Of a stretch of 64,000 nt of DNA, positions 1-64,000 are shown one piece after another. The position numbers and the translations under genes are program-made. Source of the DNA: Gemmatimonadota bacterium (GTDB lineage: Bacteria > Gemmatimonadota > Gemmatimonadetes > Gemmatimonadales > Gemmatimonadaceae); NCBI GenBank assembly GCA_021298835.1, contig JAJTHG010000001.1:1-64000 (forward strand), given 5' to 3'. The stretch's first letter is position 1, and every line of letters begins with the position of its first letter. Under the pieces are notes generated by a model. The model saw nothing but the letters and a program-made list of their open reading frames with translations, was not told the DNA's origin and did not search any database.

Positions 1-2226
1 GACCCCGAGGAACTCGTCGTTGCCGGAGACCGGCAAGGGGGGGCGTTCCGAGACGCGGTCGCCGGCCCCGAGTTGCCCGAACTCGTTGCGGCCCCAGCAG
101 AGCAACCGACGGTCGCTCTGGCGTATGGCGCAGGCGTGGTCTCCTCCGACCGCGAGCGCGGTGAAGACCGAGTCACCACCCGGCGCGTTGATCGGACGCG
201 GGACGGGATCGGGCGCGACCGGACCCCGCCCCAGCTGTCCGCCGTGTCCTCGACCCCAGCAGTACACGACGCCGTTGCGGTTGAGGGCGCACGCGTGCCC
301 ATCCCCGACGCCCACAGCCCGCCACCGCTCCACCGAGCGGACGCCCACAGGAGACAGTTGCACCGGAACGGAGGAGAAAGAGAACACGGAGGATGCGTTC
401 GAGCCGAAACACCAATGGTTGAAACGGTCTCCGCCCACTGGCGCCCGAAGGCAGGTGACGTTGGCTGCCGCCCCCGCCAATTCCACACCGGGCTGCAGCG
501 TGCGTGACGGGGTCGGGCTGGCACTGAAGCCAAGCGCATCAGCGAACAGTTGGCCGCGTCGGTTGTCTCCCCAGCATTGCAGCAGCCGCGCGGTGTTGAG
601 GGCGCACGCATGTGCATCACCGGCCACGATCTGAGTCCACGTGCCGGCCAGCACCCCCACCTGCGTGGGGGCCAGCACGTCGGACGTCGTGCCGGTCCCC
701 GTCTGGCCCAGATGATTGCGCCCCCAGCACCAGACCCCGGCAGCCCCGGCGGCGATGCAGGTGAAGTCGCGCCCGGCGGCAATTGCGGTGGCGGAAGGAA
801 CCGACGGCACCGCCACGGGGACGGTCAGACTCGCGACGACGGAACCGACCTGCCCCTTCTCCCCAGCCCCCCAGCAATAGGTCGTGCCGGTGCCGCTCTC
901 GATCCCGCACACGTGTTTCTCGCCCACCGCCAGCGCTACCCATTGCCGCCCGCCGGCGACCGCCTGACGGCTCGTCTCGCCGGGACTCGTCGTGCCTCGT
1001 CCCGTCTGCCCCGCGTCGTTGCGCCCCCAGCAGAAGGCCTCCGAATTGGTCGCGAGGGCGCAGATCGTACCCCCCGAGCCGACGAACAGCCGAGAGGTGA
1101 CGGCCGGTGGATCGAGCGGCACCGGTTGCGGGTCGCTCCGATTCCCGAATACCCCCAATTGCCCGAAACGCCCATCACCCCAGCAGACGGGCACGTCGTC
1201 GAGCACGCGTACGCCGCACGTATTGCCGCCACCGGCCGCGAGGACACGCATCGCCGGGACGGGAACGTTGCTCCAGTTGGCCTGCCAAGAAAAACTGCTT
1301 CCGAGCTGCGACTCGCCGAAGGAGCCGACGCACGCCACGGCCTGACCATCCAGCAGGCATGCGTGGGCATCACCCAGCGCCAACGCGCTGCCGTCGGTGA
1401 TCTGCTGGGCCGTCCCGAACGCCGAGATCGACCCGTTGCCCAGTTGCCCCTCGTCGTTCACTCCCCAGCACCAGAGCGACCCGTCCGCCCGCACGCCGCA
1501 TCCGCCGAACCCGCCGGTGGCGAAGCTCGAATAGCCGTCAGGACGCTCGAGCAGGCCGGCGTCGGACTCGTCGGCGAGATCCGCCGCGAGCAGCAGGCGG
1601 AAGGTGAAGCGCGCGACGGTCACCGGCACATCGAATGAGACGGACCCGAAGCTGGATTCCCCGGAGCGGAGCGGCACGGTGAATAGACTCCAGAACGGCT
1701 GCCCGGGCTGCGTGAATGTTCCCGTCCCGTTGGTGAGGGCAGGCTGCACCGTGCCGCTTCCCGACGTCACGGTGGGCCCCCCCACGACGCCGATTCGTAT
1801 GCCGACAGGGCCGGGCCCCTGCCCGTCGAGCGTCCCGACCATCTGGCCGGTCCGGTTGTCGAGAAACAATTGGTAGAAGACGCGGTTTCCGAAGATAGCG
1901 CTGAAATAGACCAGCGTCTCCAGGCCTCGGCCGGTGACGCCGAAGACGCGCACCGCCGCCTCCGCTGGTGTTACGCCGGACGCGCCGATCGGGGCCGTCG
2001 GCGCCCCCGCGACTGCCATCGCCATGGCTGCCTCCGCCGTGGTCGCCACCGATGGTGCGCCCGTGTTGCACGACACCGACACGCGGTCGCCGGCGCAGGT
2101 CAGCGCGACGGCCAGCACGCGCCGTTCGGGCTCGGGGGCGGTGAGTGGCTGGTGGTCCCGGCAGGCGGCAGCGGCGAGCAGCGCCACCCCCCAACCCGCA
2201 AGACGCGCCGCGTGAACGTCTCTCAT
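1..2226 (-). CDS. RCC1-repeat lipoprotein, C-terminus cut by window edge
   Basis: Open from an ATG at 2226 to the first base of the window, 742 codons with no stop, so the C-terminus lies outside. The N-terminus is a lipoprotein-like signal (hydrophobic LLAAAA before Cys22, a degenerate lipobox). Residues of roughly 50-240 form a beta-rich region of no recognised family. From about residue 240 to the edge there are about ten units of roughly 50 residues of the form CWG-x-N-x-x-GQLG, the blade signature of RCC1 (regulator of chromosome condensation) propellers; two units are degenerate (CVGSFGESQLG, CFGSNASS). The start overlaps the stop of the upstream Ig-like gene (ATGA), so the two are probably co-translated. 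Bacterial RCC1 lipoproteins are usually surface or periplasmic scaffolds of unknown ligand. Family call is firm; function is not known. Confidence 0.88.
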   Translation of the reverse strand, partial: MRDVHAARLAGWGVALLAAAACRDHQPLTAPEPERRVLAVALTCAGDRVSVSCNTGAPSVATTAEAAMAMAVAGAPTAPIGASGVTPAEAAVRVFGVTGRGLETLVYFSAIFGNRVFYQLFLDNRTGQMVGTLDGQGPGPVGIRIGVVGGPTVTSGSGTVQPALTNGTGTFTQPGQPFWSLFTVPLRSGESSFGSVSFDVPVTVARFTFRLLLAADLADESDAGLLERPDGYSSFATGGFGGCGVRADGSLWCWGVNDEGQLGNGSISAFGTAQQITDGSALALGDAHACLLDGQAVACVGSFGESQLGSSFSWQANWSNVPVPAMRVLAAGGGNTCGVRVLDDVPVCWGDGRFGQLGVFGNRSDPQPVPLDPPAVTSRLFVGSGGTICALATNSEAFCWGRNDAGQTGRGTTSPGETSRQAVAGGRQWVALAVGEKHVCGIESGTGTTYCWGAGEKGQVGSVVASLTVPVAVPSVPSATAIAAGRDFTCIAAGAAGVWCWGRNHLGQTGTGTTSDVLAPTQVGVLAGTWTQIVAGDAHACALNTARLLQCWGDNRRGQLFADALGFSASPTPSRTLQPGVELAGAAANVTCLRAPVGGDRFNHWCFGSNASSVFSFSSVPVQLSPVGVRSVERWRAVGVGDGHACALNRNGVVYCWGRGHGGQLGRGPVAPDPVPRPINAPGGDSVFTALAVGGDHACAIRQSDRRLLCWGRNEFGQLGAGDRVSERPPLPVSGNDEFLGV

Positions 2227-5200
2227 GGCGACGCTCCGGAAGTGATGTTCGGGAAAATCGTTCCCGTGATGGTGAACAGCCGGGAGGCGCCACCCGCAGT
2301 GAACGTCATGGTGTTCGGCCCCGGGTTGGTGCCGACCTGGAACGAGACGGTCACGCGTCCGTTCGCGTTCGTCTGGAAGGTTTGCGTCGGCAGCGTGATG
2401 ATCCCTCCGACGCTGTCGGGTTGCGTGTTCGTCACGGTCACCGTGGCGTCGCGAATCGGTGTCCCCAGCGCGTCAACCAGCGTGGCCGATACGCTCGCCG
2501 AGGTACCGACCTGCTGGGGGACAAGCACTTGGCTGAAGAAGTCCACGAAGGCCGCCGGCGCACCCCAGCCCGCCGCCGTGAGCGTCACCGGTGCCGCGTC
2601 CGGTGCCGAAGCGATGATCAGGTGCAAGCCCGGCGTCGCGGACAGGGCGAAGGGGCCGGGCAGCACCGCCACGCCGTCCGGGTTGGTGACGGCGCTGCCC
2701 GCCGCCTGTCGGTTCCCCAGCGGGTCAACACGTTCGAAGGTCACGGTCGTCCCGACCACCACCCCTCCGAGTGCGTCGGTGAGTACCACCGACGGCAGGT
2801 CCCCGAGCGTGGTGCCGGCCGGGCCGCGTGCGCCGTCGTTCGCGAGGGGCCGAAGCACCCGCTGGCTGCCCTGTGCCTGACCGGTGACGTTGAGGACCAG
2901 AATCACGCTGGTGCCGCCGGCGAGGGACGCCTGAACGAGATACCGACCCGGGGTCCCCGGCGCACTGCCGCCCAACTGAGCGACGCCGTCGCTGTCCGTA
3001 CGCCGCACGAGGATCGTCCCGGTGATCGGTCCTCCGATTGCGACGACGTCGGGGGCCGACCACGTCATCGTCACCGGTGCGTCGGGCACGCGACTCTCGT
3101 TGGCGTCGTACACCGTGACCGACGCGCTGCTCGGCACCGCCGCACCCGCCGCCACCGTGATGGACTGCTGGGTCGCGGGCAGGAGCCGCGCAGGATCGCC
3201 CACCACCAACAGGAACGCACTGGTGCCAGTAACCGGACCCGACCCGACAACTGTCACGCTATATGGACCGGGCTCATCGCTGACGGCGAACGGCTCGATC
3301 GTCGCGTTCCCCGAGGCATCCGTCGTCAGGAACCCGCCGACGGAACCGACCTGGGACGAATCCGGCGCGATCAGCGAATAGAAGAAGCGCTCACCGGGAA
3401 CCGGGGTGCCACCCGCCGTCTGCGCCTGCACCACGATCGGGGTGGCGAACGGCTGACCCCGGCGCACCCGCTGATTGCCGCCGCTCAACACCACGAGTCG
3501 CGTCGCCACGAGCGCCTCGGTCGTGGCCGTGAAGTCGCGCACCAACGCTCCGCTCGTGGCCCGCAGCGTGTTGGTCCCGCCCGAGGGGCCGAGCGTCCAA
3601 CCGCCCACGGTCGCGATGCCGGCCGCGTCCGTGACCGGCGTCGCGCCGGTCACGCTGCCGCCGCCGGCCGTGACGGCGAAGGTGACGGTGACGCCCGGTA
3701 CGGGGTTCGAGAAGGCGTCCCGCACGCGCACCGACGGGGCGATCGCGACGGCTTGCCCGGCCTGGCCCACCTGAACGCCGTTCGTCGGCGCGACATAATC
3801 CATGACCGTCGGCGCACCCGGCGTCCCCGTCGCGGTGAACGAGACCGGCGACAGCGGACCGCTCGACGCGGACAGGGTGTTCGCACCGGCGGTCGTGCCG
3901 AGCGTCCAGCTCCCGACGCCGGCTCGACCGTTCGCATCCGTGGTGGCGCTGCTGCCGGTGACGCTGCCGCCCCCGCTCGCCACCGCGAACGTGACGTTCA
4001 CGCCAGCGACGGGATTTCCGTTGGCGTCGGTGACGAGGACACGCGGTGCCACGGCGACTGCCGTGCCGACCGTCGCGCTCTGCGCGTTCCCGGCGTCGAT
4101 CGCGAGGGTAGCCGCAGCGCCCGCGGTTCCGGTGACGCTGACGGTGGGGCCGGTCGCTGGGCCCGCCGAGGGGGAGAGCGTGTTCGCGCCCGCCAAGGCG
4201 GCCAGGGTCCAGCGACCCGGGGATGCGAGCCCCGCAGTGTCCGTCGTGGCGCTGCCGCGAACGACATTCCCCACCCGGCCTCCGAGCGTGAACGACACCG
4301 CGACGCCCGCCAGCGGTACACTCAGGTCGTCGGTGAGACGGTACACCAGCGAATCGGGCAGTATCCCCGACACCACCGCAGAAGTCGGCGGCGCACCGGC
4401 GACGACCGCGAGCGTGTTCGGCGGCCCGACGGTGATGTTCATGGGCCCACTGGACAGCGAGAGCGCACCGGACGTGAACACGAGCGTGCCACCGGTGCCC
4501 GGGCGCGACGCGCGCAGCCCGGTGAAGGTCGCGGTCGCGCCGACCGGCGACGCCGTCAGCGGACCGGTCAGGGTGGCCGTGCCGGGCCGCGTCCCGAACG
4601 CCACGGCGACCGGCTCCGAGAGGGTGGTGGCGTTGCCCAGCGCGTCCCGACCTTCGACGACGACCGTGAACGGCGCCTCGGCCCTGATCGCGCCCGGCGG
4701 CGCACCCGCGAACCCGAGGGCCGCGAGGACCCCCGCATTGGCCGTCTGCGTGAAGGTCACCGGCGGCAGGCCGGCAACGGTCGCGGTGAAGCCCTGCGCT
4801 CCCGCCACCGTCCCCAGCGTCGCGGTCGTCGAGGCGACACCGTTCGCGTCGGTGCGGACCGTCGTCTGCCCCACCGAGGCACCAGCGGCGAGCGCGGCGA
4901 AGACCACCGGCACGTTCGCCACCCCGAGCCCGTCGGCGGCGGTGACGACGACCCCCAGGGGCTGCGGCAGCGCGGTGGCGACCGTCGCCGACTGGGCATC
5001 GCCAGACGTGCGCGTGACGACGGTGGGCCGCGGCACGAAGAGAAGGGTCGTCTGGTCGGTCACCGAGGTGCCGAGCACGGTCCCCTGCACCGTGACCGAG
5101 CCGCGGCGAGACGGGGCGCGGACGAAGCCCGTCGTCCCCACCGTCACCTGCGGGTCGGACGTCGTGAGGTTCACGAAGAACGCTTGCACTTGCTGCGCCC

Positions 5201-5714
5201 CCGCCTGCGCCGTCGAGCGGAAGCGCACCGAATCACCGAACGTCAGGATCGTGTCGCGAGGCGCGATCGTCAGCGAGGTGACCGTCGCGCCGGGCCCCGC
5301 ATAGGTCGGCGGTGGGAACGCCGGCGAAGGATTCCCGGTGCCGAACGACACCGTGAGCGGTCCGCTCGTCTGGAAGAGGAGCGTCGTGGCGTTGAAGAGT
5401 CGGATCCCGGCCGTGAACTGCTCCGTCGGCGACGACAGGGGGATGTCGAGTTCGACCTGTACCGATTGCTGGCCAGCCGGGAAGTCGAAGGACCGCTCGA
5501 GGGCGACGCTCCCGCCGGTGCGCGTGATCCGCACGGTCCCGCGATCGACCTCGAGGCGTGAGCCGTCCGGCGCGACAAGACCCGCTTCGGGGGCGGCGAT
5601 GCTCAGCGATGCAGCCCGGATCGCGCGTGTCCCGGGGCCAAGGGCGTCGCGGCACGCGAGGCCGGCACCGAGGCACACGAGGGCGGCAAGCGCCAAGCGC
5701 CGCCGGCGACTCAC
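2223..5714 (-). CDS. Giant Ig-like repeat lipoprotein (Big_1/invasin-type modules)
   Basis: 1163 residues from a GTG at 5714, with a GAGGG-type ribosome site about 10 bases upstream. The signal MSRRRR plus a hydrophobic stretch ends at Cys22 (GLAC, an imperfect lipobox). The body is roughly ten beta-sandwich modules of 90-110 residues with the hallmarks of bacterial Ig-like group 1 domains: VTDANGNPVAGVNVTFAV-like openings, GGGSVTG turns, and a TDANG(R/V)A step before a W-T-L-G strand. Such modules build rigid stalks on adhesins and exported proteins. Likely outer-membrane anchored and periplasmic or surface exposed. First gene of a two-gene unit with the RCC1 lipoprotein, suggesting stalk and head act together. 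No enzymatic domain is visible. Confidence 0.88.
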   Translation of the reverse strand: MSRRRRLALAALVCLGAGLACRDALGPGTRAIRAASLSIAAPEAGLVAPDGSRLEVDRGTVRITRTGGSVALERSFDFPAGQQSVQVELDIPLSSPTEQFTAGIRLFNATTLLFQTSGPLTVSFGTGNPSPAFPPPTYAGPGATVTSLTIAPRDTILTFGDSVRFRSTAQAGAQQVQAFFVNLTTSDPQVTVGTTGFVRAPSRRGSVTVQGTVLGTSVTDQTTLLFVPRPTVVTRTSGDAQSATVATALPQPLGVVVTAADGLGVANVPVVFAALAAGASVGQTTVRTDANGVASTTATLGTVAGAQGFTATVAGLPPVTFTQTANAGVLAALGFAGAPPGAIRAEAPFTVVVEGRDALGNATTLSEPVAVAFGTRPGTATLTGPLTASPVGATATFTGLRASRPGTGGTLVFTSGALSLSSGPMNITVGPPNTLAVVAGAPPTSAVVSGILPDSLVYRLTDDLSVPLAGVAVSFTLGGRVGNVVRGSATTDTAGLASPGRWTLAALAGANTLSPSAGPATGPTVSVTGTAGAAATLAIDAGNAQSATVGTAVAVAPRVLVTDANGNPVAGVNVTFAVASGGGSVTGSSATTDANGRAGVGSWTLGTTAGANTLSASSGPLSPVSFTATGTPGAPTVMDYVAPTNGVQVGQAGQAVAIAPSVRVRDAFSNPVPGVTVTFAVTAGGGSVTGATPVTDAAGIATVGGWTLGPSGGTNTLRATSGALVRDFTATTEALVATRLVVLSGGNQRVRRGQPFATPIVVQAQTAGGTPVPGERFFYSLIAPDSSQVGSVGGFLTTDASGNATIEPFAVSDEPGPYSVTVVGSGPVTGTSAFLLVVGDPARLLPATQQSITVAAGAAVPSSASVTVYDANESRVPDAPVTMTWSAPDVVAIGGPITGTILVRRTDSDGVAQLGGSAPGTPGRYLVQASLAGGTSVILVLNVTGQAQGSQRVLRPLANDGARGPAGTTLGDLPSVVLTDALGGVVVGTTVTFERVDPLGNRQAAGSAVTNPDGVAVLPGPFALSATPGLHLIIASAPDAAPVTLTAAGWGAPAAFVDFFSQVLVPQQVGTSASVSATLVDALGTPIRDATVTVTNTQPDSVGGIITLPTQTFQTNANGRVTVSFQVGTNPGPNTMTFTAGGASRLFTITGTIFPNITSGASP

Positions 5715-5848
5715 GGGGACACGCCCTCACCCGTCGGCGGAGCACTCGATACGGCATTCATGACGGAGGCAATGTGCAGACAGGCGGCGCGGGCGTCAAA
5801 GTGCCCGCTAGCTTTGTAATCCATGTCACAGTTCGTCGTGCCCGCTTC

Positions 5849-6742
5849 GTGACGATCGCTCTTGTGGCCAACCCGGCCGCTGGCCGCGGGCGCGCTGGCC
5901 AGGCGATGGCGAGGGCCGAAGCCGCCCTGTCGGGGGCGGGCTCCGTGCGCGTCTTTGCCACCCGCGGGCCTGGCGACGAGCGTGCGCGAGCCCTCGAGGC
6001 CGCCGACTCGGGTGCCTCGGTGATCGCCCTCCTCGGCGGGGACGGCACGTGGGGCAATGCCGCCGGTGCCCTCGCCGCCCGCGGCATCAGGACCCCCGTC
6101 GCGCTGCTCGCCGCCGGTACCGGCAACGACTTCGCCAAGTCGCTCGCGCTCCCCGCCGCCGACTACCGCGCGACGGCGCGACTCGTGGCCGCGGGTGCGA
6201 CGCGGCGCGTGGACATGGGCGCGGTGGACGACCGGCCGTTCCTCAATGGTGCCGGGTTCGGTTTCGACGCCGTCGTCTGCGAAGCGCTTGCGCGGCCGAC
6301 CCGGCTGCGCGGCCCGCTGGTGTACGTCGCCACCGCCCTCCGCGAGCTGCTCACCTACCGCGGGCTGGACGTGGCCATCAACGGCGCGGCGCGGGGGCGT
6401 CGCCTGATGCTCGTCTTCTCGAACGGACGCTGGTTCGGGGGGACGTTCCGCATCGCCCCCGACGCCGACGTCGCCGACGGCCGGCTCGACATCTCGACGT
6501 ACGGGGACGTCCGGGGCCTCGCCCGCGTGCCGCTCTTCGCCCGCGCGATCCGCGGGACCCACCTGAGGCATCCCGCCGTCGCGACGTGGCGCGCGACGGA
6601 GACCCGGCTCGTCTTCGACGAGCCGCCCGTGTTCGAGGCCGACGGCGAATTCGCCCGGGCCCGGGGGTGCGAGGTGGTGGTGCGGACCTGGCCGGGCGCC
6701 CTGACCGTCGTGGCACCGAGCGCGACCGCCGCGCGTACGTAA
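5849..6742 (+). CDS. Diacylglycerol/lipid kinase family protein (YegS/BmrU-like)
   Basis: 297 residues from the GTG at 5849. The reading frame stays open far upstream, but that part is low-quality sequence antisense to the Ig-like gene, and homologues begin right at the (V)TIALVANPAAG strand. Seen: the nucleotide-binding GGDGT motif at about residues 63-67, AAGTGNDFA at about 88-96, and NGAGFGFDA further on, the ordered motifs of the DAGK catalytic domain; the C-terminal half is the usual beta-rich lipid-binding domain ending with an EADGE motif. Expected reaction is ATP-dependent phosphorylation of diacylglycerol or a related lipid at the inner membrane. A TAGCTT hexamer at 5809-5814 could be part of its promoter. 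Divergent from the Ig-like gene. Exact lipid substrate cannot be told. Confidence 0.85.
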   Translation: MTIALVANPAAGRGRAGQAMARAEAALSGAGSVRVFATRGPGDERARALEAADSGASVIALLGGDGTWGNAAGALAARGIRTPVALLAAGTGNDFAKSLALPAADYRATARLVAAGATRRVDMGAVDDRPFLNGAGFGFDAVVCEALARPTRLRGPLVYVATALRELLTYRGLDVAINGAARGRRLMLVFSNGRWFGGTFRIAPDADVADGRLDISTYGDVRGLARVPLFARAIRGTHLRHPAVATWRATETRLVFDEPPVFEADGEFARARGCEVVVRTWPGALTVVAPSATAART

Positions 6743-6745
6743 CCC

Positions 6746-7306
6746 ATGCATCCTCTGCGACTCCCCGCCCGGGCGCGCGTCCTCGGCACCCTCGTGGCCG
6801 TCGCCGCGTCGCCGCTCGCCGCCCAGCCGCGCGTCGGTGCCCCGGCGCCCGACTTCGCTATCGCCACCGTCACCGCGGGCGACGCCACGCCGCGCACGCT
6901 GACGCTCTCCGGCCTGCGCGGACGGATCGTCGTGCTCGCCTTCTTCCCGAAGGCCCGCACCAGCGGCTGCACCGCGCAAATGAAGGCCTACCGCGACCAG
7001 TACGGCGCGCTCTTCGGCACCGACTCGCTCGTGCAGGTCATCGGAATCTCCACCGACGACCCGCGCACGCTGGCCGCGTGGGCGACGGAACTCGGCACCC
7101 CCGTCACCTTCGGCGCGGACACCACCGATGCCGTCGGGAAACTCTACGCGGCCAAGATGCCGATCCTGCCGATCCACAAGCGGCACCTGATCGTCGTCGG
7201 CAAGGACGGCCGCATCGCGTGGGAGGCCCGCCCGTTCCGCGAGCTGGCGCAGCCCGCGTATGATTCCCTCGCCGCCGCGGTCCGCCGCGCGCGATCCGCC
7301 TCCTGA
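6746..7306 (+). CDS. Exported peroxiredoxin (AhpC/TSA family), first of a tandem pair
   Basis: 186 residues, starting 3 bases after the lipid kinase stop. An N-terminal hydrophobic signal (VAVAASPLAAQ) predicts export to the periplasm. The thioredoxin-fold core begins at APDFAI and carries the peroxidatic motif PKARTSGCT (P-x3-T-x2-C) with the catalytic Cys at residue 75. It is the only cysteine, so the enzyme would need an external reductant (1-Cys mechanism). Expected to reduce hydrogen peroxide or organic hydroperoxides in the envelope. Clear paralogue of the next gene, sharing FFP(K/R)ARTSGCT and EARPFR, hence an old tandem duplication. Probably in one operon with the lipid kinase, the second peroxiredoxin and glycerate kinase. 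Confidence 0.87.
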   Translation: MHPLRLPARARVLGTLVAVAASPLAAQPRVGAPAPDFAIATVTAGDATPRTLTLSGLRGRIVVLAFFPKARTSGCTAQMKAYRDQYGALFGTDSLVQVIGISTDDPRTLAAWATELGTPVTFGADTTDAVGKLYAAKMPILPIHKRHLIVVGKDGRIAWEARPFRELAQPAYDSLAAAVRRARSAS

Positions 7307-7329
7307 CCCCCCGACACCTCGACCCGCCC

Positions 7330-7869
7330 ATGCGCGCGCTCTTCGTCCTCGCGGCGACCGCCCTGCCGCTCGCCGCCCAGACCCCGCCCAAGGTGGGCGA
7401 CAAGGCCCCCGACTTCACGATCGGTACCGTCACGGCGGACAACGCGACTCCCACCCCGGTCTCGCTGGCGTCGCTCAAGGGCAAGACGGTGGTGATCGCC
7501 TTCTTCCCCCGGGCGCGCACGAGTGGCTGCACCGTGCAGTTGCAGACGTACCGCGACCGGTACGCCACGATGTTCAACGGCGGCAAGGACGTCGTGCTGC
7601 TCGCGATCTCCACCGACGCACCCGCGGACCTGCACGCGTGGGCGCGGGAGGCGAAGTTCCCCTTCCTGCTCGGCTCCGACGCCGACGGCGCGGTGGGCAC
7701 GCTCTTCGGCGCGTACATGCCGCAGAACCGGATGGACAACCGCATCCTCGCCGTCGTCGCCCCCGACGGGACGATCCGGCACGAGGCGCGGCCGTTCCGC
7801 GCGATGGGTCAGGACGACTACGTCGCGCTCGAGGCGGCGGTGGACCGCGTCAGCAGCGGCAAGCCCTGA
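7330..7869 (+). CDS. Exported peroxiredoxin (AhpC/TSA family), second of a tandem pair
   Basis: 179 residues. The start gives a short signal (MRALFVLAATALPLAAQ) with a clean A-x-A-Q end, so the product is probably periplasmic. The core has the PRARTSGCT peroxidatic motif with Cys67 as the sole cysteine. It has diverged strongly from its upstream paralogue but keeps the same length, the same active-site spacing and the EARPFR motif near the C-terminus. Same expected peroxidase role. Keeping two 1-Cys exported copies side by side suggests different partners or substrates rather than dosage alone (inference). Four bases separate its stop from the glycerate kinase GTG. Confidence 0.87.
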   Translation: MRALFVLAATALPLAAQTPPKVGDKAPDFTIGTVTADNATPTPVSLASLKGKTVVIAFFPRARTSGCTVQLQTYRDRYATMFNGGKDVVLLAISTDAPADLHAWAREAKFPFLLGSDADGAVGTLFGAYMPQNRMDNRILAVVAPDGTIRHEARPFRAMGQDDYVALEAAVDRVSSGKP

Positions 7870-7873
7870 CGCC

Positions 7874-9202
7874 GTGCGTCCTCTGCTGGAGGACATCTAC
7901 CGCGCCGCCGTGCTGGGGGCCGACCCTGCGGCGGCGACGGAGCAGGCAATCGCGGCGCTTCCGCTCGAGCGGGGGCGCCGCGTCTTCCTGATCGCCATCG
8001 GCAAGGCGGCGCACGTGATGGCCTCGGCCGCCGTCAAGGCGCTGGGCGAGCGCGGGCTCACCCCCGCCGGCGGCGTCGTGGTCGGCGCGCACGGGGAGGC
8101 GGCGCCGCACGTGATGCTCACGGCGGTGACGGGCGAACACCCGCTGCCGGGCCCGAACTCGTTCCGCGCGGCCGACCGGCTCGGCGAGCTCATCGGGCGC
8201 CTCGACGCGGACGACCAGGTGGTGGTGCTGCTCTCCGGCGGCGGCTCGGCGCTCGTCGGCGCCCCCGTCCCGGGCGTCGAGGGGGGCGACCTGATCGCCC
8301 TCAACGAAATGCTCCTGGGCTCGGGTGCCGACATCACGGTCATGAACTCCGTCCGCAAGCGCTTCTCGCGCTGGGCGGGCGGTCGGCTGGCCGAGGCGCT
8401 CGCGCCGTGCGCGGTGCACGTGCTGATGGTCTCCGACGTCCCCAACGACGACCCGACGTTCATCGCCTCCGGGCCGTGCGCGCCGGACGTGCTCACCGCC
8501 CGCGACGTGCGGCAGATGCTCGAGGAGCACGACCTGCTGCGCCGCCTGCCGGCACGGTGCGTGGCGTACCTCGAGCGGGTCGAGCGCGGCGAGGCACCGG
8601 AGACGCCGAAGCCGGGCGCCCCGGGCTTCGGCCGCGTGACGAGCAAGGTGATCCTCGGCAACCCGCACGCGCTGCGCGCGGGCGCCGCGCGGGCGACCGA
8701 GCTCGGGGTGATGCCGGTGGCGATCTCGCGCGAGCCGCTGCTCGGCGACGCGGCGGAGACCGCGCGGCGGCTGGTGGACGAGCTCGTGCACTTCCGCGAG
8801 GGCGGGCTGCTCGGCGTGCGCGATCCCGGGAAGTACGCGTGCATGCTCTGGGGCGGCGAGACGACCGTGCGGTTGGTGGACGAGACGTACGGCGCCGGCG
8901 GCCGCTGCCAGCACCTCGCGCTCGCGGCCGCGCGCGCCCTCAAGGAGCTCGGCGGCCTCGGCCGCGGCATCGCGATTCTCGCCGCGGGCACCGACGGACG
9001 CGACGGCCCGACCGACGCCGCCGGCGCGGTGGTGGACGCCGCGACATGGGACGCCATCCGGGCCGCAGGGCGCGACCCGGCGGCGCACCTCGCCGGCCGC
9101 GATGCGTTCCCGGCCCTCGACGCGGCGGGGGCGCTGCTGCGCACGGGGCACAGCGGGACGAACGTCCGCGACGTCGTCGTCGGGATGGTCGCGATCCGCT
9201 AG
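7874..9202 (+). CDS. Glycerate 2-kinase (type II, MOFRL family)
   Basis: 442 residues from the GTG at 7874, 4 bases after the previous stop; the frame is open further upstream only as a shadow of the peroxiredoxin. Length and motifs match type II glycerate kinases: AIGKAAHVMA near residue 40, GEHPLPGPNS, the LLSGGGSAL loop at about 120, VSDVPNDDP, ASGP, and the C-terminal MOFRL domain with GTDGRDGPTDAAGA and THSGTN-like HSGTNVRD. It phosphorylates D-glycerate with ATP to 2-phosphoglycerate in the cytosol, feeding glyoxylate, serine or hydroxypyruvate carbon into lower glycolysis. Neighbouring peroxiredoxins do not explain the pathway, so co-transcription may be incidental. Confidence 0.9.
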   Translation: MRPLLEDIYRAAVLGADPAAATEQAIAALPLERGRRVFLIAIGKAAHVMASAAVKALGERGLTPAGGVVVGAHGEAAPHVMLTAVTGEHPLPGPNSFRAADRLGELIGRLDADDQVVVLLSGGGSALVGAPVPGVEGGDLIALNEMLLGSGADITVMNSVRKRFSRWAGGRLAEALAPCAVHVLMVSDVPNDDPTFIASGPCAPDVLTARDVRQMLEEHDLLRRLPARCVAYLERVERGEAPETPKPGAPGFGRVTSKVILGNPHALRAGAARATELGVMPVAISREPLLGDAAETARRLVDELVHFREGGLLGVRDPGKYACMLWGGETTVRLVDETYGAGGRCQHLALAAARALKELGGLGRGIAILAAGTDGRDGPTDAAGAVVDAATWDAIRAAGRDPAAHLAGRDAFPALDAAGALLRTGHSGTNVRDVVVGMVAIR

Positions 9203-9275
9203 CGGGCGCGCCGCGAACGCCGCGGACCCGCGACACGGCGTTCCGTCGCGCCATCGTGCCCGGTCCCGATCGATG

Positions 9276-9281
9276 TAGGTT
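9276..9281 (+). promoter_or_regulatory. TANNNT -10-like element at the aguB start
   Basis: TAGGTT ends 6 bases before the aguB ATG. There is no Shine-Dalgarno between it and the start and no good -35 at 16-18 bases. This is the geometry of a leaderless or very short-leader promoter. Confidence 0.4.
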
Positions 9282-9287
9282 TCCCCG

Positions 9288-10223
9288 ATGCCCACACCCG
9301 CGCCCTTCACCGTCGCCCTCATCCAGGACGGCGTCGCCCCGACCGCCGCGGAGACCCTCGAGCGGACGGTCGTCGCCATCCGCGATGCGCATGCCCAGGG
9401 CGCGCAGGTCATCTGCCTCAAGGAGCTCTTCAACGCGCCGTACTTCTGCAAGGCGCTCGACCCGTCGCGCTTCGACCTGGCCGAGCCGGTGCCCGGCCCC
9501 ACGGTGGCGCGGCTCGCGGCGGTGGCGGCGGAGCTCGCGGTCGTGATCGTGGCACCCCTCTACGAGCGGCAGGGCCCCGGGCTGTACCGCAACTCCGCGG
9601 CCGTCATCGACGCCGACGGCACCGTGCTCGGCGTGTACCGCAAGATGCACATCCCGCACGACCCGCTCTTCGAGGAGAAGTACTACTTCGCGGCGGGCGA
9701 CACGGCCGACGCGCATGAGGCCGGCGGCCCCGGTCCGCTCGCGCAGGCGAGCGGCTTCAAGGTCTGGAAGACGCGGTATGCGACGATCGGCGTGCTGATC
9801 TGCTGGGACCAGTGGTATCCCGAGGCCGCGCGCATCACCGCGCTGCTCGGCGCCGACATCCTGTTCTACCCCACGGCGATCGGCTGGCATCCGGCGGAGA
9901 AGGCGAGCTTCGGCGACGCGCAGGTCAACGCGTGGCGCACCGCGCAGCGGGCGCACGCGATCGCCAACGGCGTCTTCGTGGCGGCGGCGAACCGCGTGGG
10001 CTTCGAGGCGGAGCCGGGGACGGACGGGCTCGAGTTCTTCGGCCACTCGTTCCTGTACGACCCGTTCGGCCGGCCGCTCGCCGAGGCGGGCACGGTGCCG
10101 GCGACGCTGGTCGCGCAGTGCGATCCCTCGCTGATCGAGGAGACGCGACGCAACTGGCCCTTCCTTCGCGACCGCCGCATTGACGCCTACGGGCCGATCC
10201 TGCAGCGCTGGATCGGCCGGTGA
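9288..10223 (+). CDS. aguB: N-carbamoylputrescine amidase
   Basis: 311 residues, full length for the family. Nitrilase-superfamily catalytic triad is visible: Glu46 in LKELFNAPYF, Lys119 in YRKMHIPHD and Cys172 in LICWDQWYPEAAR. LFNAPYFC and CWDQWYPE are specific to the AguB branch rather than generic amidases. It hydrolyses N-carbamoylputrescine to putrescine, ammonia and CO2 in the cytosol. The stop is overlapped by the GTG of aguA (GTGA), so the two enzymes of the agmatine-to-putrescine route are translationally coupled, in reverse pathway order. No arginine decarboxylase lies in the window. Confidence 0.93.
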   Translation: MPTPAPFTVALIQDGVAPTAAETLERTVVAIRDAHAQGAQVICLKELFNAPYFCKALDPSRFDLAEPVPGPTVARLAAVAAELAVVIVAPLYERQGPGLYRNSAAVIDADGTVLGVYRKMHIPHDPLFEEKYYFAAGDTADAHEAGGPGPLAQASGFKVWKTRYATIGVLICWDQWYPEAARITALLGADILFYPTAIGWHPAEKASFGDAQVNAWRTAQRAHAIANGVFVAAANRVGFEAEPGTDGLEFFGHSFLYDPFGRPLAEAGTVPATLVAQCDPSLIEETRRNWPFLRDRRIDAYGPILQRWIGR

Positions 10224-11284
10224 CCGCCGGGCCCGCGGGGATTCCCGGCGTGCGCTGGCCGGCCGAGTGGGAGCCGCACCGGGCCACCTGGCTCGCCTGG
10301 CCGCACCACCAGCCCGACTGGCCCGGCAAGTTCGAGCCCATCCCGTGGGTCTTCGCGGAGATCGCGCGCGTGCTCGCGCAGACCGAGCAGGTCGAGATCC
10401 TCTGCCACGGCAATCAGGTGAAGGGCGACGCGATCAAGAAGCTCGCGATGCACGGCGTCCCGCCCGAGCGCGTGCGCCTGCACGACGTCCCCACCGACCG
10501 CGTCTGGACCCGCGACTCGGGGCCCACCGTGGTGCACGATGCCACCGGCCGCCCGCAGCTGGTCCACTGGCGCTTCAACGCGTGGGCCAAGTACGACAAC
10601 CACGCCAACGACGCCGAGGTCGGCGAGCACGTCGCCCGGATCACCGGCCTTCCGCGCCACGCGCCGATGCAGCCGACCGACCCGGTCGAGCGGGTCGTGC
10701 TCGAAGGAGGCGCGATCGACGGCAACGGCGCCGGCCTGCTGCTGACGACCGAGGAATGCCTGCTCTCGCCGGTGCAGGAGCGCAATCCCGGGATGGGCCG
10801 CGCCGACTACGAGCGCGTCTTCGCCGAGTGGCTCGGCATCCGCCGGGTGATCTGGCTGGGCGAGGGATGCGTGGGCGATGACACGCACGGCCACGTGGAC
10901 GACATCGCGCGGTTCGTCTCCGCCGACACGGTGCTCGTGGCGCACGAGCCCGATCCCGCCGACGAGAACCACCGCCGCTCGGCCGACAACCTCCAGCGCC
11001 TGGCCACCGACGCCCCGGACCTGCGCGTGAAGACGCTCCCCTACCCGCGGCCGGTCGAGATGGACGGGGTCCGGCTGCCGGCGAGCTACGCGAACTTCTA
11101 CGTCGCCAACGGGGCGGTGCTGGTGCCGACGTTCAACGACCCCAACGACCGGATCGCGCTCGACATCGTCGCCGGGTGCTTCCCGGACCGCGTCGTCACC
11201 GGGATCCACGCCGTGGACCTCGTCTGGGGACTCGGGACGCTCCACTGCCTGTCGCAGCAGGAGCCGGCGGCGCGGCCGGCGTGA
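10220..11284 (+). CDS. aguA: Agmatine deiminase
   Basis: 354 residues from a GTG that overlaps the aguB stop. The sequence opens with PAEWEPHRATWLAWP, the typical start of agmatine deiminases, and has VWTRDSGPT, the LEGGAIDGNG loop, DDTHGHVDD with the catalytic His, and catalytic Cys343 in LGTLHCLSQQEPA near the C-terminus. The reaction converts agmatine to N-carbamoylputrescine and ammonia, which AguB then finishes. The peptidyl-arginine-deiminase-like fold is all present, and no key residue is missing. Regulation is presumably shared with aguB. Confidence 0.93.
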   Translation: MTAGPAGIPGVRWPAEWEPHRATWLAWPHHQPDWPGKFEPIPWVFAEIARVLAQTEQVEILCHGNQVKGDAIKKLAMHGVPPERVRLHDVPTDRVWTRDSGPTVVHDATGRPQLVHWRFNAWAKYDNHANDAEVGEHVARITGLPRHAPMQPTDPVERVVLEGGAIDGNGAGLLLTTEECLLSPVQERNPGMGRADYERVFAEWLGIRRVIWLGEGCVGDDTHGHVDDIARFVSADTVLVAHEPDPADENHRRSADNLQRLATDAPDLRVKTLPYPRPVEMDGVRLPASYANFYVANGAVLVPTFNDPNDRIALDIVAGCFPDRVVTGIHAVDLVWGLGTLHCLSQQEPAARPA

Positions 11285-11352
11285 CCTCCGGCGGGGAGCC
11301 GCGTCTTCCGCCCGGAGCCCCGGCATCCTCCCCGCCTCATCCCGCCATTCCC

Positions 11353-12450
11353 ATGGTCCGTCCCACGCGACGACGCGCCCCGGCGACGTTCGCTCCGCTC
11401 GTGCTGCTCGCCCTCGCCGCGTGCGCGAAGGCCGGCGGTCCCGTCGTCCTTGGCACGGCCGGCAAGTGGGACACCGACTACGGCGCGATGAGCCGACGGG
11501 GCAGCGAGTTGGCGGTAGCGCAGTTGAACGCCGCGGGCGGCATCGCGGGCGACAGCGTCGTCTTGCGCCCCCTCGACGACCGGGCGAACGGTGCCGTGGC
11601 GGCGGCGGTCGCCGACTCCTTCGCGAATGACCGGCGGGTGGTGGCGGTGGTCGGTCATCTCGCGTCGGGGGCGATGGTGGCGGCGGCGCCCGTCTACGAC
11701 GCGGCCGGCCTGCCGGCTGTCGCGACGACGGCGACGTCGCCGGACGTCACGGGTATCTCCCCGTGGGTCTTCCGGGTGGTGCCGAGCGACTCGGCCACCG
11801 CGATCGCCCTCGCCGGCTTCGCCCGGACGCTCGGCCGCCAACGCGCGGCGATCCTCTACGACAACGACGCCTACGGACGCGGCCTCGCCGCCGCGTTCCA
11901 GCGGGCCTACAAGGGACGCATCGTCAGCGTGGACCCGATCGCCCCCGACCGCGCGGACTTCGAGCCGTTCGTGGCGTGGTTCAAGCAGCAGCAGGTGGAC
12001 CTCGTCTTCATGGCCGGCACGGAAGCCACCGGGATCCCGTTCGTGCGCCAGGCGCGTGCGGCGGGGCTGGCGGCCGACCTGCTCGGCAGCGACGGCTGGG
12101 TGCCCGTGGCCCGCGACGCCGCCGCGGCGGGGATCCACCTCGGCGTGCCGTTCGTGGCGTCCGACCCGCGGCCCGCAGCCCAGGCGTTCGTCGCGGCGTT
12201 CAAGCAGCGCTGGGGGATGGAGCCCGACAACAACGCGGCGCTCGCGTACGATGCCGTGCTGCTCGTCGCCGAGGCCGTCAAGGCCGTCGGGCGCGACCGG
12301 GCGCGGATCCGGGCGTGGCTCGCGGCGGGGAACCGCTTCGAGGGGGCGACCGGCACCATCCGGCTGGGGCCAACCGGCGACCCCGTGGACAAGGGGATCC
12401 GCATGACGAAGGTCGTCAACGGCCGCCTGACGCTGGTCGGGGCGCGATGA
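11353..12450 (+). CDS. ABC-type substrate-binding lipoprotein (Peripla_BP_6, branched-chain amino acid type)
   Basis: 365 residues from the ATG at 11353; the frame upstream overlaps aguA and is discarded. Positively charged N-terminus, hydrophobic run and lipobox LAAC with Cys24 indicate a lipoprotein. The mature part has the two-lobed type I periplasmic binding fold: [15 protein letters not shown] near residue 55, a [17 protein letters not shown] loop, [14 protein letters not shown] and [11 protein letters not shown]. Relatives bind amino acids or other small polar molecules. No permease or ATPase gene is near; instead the stop overlaps the ATG of a chemoreceptor gene (ATGA). That suggests a ligand-binding partner for chemotaxis rather than transport (inference). 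Confidence 0.87.
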
Positions 12451-14201
12451 GGGGCCTCCGATTCGACTCGATCCGCGACCGGCTGGTTGCGGGGTTCGGC
12501 GTGCTGGTGCTGCTCCTCGTCGGCGCGGGCCTCGCCGCCCGCGGGGCCCTGACGGCGATGAGCACGGCGATCGGCTCGATGCTCACGGGGGTGCAGGTCG
12601 AGGCGGAGCTCTCTTCGCGCCTCTCGGCGAACACGGCCCGGCAGATCTCGGCCGCCACCCACTACGTGGACCAGCGCGACGCCGAGTCGCGGACCCAGTT
12701 CCAGACGCTCGGCTGGGCGTCGCACGCGCTGGTGCGCCAGATGAGCCGCCAAACCGGTCAGTCGTCGCGGGAGGTCGCGCTCATCGCCAACATCGACCGC
12801 CGGCTGGCGGACCTCGAGTCGCGCTATGCGTTGGCGCACCGGCTCGCGGACCTTGGCCGTCAGTCCGAGGCCGTGGTCGAGGCCGAGACGGCGACCCCGA
12901 TCGTCTCGCAGTTGCTCGACGACGTCCAGCAGCTGGGACTGATCAAGACGGTCAAGGGGCAGCAGGCGGCGAAGGCGCTGGCCGAGGACGCGCGCCAGCG
13001 GACGGCGATCATGCTCATCGCGACCGCCCTCGCGGCGCTGCTCGGGCTGTTCACGGTGTGGTCCACGGTGCGCTGGATCGGGACCCCGCTGCGACGGTTG
13101 GTCGCGCAGGCGCGCGAGCTGGCCTCGGGCAATCTCGACGCCCGCACCGGCGGCGACCTCCCCGATGAGTTCCGCGCGCTCGCGACGGCGATGAACACGA
13201 CGGCCGAGCAGCTCGCCCGAGTGACTGCGGCGGCGGTGCAGGCGTCGGACGACGTGGGCCGCTCCGCGCGCGATCTGTCGGGCGTGAGCGAACAGGTCGC
13301 GCAGTCCGCCAGCCACATGGCGACGGCGATGGCGGACGTCACGGGCGGCGCCGAGTCGCAGGTGCGGGAGCTTCAGCGCGTCGAGGAGCAGCTTGCAGGG
13401 ATGCGCGCCCGGGCGGAGGCGGTGCTGGCGGGTGCCGAGGACGTCAACGCACTGGCGCAAGTGATCGAGAACACCGCCGCGGACAAGCGGGGGGAGATCG
13501 AGCGGGCACTGACGATCCTCGGCAACGTCCGTGACGCCGTGGGCTCGGCGGCGGGCGAGGTGCAGCAGCTGTCGGGGACGGTGGACGACATCTCGCGCTT
13601 CGTGGTGACCGTCGGGCGCATCGCCGAGCAGACGAACCTCCTCGCCCTCAACGCCGCGATCGAGGCCGCCCGCGCCGGCGTCGCCGGTCGCGGCTTCGCG
13701 GTCGTCGCCGACGAGGTGCGCCGCCTCGCCGAACAGGCGCAGGCGGCGGCGGAAGACGTGGTGAAGCTGACGCAGGGCGTGACCCGCCGCGTCACGACGG
13801 CGTCCCGCACGATGGCAGCGGGCGTGGGGTCGGTGGCCGAGATCGAGACGGTGTCGCGCGGTCTCGACGAGGCGCTGGCCGCCATCGGTGGTTCCGCCGA
13901 GCGCACGCGGCACGCCGCGAGCGGCCTGACGTTCGGCGCGCTGGAGAACGTGCAGGCGGTTGACGGCGCCGCGGACGGGCTGCAGGTCATCGCCCGCATG
14001 GCGGAACAGCACGCCGCGGCCGCCGAGGAAGTGAGCGCCTCGACCCAGGAGCAGGGCGCCGCCTGCCACGAGATGACGTCGGCGGCGGCGCACCTGCTGG
14101 AGAACGCCACGCGACTCCGGGCCCTCGTCGCGCAGATGCAACTCCGCTCCACGGGGGAGTTCCCGCTGCGGATGGCCGAACAACCGGCGGCCGGACCGTA
14201 G
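12447..14201 (+). CDS. Methyl-accepting chemotaxis protein
   Basis: 584 residues, coupled by ATGA to the binding-protein gene. Layout: transmembrane helix at about 13-33, helical periplasmic region of about 150 residues (four-helix-bundle type), second transmembrane helix at about 187-208 ([18 protein letters not shown]), HAMP at about 210-265, then a long coiled-coil signalling domain. The hairpin tip [18 protein letters not shown] is canonical at about residues 393-412 and should bind CheA and CheW. The sensing region is too small for a ligand-binding PAS or Cache fold. This fits sensing through the adjacent binding lipoprotein. No che genes lie in the window. Confidence 0.92.
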
Positions 14202-14226
14202 CGGGACGCCCCCGCGGCGTGGGCGA

Positions 14227-15891
14227 CTACTGCCGGCAGGTCCCGTTCGGATCCGGCTTCGGCTTGTCCACCACCGGCTTGTCCTTCGCGTTCGCCAGCT
14301 CGCCCATCACGTCGGCGATGAACTGCGTCACCGACGCAAAGTGCGGGTAGTCGATGTACTGCGGTTCGTCGGTGGACTGGTGGTAGTCGCCGTGCAGACC
14401 GGTGGTGAAGAAGGTCACCGGGATGCCGTAGCGGGCCCAGTTGTAGTGGTCCGACCGGCAGTAGATGTTCTCGGGGTGGCCGTCGGCGTCGAGCGTGTAG
14501 TCGAAGGTGAGCTTCGCCTTCCGCCTGCCGTTGACCGCTTCGACGAGGTCGCCCAGCTGCGTCGAGAGACGCCGCGAGCCCACCAGCTGCAGGTAGGCGT
14601 CGCCGCCCCCCTTGATGTCGTCGGTCCGGCCGCGGCCGAGCATGTCGATGTTCAGGTTGGCGATCACGCTGTCGCGGGGCACGGTCGGGTGATCGGTGTA
14701 GTGCCGCGAGCCGAGCAGGCCGACCTCCTCGCCGGTGTACCAGAGGAAGAGCATCGAGCGCTTCGGCTTCTGCTTCGCCTTCGCGAACGCCTCGGCGATC
14801 TCGAGCACCGCCATCGAGCCCGAGCCGTCGTCGTCGGCGCCGTTGCGGATCGAGTCGCGGCGGCCGCTGCTCTTGAGGCCGGCAACGACCGCGCGGACGA
14901 TCGAGTCGCGCACCGGGCCGGCGGCCGGCTTGCCGTTCTCCACGGCGTGCCGGTTGAGCGCCCAGTTCACCGCCTTGAGCGAATCGTGGTCCACCGCCGT
15001 CGGCGTCAGGCCCACGTGGTCGCTGTGCCCGCCCACCGAGACGATCTGGCCCTTGAGTGCCTTGTCGCGCCCCTCGAGCATCGCGATGACGTTGCGCGAG
15101 GGGGCCGGCTCGTCCTTCATGCGGATGTCGCCCGAGACGGCCTTGCCGGCCATCCCGAACTTCGCCGAATCGAGCGGCATGCCGAGCAGCTTCACCGCCG
15201 CGCCGGCCGTCAGCTGCACGATCCCGCCGGGAAGCCCGGGCATCATCGGGGCCCCGGGCAGGGTGACGCGCGGGACCTGCGCGGCGCGGGCCTGCGCCGG
15301 CGGGATCGCCGGGAAGGGCAGCACGATGCCGATGCCCGCAGCGCCGGTGTAGCGCCCGAGCTGCGCCATCAGGGCGCGCTGGTTCATCGCCCCGAGCGAC
15401 GGACGCAGCAGGACGAACCTGCCCGACACGTCCGCCAGGATGTTCGTGGTGTCGCCCAACTGCCCGCCCCAGACGACGGCCGCGTTGTCGAACTTCGTCG
15501 GGCCGCCGTTGATCGCCTGATAGAGGAAGTCGGTGCCGAAGGCGAGCACCTGGCCGTCCACCGTCATCGTCGAGGCCGGGTCCATCGCCCGCCGCACGAG
15601 GGGGACCGTCTGGAAGTAGGTGCCGTTGTCGCCCATCGGCTTGAGACCGAGCTTGCGCAGTTCCGCGGCGATGTACTCGACGCCCTTGTCGTGGCCCGGC
15701 GTAGCCGTCGCCCGCCCCTGCATCGAGTCGTCGGCGAAGACGTAGAGGCGCGTCATGAGGTCCTGCGCCGAGATGGCCGCGGACGTGGGCTTGGCCTCGT
15801 GCTTGAGCGGACCGGCGGCCGGCATCTGCGCGGCGACGAGCGCCGGGGCGAACCCGAGAACCGCGAGGGTCGAGCGAAGGGCGACGGACAC
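14227..15891 (-). CDS. M28 family zinc aminopeptidase, exported
   Basis: 554 residues from a GTG, with signal peptide ending ALVAAQ. The C-terminal half is a peptidase M28 domain with the co-catalytic zinc ligands in order: GGHSDHVG at about residue 290, GADDDGSG at about 350, TGEEVGLLG at about 387 and NIDMLGRG shortly after. Between about residues 130 and 260 lies a protease-associated-like insert. Expected to trim N-terminal residues from peptides in the periplasm or outside the cell. Convergent with the chemoreceptor, with only 25 bases between stops. Such secreted M28 enzymes are abundant in peptide-scavenging soil bacteria. Confidence 0.88.
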
Positions 15892-16002
15892 GAACGAACT
15901 CCGGTTGCGGGTGGCGAACGACGCGCGGCGTGCCCGAATGGGCCCACCGCCGATGCGACCGTCGGTGCCGACGGTCGCGGCCCGACGGTCGTAAGCTTGC
16001 GC

Positions 16003-16016
16003 GCGGCACGTGCCGC
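16003..16016. promoter_or_regulatory. 14-bp perfect palindrome upstream of queC
   Basis: GCGGCACGTGCCGC is a perfect inverted repeat centred about 30 bases before the queC start and 15 bases upstream of its TAACTT element. The position would suit an operator. No preQ1 riboswitch pattern is visible here. Confidence 0.3.
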
Positions 16017-16030
16017 CGCCACGGGTCGGC

Positions 16031-16036
16031 TAACTT
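16031..16036 (+). promoter_or_regulatory. TANNNT -10-like element at the queC start
   Basis: TAACTT ends 5 bases before the queC ATG, with no Shine-Dalgarno in between. Consistent with a leaderless start. Confidence 0.4.
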
Positions 16037-16041
16037 CCGGC

Positions 16042-16743
16042 ATGCCGCGCCGCGCCGTCATCCTGCTCTCGGGGGGGCTCGACTCCACCACGCTCCTCGC
16101 CCACGCGGTGCGGAACGGGTTCGCCGCGCACTGCCTGTCGTTCCGGTACGGGCAGCGCCATGGCGCCGAGCTCGCCGCCGCGGCCGACGTCGCCCGGGGG
16201 TACGGTGCCGTCGAGCACCGCATCGCCGAGATCGACCTGCGCGCGTTCGGCGGGTCGGCCCTCACCGACGACGCGATCGCCGTCCCCAAGGGGCGCGCGG
16301 AGGACGAGATCGCCACCGGCATCCCGGTCACCTATGTCCCGGCGCGCAACACGATCTTCCTGTCGTTCGCCTTGGGCTGGGCCGAGGTGCTGGGTGCCCG
16401 CGACCTGTTCATCGGCGTGAACGCGCTCGACTACTCGGGCTATCCCGACTGCCGCCCGGCGTTCATCGGGGCCTTCGAGGCGCTGGCGAACCTCGCCACC
16501 CGCGCCGGCGTCGAGGGGGATCGCTTCACCGTGCACGCACCGCTGATCGCCATGACGAAGGCGGAGATCATCCGCCACGGCCTCGCGATGGGCGTGGATT
16601 ACGCGCGCACGACCAGCTGCTACGACCCCGACGCGGAAGGTGCCGCCTGCGGCGCGTGCGACGCCTGCCGGCTGCGGGCGCGGGGCTTCGCGGAAGCGGG
16701 CGTCCCCGACCCCACGCGCTACGCCGGGACTTCACGGACGTGA
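16042..16743 (+). CDS. queC: 7-cyano-7-deazaguanine synthase QueC
   Basis: 233 residues from the ATG at 16042; the very long upstream extension of the frame is antisense to the peptidase gene. The N-terminal PP-loop is [10 protein letters not shown] at residues 8-17, followed by [19 protein letters not shown] and [15 protein letters not shown]. The C-terminal zinc site has four cysteines in a cluster of form SCYDP-x7[10 protein letters not shown]. It converts 7-carboxy-7-deazaguanine to preQ0 with ATP and ammonia, a step of queuosine synthesis. The stop is overlapped by the GTG of queE, the enzyme for the preceding step. Full family length. Confidence 0.95.
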
Positions 16744-17381
16744 GCACGTACGCGGTCAAGGAGATCTTCTACACGCTGCAGGGCGAGGGGCACCACGCCG
16801 GACGGCCGGCGGTGTTCTGCCGCTTCAGCGGCTGCAACCTGTGGACGGGGCGTGAGGCCGACCGGGCCGGGGCCACGTGTACGTTCTGCGACACCGACTT
16901 CGTCGGCGTGGGACCCGACGGCGGCCGCTTCGCGACGGCCGCCGAGCTCGCCGCGGCGGTGGACGCCCGCTGGCCCGCCACCGGCGACGTCCGGGCGCGG
17001 AAGTTCGTGGTGTGCACCGGCGGCGAGCCGCTGCTGCAGCTCGACGACGCCGCCGTCGCGGCGCTGCACGACCGCGGGTTCGAGGTGGCCGTCGAGACGA
17101 ACGGCACCCAGCCGGCACCCGCCGGCCTCGACTGGGTGTGCGTGAGCCCCAAGCACACGGCCCCGCTGGTCCTCACGCGCGGCGACGAACTCAAGCTCGT
17201 CTATCCGCAGCCGGGGGCGATGCCCGAGCGGTTCGATAATCTCGACTTCACTCACTGGTCGCTGCAGCCGATGGACGGTCCCGACGTCGCGGCCAACACG
17301 CGCGCGGCGCTGGCCTACTGCCTGGCGCATCCGCGCTGGCACCTCAGCGTGCAGACGCACAAGGTGCTCGGGATCCGTTAG
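16740..17381 (+). CDS. queE: 7-carboxy-7-deazaguanine synthase QueE (radical SAM)
   Basis: 213 residues from GTG 16740, overlapping the queC stop (GTGA). Opens with [20 protein letters not shown], the QueE signature. The iron-sulfur cluster cysteines are Cys32, Cys47 and Cys50, spaced C-x14-C-x2-C rather than the C-x3-C-x2-C of most radical SAM enzymes; this expanded loop is a known QueE subtype. [11 protein letters not shown] supplies the SAM-binding GGEP. It rearranges 6-carboxytetrahydropterin to 7-carboxy-7-deazaguanine. Its product goes directly to QueC. No queD or folE is in the window. Confidence 0.95.
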
Positions 17382-17391
17382 CGGTGCACGT

Positions 17392-18117
17392 TCAATAGAC
17401 GCGGCGCTCGTCGGGCGGGTAGCCGAGCGCGTCGTTGAGGAAGCGCACGAAAGGCCGCAGCGCCGTGAAGGCCTTCACCGCCACGTCCGGCAGCGTCGGG
17501 GAGGCGAGGGCCGCGTCGGCGAGGGCTTGGGTGGCCGTGAACGACCGGTACTTCAGCCATCCGATCGCCGGGTGGTCCGCCGGAAAGCCGCGTGGCGGCC
17601 GCACCAGCACGGCCTCGTCGTCGAGCCCGGCGAAGCGGCGGCGGAAGCTGCCGGTCATCGTGGCGGCGAACCGCTCGGGTTTCGCGGCGATGGCCTCGCG
17701 CACCTTCGCCAGCTGGGGCGCGAGGGGCATCCAGAGCCCACCCCCCACCTGGTTCGCCCCCGGCTCGACGTGCAGGTAGAACCCGGCGGCTCCCCCGTCG
17801 GGGGCCGACCCGCCGACCCCCTTCCCCGCCCGCCGGTGGAAGAACCAGGCCGCCACGTTCGTCTTGTAGGGCGACTTGTCCTTGCTGAAGCGCACGTCGC
17901 GATGGATGCGGAAGATGGACCGCCTGGTGTCGCCGACGATTTCCGGGACGGCTACTGCCAAGCGGTCGTCTATGGCCTCGACGAGGGTGGCGAGGGTGGG
18001 CTTGAGGTCGTCGTCGTAGATGTGACGGTTGGCCTCGAACCAGTCGCGCCGGTTGTGTCGCTTGAGCTGGCGCAGGAAGCGCAGGGCGGCGGGCGAGAAT
18101 CCGGGGAAGCGCGTCAT
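17392..18117 (-). CDS. DUF2461 family protein
   Basis: 241 residues. The N-terminal half carries the family signature: FLRQLKRHNRRDWFEANR, then FRIHRDVRFSKDKSPYKTN and a FYLHVEPG strand followed by GGGLWMP. Soluble, without signal peptide or membrane helix. The family is widespread in bacteria and of unknown biochemical function. Convergent with queE and separated from it by only 10 bases. Start chosen at the ATG because it gives the family's usual TRFPGFS opening. Confidence 0.88.
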   Translation of the reverse strand: MTRFPGFSPAALRFLRQLKRHNRRDWFEANRHIYDDDLKPTLATLVEAIDDRLAVAVPEIVGDTRRSIFRIHRDVRFSKDKSPYKTNVAAWFFHRRAGKGVGGSAPDGGAAGFYLHVEPGANQVGGGLWMPLAPQLAKVREAIAAKPERFAATMTGSFRRRFAGLDDEAVLVRPPRGFPADHPAIGWLKYRSFTATQALADAALASPTLPDVAVKAFTALRPFVRFLNDALGYPPDERRVY

Positions 18118-18181
18118 GGAGCCCCGCCGGGCGGGGAGTTCTAGGGTGAAAGCCCTACACTACTTGGCGACTTGTACCGGT

Positions 18182-18196
18182 GGTCAAGTCTTGACC
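18182..18196. promoter_or_regulatory. Operator-like inverted repeat in the TonB receptor promoter region
   Basis: GGTCAAG-T-CTTGACC is a perfect 7+1+7 inverted repeat. Its right arm contains the TTGACC proposed as the -35 element, so a bound repressor would block polymerase. The regulator is unknown. Confidence 0.4.
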
Positions 18197-18218
18197 GGGT
18201 AGCGCTGACTCGTAACGT
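18191..18218 (+). promoter_or_regulatory. Candidate sigma-70-type promoter for the TonB-dependent receptor
   Basis: TTGACC at 18191-18196, a 16-base spacer and TAACGT at 18213-18218. It lies in an unusually AT-richer 220-base gap and would give a leader of roughly 115 bases before the ATG at 18341. Confidence 0.4.
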
Positions 18219-18246
18219 CAGGCGATTCCGAAGTTTAGCGGAGGCG

Positions 18247-18276
18247 TGTGACGCAAATCACGACTGCGTCGTCACA
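18247..18276 (+). promoter_or_regulatory. Hairpin and CRP/FNR-like half-palindrome in the receptor leader
   Basis: TGTGACGCA and TGCG-TCG-TCACA can pair (5 + 4 bp with a 3-base bulge, 9-base loop). The left part alone also reads TGTGA-N6-TCACG, one base from a CRP/FNR-type site. Which of the two matters, if either, cannot be decided from sequence. Confidence 0.3.
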
Positions 18277-18340
18277 TTCTGCTGTTTCCGGCCGACGACG
18301 GTCGCACGCCGGGGACTATTCCCCTCACCGAGGACAGCCA

Positions 18341-21300
18341 ATGCGTTTCGTCCGTAGAGTGGCCGTCATGCTGGCGGTCGTTGCGTCGGTCCTGCCGGCG
18401 CAGCAGACCGGCACCGTGACGGGCCGAGTGGTGGACGCCGAAGATGCCAAGCCGATCGCCGGCGCGCGGATCACGGTGCTGACGTCGGGGCAGGTGCAGG
18501 CCGCCGCGCCCGCGTTGTCCGGCGCCGACGGCCGGTACAGCATTCCGCTGACCGCTGGCACCTATCAGCTGTACGTCACGGCGATCGGCTTCACGGCCCG
18601 CCGGGTCCAGAACGTGACCGTCACGGCCGGGCAGACGACGACGGTGGACGTCTCGATGACGCCGTTCAAGACGTCGCTGCAGCAGATCGCGGTGACGAGC
18701 ACGCGCGGCCAGCCCGAGAAGGTCCTCGACGCCCCGGCGCAGGTGATCTCGGTGACCAACGAGGAGATCGCCGCGCGGCCGGCGGTGACGGTGGCGGAGA
18801 ACCTCCGCAACGTGCCCGGCGTGGACATCTCGACCGGCGGCATCGTGCAGTCGAACATCGTCTCGCGCGGCTTCAACAACGCGTTCTCCGGCGCGATGCT
18901 GATGCTGCAGGACTACCGCTTCGCCGGCGTGCCGTCGCTGCGCGTGAACGTCCCCTTCCTGTTCACGGGCACGAACGAGGACATCGAGCGGGTCGAGGTG
19001 CTCAACGGTCCGGCCTCGGCGCTCTACGGCCCGAACTCGGGCAACGGTGCGATGCACATCATCACGAAGTCGCCGTTCAACTCGCAGGGGACGACGATCT
19101 CGGTGGACGGCGGCTCGCAGAGCATCATCCGCGCCGGGCTGCGCACCGCGCACACGATCGGCGACAAGGTCGGCGTGAAGCTCTCGGGCGAGTACATGCA
19201 GGGGCAGGACTTCCGGTTCACCGACCTCGCCGAGCCCACCACGTTCGCGGCAGCCGCCCCCCCGGGCCGCGCCGGTCAGCCGAACGTCCGCAACTTCGAC
19301 GTGGGCCGCTACACGGGCGAGGCGCGCCTCGACTGGCGTCCCCGCGGCGAGAAGGGTGACCTCGAGCTCATCACGACCTACGGCTTCACGAACGTCAACA
19401 ACGGCATGGAGCTCACGGGTGCCAACGGCACTTCGCAGATCAAGGGCTGGACGTACCAGAACATCCAGCAGCGCGTCCGCTGGGGCCGATTCTTCGCGCA
19501 GGCGTTCCTCAACTCGTCGGACGCCGGCAACGACAACGGGCAGAGCATCACGAACACCTTCCTGCTCCGCTCGGGCCAGCCGATCGTGGACAAGTCGCAG
19601 GTCTTCTCGGCGCAGGTCCAGCACGGCCTGACCGCCGGCAAGCTCGACCTCACCTACGGCGCCGACTACATCGCCACCCGTCCGAACACTGCCGGGACGA
19701 TCAACGGCCGCAACGAGAACAACGCCGACGTGACCGAGATCGGCGGCTACGTGCAGGGCAAGTACAAGCTCACGAACACGCTCGAGCTCCTCGGTGCGAT
19801 CCGCGTGGACGACCATAGCCAGCTCGAGGGGACGTTCTTCTCGCCCCGCGCGGCGCTGCTCTGGAAGCCGAACGCGAACGAGACCTGGCGCCTGACGTAC
19901 AACCGCGCGTTCAACACGCCGGCGAACTTCGCGTTCTTCCTCGACCTCATCAACGCCCGCAACCTCGGCGGCTCGGGTTACGACCTGCGCGCGCTCGGCA
20001 ACGCGAACGGCTGGCAGTTCGACCGTTCGTGCGGCACCGGCTCGGTGTTCGGGGCGTTCTGCATGCGCTCGCCGTTCGTCCCGGGCGGCACGCCGGGCAC
20101 GTTCCTGCAGACCGGCGCCAACGCCGCGACGGCATGGAACGGGCTCGTCACCGCGCAGCGGACCGCGCTCATCGGCGGGCCCGCCGCGGGGCTGCAGGGG
20201 GCGTTCAACCAGGCGATCCAGACGGCGCTGACGCAGGCCGGCCTCGGGGCGCTGATTCCGACGATCGTCGGCGCGGTCGCCACGGCGACGGCGACCGCCG
20301 CCACCGGCGGCATCGACGCCCTGCGGTCCGGGGCCCCGAGCACGGCGAACATCCCGACGCGCGTCGCCTTCATCAACAACGCCACCGCGAACATCCAGCC
20401 GGCGGTCCTCGCCGACCTTGCGCGCCTGCGCGCGACGTACAACGAGACCTTCGAGATCGGCTGGAAGGGGGCGATCGGCCAGCGCTTCTCGATGGACTTC
20501 GCGGGCTGGACCCAGCTCCGACGCGACGTCGGCACGCCGGCCGGCCTCGCGACGCCGAGCGTCTTCATGGACGCCGGCAGCCCCGCGAACCAGGCGGCGA
20601 TCGGCGGCTACATGGGGGCGCGTCTGCAGACGGGCGTAGTCGGCTCCGGCTACACCACGGCGCTCGCCGGCGCCCTCGGGGCGGCCGGCGTCCCCACCAC
20701 GGTCATCCCGACCCTCGTCAACGGCATCGTCTCGGGAGCCATCAACGGCTTCGTCCCGGCGGCTCTCGGCAATCTCGCCCGCGCGCCGCTCGGTACGATC
20801 ACCTTCAACGACGCGACCTTCGGGCAGAGCCCGGACCTCCTCGCGACCTACCAGACCATCGAAGGTCGCCTGTGGGTGTACGGTGCCGACGCGTCCATGC
20901 AGTACCTGCTGGACAACCAGTGGACGCTCAGCGGCACCATTGGCGGCGTGAACCGCACGCAGTTCGGCGAGTTCCTCGACTCGAACGGCCTGCCGCTCGC
21001 GACGAACTCGCCGGGCCTCCGCGGCCAACTGACGGTCCGGTACCAGCAGGAGCCCGGCAAGGGTTGGGGCGGCGAGGTCCGCGGCCGCTACACCGACGCC
21101 TTCCAAGTGAACTCGGGCGTGTACAACACCGGCTACTGCAACGCGATCGCCCCGGGCAACCCGGGCGCCATCGCCAACGCGACGCCGGGCCCGATCACCC
21201 GCTTCGGCGGCACCTGCCCGGCGGGCACGTTCGCCTACAACTCGCAGTTCGGCGGCGTCCCGGTCAACATGATGCTCGACCTGGGGCTCACCTACCGCTT

Positions 21301-21430
21301 CCAGCTCGGCGGCAAGGACGCGCTCTGGTCGCTCACTGCGACCAACCTGTTCGACAACCAGGTGCCTACCTTCGCCGGCGTGCCGAACATCGGCCGCCTC
21401 GTGATGACCCGGCTGTCGTACACGTTCTGA
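18341..21430 (+). CDS. TonB-dependent outer-membrane receptor
   Basis: 1029 residues from ATG 18341, preceded by a GAGGA ribosome site. Signal peptide ends near LPAQ. Residues about 25-105 form a carboxypeptidase-regulatory-like beta domain (TVTGRVVDAEDAKPIAGARI opening). The plug is at about 115-230, with PAQVISVTNEEI, LRNVPGVDIS, IERVEVLNGPASALYGPNS and GAMHIITKSP. The rest is the barrel, ending in the usual aromatic residue (SYTF). Ligand is unknown; no adjacent uptake genes betray it. An extracellular loop carries a cysteine pair and long Ala/Gly-rich inserts. Transcription seems controlled by the structured leader upstream and ends at a strong terminator. Confidence 0.92.
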   Translation: MRFVRRVAVMLAVVASVLPAQQTGTVTGRVVDAEDAKPIAGARITVLTSGQVQAAAPALSGADGRYSIPLTAGTYQLYVTAIGFTARRVQNVTVTAGQTTTVDVSMTPFKTSLQQIAVTSTRGQPEKVLDAPAQVISVTNEEIAARPAVTVAENLRNVPGVDISTGGIVQSNIVSRGFNNAFSGAMLMLQDYRFAGVPSLRVNVPFLFTGTNEDIERVEVLNGPASALYGPNSGNGAMHIITKSPFNSQGTTISVDGGSQSIIRAGLRTAHTIGDKVGVKLSGEYMQGQDFRFTDLAEPTTFAAAAPPGRAGQPNVRNFDVGRYTGEARLDWRPRGEKGDLELITTYGFTNVNNGMELTGANGTSQIKGWTYQNIQQRVRWGRFFAQAFLNSSDAGNDNGQSITNTFLLRSGQPIVDKSQVFSAQVQHGLTAGKLDLTYGADYIATRPNTAGTINGRNENNADVTEIGGYVQGKYKLTNTLELLGAIRVDDHSQLEGTFFSPRAALLWKPNANETWRLTYNRAFNTPANFAFFLDLINARNLGGSGYDLRALGNANGWQFDRSCGTGSVFGAFCMRSPFVPGGTPGTFLQTGANAATAWNGLVTAQRTALIGGPAAGLQGAFNQAIQTALTQAGLGALIPTIVGAVATATATAATGGIDALRSGAPSTANIPTRVAFINNATANIQPAVLADLARLRATYNETFEIGWKGAIGQRFSMDFAGWTQLRRDVGTPAGLATPSVFMDAGSPANQAAIGGYMGARLQTGVVGSGYTTALAGALGAAGVPTTVIPTLVNGIVSGAINGFVPAALGNLARAPLGTITFNDATFGQSPDLLATYQTIEGRLWVYGADASMQYLLDNQWTLSGTIGGVNRTQFGEFLDSNGLPLATNSPGLRGQLTVRYQQEPGKGWGGEVRGRYTDAFQVNSGVYNTGYCNAIAPGNPGAIANATPGPITRFGGTCPAGTFAYNSQFGGVPVNMMLDLGLTYRFQLGGKDALWSLTATNLFDNQVPTFAGVPNIGRLVMTRLSYTF

Positions 21431-21445
21431 GCTGAACCGGCTCGG

Positions 21446-21491
21446 CGCATCGGCGCCGGCTCCCTTGCGGGGGCCGGCGCCGATGCGTTTT
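21446..21491 (+). terminator. Rho-independent terminator of the TonB-dependent receptor
   Basis: Perfect 14-bp stem (arms 21447-21460 and 21473-21486, closed by one more C-G pair) followed by GTTTT. It begins 15 bases after the receptor stop and covers the first possible ATG of the next gene at 21483, which argues that the next gene starts later. Confidence 0.8.
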
Positions 21492-21503
21492 CGTGCCCGT
21501 CAC

Positions 21504-22292
21504 ATGCATCCCCTCCTCCACCGCGACCTCCGCCCCATCGTCGGCCACCGCGGCAACGCCGCGCACGCCCCCGAGAACACACTCGAATCCTTCCGCCAGG
21601 CGGTCGCGCTCGGCGTGGACGCCCTCGAGCTCGACGTCCGACTGAGCGCCGACGGCGAGGTGGTGGTGCACCACGATCCCACCGTGGCGCGCACCACCGG
21701 CGGCCGCGGGGCCGTCGCGGCGCTCTCGTGGAGCGAGCTGGCGCACCTCGACGCCGGCGCACGCTTCGCGCGCGCCGGCGACACCCCGTACCGCGGCACC
21801 GGCGTGCGCATTCCGCGCTTCGCCGAGGTCCTCGAGGCCTTTCCCGACGTCCCGCTGCTGATCGAGCTCAAGGTGCCCGAGGTGGCGCGCCCGCTTCGCC
21901 GCCTGATCGAGGCGGCGCGCGCGGAGGCGCGCTGCATCGTCGCATCGTTCGTCTCCGCCGCCATGCCACCGTTCGCTGGCTCGGCGATCGCCACCGGCGC
22001 GTCGCAGGCCGACCTCGTGCGGCTCTTCCCGCGCGCGCTGCTCGGGCGGACAGCGCCGGCACTCCCGTATCGCGTCATCGCCATGCCCGCCACCCACTGG
22101 GGCCTCCCCCTGCCGATGGCGGGCTTCGTGCGCGCGGCGGCCGGGGCGGGGGTCCCGGTGCACGTCTGGACGGTGAACGATCCCGCCCAGGGCGAGCGGC
22201 TCTGGGCGGCAGGTGTCCGCGGGCTGATCAGCGACGACCCGGCCACCATGCTCGCCCTTCGCGCCCGCCGATTCGGCGCGGGGGCGGGCTGA
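21504..22292 (+). CDS. Glycerophosphodiester phosphodiesterase
   Basis: 262 residues from ATG 21504; an earlier in-frame ATG at 21483 lies inside the terminator stem. GDPD TIM-barrel motifs are complete: GHRGNAAHAPENT with His15, ALELDVRLSADGEVVVHHDPT with the metal-binding E-x-D and catalytic His, IELKVPE, and a late VWTVND. No signal peptide, so probably cytosolic. It hydrolyses glycerophosphodiesters to glycerol 3-phosphate and an alcohol during phospholipid turnover. The stop overlaps the start of the following YdcF-like gene (TGATG). Confidence 0.9.
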   Translation: MHPLLHRDLRPIVGHRGNAAHAPENTLESFRQAVALGVDALELDVRLSADGEVVVHHDPTVARTTGGRGAVAALSWSELAHLDAGARFARAGDTPYRGTGVRIPRFAEVLEAFPDVPLLIELKVPEVARPLRRLIEAARAEARCIVASFVSAAMPPFAGSAIATGASQADLVRLFPRALLGRTAPALPYRVIAMPATHWGLPLPMAGFVRAAAGAGVPVHVWTVNDPAQGERLWAAGVRGLISDDPATMLALRARRFGAGAG

Positions 22293-23107
22293 TGCCGCCG
22301 AAGGGCAAGGCACCGGCCGCCGGCGCGGAGCGCGGCCGTGGCGTAGCGGCGGGAGCGATCCTCGCCGTCACGGCGTGGGTGCTCCTCGCGCATCTCGGCC
22401 TCGCGGGCAAGCTCGGCGTCTGGGGGGGCGTCCTGCCGAGTCTGGGCGTCGGCGCCCTGCTGGGGCTGCTCGGCGCCGCCCGCCTGCTATGGCTCGCGAA
22501 CTTCCTCGCCGTCGCCATGCTGACCGCCACGGTGGCGACGCCGGACGTCGCGCGCCAGTTCACGCGGCGCTTCGTCCGCGACGACAGCGTTCCCAAGGAC
22601 GGCGTGCAGGCGGTGGTGGTGCTTTCGGCGATGCTGACCGCCGACGGCCAGCTCGACGGCGTCGGTGCGGACCGGCTGCTGACGGGCCTCGGGCTGGCCA
22701 AGAGGCTCGGGACGCCGATTCTCGTGACGACCCGCTTCCGGCTGCCCGAAGACCCGGCGATCACGACCGAGGCCGACCAAGGACGGTTGATCGCCCTTGC
22801 CGGCCTCGGCGCCCGGTGGATCGTCACGCGCGAGGTCTTCGACACGCGCGACGAGGCGCAGGCCACCGCAGCCCTCGCGGCCCGGGAGGGCTTCACGCGG
22901 GTCGCCGTCGTGACGTCACCGATGCACACCAGGCGCGCCTGCGCCCTGTTCGAGCGAGAGAAGCTCTCGGTGACGTGCGTCGCCGCAACATCGCGCGATG
23001 CGGCGTTCCGGTCGCTCAAGTCGCCGGCGGACCGCGTGCGGGCGGTGCGGCTCGGCATGTACGAAACGATCGCGTGGGCCTACTACCGGCTGCGGGGCTG
23101 GCTGTGA
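22292..23107 (+). CDS. DUF218/YdcF-ElyC-like membrane protein
   Basis: 271 residues, coupled to the phosphodiesterase. Two or three hydrophobic segments lie in the first 90 residues (AILAVTAWVLLAHLGLA; VLPSLGVGALLGLLGAARLLW). The remainder is a Rossmann-like DUF218 domain: AVVVLSAMLTADGQL, ADRLLTGLGLAKRLGTPILVT, SDTRDEAQ-type FDTRDEAQATAALA, and VVTSPMHTRRACALF. Relatives (ElyC, SanA, YdcF) are inner-membrane proteins tied to envelope precursor or vancomycin phenotypes in Escherichia coli. The biochemical role is unknown. Pairing with a phosphodiesterase hints at envelope lipid recycling (inference). Confidence 0.82.
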   Translation: MPPKGKAPAAGAERGRGVAAGAILAVTAWVLLAHLGLAGKLGVWGGVLPSLGVGALLGLLGAARLLWLANFLAVAMLTATVATPDVARQFTRRFVRDDSVPKDGVQAVVVLSAMLTADGQLDGVGADRLLTGLGLAKRLGTPILVTTRFRLPEDPAITTEADQGRLIALAGLGARWIVTREVFDTRDEAQATAALAAREGFTRVAVVTSPMHTRRACALFEREKLSVTCVAATSRDAAFRSLKSPADRVRAVRLGMYETIAWAYYRLRGWL

Positions 23108-23142
23108 CCGTCGGCGCGGCGCGACGGCCGTCGCCGCTCCCG

Positions 23143-24114
23143 TCAGTAGAGCGACACCAGCCCCAGCTTGACGTACGGCGCGTTGCCCGGCGCGTAGCCA
23201 AGCACCGCCTCGCCGGGTCCCGTCGCGAACCGAGCGAAGTTGAAGCGCCGGACCACCGTCGTCCCCGCCTCGACGTTCAGGTACGTCTTCCCGAAGAGGT
23301 TCCACCGCAGCACCGGCCCGACCGTGCCGTTGGCGAACTGGAACTGCCCCGCGCTGCGCGGCTGCGACGCGGGATCGCCCAGCCGGTACTGCGCCCCGAA
23401 GAGCTGGGCCTCGAGGCCGACGTCGAGTCCCTTCCGCGGGAACCACCAAGCGGTGAGCCGCTGCGGCAGGAAGCCGTCGAGGAGCACCTTCGTGCCGCGG
23501 CGATGCACCACGTGCAGCACCGGCACGGGAATCGCGACGCCGAAGTTCGAGCCGTAGGCGAGCCCGAAGCCGAGCGTGGTGTTGTCGCCCACGACGCGGT
23601 CAACGAACACGGCGCCTTCGAGCCGGAAGTGATCGAGGCCGATGTCACGACCGTCGGTGAAGAGCCCGGGCCGCGCGATGACGCCGAGCGTGGTGACGTC
23701 GCTGACGGTGTTGAGCCACCAGAAGTCGTACTGCAGGGCGTAGAGGTCGAGCGGCTGGCGCGCGACCGACGAGCCCGGCACGGCCCCCTGCGGCCAGGGC
23801 AACCCGAGCCGCGCGGCGCGGGCGACGAATCCGTGCAGCACCATCAGGTTCTGGTCCTTGCCGTACACGCGGCGCAGGCCGCCCTGTACCGTCACCTGCT
23901 GCGCGGTGATGCCGCTGTCGAGCATCACCGCCGACGGGGCCCCGCCGGGCGTCCACGGGGTCGTGGTGCCGCCGCGCCCGAAGCCCTCGTAGCGGACGGC
24001 CCACTGCTCGCGTTGCGCGTACGCCGGGGTCGCGGCGATACTGAGCAGCCCCGCGAGCGCGGGGAGGACGCGAATCCACGACGGACGCACGACACGGAGC
24101 GAAACGATGGGCAT
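23143..24114 (-). CDS. Outer-membrane beta-barrel protein, DUF6268-like
   Basis: 323 residues from an ATG at 24114. Signal peptide ends TPAYAQ. The mature protein is a chain of alternating amphipathic strands (for example YDFWWLNTVSDVTTLGVIARPGL), and the C-terminus is LVSLY, typical of a barrel. The frame stays open upstream through low-complexity sequence antisense to the TPR gene, which I discard. The resemblance to DUF6268-type barrels is an impression from strand pattern, not from a search. Its start overlaps or nearly overlaps that of the divergent TPR gene. Confidence 0.7.
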   Translation of the reverse strand: MPIVSLRVVRPSWIRVLPALAGLLSIAATPAYAQREQWAVRYEGFGRGGTTTPWTPGGAPSAVMLDSGITAQQVTVQGGLRRVYGKDQNLMVLHGFVARAARLGLPWPQGAVPGSSVARQPLDLYALQYDFWWLNTVSDVTTLGVIARPGLFTDGRDIGLDHFRLEGAVFVDRVVGDNTTLGFGLAYGSNFGVAIPVPVLHVVHRRGTKVLLDGFLPQRLTAWWFPRKGLDVGLEAQLFGAQYRLGDPASQPRSAGQFQFANGTVGPVLRWNLFGKTYLNVEAGTTVVRRFNFARFATGPGEAVLGYAPGNAPYVKLGLVSLY

Positions 24115-24130
24115 CGGCAGGGGCTGGCGA

Positions 24131-24946
24131 ATGGTGACACTGTTGTCGGCGGTGCTCCCGGCGACACCGCTGGTCGCGCCGCTGGTCGCGCCGCTGGTCG
24201 CGCCGCTGGTCGCGCCGCTGGTCGCGCCGCTGGTCGCGCCGCTGGCGGCGCAGGACGTGGCCGAACTGACCGCACGGACCGATTCACTGCTGGCGGCGGC
24301 CCGGCTCACCGACGCCCGCGCGACGATCGAGCAGGCCCGTCGCGTCGCCCCGAAGGACTTCGAGGTGCTCTGGCGCCTGTCGCGCGTCTGGAACCTGCTC
24401 GGGGACCAGGCGGGCGACAAGGCCGGCGAGACGTTCTACCTGCAGGCGCGCGGCTTCGCCGACCAGGCGATCGCCGCCAACCCAAAGACCGCCGCCGGCT
24501 ACGTGCGCCGGGCCGCCTCGGGCGGCAAGATCGCGCTCTTCCGTGGCACGCTCGAGGCCGCCGACCTCGTCAAGACCGTCCGCGACGACGCCCAGCAGGC
24601 GCTCAAGCTCGGCGACGGCGGCGCCGCGCAGCAGGCGACGGCGCACTACATCCTCGGCCGCACGCACCTCAAGCTCCTCGAGACCCCGCGCCCGCTCCGG
24701 ATGCCGGTCGGGCTCGGCTGGGCGACGCTCGGCGAGGCCACCGCCAACCTCCGCAAGGCGGTCGAACTGCGGCCGGACTTCATCATGTTCCGCCTCGACT
24801 ACGCCCGGGCGCTGGTGCGCGACGACAAGCCCGCCGAGGCGCGGGCGCAGCTCGAGGCGGGGGCGAAGCTGGCCGTGGGGGAGTTCGGCGACGAGGAACG
24901 GCTGAAGGAGATCGCGACGCTGCTCGGCGAACTGCGCGGGAAGTAG
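24131..24946 (+). CDS. Exported TPR protein with a repeat-built signal peptide
   Basis: 271 residues from ATG 24131; an alternative ATG at 24107 would overlap the divergent barrel gene by 8 bases. The hydrophobic core of the signal peptide is six copies of LVAP followed by LAAQ. The mature part is helical and reads as degenerate tetratricopeptide repeats (ARLTDARATIEQARRVAPKDFE; ANLRKAVELRPDF), a scaffold for protein contacts in the periplasm. No enzymatic motif. Partners unknown. Convergent with the DUF5916 gene, with 15 bases between stops. Confidence 0.8.
   Translation: MVTLLSAVLPATPLVAPLVAPLVAPLVAPLVAPLVAPLAAQDVAELTARTDSLLAAARLTDARATIEQARRVAPKDFEVLWRLSRVWNLLGDQAGDKAGETFYLQARGFADQAIAANPKTAAGYVRRAASGGKIALFRGTLEAADLVKTVRDDAQQALKLGDGGAAQQATAHYILGRTHLKLLETPRPLRMPVGLGWATLGEATANLRKAVELRPDFIMFRLDYARALVRDDKPAEARAQLEAGAKLAVGEFGDEERLKEIATLLGELRGK
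24170..24241 (+). repeat. 12-bp tandem repeat, six perfect copies
   Basis: CTGGTCGCGCCG is repeated six times without a mismatch, followed by a diverged seventh unit (CTGGCGGCGCAG). Each unit adds four codons (LVAP) to the signal peptide of the TPR protein. Perfect identity suggests recent expansion or ongoing slippage. Confidence 0.95.
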
Positions 24947-24961
24947 GCCCGGGGCCCGACC

Positions 24962-27478
24962 CTACCGCAGCCCACCGGCCCGCATCAGGTAGCTGACCTT
25001 CACGAAGAAGCCGTCCTGCTGCCGCTCCATCCGGCGGAAGCTGAACGCGTCGTCCTCGGTGACCGTGGAGCCATAGCCCGCGAAGACCACGGTCCCGGGA
25101 TTCGGCAGGAACGAGAAGAGCCAGTCGGCGCGCAGCCGGTTGCTGTTGAGGGCCGCGACCGGCGCCACGGTGCCGCCGGCCTGCAGGCGCCCGATCGGGA
25201 ATCCCGTCGCCGGGTCGCGGAGGGCGTCGCGGAAGCGGCGCTCGTACTGGCCCACGAACCGGAAGAAGACCCAGCGGTTGAGCTGGTACTCGAGCCGGAG
25301 CCGCGGAATCGTGGTCGTGAGCAGGCGCGTCCCGTCGCGCTGGCGGGTGAACTGCGAGTGCCGCCAGAGCGCCTGCGCGCGGATCTTCGGCGTGGGGCGC
25401 AGGTCGGCGGTGACGTCCCAGTCGAAGCGGTCGGTGATGTCGGTCTCGAAGAAGTCGGGCTCGGCGTTCGACACGGCGACGCTGCCGGCGAACCCGGCAT
25501 ACCGGAACTGCGGCGTCCGGACGTCGGCGCGGACGTAGCGCGCCGCGATCGTGCGGCCGGGCGTGAAGGGACGCGCGTCGGGTCCCTCGGGGCCCGGTGC
25601 CAGGACGCGGTAATCGGCGTAGCGGGCCGGGTCGAAGCGGAACCACTCGACGCCGGGGACGACCGACGCGTTCCACCCGCCGCGGAAGGTGAGCGTGTTG
25701 CTGACGCTCAGGCGCCGCTCGAGCGGCAGGTCGCGCCCGAACCCGTCCCAGTTCCACAGCGCGCGGGTCGCGAAGAAGATCGTGTGCTGGTCCCACCACG
25801 ACCCGGGCGTCGAGAAGAACGAGAAGCGCTGGAAGATCCGCGGCTCGACGAAGTCGTTGCGCGGCACGAAGCCCGCGCGCGTCTCGAAGCGGTCGGAGAT
25901 GCCGGTGATGCCGTACAGGAAGCCCGCGCCGCGGCCGGTACGCCCGAGCCCGACGTCGAAGTTCGGGGCGAAGGCCCCGGTCGCCTGCGGCGTCCCCGTC
26001 CACGAGCCGCCGACGTTGTAGCTCAGGGTGTAGATCGGCGTGAGGAAGATGCGGGCGTCGGTGGAGAGCACGCGATTGAAGCCGCCGGCCTCCTGGCGCT
26101 CGGTGAGGACGACGCCTGCGTTCGACGCGAGCCCGAGGTCCTTCCGGTAGCGCACGATGCCGAAGAGGGGGTTCGACCGGCCGTCGGCCGAGTACGCCGC
26201 GCCGTCCACCGCCGCCAGCACGCCGAGGTCGGCGCGCGTGAGCTTGCCGGTGAGCTTGGCCGCCGCGATCGGCTGCACGATCTGGCGGGTGTACACCAGT
26301 CGGCCCGGCGAGTCGAACTGCTCGCTCCCCTCGGTGAAGAACGGCCGCAGCTCCGGGAAGAACAGGGCGAACCGGACGTCGCCGGGAATCTGCCCGACGT
26401 CGGCCTCGACCTGCGAGAAGTCGGGAAACGCCGTCGCGTTCATCGTGAGGTTCGGGGTCACCCCCCACCGCACGTCCGCGCCGAACTGCCCGCGCGACGC
26501 GTAGCGCCACGCCTCGCCCGCCGTACCCGCCGACGGCGCCCCGTTCGCGAAGGCGGTGGTGACCGGCGTGACGTCGAGCACGAGGCCGCGCCGCAAGTCG
26601 GTGAGCCCCGTGAGCCGGCCGCTCTGCACCTGGAAGCTGGCGCCGGCGCGCTTGACGGGCGCCCACGTGTCCTGATAGCCGGTGCGCTGCGTGTTGCGCA
26701 CCACCTGGATCCCCCAGTCCTGCGTGCGGCCGGCCTGGAAGCGCAGCGACTTGAAGGGGACGCGCAGTTCCACCTCGTAGCCCCAGTCGGTGATGCGTCC
26801 CTTCGACTGCCAGATGAAATCCTGCGACAGGTCGCTCGCCGCGAGGGCCGCGCGGTTGAAGCCCGGGCCGCCGGCGCCTTCGCTCCGCATCCCGTCGGTC
26901 TGGATGCCGAGCGGATTCACCGCGAACATGAACGCCCGCCGCTTGTCGTTGAACGTGTCGAGCAGGATCTGCACCCAGTCGTCGTTCGTGATGCGGTCGC
27001 GGTCGGCCAGCGTCGCCATCACCTGCCCCGGACCGGCGTACGCCCGCACGCCGAAGTGGATCGCCGTGCTGGAGTACCAGACGAGCACGTCGGTCGAGTC
27101 GCGGGACGGGCGCCCGTCCACCGGACTGTACGTGCTGAAGCCGGTCAGGCGCGCGGCCTCGTCCCACACCGGCTCGTCCAGCACGCCGTCCACGGTGATC
27201 GTCGCCTCGGAACGCGGGGCCGGCACCGAGAGCGACGTCGCGCCCGCGCGGCCGCTGAAGACCTCGCCGACGCGCCGCGCCCCGTCGGGCGACGTCGCCG
27301 CCGGCACGCCCGCCGCCGCCGGCTCGGCCGGACGCGCCACCGCGGCGGGCGCCGCCGCCGCAGAGCGCGGCGGCGGCGCCCCGGCGGCCTGCAAGGCGAG
27401 CAGCAGCGGAAGCAACACGGGGCGTGGACTGGGGGTACGAACCGGGCAAACGCGGAAAGGTAGCGCGATCGTGCCCAT
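24962..27478 (-). CDS. DUF5916 outer-membrane protein with CBM9-like N-terminal domain
   Basis: 838 residues if started at ATG 27478; ATGs at 27487 and 27496 are possible. Hydrophobic N-terminus (LLPLLLALQAAGAPPP) then an Ala/Pro-rich linker. Residues about 90-260 look like a family 9 carbohydrate-binding-type domain (ITVDGVLDEPVWDEAARL, DSTDVLVWYSSTAIHFGVRAY, DDWVQILLDTFNDKRRAFMF). The remainder matches DUF5916, a membrane barrel ending with a series of amphipathic strands. These proteins are common in Gemmatimonadota and Bacteroidota; function is unknown, with glycan or peptide uptake suggested by the binding domain. Divergent from the Spy-like gene with 19 bases between starts. Confidence 0.85.
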   Translation of the reverse strand: MGTIALPFRVCPVRTPSPRPVLLPLLLALQAAGAPPPRSAAAAPAAVARPAEPAAAGVPAATSPDGARRVGEVFSGRAGATSLSVPAPRSEATITVDGVLDEPVWDEAARLTGFSTYSPVDGRPSRDSTDVLVWYSSTAIHFGVRAYAGPGQVMATLADRDRITNDDWVQILLDTFNDKRRAFMFAVNPLGIQTDGMRSEGAGGPGFNRAALAASDLSQDFIWQSKGRITDWGYEVELRVPFKSLRFQAGRTQDWGIQVVRNTQRTGYQDTWAPVKRAGASFQVQSGRLTGLTDLRRGLVLDVTPVTTAFANGAPSAGTAGEAWRYASRGQFGADVRWGVTPNLTMNATAFPDFSQVEADVGQIPGDVRFALFFPELRPFFTEGSEQFDSPGRLVYTRQIVQPIAAAKLTGKLTRADLGVLAAVDGAAYSADGRSNPLFGIVRYRKDLGLASNAGVVLTERQEAGGFNRVLSTDARIFLTPIYTLSYNVGGSWTGTPQATGAFAPNFDVGLGRTGRGAGFLYGITGISDRFETRAGFVPRNDFVEPRIFQRFSFFSTPGSWWDQHTIFFATRALWNWDGFGRDLPLERRLSVSNTLTFRGGWNASVVPGVEWFRFDPARYADYRVLAPGPEGPDARPFTPGRTIAARYVRADVRTPQFRYAGFAGSVAVSNAEPDFFETDITDRFDWDVTADLRPTPKIRAQALWRHSQFTRQRDGTRLLTTTIPRLRLEYQLNRWVFFRFVGQYERRFRDALRDPATGFPIGRLQAGGTVAPVAALNSNRLRADWLFSFLPNPGTVVFAGYGSTVTEDDAFSFRRMERQQDGFFVKVSYLMRAGGLR

Positions 27479-27497
27479 CGCCCCCATCTTTTGGATC

Positions 27498-27980
27498 ATG
27501 CTGCGGTTCCTCGCCGTCGTCGCCCTGCTCGTCAGCCCGGCCATCGCGCACGCCCAGTTCCCCATGGGCGGCGGCATGATGGGCCCGGGGGCCCGCGGTA
27601 TGGGCGGCATGGGTCCCGACCCTACGCGGGCCCCCGCGCCCGACAGGCCCCGCGTCGCGAAGTCCGACGAGATCGTCTCGCTCGGCGCGTTCCTGCGCGG
27701 CGTCACTCTCACGCCCGACCAGAAGACGCAGGTCGAGGCGATCGAGGCGAAGTTCAACCCGCTCCTCCTCCCGGCGCTCGACGTCGTGCGCGAGGAGACC
27801 GAGGCCGGCAAGAACGGGGACGCCGAGCGGCTGCAGAAGTACCAGGCCCGCGCGAACCGTTACCGCGAGCAGGAGCTGGCCGAACTGCGGCTGGTCCTCG
27901 ATCCGGCGCAGCTCGTGCGGTTCGAGCGGAACGTCGCCGAGACGCGCCGCAACACGGGCACCCCGTTCGCCCGTCCGTGA
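27498..27980 (+). CDS. Small Spy/CpxP-like periplasmic protein
   Basis: 160 residues. Signal peptide MLRFLAVVALLVSPAIAHAQ, then a Gly/Met/Pro-rich stretch of about 25 residues (GGGMMGPGARGMGGMG), then a helical domain with GVTLTPDQKTQVEAIEAKF and repeated charged heptads, the usual arrangement of LTXXQ-type Spy/CpxP chaperone-like proteins (here LTPDQ). Likely periplasmic, perhaps metal or stress responsive. The Met-rich segment could bind copper (inference). Its stop overlaps the GTG of the following hydrolase gene (GTGA). Confidence 0.75.
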   Translation: MLRFLAVVALLVSPAIAHAQFPMGGGMMGPGARGMGGMGPDPTRAPAPDRPRVAKSDEIVSLGAFLRGVTLTPDQKTQVEAIEAKFNPLLLPALDVVREETEAGKNGDAERLQKYQARANRYREQELAELRLVLDPAQLVRFERNVAETRRNTGTPFARP

Positions 27981-28921
27981 CCGTGGCGGCGCCCCCGCGT
28001 CGGGTCGCCGATTCGAAGGTTCTGCTCGCAGGCGCCGTGGCGCTGCTCGGCCTCGCGTTCATCGGCGTCCGCGGCGTGGGCTACCGGCTCTTCGAACGGG
28101 GCGGCCTCGTGACGCCGCCCAATGGTCCCGAGACGCCGGCTACCTTCGGGGCGCCCTTCACCCGACTCGCGGTGCGGAGCGGCACGCGTCGCCTCGACGC
28201 CGTCGCGGTGGACGCCGCGGCGCCGGGCGCACCGGTGCTGGTCGTCGCGCACGGCACCAACGAGGCGCTCTCGTACTGGGCGGACGTGCAGGCGCTCTGG
28301 CGCTCCGCTGGCGTGGCCTCCTTCGTGTTCGACTATTCCGGCTTCGGGGCCAGCACCGGCCGCGCCACGGCCGCGCACTGCACCGAGGACGTCGCGGCGG
28401 CGTGGGCCGCAGCCCACGCGCATTTCGGCGACGGCCGGCGCTACGTGTACCTCGGGTACTCGCTCGGCACCGGGCCGGTGCTCGCCGCGGCCCCCGCGCT
28501 CGTCCCGCGGCCGGACGGCATCGCGCTCGTCGCCGGTTATTCGTCGGCCCGCGCGGGGGCGGTGGCGTACCTCGCCGTCCCGCCGTGGACAACCTGGGTG
28601 ATGCCCGACCTCTGGAACAACGTGCGCGCGGTCCGCACGCTCGCGCTGCCGCTGCTCGTCCTTCACAGCGACGGCGACCGCACCTTTCCCATGGCCATGG
28701 CCGACTCGGTCGCGGCCGCCGCCGGGGACGGCGCGCGCCTCGTACGGCTCTCCGGCCCGGCCCACGCGGACGGCCACGCCCGCCCGACGCTGACGTACTG
28801 GACGCCCGCGCTCGACTTCGCGCGCGGCGCGGCTCAGAGCAGCCGACCGAACGCGATCACCGCGCGCCAGACGCGCGGCGCATCCGCCGCGGTGTCCACC
28901 GCGCGGCCCGCTCCCACGTAA
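27977..28921 (+). CDS. Alpha/beta hydrolase with N-terminal membrane anchor
   Basis: 314 residues from GTG 27977, coupled to the Spy-like gene. A single hydrophobic segment at about residues 15-33 (VLLAGAVALLGLAFIGV) should anchor it in the inner membrane. The serine-hydrolase fold follows: VVAHGTNEALSYW, FDYSGFGAS, nucleophile Ser162 in GYSLGTG, acid in LLVLHSDGD, and His in SGPAHADGH. Related to YqiA/BEM46-type hydrolases. Substrate unknown. The C-terminal 29 residues (after DFARGAA) look unlike the family and lie antisense to the end of the next gene, an 88-bp convergent overlap. Confidence 0.8.
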   Translation: MTVAAPPRRVADSKVLLAGAVALLGLAFIGVRGVGYRLFERGGLVTPPNGPETPATFGAPFTRLAVRSGTRRLDAVAVDAAAPGAPVLVVAHGTNEALSYWADVQALWRSAGVASFVFDYSGFGASTGRATAAHCTEDVAAAWAAAHAHFGDGRRYVYLGYSLGTGPVLAAAPALVPRPDGIALVAGYSSARAGAVAYLAVPPWTTWVMPDLWNNVRAVRTLALPLLVLHSDGDRTFPMAMADSVAAAAGDGARLVRLSGPAHADGHARPTLTYWTPALDFARGAAQSSRPNAITARQTRGASAAVSTARPAPT

Positions 28922-31089
28922 AGCGCCCCGCCGAAGAACTGCACGCCGACGTTGATCGTCGTGCGCACGTTCCCCGTCGCCCGGGGCGTGCGGACCAGGC
29001 CGGCCGCGTCTCGCAGCGCGACGCCCGTCAGCGGATCGAACACCGCGCCCAGACGCGCCGCCGCCGCCCGCGCGAAGGGCGAGACCAGGTCCGTCCAGCC
29101 CGCGCTCAGGCCGATCTGCAGTGCCGGCGCCAGCGGGGGCACGACCACACCAGCGACCTCGCCGATCGGCTCGTCGAGGACGCCGAACGGGACGGCCGAG
29201 ACGACGTCGAGCACGGCCGCCCGGTCGCCGGCGAACTCCTTGTAGGCATAGCCGGGCAGGTGCTGTTGCGCCCCGAGCTCGAAGAGCTGTTGCGCCGGCG
29301 GCTGCCCGAGCACCGCTCCCGCGTGGCCGACGGCGGCCAGCGTCCCCGGGCCGAAGCGCGTCCGCGCCACCACACGCCCCTCGATCCGCTGGTAGGTGAG
29401 ATCGCCGTCGGCGAACTCGACGCGCCCGACGACGCCGATGCGCCGTCGCGTCGGGTCGAGGTCGGCATTGCGCTGCCACTCCACGAGGGCGATGCCGCGC
29501 CCGTACAGCCCCGGATCGACCGGACGGTTCGGCAGGAAGTCGCCCCCGAAGAGGCCGCCGGTGACCGACCGCCGCACGGAGCGATCGTCCACGAGTCCCG
29601 CTTCGAGGCGCACGACCGCGTCGGCGTCGGGAATCGCCGTCTCGACGCCCAGGCGCGCGTAGCGCCGGTCCACGTAGTCGTAGGGGTCCTGCGACAGCAG
29701 GAACGGCCCCCACGTCGAGCCCGAGTCGTACGGCGAGCGGAAGTCGTTGGTCAGGTCGAGGAAGCGGCCGGCCCCCAGGAACATGGACGTGCCGCCGGCC
29801 GTGCGCGTGAACGAACCCCGTCCGCGGAACGTGCGCTCGTTCCACGCCCAGCCGCCGACGAGGCGCAGCACGGCGCCGGGCAACCGGTCGCGCAACCGCA
29901 CCGTGAGCCCCGAACCGGTGAAGACCCCCTCGACGCGGTTGTAGTGGTACAGGTCGGTCTCGCGCCGCACCTCGATAAGGCCGATCGCCGGACCGGTGGG
30001 ACGCTCGCGCTCCGGCCACCAGGGCATGAAGCGGGCGTCGGAGCCGGCGACCGGGCTCGTGGCTTCCCCGAGCGGCATCCGCCACCCCCGCGCCGGCGCG
30101 GACAACCCGGGCACCAACCGGAAGGGTGGGACCGTGACTGGCTGCGGCGCGGGACCCGCGTCAACCGATTCGTACCACGTCGTCGAGACGCGGCGGACGA
30201 CGGAGGCGCCCTCGCGCGCGAACGCGCGGGCGCGCACCTCGATGTGGACCCGCGAAGCGAGGGCGCGGTCCTCGAGCACGATCCCCTGGGCATCGAGATA
30301 CGCCAGCGGCTCGACGTCGCCGGTGAGGAACGCGCGGGCCCGGCCGGCGTCCGAGCGCACGCGGTCCACCCGGCCGACGAGCCGGCGCACCAGCCCCGAG
30401 ACGGCCTCGACCCAGAGCTCGCCGGTGAACACGTGGGAGCCCTCGGGAGGCCGCCCCACCGGCCGGACGCGGATGCGCACCGCCGACACCGCGCTGCCGT
30501 CGTCGAGCACCAGCGGGAGCGAGTCGCCGCCGGCGTAGCGGTAAACCCGCTCGCGGTCCTTCGCGAGGGGATGCACGACCTCCACGGTGTCGAGGGCCGT
30601 GGCGACGGCGCCGACGGTCCCGAGCACCATGCGTTCGAGCCCGTTGGGTGTCGCCACTGCGGGCTGCCGCAGCCGGAAGCGGTCGCCGACGAGCAGCGGC
30701 ATCGTCCAGCCCGCGCGCAGCCCCTGTTCGCCCGCCGGGTCGAGCTCGTAGGTCTCGGCGCGCGCGGCGGCACTCCGCTGCTCCGCGCCGGTGTCGGCGT
30801 GCCAGCGCAACAGCCCCTGGGTCTGCTGGATCACCTGCGGCACGACGCGTCCGTCGTCGCGCTCGCGGAAGGTGGCGGCTTCCTGCTCGGTCCACGCGAC
30901 GTAGGCGCGCGGTGCCAGCGCGCGCGCCGCCGCGCGGCCCACCAGGGCGCGCAGCGTCTCGGTTTCGTACGTCGAATCGGGGCGGGGAGGGGCGGCGCGC
31001 TGCGCCGCCGCCGGACGCGCGGCCGGCAGGAGGCCGACGGCCCACGCGACGGCCCACGCGACGGCGACGCGGGCCGCCGTCGGGGTCAC
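28834..31089 (-). CDS. Outer-membrane barrel protein, surface-antigen (D15/Omp85-like) type
   Basis: 751 residues from GTG 31089, which overlaps the stop of the upstream gene. The signal peptide (VAVAWAVAWAVGLLPAARPAAAQ) includes a perfect 12-bp duplication. Residues about 25-330 are soluble and beta-rich. The C-terminal half shows surface-antigen-like barrel features: LVEWQRNADLDPTR, the conserved-type LPGYAYKEFAGDRA strand-loop, and a long series of strands ending AFGRLL. Lacks recognisable POTRA repeats, so it is not a typical BamA. Role may be export or surface assembly (inference). The 3' end overlaps the convergent hydrolase gene by 88 bases. Confidence 0.75.
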   Translation of the reverse strand: MTPTAARVAVAWAVAWAVGLLPAARPAAAQRAAPPRPDSTYETETLRALVGRAAARALAPRAYVAWTEQEAATFRERDDGRVVPQVIQQTQGLLRWHADTGAEQRSAAARAETYELDPAGEQGLRAGWTMPLLVGDRFRLRQPAVATPNGLERMVLGTVGAVATALDTVEVVHPLAKDRERVYRYAGGDSLPLVLDDGSAVSAVRIRVRPVGRPPEGSHVFTGELWVEAVSGLVRRLVGRVDRVRSDAGRARAFLTGDVEPLAYLDAQGIVLEDRALASRVHIEVRARAFAREGASVVRRVSTTWYESVDAGPAPQPVTVPPFRLVPGLSAPARGWRMPLGEATSPVAGSDARFMPWWPERERPTGPAIGLIEVRRETDLYHYNRVEGVFTGSGLTVRLRDRLPGAVLRLVGGWAWNERTFRGRGSFTRTAGGTSMFLGAGRFLDLTNDFRSPYDSGSTWGPFLLSQDPYDYVDRRYARLGVETAIPDADAVVRLEAGLVDDRSVRRSVTGGLFGGDFLPNRPVDPGLYGRGIALVEWQRNADLDPTRRRIGVVGRVEFADGDLTYQRIEGRVVARTRFGPGTLAAVGHAGAVLGQPPAQQLFELGAQQHLPGYAYKEFAGDRAAVLDVVSAVPFGVLDEPIGEVAGVVVPPLAPALQIGLSAGWTDLVSPFARAAAARLGAVFDPLTGVALRDAAGLVRTPRATGNVRTTINVGVQFFGGALYVGAGRAVDTAADAPRVWRAVIAFGRLL
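31039..31062 (-). repeat. 12-bp tandem duplication in a signal peptide
   Basis: Two perfect copies of GTCGCGTGGGCC (minus strand), encoding VAWA-VAWA in the signal peptide of the barrel protein. Confidence 0.85.
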
Positions 31090-31562
31090 GACGCGGCGTC
31101 GGGGCGCAGCTTGCGGTAGGCCGTGACCGCCTGCCGCAGGGCAAGCAGCGCGGAGGCCTGCAGTTCGAACTCGGCGTGCAGTTCGGTGAGCTTCTGCGCG
31201 GAGTGGCGCTTGAGCTCGCGTTCGGCGAGGTCGCAGCCGTCGTGGCGGCGGACGAAGTCGCGGCTGGCCAACCACAGGGCGCTGGCGGCGCGGCGCTGGG
31301 CCTCGTCGCCGAACGCGCCCGGTGCCGCCCGCTCGAAGGCCGCCACGAGGGTCCGCACGTGCGCGTCGCACGCCTCGGCGACGGTGGCGATCCCTTCGAG
31401 CTCGACTTCGGGATTGCCGTTGCGCATCACGGCGTCGAGGCGCTCGTGCTGCCGACAGCTTTCCGAGGCCGCGCGCGCGAGCGCATCGGCCACGGCGTGG
31501 GTGCCGACGAACTCGCCGGTCGTGCGCGCCGAGTCCTTCGGCGACTTGCTGCTCGTACCCAT
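31086..31562 (-). CDS. Small helical hypothetical protein
   Basis: 158 residues from ATG 31562. A GGAG ribosome site about 10 bases upstream supports this start over the ATG at 31634. Almost all helical, charged and soluble, with no signal or membrane segment. Sequence such as SCRQHERLDAVMRNGNPEVELEG and ERELKRHSAQKLTELHAEFE suggests a four-helix bundle or coiled coil; His and Cys residues are frequent. Not recognised. Overlaps the GTG of the downstream barrel gene, so the two are co-translated, an unusual pairing of a cytosolic-looking protein with an outer-membrane one. Confidence 0.7.
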   Translation of the reverse strand: MGTSSKSPKDSARTTGEFVGTHAVADALARAASESCRQHERLDAVMRNGNPEVELEGIATVAEACDAHVRTLVAAFERAAPGAFGDEAQRRAASALWLASRDFVRRHDGCDLAERELKRHSAQKLTELHAEFELQASALLALRQAVTAYRKLRPDAAS

Positions 31563-31652
31563 GAACGTGGCTCCGGGGAAGGACCGCACGGCGCGCCGTG
31601 CAACGGCCCACGGACGAAACCCGGCGGGAACCACGAAGTCAAGCGGATGCGG

Positions 31653-32990
31653 TCAGGGAACCGCGCGCCGACCGCGCGAGAGCACGACGGCCACCTGCCG
31701 CAGGCGCGTGATGTCCTGCAGGGGGTTCCCGCGCACCACGACGAGATCGGCGACCTTGCCCGGCGTCACGGTCCCCACGCGCTCCAGCACGCCCAGCGAC
31801 AGCGCCGGCCAGTAGGTCGCCGCGCGGATCGTCTCCATCGGCTCCATGCCGAAGTCCCGCACCCAGGCGACCATCTCCTCGATGGTGCTGGTGCCGTGCC
31901 ACGTGGCCGGCACGCCGCCGTCGGTGCCGACGAGCAGGCGCACGCCGCTCTCGCGCAACTGGCGGAACTTCGCGGCCAGCCACGGCTTCCGGGCGGGGAC
32001 GAAGCGGTAGTACGACAGCGTATCCAGGCGCGCGAGGGACGCGCGGATGTCGGCTACCGTCGTGCGCGACAGGCCGAGCTGCCACGCCGGGTCGTCGAGG
32101 AACTCGTCGTCGTCGCGCTTGGCGAGGTAGCCATCGAGGACGCTGATCGTCGGCGTCCAGTAGAGGGGCGGCAGGTTGCCGCGCGCCGCGCGTTCGCGCA
32201 GGGCGGCGACGATGTCGTCGGGATACCGCGACGCCGTGGCGAGCCCCGTGTGCTCGAAGCAGTCCACCCCCGCGGCAAGGCCGCGGCGGATCTCCTCCGG
32301 CCGGTGCGCGTGGGCGACGACGGGCAGTCTGCGCGCGTGCGCCTCCTCCACGACGGCACGCACCTCGTCCATCGACATCTCATCCTGGTCGATCAGCTTG
32401 ATGACCTTGACCCCCGCCTCGGCGAGGCGCCGCACCTTCGCCCGCGCGTCGTCGGGACCGCTGATCCCCCAACGGAAGGCCTCCGTCCCGGGATACGGGG
32501 CGTGCTGCAGGAAGGGGCCGCTCGGGTAGATCGTCGGGCCGGGCAGCTCGCCGGCGTCCACGCGCCGCTTGAGCGCGAGGATCTCGTCGAGGGGCGCGCC
32601 AAGGTCGCGGACGCTCGTGACGCCCGCGAGCAGCGTCTGCCGGGCGGTGGCGGGAAGGATCTCCGGCCCGAGCCGAGGCGGGTACACGCGGTCCCAGGTG
32701 GCGTAGTTGCCGTGGCCGGCGAGCATGAGGTGGACGTGCATGTCCCACAGGCCGGGCAGGACGGTCATCCCCTCGGTGGAGATGACCGTCGCGCCGACGG
32801 GCACGGCGAGGGTGCCGAGGGTGCCGACCGCCTGGATCGTCTCGCCGCGGACGAGCACGACGCTGTTGCGGAGCGGCGGACCGCCGTGGCCGTCGAGGAG
32901 CGTGCCGCCGACCAGCGCGGTCACGGGTTGCGCGGCGGCGGTCGCGGGTAACGCGGCGAGCGCGAGGCGGACGAAGCGGGTGAGGCGCAT
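31653..32990 (-). CDS. Exported metal-dependent amidohydrolase (imidazolonepropionase-like)
   Basis: 445 residues from ATG 32990. Signal peptide ALAALPATAAAQ. Amidohydrolase TIM-barrel motifs are in order: the small beta domain GTLLDGHGGP, metal ligands His85 and His87 in WDMHVHLM, the bridging Lys in VKVIKLIDQDE, HAHRPEE, CFEHTGLA and GTDGGVPATW, then the closing GKVADLVVV strand of the composite beta domain. Homologues hydrolyse dipeptides or cyclic amides; substrate here unknown. Predicted periplasmic. Monocistronic by context, 126 bases from the divergent oxidoreductase gene. Confidence 0.88.
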   Translation of the reverse strand: MRLTRFVRLALAALPATAAAQPVTALVGGTLLDGHGGPPLRNSVVLVRGETIQAVGTLGTLAVPVGATVISTEGMTVLPGLWDMHVHLMLAGHGNYATWDRVYPPRLGPEILPATARQTLLAGVTSVRDLGAPLDEILALKRRVDAGELPGPTIYPSGPFLQHAPYPGTEAFRWGISGPDDARAKVRRLAEAGVKVIKLIDQDEMSMDEVRAVVEEAHARRLPVVAHAHRPEEIRRGLAAGVDCFEHTGLATASRYPDDIVAALRERAARGNLPPLYWTPTISVLDGYLAKRDDDEFLDDPAWQLGLSRTTVADIRASLARLDTLSYYRFVPARKPWLAAKFRQLRESGVRLLVGTDGGVPATWHGTSTIEEMVAWVRDFGMEPMETIRAATYWPALSLGVLERVGTVTPGKVADLVVVRGNPLQDITRLRQVAVVLSRGRRAVP

Positions 32991-33116
32991 GGATCGGGAC
33001 GGCGGCGGCCGCGGGGTCGAGGGAACGGAGGGGCGCACGGGGAATCGACAGGCGCCGGCGGCGCGCCGCCACTCCCTCTTTCGAGCGGCACCGCCGGACG
33101 TTCAATTCGACCGCCT

Positions 33117-34283
33117 ATGGCCAAGGCACCAGACGTCCTGATCCTCGGGGCCGGCGTGATGGGGGCGTCGGTGGCGTGGCACCTCGCGCAGCGGGGCGTG
33201 CGCCGGGTGACGCTGCTCGACGCCGCCATCGGCCCGGGAGCGGGCTCGACGGGGCGCGCCACCGGCGGCTACCGCGGCCAGTTCTCGACCGAGGCCAACG
33301 TGCGGCTCTCGCTCGCCTCGCGCGCGAAGCTCGTGCGCTTCCGCGACGAGGTCGGGACCGATCCGCAGTACCGGCCGGTCGGCTACCTCTTCCTGTGCGA
33401 CACCGCAGAGCAGCTCGCGGGCTTCCGGCGCTCGCGCGCCATCCAGCGGGACTGCGGACTCTTCGAGGCGACCGAGCTCGCGGCGGACGACCTCGCGGGC
33501 ATCAACCCGCACGTGTCGTACGACGGGGTGATCGGCGCGTCCTGGTGCCCGAGCGACGGGACGATCCGACCGCTCGAGATTTTGCGGGGATACCTCGAGG
33601 GCGCGCAGCGCGGCGGGGCGACCGTGCACTGGGGCACGCGCGTCACGGCCCTCGAGCGCGCGGCCGACGGGCGCATCACCGCCGTGCGCAGCGCGGCTGG
33701 CGAGCGCTGGGCGTCGCCGCACGTCGTCAATTGCACCGGCGCCTGGGCGGGAGGCGTCGCGGCGATGGCCGGGCTCGCGCTGCCGGTCGTCCCGACGCGC
33801 CGCCAGATCGCCGTCGCGCTCGGCCACGGCCTGCCCGACGCTCTGCCGATGACCATCTGGGTCCGCGACGGCTTCCACTTGCGTGTCCGCGACGGGCAGG
33901 CGCTGCTCAACTGGCCGGTGGACACGCCGAGCGACGACCCGTTCTCGCTCCACGTGCACCGGCCGTGGGTGGACGCCACCTGGGCGATGGCACGCGAGCG
34001 GGTGCCGGCCATGGCGCACGCGCACCTCGACGACGGCGCGCACTGGGCCGGCCTGTACGAGATGTCGCCCGACAAGACCGTCTGCTTCGGCTACGATCCG
34101 GCGTGCCCCAACCTGCTGCTCGTCAACGGGTCGTCCGGGCACGGCGTGATGCACTCGCCGATCCTCGGCGAGCTCGCGGCGGAGTGGCTCGTTACGGGCC
34201 GGGTGACCTCGATGGACGTGCGGCCCCTGCGACCGACGCGCTTCGCCGAAGGTGATCCCAATCCGGTCAACGACCTGCTCTGA
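33117..34283 (+). CDS. FAD-dependent oxidoreductase (DAO family, sarcosine-oxidase-like)
   Basis: 388 residues. N-terminal dinucleotide-binding motif ILGAGVMGASVAWHLA with the following acidic LLDAAIGPGAGSTGRATGGYRGQF loop is typical of the D-amino-acid oxidase superfamily. Later motifs include VNCTGAWAGG and a C-terminal NGSSGHGVMHSP FAD-contacting loop. Closest in style to sarcosine oxidase beta subunit or proline/glycine oxidases, which oxidise secondary or N-methyl amino acids. The gene stands alone without the other subunits. Cytosolic. Exact substrate cannot be inferred. Confidence 0.88.
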   Translation: MAKAPDVLILGAGVMGASVAWHLAQRGVRRVTLLDAAIGPGAGSTGRATGGYRGQFSTEANVRLSLASRAKLVRFRDEVGTDPQYRPVGYLFLCDTAEQLAGFRRSRAIQRDCGLFEATELAADDLAGINPHVSYDGVIGASWCPSDGTIRPLEILRGYLEGAQRGGATVHWGTRVTALERAADGRITAVRSAAGERWASPHVVNCTGAWAGGVAAMAGLALPVVPTRRQIAVALGHGLPDALPMTIWVRDGFHLRVRDGQALLNWPVDTPSDDPFSLHVHRPWVDATWAMARERVPAMAHAHLDDGAHWAGLYEMSPDKTVCFGYDPACPNLLLVNGSSGHGVMHSPILGELAAEWLVTGRVTSMDVRPLRPTRFAEGDPNPVNDLL

Positions 34284-34333
34284 CCACGGGCGCGCCGCCC
34301 GGTGCCCCCAACCGCCCCCGACCCGACCCGCGC

Positions 34334-36073
34334 ATGACGCTCCGCCACGCCGTCGCTCTGGCCGCGCTCGCCGCGACGTCCCGGCTCGCCGCCCAGTCCC
34401 CCGTCAACGTGCTCGCCGACCGCTACTGGCAGTGGTCGCTGCGCGAGAACCCCGTGGCCGCGACCTACGCCGGGGTGCCGGGCTACGACGACCGGCTGGG
34501 ATCGGTGGCTCCCGACGCGCTCGCCCGCCAGGCCGACTCCCTGCGCGCCTTCCTCGCCGAGCTCGCGCGGATGGACCAGGCGACACTTGCCGGGCAGGAG
34601 CGCGTGACGGCCGAGATCCTCGCGCTGCGGTGGCGCGACGACCTCGACGAGCTCGAGCGCCGCACGATCCGCATTCCCGTGAACGCCGAAGGGGGCTTCC
34701 ACACCGGGATCGCCGGCCTGCCGCGCATCACGCCGGCGCGCACGCCCGAGGACATCGAGCGCTATGCGCGGCGCCTCGAGGAGGTGCCGCGGTACTTCCG
34801 CGAGCACGTCGCGTGGATGCGCCGAGGGCTGGCCGAGGGCTACGTCCCGCCGCGGATCATCCTCGAGGGGATGGAGAGCACCATGCAGCTGGTGACCCCC
34901 GATCCCGAGGCGTCCGTCTTCTGGGAGCCGGTCACGCGGCTGCCGGCCTCGGTGAGCGAGCCCGACCGCCGGCGGGTGCGCCAGCGGCTCGCGCGCGTCA
35001 TCGCCGACAGCGTCGCGCGCGCCTACGGCGACCTGTTCCGCTTCTTCACCGAGGAGTACCGGCCGAGGACGCGCGCCACGCTGGCCGCGCGCCTGCTGCC
35101 GGATGGCGAGGCGTTCTACCGCCAGCAGGTGCGGCACTTCACGACGCTGCCACTCGAGCCCGACAGCGTGCACGCGATCGGCCTGGCGGAGGTCGCCCGC
35201 ATCCGCGCCGAGATGGACCGCGTGCGCGCGACCGCCGGCTTCCGCGGGACGCACGCCCAGTTCCTGCGGTTCCTGCGCACGGACCCGCGCTTCGCCCCGA
35301 AGAGCGCCGAGGAGCTCCTCGGCCGCGCGCGCGACATCGCCAAGCGCGTGGACTGGGCGCTGCCCTCGCAGTTCGGGCGGCTGCCGCGGCAGCCGTACGG
35401 CGTGGTGCCGGTGCCCGCGCACCTCGCGCCCAAGTACACCGCCGGCCGCTACAGCGGGGCCCCGATCGGCGGGACGCGGGCGGGGGAGTACTGGGTGAAC
35501 ACCACGTCGCTGCGCAGCCGCACGCTGTACACCCTCGAGGCGCTCACGCTGCACGAGGCGGTGCCCGGCCATCACCTGCAGACGGCGCTCGCCCAGGAGC
35601 TCGAGGGCATCCCCGAGTTCCGGCGCCGCGGCTACTTCAGTGCCTTCGGCGAGGGGTGGGGACTCTACAGCGAGCGGCTCGGCCTCGACATGGGCTTCTA
35701 CCGCGACCCGTACAGCGACTTCGGTCGGCTCACCTACGAGATGTGGCGGGCCTGCCGGCTGGTGGTGGACACGGGGCTCCACTGGAAGGGGTGGAGCCGG
35801 CAGCAGGCGATCGACTACATGGCGGCGAACACGGCGCTGGCGATCCACGAGGTGACGACCGAGGTGGACCGCTACATCGGATGGCCCGGCCAGGCGCTGG
35901 CGTACAAGATCGGCGAGCTCGAGATCCGCGCGCTTCGGGCGGAGGCCGAGCGGCGGCTCGGCCCCCGGTTCGACGTGCGGGCGTTCCACGACGTGGTCCT
36001 CGGCTCGGGCTCGGTGCCGCTGCCGACGCTGCGGCGGCTCGTCGGCGACTGGATCGTCGCGCGCGGCGGGTGA
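34334..36073 (+). CDS. DUF885 family protein (putative M32-like zinc peptidase), exported
   Basis: 579 residues with a short signal peptide (ALAATSRLAAQ). Full-length DUF885: YAGVPGYDDRL near the N-terminus, then GGFHTGIAGLPRITPARTPEDIERY, and HEAVPGHH at residues 407-414, which supplies the His-Glu-His metal ligands of this gluzincin-like family. WGLYSERLG follows and provides the second ligand set. Expected exported carboxypeptidase or peptidase activity; direct biochemistry for the family is sparse. Separated by 50 bases from the FAD oxidoreductase and convergent with the antiporter. Confidence 0.87.
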   Translation: MTLRHAVALAALAATSRLAAQSPVNVLADRYWQWSLRENPVAATYAGVPGYDDRLGSVAPDALARQADSLRAFLAELARMDQATLAGQERVTAEILALRWRDDLDELERRTIRIPVNAEGGFHTGIAGLPRITPARTPEDIERYARRLEEVPRYFREHVAWMRRGLAEGYVPPRIILEGMESTMQLVTPDPEASVFWEPVTRLPASVSEPDRRRVRQRLARVIADSVARAYGDLFRFFTEEYRPRTRATLAARLLPDGEAFYRQQVRHFTTLPLEPDSVHAIGLAEVARIRAEMDRVRATAGFRGTHAQFLRFLRTDPRFAPKSAEELLGRARDIAKRVDWALPSQFGRLPRQPYGVVPVPAHLAPKYTAGRYSGAPIGGTRAGEYWVNTTSLRSRTLYTLEALTLHEAVPGHHLQTALAQELEGIPEFRRRGYFSAFGEGWGLYSERLGLDMGFYRDPYSDFGRLTYEMWRACRLVVDTGLHWKGWSRQQAIDYMAANTALAIHEVTTEVDRYIGWPGQALAYKIGELEIRALRAEAERRLGPRFDVRAFHDVVLGSGSVPLPTLRRLVGDWIVARGG

Positions 36074-36076
36074 GCG

Positions 36077-36104
36077 GGGCGGCGGCGGGGGCCGCCGGCC
36101 GCCC
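36077..36104. terminator. Hairpin between convergent DUF885 and antiporter genes
   Basis: GGGCGGCGGC can pair with GCCGGCCGCCC with one bulge, starting 3 bases after the DUF885 stop and ending at the antiporter stop. No T-run follows. Likely a shared terminator for both strands. Confidence 0.45.
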
Positions 36105-37826
36105 TTAGTCGAGGACCTCGCGCCGCGCCGCGAGGGCGTCCCGTTCGAGGCGGCGGAGATCGGCGAGGTCGCTCTCCTTGGCCTCGCGCACGACCCGCGC
36201 GAGGTGCACCGCGTCGTGCAGGCGCGGGATGTGCACCCAGTGGGCCCCCGCGTCGTACAGCGTCTGCGCCCCCGAGATCGTCTCCGACGTCATGACGAAG
36301 CGCGCCTCGGGGGCCATGGCCTTGAGCGCCTCGAGCAGCCGCGCGTTGGTGGTGCCGCGCAGGATGCGGTCGGGGATCGTGCTCACGACCACCTCGGCCG
36401 CCCCCACGTGGGCGTGGCGCAGCACGTCCGGATGCGCGATGTCGCCGTAGGTGCACGAGAGGCCGGCGGCCGTGAGGGCGGCGTGCACCTCGGGGTTGAA
36501 GTCCACGATCTTCAGGCGCGGCGACACCGACGGGTCGAGGGCGCGCAGCTCGTGGAGGAGACTGCTGGTGTCGCGGATGAAGCCGAGCAGCACGTAGTCC
36601 TTGCCCATCGCCCGCAGCTGCTGCGTCGCGCGCCACTGCTCGCGGTCGCGCCAGCCGAGCCGCAGCAGCCAGTCGCCCATCCGCTCGTGGATCGCGTGGT
36701 TGTGCTGGATGCCGTAGGTGGACGCGAGCGCGGTGAGCACGAACGTCAGCACGATCACCGCGAAGGCGTCGGGCGAGAGGTGCCCGAGCCCGCGGCCGAT
36801 GGACGCGATGACGAGCGAGAACTCGGAGACCTGCGCGAGGTTGATCGCCGGCAGGAGGCTCGCCCGCAGCCCGTTGCCCGCCCACCACGCCACCGGTGCC
36901 ACCGTCAGCAGGCGCGACGCCGCCACGAACGCGGTACCGGCGACGGCGAGGCCCAGCGTCGCCGGCGTCGGCAGGGCGATGCGCGTGCCGAGCGTGACGA
37001 AGAACAGGGTGATGAAGAAGTCGCGGAGGCCGATGACCTTGGCCGCCACGTCCATGTTGTACGGGAACGTGGACAGCGCGACGCCGGCGATGAGCGCCCC
37101 CATCTCCAGCGACAGCCCCAGCGCCCCGGCACCGAGTACAACCGCGAAGCACCAGCCGAGCGCCCCGAGCACGAGGAACTCGGGCTGCCGCGCGAAGGCA
37201 TGGAAGATCCGGGGCAGCACGAACCGGCTCGCCAGCAGACTGGCCGCGACGAGCCCGGCGATCTTCGCGAGGGTGAGCAGGATGCCGAGCAGCTTCGGCG
37301 ACGCGAGGTCGGGCTGCAGGCCGAGGAACAGGATCGCCCAGAGGTCCTGGAACACCAGCACGCCGAGCGTGATCCGGCCCGGCAGGCCGTCGAGCTCGAA
37401 CTTCTCGTAGAGGAGCTTGACGACGATCGTCGTGCTCGAAAGCGCGAAGGCGATCGAGAGGTACAGGGCGTCGTACGGGCCGCGCGTCGCGAGCGCCTGC
37501 GCCAGCGCCCAGCAGACGGGGAGCCCGAGGAGCACGCCGAGCGGAAACTGCAGCCCGCCCGTCGCCAGCAGGGTGCGCCCCGATTCGCGCAGCTTCTTGA
37601 GGTCGATCTCCAGCCCGATCATGAACAGCATCAGGATCAGGCCAAGCTCGGCCACCGGCTCGATCGTGTCGCCGTGGACGAGGCCGACGCCGGCGGTGTC
37701 GCCGACGACCATCCCGCCCAGCAGCAGCGCGATCAGGATCGGCTGGCGCAGGCGCTGCGCCCCGAACGCCGCGACGGTGGCGGCAACGAGCGCGATCGCG
37801 ATCTGGGTGAGGAGGGCCGGGTGCAT
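36105..37826 (-). CDS. Kef-type monovalent cation:proton antiporter (CPA2) with TrkA-N domain
   Basis: 573 residues from ATG 37826; a TTG 18 bases upstream is an alternative. About 12 transmembrane helices up to residue ~380 include GLMLFMIGLEID-type LILMLFMIGLEIDL, FALSSTTIVVKLL and FQDLWAI, the ion-path motifs of CPA2 antiporters. The C-terminal ~180 residues form a Rossmann RCK/TrkA-N domain (DYVLLGFIRDTSSLLHEL, IVDFNPEVHAAL, GLSCTYGDIAHPDVL), which gates transport in response to nucleotides. Function: potassium or sodium efflux in exchange for protons at the inner membrane. No KefF-like ancillary gene nearby. Confidence 0.92.
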   Translation of the reverse strand: MHPALLTQIAIALVAATVAAFGAQRLRQPILIALLLGGMVVGDTAGVGLVHGDTIEPVAELGLILMLFMIGLEIDLKKLRESGRTLLATGGLQFPLGVLLGLPVCWALAQALATRGPYDALYLSIAFALSSTTIVVKLLYEKFELDGLPGRITLGVLVFQDLWAILFLGLQPDLASPKLLGILLTLAKIAGLVAASLLASRFVLPRIFHAFARQPEFLVLGALGWCFAVVLGAGALGLSLEMGALIAGVALSTFPYNMDVAAKVIGLRDFFITLFFVTLGTRIALPTPATLGLAVAGTAFVAASRLLTVAPVAWWAGNGLRASLLPAINLAQVSEFSLVIASIGRGLGHLSPDAFAVIVLTFVLTALASTYGIQHNHAIHERMGDWLLRLGWRDREQWRATQQLRAMGKDYVLLGFIRDTSSLLHELRALDPSVSPRLKIVDFNPEVHAALTAAGLSCTYGDIAHPDVLRHAHVGAAEVVVSTIPDRILRGTTNARLLEALKAMAPEARFVMTSETISGAQTLYDAGAHWVHIPRLHDAVHLARVVREAKESDLADLRRLERDALAARREVLD

Positions 37827-37973
37827 GGCGGAGGGGGCGGTCAAAGGTAACGGTCCACCTGCGCCGGACGGCTTCGCGTCGGCGCGACATCACCGCGGGC
37901 GCCGGCGCCTCGGGCGGCGGCGGCGCGCCCGCGTCCCCGGCGATATCGTTGGGGGTCCTCCATCCCCTTCCCC

Positions 37974-40900
37974 ATGCTCCGCTCCGTCCGTCGCCTCGCG
38001 TGGCTCGCCCTGGGCCTTCCCCTCGGCCTCGACGCCCAGCGCGCGCGCCCCGCCGCCGCCATCACCACCGCCGCCGCCCCGGATCCCGCCGTCTGGGCCG
38101 GCCTCAAGTTCCGGCAGGTCGGCCCGTGGCGCGGCGGCCGCTCGACGGCCGTCGCCGGACACGCCGCGCACCCGTACCTCTTCTACTTCGGCGGCACCGG
38201 CGGCGGCGTCTTCAAGACCGAAGACGCCGGCATGTCGTGGACGAACGTCTCCGACGGCTTCTTCGGCGGCTCGATCGGCGGGATCGACGTGGCCGACAGC
38301 GACCCCAACGTGATCGTCGTCGGCACGGGCTCGGCGGACATCCGCGGCAACACCTCGCCCGGACGCGGCGTGTACAAGAGCACCGACGCCGGCCGCACCT
38401 GGACGTTCATCGGCCTCAAGGAGACGCAGCAGGTCGCGCGCGTGGTGATCCACCCCACCAACCCCGACGTCTTCTTCGTCGCGGCGCTCGGCCATCCCTT
38501 CGGCCGGAACCGGGAACGCGGGATCTTCCGCACGAAGGACGGCGGCGCCACCTGGCAGCACGTGCTGGCCCTCAACGACTCCACCGGCGCGAGCGACCTC
38601 GCGATGGACCCGACCAACCCGCGCATCCTCTACGCCGGCATGTGGCGCGGCGAGCGGAAGCCGTGGTCGCTGATCTCGGGCGGCCTCGAGGGAGGCGTTT
38701 ACAAGAGCACCGACGGCGGCGACACGTGGAAGAAACTCGCCGGCGGGCTCCCGACCGGTCTCGTCGGCAAGGTGGGCGTCACGGTGAGCGGTGCGAACCC
38801 GAACCGCGTCTGGGCGATCGTCGAGGCCGAGCCCGCGGGCGGACTCTACCGCAGCGACGACGCCGGGGCGACGTGGACGCGCGTGAACGCCTCGAACGCG
38901 ATCCGGCAGCGCGCGTGGTACTACACGCACGTGATCGCCGACCCGCAGAACGAGCATCAGGTGTACGTGCTCAACACGAGCATCTACCGCTCGGTGGACG
39001 GCGGCCGCACCCTGACGAACATCCCCGTGCCGCACGGCGACACGCACGACCTGTGGATCAACCCCGTCAACCCGAAGCTGATGATCATCGGCGACGACGG
39101 CGGCGCGCAGGTCACGCTCAACGGCGGCAAGTCGTGGAGCACCTACAACAACCAGCCGACGGCCGAGTTCTACGACGTCACGGTGGACAACGGCTTTCCG
39201 TACCGCATCTACACCGCACAGCAGGACAACACGAGCATCTCGATCCCGGCGTGGAGCTCGACGAACACCCTGCACCCGATGCAGGAGTGGCGCTATGCCT
39301 CGGGCTGCGAGACGGGCCCGGTGGCGCTGCATCCCGACCACCCCGACGTCATCTGGGGCGGCTGCTACGGCGGGGCGATCAACCGCTGGGACGTCGCGTC
39401 GGACCTCCGGCAGAACGTGATCGCCTACCCGCAGCTGCAGCTCGGGCAGGCGGCGAAGGACCTCAAGTACCGCTTCCAGTGGGTTGCACCGATCCTCGTC
39501 TCGCGGCACGACCGCAACGTCGTCTACCACGGCGCACAGGTGGTCCTCCGCACGATGGACGGCGGCCGGACGTGGCGCGAGATCTCCCCCGACCTGACGA
39601 CCAACGACAAGACCACGCAGGACTTCGCCGGCGGACCGATCAACCACGACATCACCGGCGTCGAGATCTTCAACACGGTCTTCGCGCTCGCCGAGTCGCC
39701 GACGGACCCGAAGGAACTGTGGGCCGGCTCGGACGACGGCAAGCTGCACGTCACCCGCGACGGCGGCACCACCTGGCAGGACGTCACCCCGCCCGGCCTC
39801 GGCAAGTACGCGACGGTCAACCGCATCGACCTGTCCGTCCACAAGCCGGGCCGCGCCTACGTGGCGGTGCATCGCTACCGCATGGACGACTTCGCCCCGT
39901 ACGCCTACCGCACCGACGACTGGGGCCGCACCTGGACGCGGCTCACCGACGGCACCAACGGCATCCCTGCCGACCACTTCGTGCGTGTCGTCCGCGAGGA
40001 CAAGACGCGCGAGGGGATCCTCTACGCGGGCACCGAGTTCGGGCTGTACGTGAGTCTCGACGCCGGCCGCCGCTGGCAGCCGCTGCAGAACAACCTGCCG
40101 ATCGTTCCGATCAGCGACCTCGTCGTGCACCGCAACGACCTCGTCGTCGGCACGCAGGGGCGATCCCTCTGGCTGCTCGACGACCTCACCCCCCTGCATC
40201 AGCTCGCGGCGGGAGCGCCGGAGCGGGCGCACCTCTTCGAGCCCCGCCCCAGCGAGCGCATCGGGGCCACCGCCCTCGGCGGCGCCGGCGGCAACGAGCC
40301 GGAGCCCGAGGCCCGGCCCGAAGGGGTGATCTTCACCTACTGGCTCGCCGACAGCGCCGACGCCGTGCGAGTGCGCATCACCGACGCGCAGGGCCGCGAG
40401 GTGCGGCAGTTCTCGAGCGACACGGCCGAGGCGCGCCGCGCGCAGACGCCGGCGCTCAAGCGCGCGAAGGGCTCGCACCGGTTCAACTGGGACATCACCT
40501 ACGTCGGCCCGGCGCTCGAGCCGGGAGTCGTCGTCTGGGGCTACACCGGCGGCATCAAGGCGCCGCCGGGCACGTACACCGCGACGTTCACGGCCGGCGG
40601 CATCACCCAGCGCCGCGAGGTACGGGTGCTCCCCGACCCCCGCACGAAGGCGGTGATCGCGCAGGCCGACCACGACGCCATGCTGTCGGCCGCCCTCGCG
40701 GTGCGCGACTCGCTCGACGTGCTGCAGCGGTCGCTCGGCACCCTGCGCTCGCTCAAGCAGCAGGCGACCCGCGCCGTCGAGCTCGCGGTCTCACTCGGCA
40801 CCGACGGGCAGCTCAAGGGGGCCGCCGACACGCTCAAGGCGACGATGGCCGGCGTGGAGGAGGCGTTCACGCAGGTCAAGTCGGAGAGCGGCCAGGACCC

Positions 40901-41171
40901 GATCCGGCACGCAGGACAGCTCGACAACCAGCTCGCGGAGCTCTACGGCAACCTCACGGGCGCGAACGGCTACATCTCGGGATCCGGCGAAGGCCGGCCG
41001 CGTCCCGGGGCGCTCGAGCGGTTGGGCGACCTGAACGCGCAATGGGGGCGCGAACGGGCCCGCTACGAGCGCATCCTCCGCGAGGACGTCCCGCGGTTCA
41101 ACGCGCGGGCGCAGAAGGCGGGCGTGGGGCCGCTGATCGTGCCGGCCACCAAGCCGAAGGTCGCGTCCTGA
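37974..41171 (+). CDS. Exported BNR/sortilin-type (VPS10-like) beta-propeller protein
   Basis: 1065 residues with signal peptide ending LGLDAQ. The first ~750 residues are Asp-box (BNR) propeller blades: repeated S-x-D-x-G-x-T-W elements such as KTEDAGMSWT, KSTDAGRTWT, RTKDGGATWQ, KSTDGGDTWK and RSDDAGATWT, giving the twin-propeller layout seen in sortilin-like and xyloglucanase-like proteins. The C-terminal 300 residues contain an Ig-like beta domain (GVIFTYWLADSADAVRVRI) and a helical tail. Often auto-annotated as glycosyl hydrolase, but no catalytic acid pair is evident. Likely periplasmic or surface, binding peptides or glycans. Ends at a strong hairpin. Confidence 0.87.
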   Translation: MLRSVRRLAWLALGLPLGLDAQRARPAAAITTAAAPDPAVWAGLKFRQVGPWRGGRSTAVAGHAAHPYLFYFGGTGGGVFKTEDAGMSWTNVSDGFFGGSIGGIDVADSDPNVIVVGTGSADIRGNTSPGRGVYKSTDAGRTWTFIGLKETQQVARVVIHPTNPDVFFVAALGHPFGRNRERGIFRTKDGGATWQHVLALNDSTGASDLAMDPTNPRILYAGMWRGERKPWSLISGGLEGGVYKSTDGGDTWKKLAGGLPTGLVGKVGVTVSGANPNRVWAIVEAEPAGGLYRSDDAGATWTRVNASNAIRQRAWYYTHVIADPQNEHQVYVLNTSIYRSVDGGRTLTNIPVPHGDTHDLWINPVNPKLMIIGDDGGAQVTLNGGKSWSTYNNQPTAEFYDVTVDNGFPYRIYTAQQDNTSISIPAWSSTNTLHPMQEWRYASGCETGPVALHPDHPDVIWGGCYGGAINRWDVASDLRQNVIAYPQLQLGQAAKDLKYRFQWVAPILVSRHDRNVVYHGAQVVLRTMDGGRTWREISPDLTTNDKTTQDFAGGPINHDITGVEIFNTVFALAESPTDPKELWAGSDDGKLHVTRDGGTTWQDVTPPGLGKYATVNRIDLSVHKPGRAYVAVHRYRMDDFAPYAYRTDDWGRTWTRLTDGTNGIPADHFVRVVREDKTREGILYAGTEFGLYVSLDAGRRWQPLQNNLPIVPISDLVVHRNDLVVGTQGRSLWLLDDLTPLHQLAAGAPERAHLFEPRPSERIGATALGGAGGNEPEPEARPEGVIFTYWLADSADAVRVRITDAQGREVRQFSSDTAEARRAQTPALKRAKGSHRFNWDITYVGPALEPGVVVWGYTGGIKAPPGTYTATFTAGGITQRREVRVLPDPRTKAVIAQADHDAMLSAALAVRDSLDVLQRSLGTLRSLKQQATRAVELAVSLGTDGQLKGAADTLKATMAGVEEAFTQVKSESGQDPIRHAGQLDNQLAELYGNLTGANGYISGSGEGRPRPGALERLGDLNAQWGRERARYERILREDVPRFNARAQKAGVGPLIVPATKPKVAS

Positions 41172-41174
41172 ACG

Positions 41175-41209
41175 GGGGGCCGGGGCGCGCCCGCGGCGCC
41201 CCGGCCCCC
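41175..41209. terminator. Strong bidirectional hairpin between convergent genes
   Basis: Perfect 14-bp GC stem (41175-41188 with 41196-41209) and a 7-base loop, placed 3 bases after the propeller gene stop and 10 bases before the VWA gene stop on the other strand. No T-run on either side. Confidence 0.65.
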
Positions 41210-41219
41210 GCCCTCCCCG

Positions 41220-42488
41220 CTACGCCTCCGCGTCCGGGTCGCGGCGCAGCATTGCGTCGTACCCCGCTTTGCCCCGGCGCTGGTTGTACGCGCGCTGCTT
41301 GAGGTATTTCCGGTCCGACCCGCTGATGTCGCCCTGCCCGTACTTGCGCGCCATCGCCTCGAGCTCGCGCACCTGCTGCGCGGCCTCCGGGTCGTGGGAG
41401 GCGAGCGGGGCCATCGCCGCGGCGGCCGACGACAGCAGGTTCGCCGCGCCGGTGGTATCGCCGTCGTCGCCGAGCTCCACAGCCTGCTGCCGCGCCCGCG
41501 CGGCCTCCGCCGCGAGGACCTCGCGCGTGATCACCGGCTCCACGCGCTCCTGCGCGTCGAACGAAGCGGTGATCGGCGTCATGGTCGCGCGGCGCTCGAT
41601 GCCGGTGGGCGTCACGACCGCCGCCGTGCATTCGGCCTCGCCGAGCACCGCGTCGGGTGCGACGTGCGCCGCCGGCACCACCCAGCGCGCCAGCACGCGC
41701 TTCGGCTCGCGGGCATAGAGGTCGCCAAGGTCGAGCCGCACGCCGTTGACGAGCGCCGTCGCCGGCCAGTCCTGCAGCACCTCGACGTGCGTCGCCGGCC
41801 CCCGGAGCCGGAGCGTGACCTGCACGTCCTGCGCGACGAGCGACAGAAGGCCGGCGAGCTCCTCGCCGAAGACCGCGGAGGCCTGGTCGGGCCGCTCGAT
41901 GTACCAGGCGTTGCCGCCACCCGCGTCGGCAATGCCGCGCAGCAGGTCTTCGTCGTAGTCCTCGCCGAACCCCACGGTGCTGGTGGTGATGCCGCGCGAC
42001 CGGGCACCCGCAGCGAGGGCGCGCAACTGCGCCGGCGCCGTGAGGCCGTGGTTCGCGTGGCCATCGGTCAGCAGGAGGATCCGCGTCGCGCGGCCCTCGC
42101 CGGTGAGCGGGTGCAGGAGCTGCTCGGCCCGCAGCCAGCCCCCGGAGAGGTTCGTCGAGCCACCGGCCTCGACCGCCTCGAGTCGGGCGAGCAGGTCGGG
42201 CTGCGCCGCGCCCACGTCGGGTTCGGCCAGCGTGGCGACGTCGTGGTCGAACGTCACCACACCGATCCGGTCGGCGGGGTGCATGCGCCGCGCGATCGTC
42301 GCGGCCGCGGCACGCGCGGCCGCGAGCCGGTCGCCTTCCATCGAGCCCGACCGGTCGAGGACCAGGCAGAGCGACAGCGGCACGCGGGCCACGTCGGCCG
42401 GCGGCTGGCCGGAGAAGGTGGCGAGCAGTCGCACGACCAGTCCGCCGGTGTGATGCCGCTGCCAGTCGAGCGCGAAGGTCTGTTCCAT
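41220..42488 (-). CDS. VWA-domain protein
   Basis: 422 residues from ATG 42488, with a GGAG ribosome site upstream. The open frame continues 2.4 kb further upstream, but only antisense to the SEC-C gene. A von Willebrand A domain occupies about residues 38-210 with an intact MIDAS: DRSGSM (Asp45, Ser47, Ser49), Thr in GGSTNLSGG and Asp in LLLTDGHAN. A beta-sandwich follows, then a helical C-terminus rich in Ala and charged residues. No signal peptide or membrane helix, so cytosolic. Similar stand-alone VWA proteins act as metal-dependent adaptors. Partner unknown; it is divergent from the SEC-C gene. Confidence 0.85.
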   Translation of the reverse strand: MEQTFALDWQRHHTGGLVVRLLATFSGQPPADVARVPLSLCLVLDRSGSMEGDRLAAARAAAATIARRMHPADRIGVVTFDHDVATLAEPDVGAAQPDLLARLEAVEAGGSTNLSGGWLRAEQLLHPLTGEGRATRILLLTDGHANHGLTAPAQLRALAAGARSRGITTSTVGFGEDYDEDLLRGIADAGGGNAWYIERPDQASAVFGEELAGLLSLVAQDVQVTLRLRGPATHVEVLQDWPATALVNGVRLDLGDLYAREPKRVLARWVVPAAHVAPDAVLGEAECTAAVVTPTGIERRATMTPITASFDAQERVEPVITREVLAAEAARARQQAVELGDDGDTTGAANLLSSAAAAMAPLASHDPEAAQQVRELEAMARKYGQGDISGSDRKYLKQRAYNQRRGKAGYDAMLRRDPDAEA

Positions 42489-42638
42489 GAGGGGCTCCGG
42501 GTGTGGATGCCGCCATGGTGCAATGGCCGTCTGACATTGCCGGGCGGGCAGGGTGTTGCCCGGGCGACGCCGACCATTGCGCGCCGCGCACGGTGTACCT
42601 TGAACGCGCGAAACCTTCGCCCCCCAGCACCCCGCCCC

Positions 42639-44612
42639 GTGGCGCTCGGCCGCAACGACCCATGCCACTGCGGCTCCGGCCGCAAATACAAGAAGTGCCA
42701 CGAGGCGCAGGACCTCGAGGCGGCCCGCGCTCCCCGCCTGCAGTTGATGCGGAACGCGCCGGAACCCACCCGGCGCGCCCTGCGCGGCACTCCGCCGCCG
42801 GACGCTCTGGCGGGACCCTGGGAGGTGGCGGTGGCACCGTTCCCGGGAAGCTTCGACGATGACCCCGCCGCGCGACCCGTCGTGGTGATGCTCGTGGCCG
42901 GCGGGTTCGTGCTGTCCGTCGAGATGGCGAACCGCCCGCCCGAGGAGCCGGAGGCGCTCGCCGCGCTCATGGCGCACGAGGTGCAACGGGCGATCGAGGC
43001 CACGGGCGTGGTGCCGCCGGAGGTGGACGTTCGGCAGCCCGCGCTGGCCCCGCCGCTCAGGAGCCAGTTGCGTACACCGCATCGCATCGCCGTGCGGGAG
43101 CGCGACACGCTGCCTGCGCTCGATCAGGCGCTGCAGGGGCTGATCGGGCATGTGGCGGGCGGCATCGTGCCCCTGACCCTGCTGCGCTCCCAGCCGGCGA
43201 CGTGGGCCGGTTGGGGGCTGCCGCCGGCGCTCGTGCACGAGCTGTTCTCGGCTGCCGCGACCTTCCATCGCGCCGCACCTTGGACGATTGCCGGCAACCA
43301 ACCGCCCATTCGCGTCTCGCGGGCGGGAGGGGCGGAATGGTCGGTCGTCGTGATGGGTGCCGCGGGCGAGGAATTCGGGCTTTCGTGCTACGCGTCGCGC
43401 GACGATCTCGATCGCCTGTACGACCCGGACGCCTCCGATCCGGCTCAGGCCTTCGTCGGGATGCGCGCGCCGATCGTGTCGCTCGTCTTCGAGGCACGGG
43501 CGGACGTGCCGCGCCGGATGCGCGACGAGATTGCGGCCGCCCGGTTGGAGGTGGCGGGGGCGCGCGCCTACCCGGTGCTCGTGGTGCTCAACACGCCGGG
43601 CGGCGGGATTTGCCTCGCCGACGCCGCGCTGCTCCGCGATGCCTTGCGCAGCGTGCCGCGCTTCGTGGCCATGCACGCCGCGGCCTTCGCCGAAGACGCC
43701 GCCCCCCATGACGACATAGGGTGGACCGATGCCGAGACGGGGCTCACCTGTCGCCTCGATGCCCACGAGGGAGCGGCGTCGCGGTTCGCGGCGTACGACG
43801 CGCTCGAGCCCTGCGGGCCGTCGGGGCCGGGCGCCACGCCCGGTGCCTCGGTGCCACCCGAGACCGACGACGATGCATCGTTCGCGCCGGGCCTCGTCAC
43901 GGACACCTTGCGCCGGTTCCGCGAATGGCTGCAACGCCCGGCATCGGGCAAGCCGGTCGGCGACGCGACGGCTGCCGCACACGAGCGGAACGCGCGCCTG
44001 CTGCTGGAACATTGCGTGCACGGGCACGCGCGACCGATCACGGCGATCACCGAGTACGACCTGCGCGCCTTCCTGTTCGACTGGTACCCCCGCAAGGTGC
44101 TGGCGTCCGAACGCGAGGCGCGCGCCATGCTGTCGTCGTTGCGTCGGTTCTTCGCGTTCCTGGAACACGCCGCGCGCGTCGAGTGTCCGTGGGCGCCGGC
44201 GATCCTCGGCGACACCGACGCGTTCCTCGAGCGGTGGCGCGGATGCCCGCGTGGCGTCTTCATGGATCCCGCCGTGCAGGCGTGGCAGCAGGAGCTGAGC
44301 GAAGACTTGTGGGCGCGTCTGCTGATCCCGGACGACGACGCCGCCAGCGAGCTGACGTTCGGCGCCATGATGGGACCCATGGAACACCGCCTGCACGGCG
44401 ACCTGCACCGCCAGTGGCTGCAGTGGCGCGACGTGATCATTCGGGGTGGCATCACGGCACCGACGGCCGTTCTCGCTGCACTGCGCCACCGCACGCACGA
44501 GTGGGCCACGACGCCGCAGCCGGCGCTGGACGGGCGCACCCCGGCGGCCGCAATCACGGCCGAGCAGCGGGCGATGGCGAAGCGGCTGCGTGACGCGCGT
44601 CCCGGGCGGTGA
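42639..44612 (+). CDS. Large SEC-C-motif protein with integrase-like helical C-terminal region
   Basis: 657 residues from GTG 42639, chosen because it places the zinc-binding SEC-C motif at the extreme N-terminus (Cys9, Cys11, Cys20, His21 in DPCHCGSGRKYKKCH). Residues ~50-300 are alpha/beta of unrecognised type; EFGLSCYASRDDLDRLYD and a YPVLVVLNTPGG strand may correspond to DUF7309/DUF6930-like modules (impression only). Residues ~415-520 (LRRFREWLQRP to LRRFFAFLEHAAR) read like the core-binding SAM-like helical domain of tyrosine recombinases, but no R-HxxR-Y catalytic domain follows. Soluble. SEC-C motifs otherwise bind SecB or nucleic-acid partners. Function not known. Confidence 0.75.
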   Translation: MALGRNDPCHCGSGRKYKKCHEAQDLEAARAPRLQLMRNAPEPTRRALRGTPPPDALAGPWEVAVAPFPGSFDDDPAARPVVVMLVAGGFVLSVEMANRPPEEPEALAALMAHEVQRAIEATGVVPPEVDVRQPALAPPLRSQLRTPHRIAVRERDTLPALDQALQGLIGHVAGGIVPLTLLRSQPATWAGWGLPPALVHELFSAAATFHRAAPWTIAGNQPPIRVSRAGGAEWSVVVMGAAGEEFGLSCYASRDDLDRLYDPDASDPAQAFVGMRAPIVSLVFEARADVPRRMRDEIAAARLEVAGARAYPVLVVLNTPGGGICLADAALLRDALRSVPRFVAMHAAAFAEDAAPHDDIGWTDAETGLTCRLDAHEGAASRFAAYDALEPCGPSGPGATPGASVPPETDDDASFAPGLVTDTLRRFREWLQRPASGKPVGDATAAAHERNARLLLEHCVHGHARPITAITEYDLRAFLFDWYPRKVLASEREARAMLSSLRRFFAFLEHAARVECPWAPAILGDTDAFLERWRGCPRGVFMDPAVQAWQQELSEDLWARLLIPDDDAASELTFGAMMGPMEHRLHGDLHRQWLQWRDVIIRGGITAPTAVLAALRHRTHEWATTPQPALDGRTPAAAITAEQRAMAKRLRDARPGR

Positions 44613-44872
44613 CGCGGATGATCGCATGACCGTCCGCGGCCGATGCCGATCCGCCCACGTGCTCGTGCTGCACACGTGATTCACGCTGCATGAGGTAGCA
44701 GAGCAGCGGGCCTGGCGCAGGACGCGCGCGCAGGTCGCCCCATCCTGCAGCGGCGGCAGCTCGGCACGCATCACGCGCGTCGCATCGGCGATCGCCGCAG
44801 GCAGCGAGTCCTTGTCCGAGCCCTGCCGGCGACCGGTCGGACCACGGCACGACCCACGAGCCCCGCCCGCCT
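44613..44872. other. 260-base gap without a convincing gene
   Basis: Longest gap in the window. The minus frame stays open and reads a helical-looking stretch (SLPAAIADATRVMRAELPP), but it has no clear start, lacks a ribosome site and continues as a shadow of the SEC-C gene. I see no tRNA, strong hairpin or repeat. Confidence 0.4.
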
Positions 44873-45790
44873 CTACGTTGACGACATGTACGACTTGTAC
44901 GTGATCTTCCACTGCCCGTCAATGCGCAGCATCGCGAGCTGCTCGTCCAGCGCCTGCTGCGGGCCGAAGCGCAGGCGCACCTGCACCGTCGCGCTGTTCC
45001 CGTGCTGGGCGACGCGGGTGATCGTCCGCTCGACCTTGTCTGCACCCGGTGCAGGAGTACCCCGGAAGAACCGGGAGTATTCGTCGAACGACCACGTGAC
45101 GAGTCGTTCCCCCTGCAGCCCCTCGATCCTCGCCGACGGCAGGAAGGCCCTGCGGATGAGCTCCGGGTTTCCGGTGGCGCTGGCCTCGAAGTACAGCCCG
45201 GCGACGGTCCGGAGGGCCGACTCGTCGGGGGCAGATGTCGTTGACGACGCTGCGCCGGAGTGCGCATGCCCGGGGGTGATGGTGACGAATGGCTCGCGCT
45301 CGAAGAAGTCACGACTCTCGACCACGCGACCGAGGTCGGACTGCCTTGCGCCGTCGATCAGCACGTCCCGGTGCGCCGCCCTGATCTCGCGCCACGCCTG
45401 CTCGATCCCGGCGAACCCCTGGACGTCGCGATACGTCACCACCACGATGGCATTCCACGGGCCGTCGTCCGTGCCGGTGTCGAGCCACTGGTAGCTGACG
45501 AACAGGCCGCGCTTGACGGCGAGCTCGTCCATCGCGAACCAGTTCGCCCGCACGTAGCGCTCGAGCTGGCGCAACTTCCCGGGAACGGACTTGAGGTAGG
45601 TCATGGTCACCACGCGCGCGTCGGGCGTCGCTGCCTGTCGCTCGGGGGGGGATGCCTGCGCGCCGGCGGGTGCCAGGGTCGGCCACGCGAGGACGAACAG
45701 CGAGACGGACAGTACGCGCCGGAGCCACCATCCACCGACGGCGGCGTTCGTGGTGCGCGGCAGGGGGGGCTTTCCGTGGGTCGGGATCAT
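44873..45790 (-). CDS. Exported protein with NTF2-like (lumazine-binding-type) C-terminal domain
   Basis: 305 residues from ATG 45790. N-terminal hydrophobic signal (VLSVSLFVLAWPTLAPAGAQ). Residues ~45-175 (MTYLKSVPGKLRQLERYVRANWFAMDE, IVVVTYRDVQGF) resemble a dimeric alpha-beta-barrel fold. Residues ~190-305 match the putative lumazine-binding/SnoaL-like group: LRTVAGLYFEASATGNPELIRRAFLP, GERLVTWSFDEYSRFF and the closing DGQWKITYKSYMS. Likely a small-molecule binding or isomerase-like module in the periplasm. Composition is slightly less GC-rich than its neighbours. Function not known. Confidence 0.75.
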   Translation of the reverse strand: MIPTHGKPPLPRTTNAAVGGWWLRRVLSVSLFVLAWPTLAPAGAQASPPERQAATPDARVVTMTYLKSVPGKLRQLERYVRANWFAMDELAVKRGLFVSYQWLDTGTDDGPWNAIVVVTYRDVQGFAGIEQAWREIRAAHRDVLIDGARQSDLGRVVESRDFFEREPFVTITPGHAHSGAASSTTSAPDESALRTVAGLYFEASATGNPELIRRAFLPSARIEGLQGERLVTWSFDEYSRFFRGTPAPGADKVERTITRVAQHGNSATVQVRLRFGPQQALDEQLAMLRIDGQWKITYKSYMSST

Positions 45791-45977
45791 GGTCTCTCTG
45801 GTAGTGATGGCTCGCGGAGAATAGGCACTTGCCGTGCCGCGTGCCACGTGACGAATCGCACGCGGGAGCGGAGCCGGTGTCGGTTCGAGTACTCGTCTCG
45901 GCAACGCCCGCTGCAGCTCCCGTGGTGACCGTCCCGGATCTGCGCGGCTCGATGAGCGGCGGCGCGACTCCCGCCTC

Positions 45978-46934
45978 TCACACCATGCGTCGCAGCACCG
46001 CGAGCACCAGCTCCCGGATCCGCGCCGGCGCGAGCACCTCGGCGTCGGGCCCGTACCGCAGCACGTGCCGCACCGCCCACGCGTCGTCCGCCAGCGGGTA
46101 CTGCACGACGATGCTGCCGTCGGGCTGGCGCTCGTGCGGCTCCCGCTCGGCGATCCATCGGGCGATCGCCGGCCCGTAGCGTACCTCGAGCGTCCCCGCT
46201 CCGGCGCCCATGAAGACGCGCCCGTCGCGCAGCACGTCCTCCACTGCGAAACCGGCGGGCACCTCGTAGGTAGCGCTGCGCAGTCGCACGCCGTCGATCC
46301 GGTCGAGCCGGAAGACCCGCGCCGCCCGCCGCGCCGCGTCCTCGGCGATCAGGAACCAGGCCCCGCGCGCCGAGACGAGCCGCCACGGCCGCACCACCCG
46401 GGGCTCGGCCGCCCGCGCGCCCGGCTTGCGATACGCGAGCTCGACCTCGCGGCGCGCCACCCACGCCTGCTGCAGCGCCGCGAGGTAGCGCGTCTCACGC
46501 TGCGCGCCGGCCACCGCCGTCCGCGGCGCAGCGGGCCCGATGCGCCCTGCGCGGACCGCTGCGTCGCCGGGCCCGAGCCGCCCGAGCTTCTCGCGCGCCC
46601 GCTGGATCGCCGGCACCGACTCGGCGGGCCCCTCCTGCGCCAGCATCGCCAGCCCAAGGGCGACGGCGGCCCGTTCGTCGGCCGACAGGCCGAGCGGCCG
46701 CCGGAACCAGCGCGACCGGACGGTGACGTGGTCGCGGTCGAGCAGCACCTGCACCCCCTCGATGAAGCCGCCCGAGGTGTCCTCGACCCGCTCCGCCAGA
46801 CTCTGCAGGTCCTCGCGCACGAGCGCCGCCGGTACGCGCAACGCCTTCGCGACATCGCCGATGCGGCGCGGGGTGCCGTCGGCCACCTTGGGCAGGAGCC
46901 GCAGCAGGCGCGCGAACCGGGCCACCGCGCTCAC
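45978..46934 (-). CDS. WYL-domain transcriptional regulator (PafC-like)
   Basis: 318 residues, start overlapping the stop of the upstream WYL gene (ATGA). N-terminal winged-helix region (RFARLLRLLPKVADGTPRRIGDVAKALRV) for DNA binding, a middle helical region, then a WYL domain at about 160-235 (VELAYRKPG, GAWFLIAED in place of the W-Y-L core, RVFRLDRIDGVR) and a C-terminal WCX extension (EVRYGPAIARWIAEREP). WYL domains sense ligands, probably nucleic acids or nucleotides. In actinobacteria PafB and PafC act together as DNA-damage-response activators. Third gene of the nuclease operon. Confidence 0.88.
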   Translation of the reverse strand: MSAVARFARLLRLLPKVADGTPRRIGDVAKALRVPAALVREDLQSLAERVEDTSGGFIEGVQVLLDRDHVTVRSRWFRRPLGLSADERAAVALGLAMLAQEGPAESVPAIQRAREKLGRLGPGDAAVRAGRIGPAAPRTAVAGAQRETRYLAALQQAWVARREVELAYRKPGARAAEPRVVRPWRLVSARGAWFLIAEDAARRAARVFRLDRIDGVRLRSATYEVPAGFAVEDVLRDGRVFMGAGAGTLEVRYGPAIARWIAEREPHERQPDGSIVVQYPLADDAWAVRHVLRYGPDAEVLAPARIRELVLAVLRRMV

Positions 46935-48043
46935 GATCCGGCCCCGTACGTCGCCGCCGTCCGGGCCGCGAGGTCACGGAACGCCTGCACGACGTGCCGC
47001 GGCGCCGTCGGCCGCACTTCGCCGCCGAACGCAAGCAGCCACCGCAGGAAGGGCTCGAGACGGCGCACCTGCATCGTGGCCGCGCGCGTCCGCGCGCGCG
47101 GTCCGACCGCGGCCGACGCCGGTGCCGCGCCGGGCAGGTCGCCGAGCGCGATGTGCACCGCGACCGACAGCCGCACGGTGACGGCCTCGCCGTCGCCGAG
47201 CTCCCACGCCTCGCGCGAGGCGGCGTGGGCGGCGAGCGCGAAGCCCCGCGGCGGCGCCACCGCGCCGTTGGGCGCCAGCGACTCGACGGCCGACATGCGG
47301 CTGGCACGGAAGGTCTTCAGGCGCTCGTCGCCCGGGTCGCGCGCGACGACGTACCAGTGACCCAGCTGGAAGACGAGCCCCAGCGGCTCGAGGGTGCGCG
47401 ACGCGGTGACGTCGCGATGCATCGAGCGATAGCGGCACCGGATGCGGCGGCCCTTCACGAGGGCGTCGCCGACCGTGCGCAGCACCGTCGGATCCAGCGG
47501 CTGGCCGACCACCGTCTCGCCGTGGTCGGCGTCCGGATCGAAGGCCGCGAGATCGTGCGCCACCGACGCCATCGCTCGGCGCGCCGCATCGGCCACGGCG
47601 GGATCCCCGAGCTGCGCCGCCCGCCCCGCAGCGCGGCGGATCATCGCGAGCTCCTCGGGCGAGAAGGCGACCATGGACACGCCCGGCGGGCCGCCGGTGC
47701 GTCGCGCCGGCGTGCCGTCGAGACTGTGCACGAACGGCAGGTAGAACTCGTGGGTCTCGAGCCCGTACCGGCTGCGGTTGCCGCCGGCGTCGGGGTACAC
47801 GCCGATCGGCACGCCCAAGGCGCGCAGTTCGTCCTTGTCGCGCTCCCACATGCGGGCAACGGCCGATTCCTGCCAGCGCTCGTCGCCGCGCGAGCGCAGC
47901 CCGCGCCCGTAGGCCGGCACCTGCTCGGCGAGTTCGACGAAGGTCAGGCGGTCGGGCGACCGCCGCAGCAGGGCGGCGACGACATCGAGCCACCGCTGCA
48001 CCTTCGCCGCATCCGCCGGCCGCGCGCGGCGCTCAGCCGGCAT
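46931..48043 (-). CDS. WYL-domain transcriptional regulator (PafB-like)
   Basis: 370 residues. Opens with an HTH region (KVQRWLDVVAALLRRSPDRLTFVELAEQVPAYG) and VARMWERDKDELRALGVPIGVY, the classic PafB-like start. The WYL domain lies at about 190-260 (IRCRYRSMHRD, GHWYVVARDPG, LKTFRASRMSAVE) and a WCX-like C-terminal domain follows (VTVRLSVAVHIALGDLPG). Its start overlaps the 3' end of the nuclease gene by 11 bases and its stop overlaps the next regulator's start, so all three proteins should be made together. Confidence 0.88.
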   Translation of the reverse strand: MPAERRARPADAAKVQRWLDVVAALLRRSPDRLTFVELAEQVPAYGRGLRSRGDERWQESAVARMWERDKDELRALGVPIGVYPDAGGNRSRYGLETHEFYLPFVHSLDGTPARRTGGPPGVSMVAFSPEELAMIRRAAGRAAQLGDPAVADAARRAMASVAHDLAAFDPDADHGETVVGQPLDPTVLRTVGDALVKGRRIRCRYRSMHRDVTASRTLEPLGLVFQLGHWYVVARDPGDERLKTFRASRMSAVESLAPNGAVAPPRGFALAAHAASREAWELGDGEAVTVRLSVAVHIALGDLPGAAPASAAVGPRARTRAATMQVRRLEPFLRWLLAFGGEVRPTAPRHVVQAFRDLAARTAATYGAGS

Positions 48044-49901
48044 CGGCGGTCATCCGCAGCCAGTGATCCCACACCAGCACCATGGCGAGCGTGTCCAGCC
48101 GGCAGTAGGCGCGAAGCAGCCGTCCCCACGCCTCGCGGCGCGCGGCGTCGTCGCGCGAGGCGCCGTAGAGCATCTCCTGGTACGCGGTGACCGCCCCCGT
48201 GCCGTCGGCGACCTCGAGCCGCGAGCCGTCGAGCTCCACCGGGGCGAGCGCGCCGTACGGATCGTCCGCCGGCGCCGCGTGGCCGCTCCACGCCGTGAAC
48301 CGCTCGTGCAGCACCGGATCGGCGCGCCACACTGCGTCGAGCACGCGCTTGATGCTCGTCTTGCCCTTCATCGCCGGGTGGAAGAACGCGTCCCGGCAGA
48401 GGGCGTGCATGTCCACCAGCCGGCCCGATGCCTTGTCGCCCATCCGGACGCACCACTCGACCAGCGACGCGTCCCCGTGGCCGTAGCGCGCCAGCTGCTC
48501 GCCGATCTTGCGCAGCACCGTGCGCTCGTGCGCCGACCACATCAGGGGCGTGCCGCCGTCGCCGATGATCGCGCGCAGCGTCCGGGCGAACTCGGCGCTC
48601 GGATACGCGTCCTCCAGGTTCAGCCACTCGCGATGCACCGGCGCCGCGCCGGGTGCCTCGATCGTGTGGCAGCTCCACTGGAACGCCACCGTCTCGTAGG
48701 GAGCCATGCCGGCATGGTACGGGACGGCCAGCGCCGAGGTCTCGAAGTCGATGAAGTACAGCGGGTACGGCCAGCCGCGCACGGCCGGCCCGAGCGTGTC
48801 GGCGATCCACGGCTGCCCCGAGCGCTGGTGCCGGAGCTGCACCAGTTGACGGCGGTTGATCGCGCCGGCCGTGCCGTCCCGTCGGACGAGCCAGTCGGGG
48901 TTCACGTCCTCGAGCCGCACGCGCCCCGCCGCGATCAGCTGGTCGGCCACCCGCTCGCCCTCCACCTTGACCTGCCCGAAGTGGAACAGGTCGAAGATCT
49001 CCGGGCGCGGCTCCCCGAGGGGGCCCCAGCACTCGGCGAAACCGTTGCGCCCGTCGGCACCCGTGCGGGAGTACTCGCACGCGCCGCATGCCCAGTCGAG
49101 GGGTCGCTGCACCCGCACTGGTCCGGTCTCGGGCAGCAACTCGGCCAACGCGTCCGCCTGCTCGATGATCGCCGGCAGCAGCTCCGTCACCTCGTCGTCG
49201 GCGGGGAGGTGGGTGAGGAAGTCGTCCGCGCGCACTGCGACCGGGTCGCCGGTGAACGCCACGGTGAAGGGCCGCCGCCCGGTGCCGTCCGGCTCGCCGC
49301 GCTGGATCTCGAACTGCGCCCACAGCCGGTCGATCGTCGTACGCTTGGCGGTGTCCACCACCAGCAGGGAGGGTCGGATCGTCGCCCCCGGGACGAGGCG
49401 CGAGAGCACGAGCACCTGGTAGGCGAGGTCGGCGAGGTACGGCTCCCATCGGCCAAGGATCTCGTGTCGCCCGCGGGTGGCCCGCGCGCTGCGGAAGGCC
49501 GTCGGTGCGCCCTTCTCGGCGCGGTCGGCGACCTCGTGCGAGTCCATCGCCGAGGACTTCACCTCGATCAGCTCGAAGACGTCGCCGCGCCGCCGCAGGA
49601 TGTCCACCCGGGCCGCCAGGCGGCCGGCGAGCAGCGTCGCCTCGAACCACGTGCCGTCGCCGGCCATGATCGCCGCACGCGTCGCCTCCCAGTTCTCGCG
49701 GGTCCGCCGGTGATCCGACGGCAGCGCCACCCCGTCGGGATACCGGAGCTTGGCGAGCATCTCCACCATGTAGCCCCCTTGGGCCAGCAGCTGGAGGTAC
49801 GGGTCTTCCTCGAGCGTCGTGGGGTACCCGTGCTCGCGGTAGTAGAGCTTGGTCGGGCATTCGCGCGCGGCCTTGAAGTCGGACTTGGAGAGCGTCGGCA
49901 T
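48033..49901 (-). CDS. DUF2779 protein: Cas4/AddB-like Fe-S PD-(D/E)XK nuclease plus DEDD exonuclease-like domain
   Basis: 622 residues from ATG 49901. Residues 1-~300: PD-(D/E)XK core with Asp100 (VDIL) and Glu113-x-Lys115 (IEVKSS), and four cysteines in the Cas4/AddB order: Cys15 (RECPTKLYY), Cys272 and Cys275 (CGAC), Cys291 (AECWG), expected to hold a 4Fe-4S cluster. Residues ~375-622: DUF2779, with IDFETSA (Asp385, Glu387), Asp497 (LVDMHALC) and Asp603 (YCRLDTLAM), a DEDD-like metal-binding set related to RNase H/DnaQ-type exonucleases. Together this suggests two nuclease active sites on one polypeptide. It heads an operon with two WYL regulators, so damage- or phage-responsive nucleic-acid processing is a fair guess. 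Residue roles are inferred by eye. Confidence 0.85.
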   Translation of the reverse strand: MPTLSKSDFKAARECPTKLYYREHGYPTTLEEDPYLQLLAQGGYMVEMLAKLRYPDGVALPSDHRRTRENWEATRAAIMAGDGTWFEATLLAGRLAARVDILRRRGDVFELIEVKSSAMDSHEVADRAEKGAPTAFRSARATRGRHEILGRWEPYLADLAYQVLVLSRLVPGATIRPSLLVVDTAKRTTIDRLWAQFEIQRGEPDGTGRRPFTVAFTGDPVAVRADDFLTHLPADDEVTELLPAIIEQADALAELLPETGPVRVQRPLDWACGACEYSRTGADGRNGFAECWGPLGEPRPEIFDLFHFGQVKVEGERVADQLIAAGRVRLEDVNPDWLVRRDGTAGAINRRQLVQLRHQRSGQPWIADTLGPAVRGWPYPLYFIDFETSALAVPYHAGMAPYETVAFQWSCHTIEAPGAAPVHREWLNLEDAYPSAEFARTLRAIIGDGGTPLMWSAHERTVLRKIGEQLARYGHGDASLVEWCVRMGDKASGRLVDMHALCRDAFFHPAMKGKTSIKRVLDAVWRADPVLHERFTAWSGHAAPADDPYGALAPVELDGSRLEVADGTGAVTAYQEMLYGASRDDAARREAWGRLLRAYCRLDTLAMVLVWDHWLRMTADAG

Positions 49902-50037
49902 GCGGCGAGGGTGGCGGGGACGTCTGACATGACACACGACTCGCGTGCCGCCGTCGGCCCGCCCGGGCATTGTGACCGCCGGTCCCCGGCTCGTCAACGG
50001 CGACTGGCGCGCGCATTGCCAACCGGCCCGTGCCCGA

Positions 50038-50043
50038 TACCAT
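50038..50043 (+). promoter_or_regulatory. TANNNT -10-like element at the start of the NTF2-like gene
   Basis: TACCAT ends 6 bases before the ATG at 50050. No Shine-Dalgarno fits in the gap. Confidence 0.4.
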
Positions 50044-50049
50044 TGCGGC

Positions 50050-50700
50050 ATGCCCTCGTCCGTCCTGCGCGCCGTCGTCGCCGGCGTCGTCGTTGCCTGC
50101 GCGGCCGCGCCGGCCGCCTCTGCCCAGTCGAAGCCGAAGGCGAAGTCGGCCGCGAAGTCGGCCGCGAAGTCGGCCACGAAGCCGGCCGCGAAACCGTCGG
50201 CGTCCCGCAAGGCGGCGGCGAAGAAGCCCGCCGCGCGCCGCCCCGCCCCCCGCGGTGCCCGCGCTCCCGAACCCGTCGTCCGCGCCGCCGCCGACGACTC
50301 CGCCGCCGCCCGCGAAGCCCGTGCCGCCTTCGCCCGCTACACCGAGGCCTTCAATGCCGGCCGCGACCTCGAAGCGACCGCCTTCTACAGCGACGACTCG
50401 CGCTTCCACTGGGTCGAGGACGGCAGGCTGGCCTACACCAGCGCCGCGATGATCCGCGAATCCGTCGCGCAGGTTCGCAAGCTCTTCCCGACGATGGCCT
50501 TCGATCCGGGCGACGTCCGAACGACCGTCTTCGGGCGCGACGCGGTGCAGCTCACGGTGCCGTTTTCGCAGCGGCTCGTGGACGGTGGCGGCGTCGAGTC
50601 GCGCTTCGAGGGCTCCATGACGTTGTCGCTGACGAAGTCGAGCGGGTCGTGGCGTGCGATCGCCGGGCACACGAGCCTCCGGCGGCCGGGCGCACGGTGA
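50050..50700 (+). CDS. Exported NTF2-like protein with Lys/Ala-rich linker
   Basis: 216 residues. Signal peptide (VVAGVVVACAAAPAASAQ), then about 50 residues rich in Lys, Ala and Pro made of repeats such as KSAAKSAAKSATKPAAKP, then an NTF2/SnoaL-like domain at about 85-210 (AFARYTEAFNAGRDLEATAFYSDD to SGSWRAIAGHTS). The linker resembles histone-H1-type tails and could bind polyanions such as nucleic acid or lipopolysaccharide (inference). The NTF2-like domain is of the DUF4440 kind. Divergent from the nuclease gene. Confidence 0.8.
   Translation: MPSSVLRAVVAGVVVACAAAPAASAQSKPKAKSAAKSAAKSATKPAAKPSASRKAAAKKPAARRPAPRGARAPEPVVRAAADDSAAAREARAAFARYTEAFNAGRDLEATAFYSDDSRFHWVEDGRLAYTSAAMIRESVAQVRKLFPTMAFDPGDVRTTVFGRDAVQLTVPFSQRLVDGGGVESRFEGSMTLSLTKSSGSWRAIAGHTSLRRPGAR
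50140..50187 (+). repeat. 12-bp tandem repeat encoding the Lys/Ala linker
   Basis: Three perfect copies of GCGAAGTCGGCC (50140-50175) and one diverged copy, adding four residues each to the basic linker of the NTF2-like protein. Confidence 0.9.
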
Positions 50701-50811
50701 CGGCCACCCGGCGCCGGCGGCCCGGCGTCCCGAACGAAAGGCGATGCGTCGCACGGCGGGAACCGCGCGCCCGCATCGCTCGCTTGCCAAGGGACCCCTC
50801 CGGAGGCGCCC

Positions 50812-52203
50812 GTGGCCCGTCGGCAGCCGTCGTTCCCCGAATCCGTCGCGCGCGACCTCGCCGGTCGGTCGGTCGCGCACGAGGCGTTCTTCTACGAGGA
50901 TCCCGCGTCCCTCGACGCGTTCGTCCTCGACGGTGCCCGGGACGGCCTGTCCGCTGGCGAGGTCGTCGTCGTCATGGCGCGCCCCGCCCGTCTCGAGTCG
51001 CTCGCGGCGGGACGCTGGCCGCGCGCCGCGCGCCTCGTGCCGCATCGCGAGCATCGTGAGCATCGTGAGCATCGTGAGCATGGCGAGCTGGTCCTGATGG
51101 ACGCCGAGGCCATGCTGGCCGCCATGCTCGTGGACGGCCGCATCGAGGCGCGCGCCTTCGCCGAAACCGTCTCTCGCCCGCTCGACGCGCTGCGCGCGCG
51201 GGTCGGCGGCGCCCCGGTGCGCGTCATCCACGAGCTCGGGGACATCCTCGTCGTCAGGCGGCAGCACGACGCGGCCATCGCACTCGCGGCGCTCTGGCGT
51301 CACGAGGTGACGCGCGCCTCGGCCCGATGCCTCGGTGCCTACGCGCTCGACGCCTTCGTGGGATCCGAGGCCGCCACGGCACTCGAGCGGCTCGGTCGCA
51401 TGCATGCCGCGGTGCGGCTGGCGCACCAGCCCGATGCGGAGCGGTGGCCAGCCGACTACTGGGCCCTTCTCGCCCGACAGCGCGATCGCGAGCGCCATCG
51501 GCTGGAGGCCGCCCTCGCCGAGGCCGAGCGCCGCGCGCAGGTGGGCATGCTCGCCGTCGGCCTCGCGCACGACCTCGGCAACCTGCTGGTACCCGTCCTG
51601 CACCAGGCCGAGGCGCTCGCCTCCGGCGTCGCGGAGGACGCACCGCGCGCGGCCGACGACGTATGGCGGGGCGTGGAGCAGCTCGCCGCACTCGTCGGGG
51701 CGATGATGCACGTCGCCAGCCCCGCCCCCGCGACGACCCCGGTGTCGCTGCACAAGGTCGCGGCGATCGTGCTCACCGTCCTGCGCTCAAAGCTCCGGGG
51801 CGTCACGGTGAAGCTCGAGTCGGAGGCCGACCTGCCCCCCGTCGCCGGCCACGAGTCGTCGCTGCTGCAGGTCCTGCTCAACCTCGTGCAGAACGCGCGC
51901 GAGGCGATCACCGGTGGCGGCGGGACGATCACGGTGTCCATCGCCCGCTGCGCCGCTCCGGCTGGCGGCCGCGGCGACTGGATCCGGTTGAGCGTCACCG
52001 ACACCGGGTCGGGAATGACCGCCGCCCAGCAGGCGCGGCTCTTCGAGCCGTTCTACACCACGAAGCCCAACGGACACGGCATCGGGCTCGCCTCCGTGCG
52101 GACGCTCGTCGAGGCGATGGGCGGTCGGATCGACGTGCACAGCGCGCCGGGCCGGGGCACCGTCGTCGCCGTGCGCCTGCGGGCGGCCGCGGCCCGAGGG
52201 TGA
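50812..52203 (+). CDS. Orphan histidine kinase with MEDS-like sensor domain
   Basis: 463 residues from GTG 50812 with a GGAGG site just upstream. Residues ~15-170 resemble the MEDS (DcmR-type) sensory domain: VAHEAFFYEDPASLDAFVLDGARDGL, VVVVMARPARLESL, GELVLMDAEAMLAAML. A coiled coil leads to the dimerisation helix with phospho-acceptor His253 (GLAHDLGNLL). The ATPase domain has Asn361 (NLVQNAREAI), DTGSGM and GHGIGLASVRTLVEAMGG. No membrane segment, so it is a cytosolic sensor. No response regulator gene is adjacent. A run of five His-(Arg/Gly)-Glu-type triplets interrupts the sensor domain at residues 78-92. Confidence 0.88.
   Translation: MARRQPSFPESVARDLAGRSVAHEAFFYEDPASLDAFVLDGARDGLSAGEVVVVMARPARLESLAAGRWPRAARLVPHREHREHREHREHGELVLMDAEAMLAAMLVDGRIEARAFAETVSRPLDALRARVGGAPVRVIHELGDILVVRRQHDAAIALAALWRHEVTRASARCLGAYALDAFVGSEAATALERLGRMHAAVRLAHQPDAERWPADYWALLARQRDRERHRLEAALAEAERRAQVGMLAVGLAHDLGNLLVPVLHQAEALASGVAEDAPRAADDVWRGVEQLAALVGAMMHVASPAPATTPVSLHKVAAIVLTVLRSKLRGVTVKLESEADLPPVAGHESSLLQVLLNLVQNAREAITGGGGTITVSIARCAAPAGGRGDWIRLSVTDTGSGMTAAQQARLFEPFYTTKPNGHGIGLASVRTLVEAMGGRIDVHSAPGRGTVVAVRLRAAAARG
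51043..51087 (+). repeat. 9-bp tandem repeat inside the MEDS-like domain
   Basis: Five units of CATCG(T/C)GAG type (three perfect CATCGTGAG, flanked by CATCGCGAG and CATGGCGAG), encoding HRE-HRE-HRE-HRE-HGE. Confidence 0.9.
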
Positions 52204-52282
52204 GAGGAACACGGGCGATCGGTCCGCGTGGGAGTTGTCGCGGTGCACGATGCGCCCGGCAGCCCGTACAGCGGTTCGGCCC

Positions 52283-52867
52283 CTACTCGTCCAGCAGCCG
52301 TCGGACCGCCAATTCCAGCGAGAGCGCCCCGATCGGGCCGACGACCCGGTGGCGGATACGGCCCTGGCGGTCGAGCAGCCAGCTCGTCGGCAGCATGCCG
52401 TCGAAGGCGAACGCGTCGAAGTCCGCCCGGGTCCCGATCGCGACCGGAAACGAGATCCCGCGCGCCGCGAGCCAATCGGCGACCTGGCCCGGCGCGAGGG
52501 TGTCGGCGCTCAACCCCAGCACGACCAACCCGCGGGCGCGATGGCGCTTCGCCATGCGCTCGAGCAAGGGCATCTCGGCGATGCACGGCGGGCACCAGGT
52601 CGCCCAGCCGTTGACGAGGACGACGCGCCCCCGGAGACCCGCCGTGGAGTAGGGGAGGCCGTCGAGGCCGGTCACGGCGAACTCCGGGACGGGTCCCGGG
52701 GTGCCCGGGATGCCCAGCATCGCCCCCAGATGCGGCGCCAGGCGCCAACCGATGAAGGCGACGACGACCGTGGCGAGGGCCCCTCGGACCCAGCCGGCCA
52801 GCCGTCCGCGCCGCGGCGCGTGGTCCGGCGCTACATTCCCCCGTCGTGAGTCCTGCACGCCGATCAT
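52283..52867 (-). CDS. TlpA-like membrane-anchored thiol-disulfide oxidoreductase
   Basis: 194 residues. One membrane anchor at about 27-48 (VRGALATVVVAFIGW), then a thioredoxin fold facing the periplasm with the redox motif WCPPC at residues 91-95 and the cis-Pro in LPTSWLLDRQG. RGRVVLVNGWATWCPPC is the TlpA/ResA signature. Probable role is reduction of disulfides for cytochrome c or copper-centre assembly; no such partner is adjacent. The ATG overlaps the GTG of the divergent HNH gene, so the first 7 codons are antisense to the start of that gene. Confidence 0.9.
   Translation of the reverse strand: MIGVQDSRRGNVAPDHAPRRGRLAGWVRGALATVVVAFIGWRLAPHLGAMLGIPGTPGPVPEFAVTGLDGLPYSTAGLRGRVVLVNGWATWCPPCIAEMPLLERMAKRHRARGLVVLGLSADTLAPGQVADWLAARGISFPVAIGTRADFDAFAFDGMLPTSWLLDRQGRIRHRVVGPIGALSLELAVRRLLDE
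52832..52837 (+). promoter_or_regulatory. TANNNT -10-like element at the HNH gene start
   Basis: TACATT ends 8 bases before the GTG at 52846. It lies upstream in a GC-rich sequence that is coding on the other strand. Confidence 0.35.
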
Positions 52868-53325
52868 CTTCCCGCCGCGGTGGGCGACGCCGCAAGGCGG
52901 CCAACCCCTACGCGGCCGACATTCCCGGCCCCGACGAGCACCTGACGTCGCTCCCGACGGGGCGTCGCTCGTACGTGGACACCCGCGAGTGGCTGATCGA
53001 CCGTCACGGCGCCGTGTGCGCCTACTGCGGGCACAAGACCCGCGACGCGACGATCACGCTCGACCACGTGACCCCGCGCCGCGGCCAGACGGCGTACGAT
53101 CGGCGTGACAACCTCGTGCTGTGCTGCCGGCCGTGCAACGCCAAGAAGGCCGACCAGCCCATTCTCGCGTTCCTGCTGCACAATCGGTCGCGGGCGATCA
53201 ACCTGCTCACGTACGGTGACCATCTCTCGGCGCCGCTGCTCGAGATGATCCACCAGATCGCCGGCCCCGAGGCGGTGGCGCGGGCGGAACGGCTCAAGGA
53301 TCCGGAGTACCCGTACCGCGACTGA
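52846..53325 (+). CDS. HNH endonuclease family protein
   Basis: 159 residues from GTG 52846. Basic N-terminus (RRSSSRRGGRRRK), then a compact HNH zinc-finger domain: Cys58 and Cys61 (CAYC), LDHVTPRRGQTAYDRRDNLVLCC with the catalytic His, and the second pair in CRPCNAKK. The helical tail (LHNRSRAINLLTYGDHLSAPLLEMIHQ) is common in genomic HNH proteins near recombination functions. May cut DNA in a repair or restriction setting; alone it cannot be assigned. Convergent with prfC. Confidence 0.85.
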   Translation: MSPARRSSSRRGGRRRKAANPYAADIPGPDEHLTSLPTGRRSYVDTREWLIDRHGAVCAYCGHKTRDATITLDHVTPRRGQTAYDRRDNLVLCCRPCNAKKADQPILAFLLHNRSRAINLLTYGDHLSAPLLEMIHQIAGPEAVARAERLKDPEYPYRD

Positions 53326-53352
53326 CGGCCGCAGCCCGGAACCGGGCGGCGC

Positions 53353-53379
53353 TCAGGGCGGCCCTCAGGGCGGCGCTCA
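53353..53379 (-). repeat. 12-bp repeat giving three in-frame UGA codons after prfC
   Basis: On the minus strand the prfC stop TGA (53379-53377) is followed at 12-base steps by two more in-frame TGAs (53367-53365 and 53355-53353), each inside a copy of a GCCGCCCTGAG-type unit. Confidence 0.9.
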
Positions 53380-54984
53380 GGGCGCCGACTCGTGGAAGGC
53401 GAGCTTCGTCTCGCGCCCCATCACCGCGTTGAGCCCCCACCGGTCGTCGAACAGCACCAGCGGCGCTCCCTTGGCGTCGTAGAGGAGCGTCCGCCCGCGC
53501 TCGCGACCGAGGGCGACGATCTCGTCCTCGGGCCCCGTGACCCAGCGCGGATACTTGCCGCCCATCGGCTCGAGCTTCGCGCGCACGCCGTACTCGTGCT
53601 CGAGGCGGTGCAGCATGACGTCGAACTGCAGCAGCCCCACGGCACCGATGATCGGCGTCGGGCCGACGGTCTCGGTGGGGTTGGTGTAGAACACCTGCGC
53701 CGCCCCCTCCTCGGTGAGCTGCCGGAGCCCGGCGTCGAGCTGCTTGCGCTTGAGCGGGTCGAGCAGGAGCACGCGCGCGAAATGCTCGGGCGGGAACCGC
53801 GGAATCCCCTGGAACTCCACCGCGGGCCCGGTCGTCAGGGCGTCGCCGATGCGCAGCGTGCCGCGGTCCATGATGCCGACCACGTCGCCGGGCCACGCCT
53901 CCTCGACCGCCTGCCGCTCGCGCGCCATGAAGGTCTGCGGGGCGTTGAGGCGGATCCCCTTGCCGCTGCGGACGTGCGTGACGTCCATCCCGGCGGTGAA
54001 GCGGCCCGAGACGATCCGCAGGAAGGCGATCCGGTCGCGATGGCGCGGGTCCATGTTCGCCTGGATCTTGAAGACGAAGCTCGTGAAGGCCTCGTCCGCC
54101 GGCCCCACGGCCCCGGTCGTCGTCTCGCGCGGCCGTGGCGGCGGGGCGAGCTCGAGGAACTCGCGGAGGAAGGGCTCGACGCCGAAGTTCGTCAGGGCCG
54201 AGCCGAAGAACACCGGCGAGAGCGTCCCCTCGGCGATCGCCGCCGTGTCGAACGGGTGGCCGGCCATGTCGAGCAGCTCGACGTCGTGCCGCAGCTTCGC
54301 GTACGTCGCCTCGCCCAGCGCCGCCGCCGTGCGGGGGTCGTGCAGCGGCAGCTCGGCCGACTCCGCCTTGCGCGCCCCGTGCTGCGTGTCGCGGTCGAAG
54401 AGGTGCACCACGTCGCGGCGGCGGTCATACACCCCGACGAACCGGCTGTTGATGTCGTCGGCGTCGAAGATCGGCCACGTCACGACGTGGCACGAGATCC
54501 CGAGGTCGGCCTCGACGTCGCCGAGGAGCGCGAGCGGATCGGCGCCGGGCCGGTCGCACTTGTTGACGAAGGTGAAGATCGGCGTCCGGCGCCGCTTGCA
54601 GACCTCGAAGAGCTGCCGCGTCCGCTCCTCGACGCCCTTCCGGTTGTCGAGCAGCATCACCGCGCTGTCCGCCGCCACGAGCGTGCGGAAGGTGTCCTCG
54701 GAGAAGTCCTCGTGGCCCGGCGTGTCGAGCAGGTTGACGACGTAGCCGTCGTAGGCGAACTGCATCACCGAGCTCGTCACCGAGATGCCGCGCTCCTGCT
54801 CGAGCTTCATCCAGTCCGACGTGGCGTGGCGCTCCGCGCGCCGCCCCTTCACCGCCCCCGCGAGGTGGATCGCGCCGCCGTAGAGCAGGAGCTTCTCGGT
54901 GAGGGTCGTCTTGCCGGCGTCCGGGTGCGAGATGATCGCGAAGGTGCGCCGGCGGGCGACTTCGTCGGGGAGCGTGGCGGGCAT
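53377..54984 (-). CDS. prfC: Peptide chain release factor 3
   Basis: 535 residues from ATG 54984, full length; a longer open frame upstream is non-homologous. Translational GTPase motifs: SHPDAGKTTLTEKLLLYGGAI (P-loop), RGISVTSSVMQF (G2), LLDTPGHEDFSEDT (G3), VNKCDRPGADP (G4) and a GSAL G5 loop, followed by domain II and the RF3-specific C-terminus (GAVGLLQFDVMLHRLEHEYGV). RF3 recycles RF1/RF2 from the ribosome after peptide release. A TAGATT hexamer 8 bases before the ATG suggests a leaderless mRNA. Its own stop is UGA, repeated three times in frame. Confidence 0.95.
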   Translation of the reverse strand: MPATLPDEVARRRTFAIISHPDAGKTTLTEKLLLYGGAIHLAGAVKGRRAERHATSDWMKLEQERGISVTSSVMQFAYDGYVVNLLDTPGHEDFSEDTFRTLVAADSAVMLLDNRKGVEERTRQLFEVCKRRRTPIFTFVNKCDRPGADPLALLGDVEADLGISCHVVTWPIFDADDINSRFVGVYDRRRDVVHLFDRDTQHGARKAESAELPLHDPRTAAALGEATYAKLRHDVELLDMAGHPFDTAAIAEGTLSPVFFGSALTNFGVEPFLREFLELAPPPRPRETTTGAVGPADEAFTSFVFKIQANMDPRHRDRIAFLRIVSGRFTAGMDVTHVRSGKGIRLNAPQTFMARERQAVEEAWPGDVVGIMDRGTLRIGDALTTGPAVEFQGIPRFPPEHFARVLLLDPLKRKQLDAGLRQLTEEGAAQVFYTNPTETVGPTPIIGAVGLLQFDVMLHRLEHEYGVRAKLEPMGGKYPRWVTGPEDEIVALGRERGRTLLYDAKGAPLVLFDDRWGLNAVMGRETKLAFHESAP

Positions 54985-54992
54985 AGCCCCGG

Positions 54993-54998
54993 AATCTA
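54993..54998 (-). promoter_or_regulatory. TANNNT -10-like element at the prfC start
   Basis: TAGATT (minus strand) ends 8 bases before the prfC ATG. No ribosome site intervenes. Confidence 0.4.
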
Positions 54999-55111
54999 GC
55001 CGGGTCGGACCCCGGATCCCGGACCCGCCCCCCGCCCGGCTCATGGCCCCGCGGCGCCGCAGACGGCACGTTTCCGGTGCCGCCACCTCCCTCCCGCCCC
55101 GCCAGAGGACC

Positions 55112-55726
55112 ATGACGCTCCCCACCGACCCGCCGCGCCGGGCCAGCCGGTACCACCACATGCTCACGACCGCGGAGTACGACCCGCGGACCCGCTCCGT
55201 CGCCACCGTGCGGGCGCGACGGGCCATCAAGGCCGCGCACGCCGCCGAGCGGACGGGCGCCGAGCGCTTCGCCGACCGGTTGACGGAGCTGTCGAGCTCG
55301 ACGCCCTTCCTCCTGCTCCACCTCGCCTGGTTCACCGGCTGGATCGCGTGGAACGCCGGCGTCGCGGGCCTCCCCGTCTTCGACCCGTACCCCTACGGCC
55401 TGCTCACGATGATCGTCTCGCTCGAGGCGATCGTGCTGAGTTCGCTCGTGCTGCTCGCGCAGCGGCGCGACCTGCAGCTGAGCGAGCTGCGCGAGGAGAT
55501 GCAGCTGCAGGTGCTGCTGCGGACCGAGGAGGAGGTCACCAAGACGCTGCAGATCGTCGCCGCCCTCTACGAGCATCAGGGCCACGACTTGTCCCGCGAC
55601 GACGAGCTGCAGGCCATGCTCCAGCCGCTCGACGCCGACGCCGTCGAGCGCGACCTCGCGCAGCAGCTGGCGGCGGGGCGGATCGAGGCCCCGCCCGTCG
55701 CGGCGGCGCGCCGGACGACGCCGTGA
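55112..55726 (+). CDS. DUF1003 membrane protein
   Basis: 204 residues from ATG 55112. The central part holds two transmembrane helices joined by a short loop (FLLLHLAWFTGWIAWNAG and PYGLLTMIVSLEAIVLSSLVLLAQ), the DUF1003 signature including the LEAIVLSS motif and the following QRRDLQLSE. A cytosolic coiled-coil tail comes after (LREEMQLQVLLRTEEEV). Function of the family is unknown. Divergent from prfC and convergent with the amidohydrolase; monocistronic. Confidence 0.88.
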   Translation: MTLPTDPPRRASRYHHMLTTAEYDPRTRSVATVRARRAIKAAHAAERTGAERFADRLTELSSSTPFLLLHLAWFTGWIAWNAGVAGLPVFDPYPYGLLTMIVSLEAIVLSSLVLLAQRRDLQLSELREEMQLQVLLRTEEEVTKTLQIVAALYEHQGHDLSRDDELQAMLQPLDADAVERDLAQQLAAGRIEAPPVAAARRTTP

Positions 55727-55748
55727 CGCGCGGCGGCGCGCGCCGCCC

Positions 55749-56948
55749 TCAGCGCGGCCAGCCCCCCTGCGGCAGCCCCGGCGCGATCCGCAGGGCGTTC
55801 TGGTAGTACACCTTCTTCAGGACCGCGTCGGGCAACCCGAGCCCGTAGAGCTTCCAGAACGCGTGATACGGGCGGTAGTAGTCGAAGTAGTCGTCGGTCG
55901 TCTCGAAGGTCCGCCAGTAGTACGGGTACTCCTCCGGCTGGAACGAGTCCTTCCCGAAGAGCAGGCGGTCCTGGTACTTCACGAAGAAGTCATGCATCGC
56001 GCGCGGCTGACGGCCGATGTCGTAGAGCACCGCGCCGACCTCCGTGACGACGTTCGGATGGCGGTCGAAGAGCGCCGCGAGCCGCGCGAGGTCGTTCGCG
56101 TGCCAGCCCATGTGCGCGACGACGAACGTCGTCCGCGGATTGCGCGCGATCATCCGGTCGCGCTCCCCCGCCAACTGCTCGAACGACGGGTACGTCTCCG
56201 GTGGATACCGGCGCCCGGGGAAGAGCGCCAACTCGAGCCACCGCTCGTTGCGATAGTCGATCGGCTGCCAGAACTCCTGCGGGTCGGCCACGTGGATGAA
56301 CACCGGCAGCTTGAGCCGCGCGCAGGCCTGCCAGACGGGATCGAGCGCCGGGTCGTCGATCGCGAGGCGCGTGCCGTCGGCCTTGCGCGTCGAAAGCCCG
56401 AGCCCCTTGCCGATCTCGCCGACGCCGACGGCACCCGCCGCCGCGTCGGCCTCGAGCTGCGCGACCGCCCGCTCGGCCCAGCCCGGGCCCACGTCGCGGA
56501 AGTCGATCCCGGTGAGGAACCGCACGCGGTCGCGCATCGCCGGCACCCCCTGCACCACCCCCACGCCGCGCCGCAGCGCGTCCCCCGAGACGTTGTTCGC
56601 GACCACCATCACGCGCACGCCGATCGAATCGAGCACCGGGCCGAACGCGGCCAGCGCCTCGGCCGACTGCAGCTGTGCCCCGGGATGCCCGTGAAAGTCG
56701 ATCGCCGGGTACTTCGGGCGCGGCACGGTCCGGTCGGCCTGCACCAGCGTGGAGCGTGGTCGGTAGTCCACGATGCTCGGCGCCGGCAGCGTCGGGGCCT
56801 GGCAGAGGCGGGGGCGGATCTCCGTCATGCCCGGCGGACAGGATTCGCCGGCTGCGATCGGCGTTCCGCGTCCGCCGCCGGGTTGCGCGTGCGCGGGCAT
56901 GACGACCAAGAGCGAAAGGATGACCGGAAGCATCGGGACAGCGCGCAT
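55749..56948 (-). CDS. Exported amidohydrolase-2 family protein
   Basis: 399 residues. Signal peptide MLPVILSLLVVMPAHAQ. The TIM-barrel begins at PAIDFHGHPGAQL, where FHGH carries the first metal ligands, and continues with GEIGKGLG, LPVFIHVADPQEF (third His), FVVAHMGWHANDLARLAAL (fourth His) and DRLLFGKDSF with the catalytic Asp. Related to the decarboxylase/hydrolase PF04909 group. A Cys pair near the N-terminus (CPPGMTEIRPRLC) may form a disulfide after export. Substrate unknown. Confidence 0.87.
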   Translation of the reverse strand: MRAVPMLPVILSLLVVMPAHAQPGGGRGTPIAAGESCPPGMTEIRPRLCQAPTLPAPSIVDYRPRSTLVQADRTVPRPKYPAIDFHGHPGAQLQSAEALAAFGPVLDSIGVRVMVVANNVSGDALRRGVGVVQGVPAMRDRVRFLTGIDFRDVGPGWAERAVAQLEADAAAGAVGVGEIGKGLGLSTRKADGTRLAIDDPALDPVWQACARLKLPVFIHVADPQEFWQPIDYRNERWLELALFPGRRYPPETYPSFEQLAGERDRMIARNPRTTFVVAHMGWHANDLARLAALFDRHPNVVTEVGAVLYDIGRQPRAMHDFFVKYQDRLLFGKDSFQPEEYPYYWRTFETTDDYFDYYRPYHAFWKLYGLGLPDAVLKKVYYQNALRIAPGLPQGGWPR

Positions 56949-57165
56949 GGAGACCGTACCGTGGGTGGGGGGAGCCGAGCGGGAATCCTACGCAACCGGC
57001 CCGTGGCCCGCTGACCCCGCGAGACGACGGCGGGCATCCGGATCGTCCGGTCGCCCCGGGTCGCCCCGGGGGCGCCAACAGTAGATTTCCCCTGAGCCGT
57101 TTCCACCTCGGGCGCGGCGACCGGTGCCCGCCGCGCGCCGGATCCAACCCAGCTTCCGCGACGCC

Positions 57166-57624
<459 letters not shown>

Positions 57625-57626
57625 AG

Positions 57627-57655
57627 GGCCCGTCGGCGTCCGACGGAGGCGGGCC
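57627..57655 (+). terminator. Hairpin after msrB
   Basis: CCGTCGG-CGT-CCGACGG gives a 7-bp stem with a 3-base loop, extended outside by GGCC/GGCC pairing. Starts 3 bases after the msrB stop. No T-run. Confidence 0.45.
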
Positions 57656-57690
57656 AGGCCGGCCCTCGTGACAGCGCGGCATCCCCGCGG

Positions 57691-57696
57691 TAGTCT
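57691..57696 (+). promoter_or_regulatory. TANNNT -10-like element at the Ig-like lipoprotein start
   Basis: TAGTCT ends 6 bases before the ATG at 57703. Confidence 0.4.
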
Positions 57697-57702
57697 GATG
57701 AC

Positions 57703-58962
57703 ATGCGTGCCGGTCTGCCGCCGCGCGGCGTGGTCGTCGCTGCACTGCTCCTGCCGCTCGTGGGGCTCGCCTGTCGTGATGGGGCCGGCCCCGGCGCCTC
57801 GCTCGCGCCGAGCCGGCTCGAGCTGCAGTTCGGCGACTCGCTGATCGAGCTCGGCACGAGCCGCGCGGTCTTCTCGCTCGTCCGGGCCGCGGACGGCAGC
57901 GCGATCTACGACGTCCTCCTGCGGTGGCGCAGCGACGACCCGCGCGTCGCCGTCGTCGGCGACCGCGGCGTCGTGAGGGCCACGGGACTTGGGCGCACCG
58001 TGGTCCGCGCCGAGGTGTACCGCGACACCGCGGCGGGCTCGCCCGCGCTGGTGACGGCGGCGATCACGGTGCGCGTGCTGCCCCGCACCGTGCGCCGCGT
58101 CATTCTCGACCGCGACACCGTGACGATCGCACGCGAGGGCACCGTCACCCTCGTGGCCACCCCCGAGGCCGACGATCGCACGCCGCTCCCCGAGCGCCCG
58201 GTCACGTGGACGAGTCTCGCGCCGGCCGTCGCGGCGGTCGCGGGGGACGGCACCGTCACGGGCCTCGCGACGGGGGCAGCCCGGATCGTCGCGGCGAGCG
58301 CCGGGTTCGCGGATACCGCGGTGGTCGCCGTCTCGTCGCTCGTCGGGGGCGTGGACGTGATCACGATCGCGCCCCTCCCCGACACGGTGCTGCCGGGGAG
58401 CCGCTGGGGCTTCGCGGCCACCGTGCGCCGCGCCGACGGGACGATCCTCTCCGACCGGCCGGTGTCGTGGACCGTGCGGACGTTGCGCGGCCTCGACGTG
58501 GCGCAGCTCGTCGCGCGCGATACGCTGCTCGCCGCGCGCCGCGGGGTGCTCGAGCTGGGGGCGTCGTCCGAGGGGCGACGCGCCACGCGCCTGCTCGTCG
58601 TGGACGAGGCTTTCGACCGAACGGTCGCGCCCGTCATCCTGCAGCCGTACGACCTCCCCGGGCAGCAGTTCGACGACAGCGTGCGCGTCCTGGCGACCTC
58701 CAACACTGCGGTGCCGCTGGACCGGTTCGAGCTGTTTCTCGACTTCCGTCCGGTGCCGGTGCGGGAGACGGTCCTGCCCGGACTGCGGGGCCAGCAAGCG
58801 TGGGAGACGATGATCGACCTGTCGGCGTGGGACTTCGGCCCCCTGCGGCTCGAGGCGATCGGCACCGACTCGCGCGGGCGTCGGGGGATCGTGGCGCTCT
58901 CCTTCCTGCGCATCCCGGCCGAGCCGAAGGGCGGGCCCCTACCGGGCGGTGGACGGCGATAG
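57703..58962 (+). CDS. Ig-like (Big_2) domain lipoprotein
   Basis: 419 residues. Signal with LVGLAC, Cys25 probably lipidated. Two to three group 2 bacterial Ig-like modules at about 30-320, with the recurring features W-x-S-x-x-P-x-V-A and G-x-V-x-G-L-A-T-G (for example VTWTSLAPAVAAVAGDGTVTGLATG; LRWRSDDPRVAVVGDRG). The last 100 residues are a beta-rich domain of no clear family. Likely outer-membrane anchored, surface or periplasmic. Same general class as the giant Ig-like lipoprotein at the window start. Confidence 0.82.
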   Translation: MRAGLPPRGVVVAALLLPLVGLACRDGAGPGASLAPSRLELQFGDSLIELGTSRAVFSLVRAADGSAIYDVLLRWRSDDPRVAVVGDRGVVRATGLGRTVVRAEVYRDTAAGSPALVTAAITVRVLPRTVRRVILDRDTVTIAREGTVTLVATPEADDRTPLPERPVTWTSLAPAVAAVAGDGTVTGLATGAARIVAASAGFADTAVVAVSSLVGGVDVITIAPLPDTVLPGSRWGFAATVRRADGTILSDRPVSWTVRTLRGLDVAQLVARDTLLAARRGVLELGASSEGRRATRLLVVDEAFDRTVAPVILQPYDLPGQQFDDSVRVLATSNTAVPLDRFELFLDFRPVPVRETVLPGLRGQQAWETMIDLSAWDFGPLRLEAIGTDSRGRRGIVALSFLRIPAEPKGGPLPGGGRR

Positions 58963-59033
58963 GGGGTGCCGGCACCGCGACGCACGAGCCGGAAACAACG
59001 ACGCCTCGCGCCGCGTACGCGGACACGAGGCGA

Positions 59034-59106
59034 TTGCCCCTCCTGGGATCGAACCAGGACTCTCCTGATCCAGAGTCAGGCGTGTTGCCAGTTACACCAA
59101 GGGGCA
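59034..59106 (-). tRNA. trnQ(ctg): tRNA-Gln (anticodon CTG)
   Basis: 73 nt cloverleaf on the minus strand: acceptor TGCCCCT/AGGGGCA with discriminator A, D arm GGTGTAACTGGCAACAC, anticodon stem CCTGA/TCAGG around loop CTCTGGA, and T arm CCTGG-TTCGATC-CCAGG. Anticodon CTG reads CAG. The 3' CCA is not encoded (TCG follows). Confidence 0.93.
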
Positions 59107-59147
59107 GCGTTTCGGGCCGAGTCGGCAACGCCGGCGGCCAGATCGAA

Positions 59148-59153
59148 TAACTT
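59148..59153 (+). promoter_or_regulatory. TANNNT -10-like element at the 59165 lipoprotein start
   Basis: TAACTT ends 11 bases before the ATG; a weak GAGG lies between, so this case is less clear than the others. Confidence 0.3.
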
Positions 59154-59164
59154 ACGAGGCTCCG

Positions 59165-60496
59165 ATGCCCCCTTCAACCCCCGGCAAGTCTTTGTGGCAT
59201 CGTGCGTTGCGCGCGGTGGCGGGGCCGTGGCTGGCCCTGCTTGCCGCCTGCGGCGACGTGACCCCCGCCTTCGGCCCGGACGCCGCCACCGCGCGGACGA
59301 ACGCCACGCAGCTCTTCGGCGGCCTCGCCGCGTCGTTCGCGCCGGCGCGCTACGACGCGACGTACGAGCGGGCCCGGGCGCGCTTCAGCGCGAACTTCCT
59401 CGCCCCGTCGTCGCTGCACGGCGACCCGAGTCTCTGGAGTGCGACCGAAGGGACGACGCGCGTGCTGCACTCGCGCGCCCTCTTCACCGGCACCACGTAC
59501 GACCAGGTGGCGCTCCCCGGCGCGCCGCCGGTTCCGGTGGCGCTGGGCGAGTCCCGGCACCGGATCGCCCTCACCGCCCTTGGTGGGAGCCGATTCGCCT
59601 GGGACACCCGGGTCGAATGGGCGCTGGGTCCGGGACGCGCGCAGGCCTTCGAGGAGTTGCCCGGCCTGCTCGCGCTGAGCGCCGACGCGAGCGCGGCAGC
59701 CGTCTGGGGGGCGGAGCTTCCGCGTTCGGCGCGCGCCCTCGGGCGCCTGGTCGGCGTGGACACCGTCCGCTCCGACGAAGCCCGCGACGGCACGCGGCTC
59801 GTGACGTACGTCGTCCGGATGCGGCCGGCGCGGGTGCAGGCGGCGTTCCCCGAACTCGCGGGGTTCGTCGAGCGCTACGTCGGGCGGTCGTCGTTCGACT
59901 TCCAGCTTCGCGACGCCCGCGGCGCCCAGTGGCTCGAGGCGATCGCCCGGGAGAACGTGCTGCGGCTGCGGCTGCGCGTCGCCCCCTCGGGGGCGTTCGT
60001 CCCGCTGCTCGGTCCGCCGGGCCCGATGCCGTCCGCCCTGCAGCTGACGGGCTCGATCTACGCTCGCGGTGGCTGGGCGGGTGTCGAGCTCAACCGGATC
60101 GTCGCCGACGTGACCCTCGACCGCGATGGCCCGCGTCGCGGCTTCACCCTGCGGTGGCGTACGGAACCGAAGTGGGGATTCCCCTTCTCGGTGGATCGGC
60201 TGGTCGCCGGCACGCTGCGCGCCCCGTTCGAGGGCGAAGGGGTGACGGTCGCCTTCGGCTTCGAGGACGGACCGCAGGGCCAGCTGCTGCTGGTGCGCCG
60301 GCTTGCCGGCCACTTCGAGGAGAGCCGACTCGTCCGCTGGATGGGCGCCCTGGCCGGAAGCGTCTTCGGCGCCTGGACGGGCAAGGTCGAACCCGACGCC
60401 AACCGGTTCCTCACCGAGGGATTCGGCGCCCTGCGCGACGACCTTCGCAGCGAGCCCGCGGGTTCAGGGCCCGGGCCGGGCGACGACGCCCCCTGA
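59165..60496 (+). CDS. Hypothetical lipoprotein
   Basis: 443 residues. Signal with LALLAAC lipobox, Cys30. The mature protein begins with a helical segment (ATNATQLFGGLAASFAPARYD) and then long beta-strands with charged turns (GSSFDFQLRD-like SSFDFQLRDARGAQWLEAIA; RRGFTLRWRTEPKWGFPF). I do not recognise a family. The mix of one N-terminal helix and a large antiparallel sheet would suit a lipid- or ligand-binding envelope protein, but that is only a guess. Flanked by tRNA-Gln and tRNA-Ala genes on the other strand. Confidence 0.8.
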   Translation: MPPSTPGKSLWHRALRAVAGPWLALLAACGDVTPAFGPDAATARTNATQLFGGLAASFAPARYDATYERARARFSANFLAPSSLHGDPSLWSATEGTTRVLHSRALFTGTTYDQVALPGAPPVPVALGESRHRIALTALGGSRFAWDTRVEWALGPGRAQAFEELPGLLALSADASAAAVWGAELPRSARALGRLVGVDTVRSDEARDGTRLVTYVVRMRPARVQAAFPELAGFVERYVGRSSFDFQLRDARGAQWLEAIARENVLRLRLRVAPSGAFVPLLGPPGPMPSALQLTGSIYARGGWAGVELNRIVADVTLDRDGPRRGFTLRWRTEPKWGFPFSVDRLVAGTLRAPFEGEGVTVAFGFEDGPQGQLLLVRRLAGHFEESRLVRWMGALAGSVFGAWTGKVEPDANRFLTEGFGALRDDLRSEPAGSGPGPGDDAP

Positions 60497-60503
60497 ACGA
60501 CGA

Positions 60504-60530
60504 AACCGCCGACCCTGAGGGCCGACGGTT
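60504..60530 (+). terminator. Imperfect hairpin after the 59165 lipoprotein gene
   Basis: AACCG-CCGACCC-TGA-GGGCCGA-CGGTT pairs with two mismatches, 7 bases after the stop. No T-run; terminator role uncertain. Confidence 0.35.
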
Positions 60531-60669
60531 CGGGGGGGTGGCTCGGGAGGCCACGCACGCTGTCTTTGGAACTCTCCGTCCTACGGATCAGCGGCGGGCA
60601 ATCCCGAACTCTTCACGCAACCTGACGCGTGGACCGCGCCGAGGCAACAGGACCGGATTGTCCAACCAG

Positions 60670-60742
60670 TGGAGCTGAGGGGAGTCGAACCCCTGACCTC
60701 TGCAGTGCGATTGCAGCGCTCTCCCAACTGAGCTACAGCCCC
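60670..60742 (-). tRNA. trnA(cgc): tRNA-Ala (anticodon CGC)
   Basis: 73 nt cloverleaf: acceptor GGGGCTG/CAGCTCC including the G3:U70 wobble that marks alanine tRNAs, D arm GCTCAGTTGGGAGAGC, anticodon stem CTGCA/TGCAG around ATCGCAC, T arm AGGGG-TTCGACT-CCCCT, discriminator A. CCA not encoded. Confidence 0.95.
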
Positions 60743-60754
60743 GGAAGACCGTGA

Positions 60755-60782
60755 AAACTACTCCGGGACCCCGCGAAGTCAA
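60755..60782 (-). promoter_or_regulatory. Sigma-70-type promoter of tRNA-Ala
   Basis: On the minus strand TTGACT (60782-60777), a 16-base spacer and TAGTTT (60760-60755), ending 12 bases before the mature tRNA 5' end. Good match in sequence and distance. Confidence 0.55.
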
Positions 60783-60919
60783 GGTCGGCACCGCAGCCGA
60801 AGTCGTGATGGCACAAGCGCTTGCGCGCTTCGCACCGACGGCTCTGCATCACGGATACCCCTGCGGAACCGGAAAGGTCCAGCCACCGTTCGACGCGGCG
60901 AACCGTTGACGACCGAGAC

Positions 60920-62371
60920 GTGACGCATCCCCTCGATTCGCCCTTCGTACGCGACCAGCTCGCGCTCCGGACCGCCCCGGCCAACGATGTCCGGCGGCAA
61001 CCCGACGGTGAATTCGTTCTGTACTGGATGCAGAGCACCCACCGGTTCGAGGAGAACTGGGGGCTCCGGCGGGCGATGCTCGAGGCCGACCGCCTCGGCA
61101 AGCCACTGCTTGTGTACCAGGGGCTCAACCCCACGTACGAACACGCCAACGACCGCACCCACGCCTTCATCATCGGCAACGCGCGGCATCTGGCGGCACG
61201 GGCACCGTCCCTGGGGCTGACGTACCGCTTCAACCTCCGCCATCGCGTGGCGGACGACCGGCTCGTGGTGGACCGGCTCGCGCGCCGCGCGGCGCTCGTG
61301 GTGACCGACGCCTTCCCCACCGCCGGGGTGGCGGAGCGCACCGCACGGGTCGCCGGCCGCGTCCCCGTGCACATGGAGGCCGTGGATTCGCACGGGATCG
61401 TCCCCGCCGCCGCGTTCGCCAAGGAAGAATGGGCCGCACGCACGATCCGGCCCAAGCTGCGCAAACTGCTCGACCTCTCGCTGGAGCCGGTCGAGGACCG
61501 GCCGCCGCGCCACCCGATGCCGCCCGACCTCCTGCGCGCCGTGGACGGAGACCTGCCGTCGCTCGACCTCGCGCGGCTCGACCTGGCCGCAGAAGTCGCA
61601 CGCTGCGAGATCGACCACGCCGTGCCGCCGGTGGCGACAGTGCCCGGGCTCGAGGCGGCCCGCGCGCGGCTCGAGGCGTTCGTCGCCGAGGCGCTGCCGC
61701 GCTACTCGGACCGACGCAGCGACCCGACCGACACGCGCGGATCGTCGCAACTCTCGCCGTACCTGCACTTCGGCCAGGTCGCCGCCGCCGAGGTGGCGCG
61801 CCGCGCGCTGGCCTCGGGAGCGGGCGAGGAGGTGGAGAAGTTCCTCGACGAGCTCGTCACCTGGCGCGAGCTGTCGCTCAATTTCTGCGTGCGCAATCCG
61901 CGCTTCGCCACGCTCGAGGGGCTGCCCGCATGGGTGCACGCGAACTTCGCGCAGCACGCGCGCGATCCGCGCCCGGTCACGTACACGCTCGACCAGCTCG
62001 AGCGCGGCGCGACGGACTACCCCCTGTGGAACGCCGCGCAGCACGAGCTGCGGGCGACCGGGGCGATCCACAACGTGATGCGCATGTACTGGGGCAAGTG
62101 CGTGATCGCCTGGATGCCGACCTACGACGCGGCCCTGCGCGCGCTCATCCACCTCAACAACAAGTGGGGCCTCGACGGGCGCGACCCGTCGAGCTTCGGC
62201 GGCATCCAGTGGTGCTTCGGCAAGTTCGACCGCCCGTGGGCTCCGCGGCGTCCGATCTACGGCTCGATCCGCTGGATGTCGCTCGAGCGCGCGTACAAGA
62301 AGTTCGACGCCAAGGGGTACGAGGCGCGGCATCTTCCCGGAGGCGGAGCGGCGCAGCCGTCGCTATTCTGA
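60920..62371 (+). CDS. phr: Class II deoxyribodipyrimidine photolyase
   Basis: 483 residues from GTG 60920; an in-frame TTG at 60821 is possible but the extra residues look unlike the family. Class II features: VLYWMQSTHRFEENWGLRRA at the N-terminus, AFIIGNARHL, and in the FAD-binding half SQLSPYLHFGQVAA, FLDELVTWRELSLNF, IHNVMRMYWGKCVIAW and NNKWGLDGRDPSSFGGIQWCFGKFDRPW. It repairs UV-made cyclobutane pyrimidine dimers using blue light and reduced FAD. Cytosolic. The stop lies 5 bases from the NlpE-like start, yet that gene has its own TATTCT element. Confidence 0.93.
   Translation: MTHPLDSPFVRDQLALRTAPANDVRRQPDGEFVLYWMQSTHRFEENWGLRRAMLEADRLGKPLLVYQGLNPTYEHANDRTHAFIIGNARHLAARAPSLGLTYRFNLRHRVADDRLVVDRLARRAALVVTDAFPTAGVAERTARVAGRVPVHMEAVDSHGIVPAAAFAKEEWAARTIRPKLRKLLDLSLEPVEDRPPRHPMPPDLLRAVDGDLPSLDLARLDLAAEVARCEIDHAVPPVATVPGLEAARARLEAFVAEALPRYSDRRSDPTDTRGSSQLSPYLHFGQVAAAEVARRALASGAGEEVEKFLDELVTWRELSLNFCVRNPRFATLEGLPAWVHANFAQHARDPRPVTYTLDQLERGATDYPLWNAAQHELRATGAIHNVMRMYWGKCVIAWMPTYDAALRALIHLNNKWGLDGRDPSSFGGIQWCFGKFDRPWAPRRPIYGSIRWMSLERAYKKFDAKGYEARHLPGGGAAQPSLF
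62364..62369 (+). promoter_or_regulatory. TANNNT -10-like element at the NlpE-like start
   Basis: TATTCT overlaps the last codons of the photolyase gene and ends 7 bases before the ATG at 62377. Could allow the lipoprotein to be made without the photolyase. Confidence 0.35.
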
Positions 62372-62376
62372 CCCGG

Positions 62377-63141
62377 ATGACCCTCGCGCACGACCGGCGC
62401 CCCGCCGCGCCGCTGGCCCTCGCCGCGCCGCTGGCCCTCGCCGCGCTGGCCGCCGCGTGCAGTCCCGACAACCGGCCTCCGCGCGCTGCGGGCACGCCGC
62501 AGGCCTCCGCGCCGGCACCCCTGCGGCTGCCGGCGACGTTCGTCGGCGACCTCCCCTGCCGCGACTGCGAGGCCACGCGCCTGACGCTCACGCTCTTCGA
62601 CGACGCGACGTTCCGCACGCGCGCCGTCATGCGCGGAGGAACCGGCGACGGCCGCACCACGGCCGAGCTGGGCACGTGGCGGCTCCTCGACGGCGGCCGG
62701 CGCCTCGTCCTCGACGGCACCGGCGCGAGCGCGCGGCAGTTCGGGCGCATCGGAGCCGACACCCTGCGCCTGCTCGACAACACCGGCGCCGAGCTCGTCG
62801 CCCCGCTCCCGTACCGGCTGGGCCGCGCGGCCGCAGTGGACACCGTGCGCGACCGGATGCGCCTCGACGGGGCGATCGTCGAGACCGCCGAAGCCGTGCG
62901 GTTCGTGGACTGCGCCTCCGGGCGGGGCTTCCCGGTGCTGCGCACGGGGGCCTTCGCGTCGCTTGGCCGCGGGGTGCGGCAGGCCCAGGCCGGCCAGCCA
63001 CGGCCGACCTCGGCGCGCGTGATCGGCCGCCTGCAGCCGCGGCCGCCGGAGCTCACCGGCACCGGGGAGGTGCTCGTGGTGGATTCGGTCGAGCGCGTCT
63101 GGATCGGCGGCGCGTGCGGTGCCGGTCGGCCGCGCGGATAG
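62377..63141 (+). CDS. NlpE-like lipoprotein
   Basis: 254 residues. Signal peptide with a duplicated PLALAA core ends before Cys28 (LAAACSPD, a degenerate lipobox). Residues ~50-140 match the NlpE N-terminal domain: FVGDLPCRDCEATRLTLTLFDDATFRTR with the CxxC pair Cys61/Cys64, then GTWRLLDGGRRLVLDG. In Escherichia coli NlpE is an outer-membrane lipoprotein that signals envelope stress and surface contact to CpxA and copes with copper. The C-terminal ~100 residues carry a second beta domain with two more cysteines. No Cpx genes are nearby. Confidence 0.85.
   Translation: MTLAHDRRPAAPLALAAPLALAALAAACSPDNRPPRAAGTPQASAPAPLRLPATFVGDLPCRDCEATRLTLTLFDDATFRTRAVMRGGTGDGRTTAELGTWRLLDGGRRLVLDGTGASARQFGRIGADTLRLLDNTGAELVAPLPYRLGRAAAVDTVRDRMRLDGAIVETAEAVRFVDCASGRGFPVLRTGAFASLGRGVRQAQAGQPRPTSARVIGRLQPRPPELTGTGEVLVVDSVERVWIGGACGAGRPRG
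62404..62439 (+). repeat. 18-bp tandem duplication in a signal peptide
   Basis: Two perfect copies of GCCGCGCCGCTGGCCCTC, extending the hydrophobic core of the NlpE-like signal peptide by six residues. Confidence 0.9.
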
Positions 63142-63178
63142 CGGCGTCGCGTCGCGGCCGGCGGAGAAGCTTCGCCCC

Positions 63179-64000
63179 ATGTCGTGGACCCTCGACCCGA
63201 CTCTCGTCCGCGAGGCGGCCGCCCGCCTTGCACCGCTCGCCGTGCGCACCCCGCTCCGCCGGTCCGAGGGGCTCTCGGCGCAGCTCGGCGGGGCGGTCTT
63301 CCTCAAGGACGAGACGCAGCAGTGCGGCGGATCGTTCAAGCTGCGCGGAGCGATCAACGTCGTCGCCACCCTGACGCCGCCCGAGCGGGCGGCCGGCTTG
63401 GTGGCGTCGAGCGCGGGCAACCACGGAACGGGGCTCGCCCTCGCCGCGCAGGCGGCCGGCGTCGCGGCGACGCTCTTCGTGCCGCGTGACGCGCCGGCGG
63501 TGAAGCTCGCGAAGATGCGCGCAGCAGGGGCGCACGTCGAGCCGACGGGGGCAGACTACGACGACGCCGAGCGGCAGGCGCTGGCGTACGCCGCGGCCAC
63601 GGGACGCCGGTTCGTCTCGCCGTGCACCGGCACCATGCTCGTTGCCGGTCAGGGGACGGTGGGGCTCGAGATCGCCGAGGCGTGTCCCGACGTGCGCACG
63701 GTGGTGGTGTGCGTGGGCGGCGGGGGCCTCGTCGGCGGGATCGGCGGATGGTTCCGCGCGACCGCGCCCGCCGTGCGCGTACTCGGCGCGCAGTCCGAGC
63801 GCACGAACGCCATGGCCGCATCGCTGGCCGCCGGCAGGCGTGTGGACGTACCGGTGCCGCCGACGATCGCCGACGGGCTCGCCGGTCAGGTGGACGACGA
63901 GGGATTCGCGATGGGCCGAGCCGTGCTGGATGCGATGACGCTGGTGACCGAGCAGGAGATCGAGGCGGCGATCGCCTGGCTCTGGCACACGGAGGGGCTC
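63179..64000 (+). CDS. Threonine dehydratase family PLP enzyme, C-terminus cut by window end
   Basis: 274 codons to the window edge, from ATG 63179 with a GGAGA site upstream. Fold type II PLP enzyme: PLP-lysine Lys54 in SFKLRGAIN, SSAGNHGTGLALAA for the substrate and cofactor loop, and GGGGLVGGIGG binding the phosphate. Typical of threonine/serine ammonia-lyases (IlvA/TdcB group), which convert threonine to 2-oxobutanoate. Whether an ACT regulatory domain follows cannot be seen, so biosynthetic and catabolic types are not separable. Opening (REAAARLAPLAVRTPLRRSEGLS) is family-typical. Confidence 0.9.
   Translation, partial: MSWTLDPTLVREAAARLAPLAVRTPLRRSEGLSAQLGGAVFLKDETQQCGGSFKLRGAINVVATLTPPERAAGLVASSAGNHGTGLALAAQAAGVAATLFVPRDAPAVKLAKMRAAGAHVEPTGADYDDAERQALAYAAATGRRFVSPCTGTMLVAGQGTVGLEIAEACPDVRTVVVCVGGGGLVGGIGGWFRATAPAVRVLGAQSERTNAMAASLAAGRRVDVPVPPTIADGLAGQVDDEGFAMGRAVLDAMTLVTEQEIEAAIAWLWHTEGL

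Follow-up and report, generated by a model that had tools for sequence, protein, structure and literature searches.

A PafBC-type regulator pair in Gemmatimonadota, its promoter motif, and its link to a predicted two-nuclease DUF2779 protein

A three-gene operon headed by a DUF2779 protein

The window, by which we mean the whole stretch of 64,000 nucleotides analyzed, belongs to a 3.46-Mb assembly (91.6% complete) and carries three minus-strand genes that overlap end to start. The first (48033..49901) encodes a DUF2779 protein of 622 amino acids, which appears to combine an Fe-S PD-(D/E)XK domain with a DEDDy-type RNase H-like domain and carries no helicase. It is followed by genes for a PafB-like HTH-WYL-WCX regulator of 370 amino acids (46931..48043) and a PafC-like HTH-WYL-WCX regulator of 318 amino acids (45978..46934). 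The gene coordinates confirm an earlier note on this DNA as to the place of the three genes and the 11-base overlap between the first two (48033-48043); the second overlap, given there as ATGA, is in fact GTGA, as the third gene starts with GTG. No Rfam match was found between positions 41000 and 52000 of the window.

Within the DUF2779 protein, the PD-(D/E)XK half spans about residues 1-295 (49017..49901, minus strand; the domain ends are estimates) and contains C15, D100, E113, K115, C272, C275, and C291, while the DEDD/RNase H-like half spans about residues 380-622 (48036..48764, minus strand) and contains D385, E387, E459, D497, Y599, and D603. The Pfam family DUF2779 (PF11074) matches residues 382-516 with 82 bits against a cut-off of 23.3 and, together with the conserved DEDD-type residues, assigns the protein to this family. 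Among 61 homologues, the four cysteines as well as D385, E387, Y599, and D603 are invariant, and D100, E113, K115, E459, and D497 are conserved in at least 90%; homologues sharing the predicted catalytic and cysteine residues come from many phyla. Y599 and D603 form a YxxxD, overlooked in the earlier note, which suggests a DEDDy-type third motif. An AlphaFold2 model built from the 61-sequence alignment (pLDDT 95.1, pTM 0.92), which supersedes a model from nine sequences that was too weak for fold search, found as its best solved match in Foldseek a Cas4-Cas1 fusion (7mi4; E 6e-4, probability 1.00), followed by lower matches with weak E-values to Cas4, MGME1, the exonuclease-helicase DinG, and the DEDDh enzyme ERI2. 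The N-terminal half thus has the D...(D/E)xK motif, the four cysteines, and the Cas4-like fold of Cas4/AddB-type nucleases, the cluster and the activity being predicted. The two nuclease halves proposed in the earlier note, with structure prediction as the suggested check, are borne out by the conserved residues and the Cas4 match and, more weakly, by the matches to DEDD folds.

Both halves have precedents in a survey of RNase H-like proteins, which placed DUF2779 among predicted 3'-5' exonucleases and already described its members as carrying a PD-(D/E)XK-like domain (PMC3985635). Residues and homology together argue for nuclease activity. Since the DEDD clade includes RNases as well as DNases and the activity of DUF2779 is predicted only (PMC3985635), the protein could act on RNA or in nucleotide clean-up rather than on DNA ends, in which case regulation would be its only link to damage; however, its other half belongs with Cas4/AddB nucleases, enzymes that act on DNA, and the usual PafBC neighbors in Gemmatimonadota are DNA-end nucleases, so that we regard this reading as hardly credible.

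PafB/PafC identity of the regulators and their promoter motif

Pfam detects a WYL domain in both regulators and, in the third protein of the operon, WCX and HTH_PafC as well; the WCX match of the PafB-like protein, at 22.7 bits, falls slightly under the cut-off of 23.9. Profiles of the two regulators each match their own half of a fused PafBC (6sj9) best (PafB, 1.5e-47; PafC, 1.3e-51), whereas matches to CapW/BrxR are far weaker (1e-5 or weaker for the first regulator and about 1e-6 for the second). The regulators are therefore far closer to PafBC than to the CapW/BrxR type. In mycobacterial PafBC, the arginines that bind single-stranded DNA (ssDNA) are R211/R214 in PafB and R201/R204 in PafC (PMC11804915). 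By alignment, each WYL domain in the window retains this pair, R246/R249 corresponding to R211/R214 and R209/R212 to R201/R204, making them putative ssDNA-binding residues; at other PafB positions, R181 corresponds to R216, R208 to K243, and R204 to D239 of the window protein. The locus accordingly has what defines PafBC, tandem HTH-WYL-WCX genes of which one is PafB-like and one PafC-like, and the claim that PafB- and PafC-type regulators occur here outside actinobacteria stands.

Descriptions of PafBC and its promoter come from actinobacteria, where, in mycobacteria and other members, PafBC acts as a RecA-independent activator of the DNA damage response at the promoter termed RecA-NDp, being switched on by ssDNA and working by sigma adaptation. 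When motif discovery by expectation-maximization was run with no preset pattern on about 53 PafB upstream regions of Gemmatimonadota, it recovered TGTCAgACCC-N6-TAnnnT, with a log-likelihood of 218 compared to 62-66 for shuffled sets. The window contributed nothing to this training, as the stretch upstream of its PafB-like gene lies inside the DUF2779 gene and has no site. Summarized as TGTCAS-N10-YANNNT, the motif equals that of PafBC in Mycobacterium tuberculosis (TGTCGG/TGTCAG/TGTCAC-N10-TA-N3-T; PMC8151990) and fits the older consensus tTGTCRgtg-8nt-TannnT (PMC5656591). A strict form, picked after motif discovery, occurs 27 times in 14 pair-positive genomes but only 4 times in 14 negative genomes, while the reversed-motif control is flat (4 and 5, respectively). 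For genes outside the training set, the motif lies upstream of 8 of 10 VWA genes and 8 of 12 AddB genes, compared to 17 of 402 other genes; single sites were also found upstream of RecC and of a COG2251-like PD-(D/E)XK/RNase H protein. Either the sites cluster 5-7 nt ahead of the start codon, the spacing expected of leaderless promoters, or they are at least 24 nt upstream. The RecA-NDp signature at target genes, TGTCR-N11-TANNNT, is thus strong across the phylum; as a scan of four whole genomes with this pattern gave no excess over the reversed pattern, it is too loose on its own, and the tighter motif is needed.

The PafBC-type site of the COG2251-like protein, in L238 (genome G017), is 31 nt upstream of its gene, in a genome for which PafB was looked for and not found. 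In L239, an ARPP-1 domain protein (532-1470), a possible further regulon member, lies 30 nt downstream of a strict site.

In the window, a PafBC-type site (TGTCAGACGTCCCCGCCACCCT; 49908..49929, minus strand) ends 6 nt before the ATG of the DUF2779 gene, a leaderless layout, and has CACCCT instead of TAnnnT at -10. A second site (TGTCAGACGGCCATTGCACCAT; 42515..42536, minus strand), the top-scoring one of the 64-kb window, lies upstream of a gene for a VWA-domain protein of 422 amino acids (41220..42488, minus strand). This gene, 4.5 kb away, shares the promoter motif of the DUF2779 gene and is a predicted member of the same regulon; it had been overlooked in the earlier note, as had the DUF2779 site. 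In other genomes, VWA homologues sit near PafBC-like pairs, with the motif upstream. When the best upstream sites of the window's 45 genes are ranked, VWA (18.3 bits) and DUF2779 (12.3 bits) are followed by a third gene at 7.3 bits. Both window sites read TGTCAGACG...CACCnT, and the CANNNT at their -10 position is common in relatives, too. The pattern TGTCASAC-N8-YANNNT has three matches in the whole genome, two of which are these sites; for the third (L224), no convincing downstream gene was found. As the match at the DUF2779 site is moderate (11.9-12.3 bits) and the loose pattern at one mismatch is not enriched in the window (9 found versus 15.6 expected), the case for it is made by its position and the shared TGTCAGACG.

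The motif is also found upstream of the two other operons that join DUF2779 to a pair (L021 and L134). In L034, a Gemmatimonadaceae locus whose DUF2779 gene has no adjacent WYL gene, a site scoring 18.4 lies 6 nt before the start, and a PafBC pair is located elsewhere in its genome (PafB match at C5:4699-5787, E 4.2e-130; the same match as for G199, of the window's family). The DUF2779 gene of L043 has a site as well, with no pair found in its genome, and about 20 other DUF2779 genes have no site upstream; the same holds for most solo DUF2779 genes in the phylum. The damage-responsive character that the earlier note had proposed for the operon finds support in a promoter motif matching the mycobacterial one.

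Distribution and genomic neighbors

A PafB-like gene or pair is present in 71 of 249 Gemmatimonadota genomes, usually in one copy, and DUF2779 in 72. The two occur together in 11 genomes, which is rarer than chance (20.5 expected); they are adjacent in 3 of the 249 genomes, and a fourth has them about 4 kb from each other. The 3 adjacent cases among the 11 genomes with both are far more than chance would give (about 2e-7 under random placement). The adjacent cases comprise two DUF2779 subfamilies and two gene orders, and about 10 changes in WYL adjacency have to be assumed on the DUF2779 tree, so the operon is recurrent and was assembled more than once, and is no fixed inherited system. On the same grounds (3 of 249 genomes, scattered, with this many adjacency changes), a conserved stand-alone three-gene system, for defense or otherwise, was ruled out. 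The earlier note had staked its reading beforehand on DUF2779 genes co-occurring with WYL pairs and on the nuclease folds being present, and we found both, the DEDD fold more weakly. A search for its three-gene order did recover that order and genomes with both components, albeit with adjacency in few genomes, and its "self-contained module" has to be given up in view of these counts and of the usual neighbors of the pair, AddAB, RecBCD, and VWA.

Such rarity, amounting to 3 of 72 DUF2779 genomes in the phylum, and the scattered, repeated changes of WYL adjacency on the tree could also mean that pafBC landed behind a DUF2779 gene by a transcriptional accident, leaving the enzyme without any tie to the damage response. 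We consider this very unlikely: adjacency among co-occurring genomes exceeds random placement, it spans both subfamilies and both gene orders, and the motif immediately precedes DUF2779 in the window, as it does an unlinked DUF2779 gene in a genome that has PafBC.

Of 55 PafB-like loci whose surroundings were compared, about 18 have AddA, AddB, or RecD nearby, 11 (the window among them) have a VWA gene, and 9 have a PUA-like gene. Several loci are AddB-AddA-PafB-PafC or RecB-RecD-PafB-PafC operons, and in the window DUF2779 takes that place. A conserved protein of ~390 amino acids follows PafC in several Gemmatimonadota loci (L137:6462-7628, L138:11250-12518, and L139:7269-8441); Pfam gives it a weak PUA-like match at best (PF24405 in L137, no match in L138). 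In L145, a PafBC-like pair at the contig start has close downstream a PD-(D/E)XK/RNase H/helicase protein of 1186 amino acids (2236-5796), separated from the pair by two small opposite-strand genes.

Across phyla, a single WYL gene lies directly beside DUF2779 in 9 of 146 neighbor positions compared to 8 of 506 further away, as seen in several Bacteroidota, Colwellia, and two contigs from viral collections, and WYL is the commonest neighbor family of DUF2779 (7 of 150). Given that WYL regulators control defense loci (PMC9122588, PMC9122589), these associations, together with 29 plasmid records carrying DUF2779 relatives and one Flavobacterium locus in which HNH, DUF2779, WYL, and SMODS-like synthase genes stand in a row, could be read as signs of a phage defense operon, in which the WYL pair, on sensing nucleic acid made by a phage, would turn on, or cease to repress, a DNA-degrading effector, like CapW/BrxR beside CBASS/BREX. 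Yet the window regulators are of the PafBC and not the CapW/BrxR type, the neighbors of the pair in the phylum are repair nucleases, defense families other than WYL turn up only sporadically beside DUF2779 (1-3 of 150), where housekeeping genes occur as well, and P0001 had no match in any phage-genome record. P0002 had no match in plasmids. With regard to enrichment in defense islands, PADLOC, applied to 150 DUF2779 neighbors and 119 control genes, gave no clean separation, the control being dominated by kinase models. Phage defense is, on balance, rather unlikely and not favored over DNA repair, and the "invasion-responsive" part of the earlier note found no specific support, repair being the simpler fit.

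Three observations concern individual records. The contigs labeled Colwellia chukchiensis (L109) and Pseudoalteromonas luteoviolacea (L110) have identical DUF2779 proteins and gene coordinates over about 18 kb, owing to either recent transfer or contamination. In the IMG/VR contigs L113 and L116, a WYL gene immediately precedes DUF2779; these contigs could derive from prophages or be host DNA that was sorted wrongly. The DUF2779 sequence of a metagenome-assembled genome (MAG) labeled Bifidobacterium breve (L087) falls within a group of sequences from Ilumatobacteraceae and other Actinomycetota MAGs, and this label is probably wrong.

A predicted PafBC-type damage operon and its relation to known systems

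Taken together, the locus is probably a damage operon of the PafBC type that is triggered by ssDNA and activates itself, its output being a two-nuclease enzyme without a helicase in the usual place of AddAB/RecBCD. In this model, which extends homology and conserved residues to function, ssDNA arising from damage or stalled replication would bind the WYL domains of a PafB-PafC heterodimer, and the loaded heterodimer would help the housekeeping RNA polymerase at promoters in which TGTCAS precedes a weak -10 element (YANNNT) by about 10 nt. One such promoter would drive DUF2779-pafB-pafC, so that the switch amplifies itself, and a second would drive the VWA gene. The DUF2779 enzyme, with its putative Cas4/AddB-like Fe-S nuclease and DEDDy 3'-5' exonuclease, would trim or degrade DNA ends, as AddAB or RecBCD, encoded beside PafBC, would in relatives. 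An ssDNA-triggered operon that raises a DNA-end nuclease agrees with the increase in AdnAB that PafBC brings about in M. tuberculosis (PMC8151990). No AddB of the AddAB type was found in the window's genome and only two UvrD-type helicases were, which is compatible with DUF2779 filling the AddAB role, the absence being tentative in an incomplete assembly.

More broadly, and more tentatively, Gemmatimonadota may possess a second, LexA-independent damage response, in which an autoactivating PafBC would use the actinobacterial promoter code to control swappable end-processing nucleases (AddAB, RecBCD, COG2251-like, and DUF2779), the DUF2779 enzyme having taken over the AddAB/RecBCD role in the window's lineage. 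Our search of the open literature found no paper linking PafBC with Gemmatimonadetes or Gemmatimonadota. An apparent PafBC switch outside actinobacteria, coupled by the same promoter signal to an uncharacterized two-nuclease enzyme, suggests that this alternative to SOS reaches beyond the group in which it is known. If regulator, sensing residues, and promoter code all occur in another phylum, it becomes possible to test where this non-SOS damage response originated and how it spread. The DUF2779 family gains its first regulatory context, and the genes of the predicted regulon can be listed: VWA, AddB, RecC, COG2251-like, and DUF2779.

Among known systems, PafBC of mycobacteria is the closest in its tandem pafB-pafC genes, HTH-WYL-WCX architecture, best match of each protein to the correct half, ssDNA-binding arginines, and promoter motif of the same sequence and spacing; moreover, AddAB adjoins PafBC-like pairs in Gemmatimonadota much as AdnAB is raised by PafBC in M. 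tuberculosis. It differs in its host phylum, in that no pup-proteasome gene was recognized beside the window pair, and in that the window switch appears to be under its own promoter, with a DUF2779 enzyme as output. CapW and BrxR, WYL repressors of defense systems, have the WYL ligand-sensing domain in common with the window pair but are single-gene regulators, and the pair fits PafBC far better. COG2251-type proteins (PD-(D/E)XK plus the RNase H-like PF13482, in many cases joined to an SF1 helicase) share their domain order with the DUF2779 protein, which has PF11074 in place of PF13482 and no helicase; in related genomes, one protein of this type has the PafBC motif upstream (L238) and another adjoins a PafBC-like pair (L145). 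Compared to AddAB, AdnAB, and RecBCD, the window operon lacks the helicase motor and the second subunit; what it shares with AddAB and RecBCD is a PD-(D/E)XK nuclease encoded in an operon with, or divergently from, PafBC-like pairs of Gemmatimonadota.
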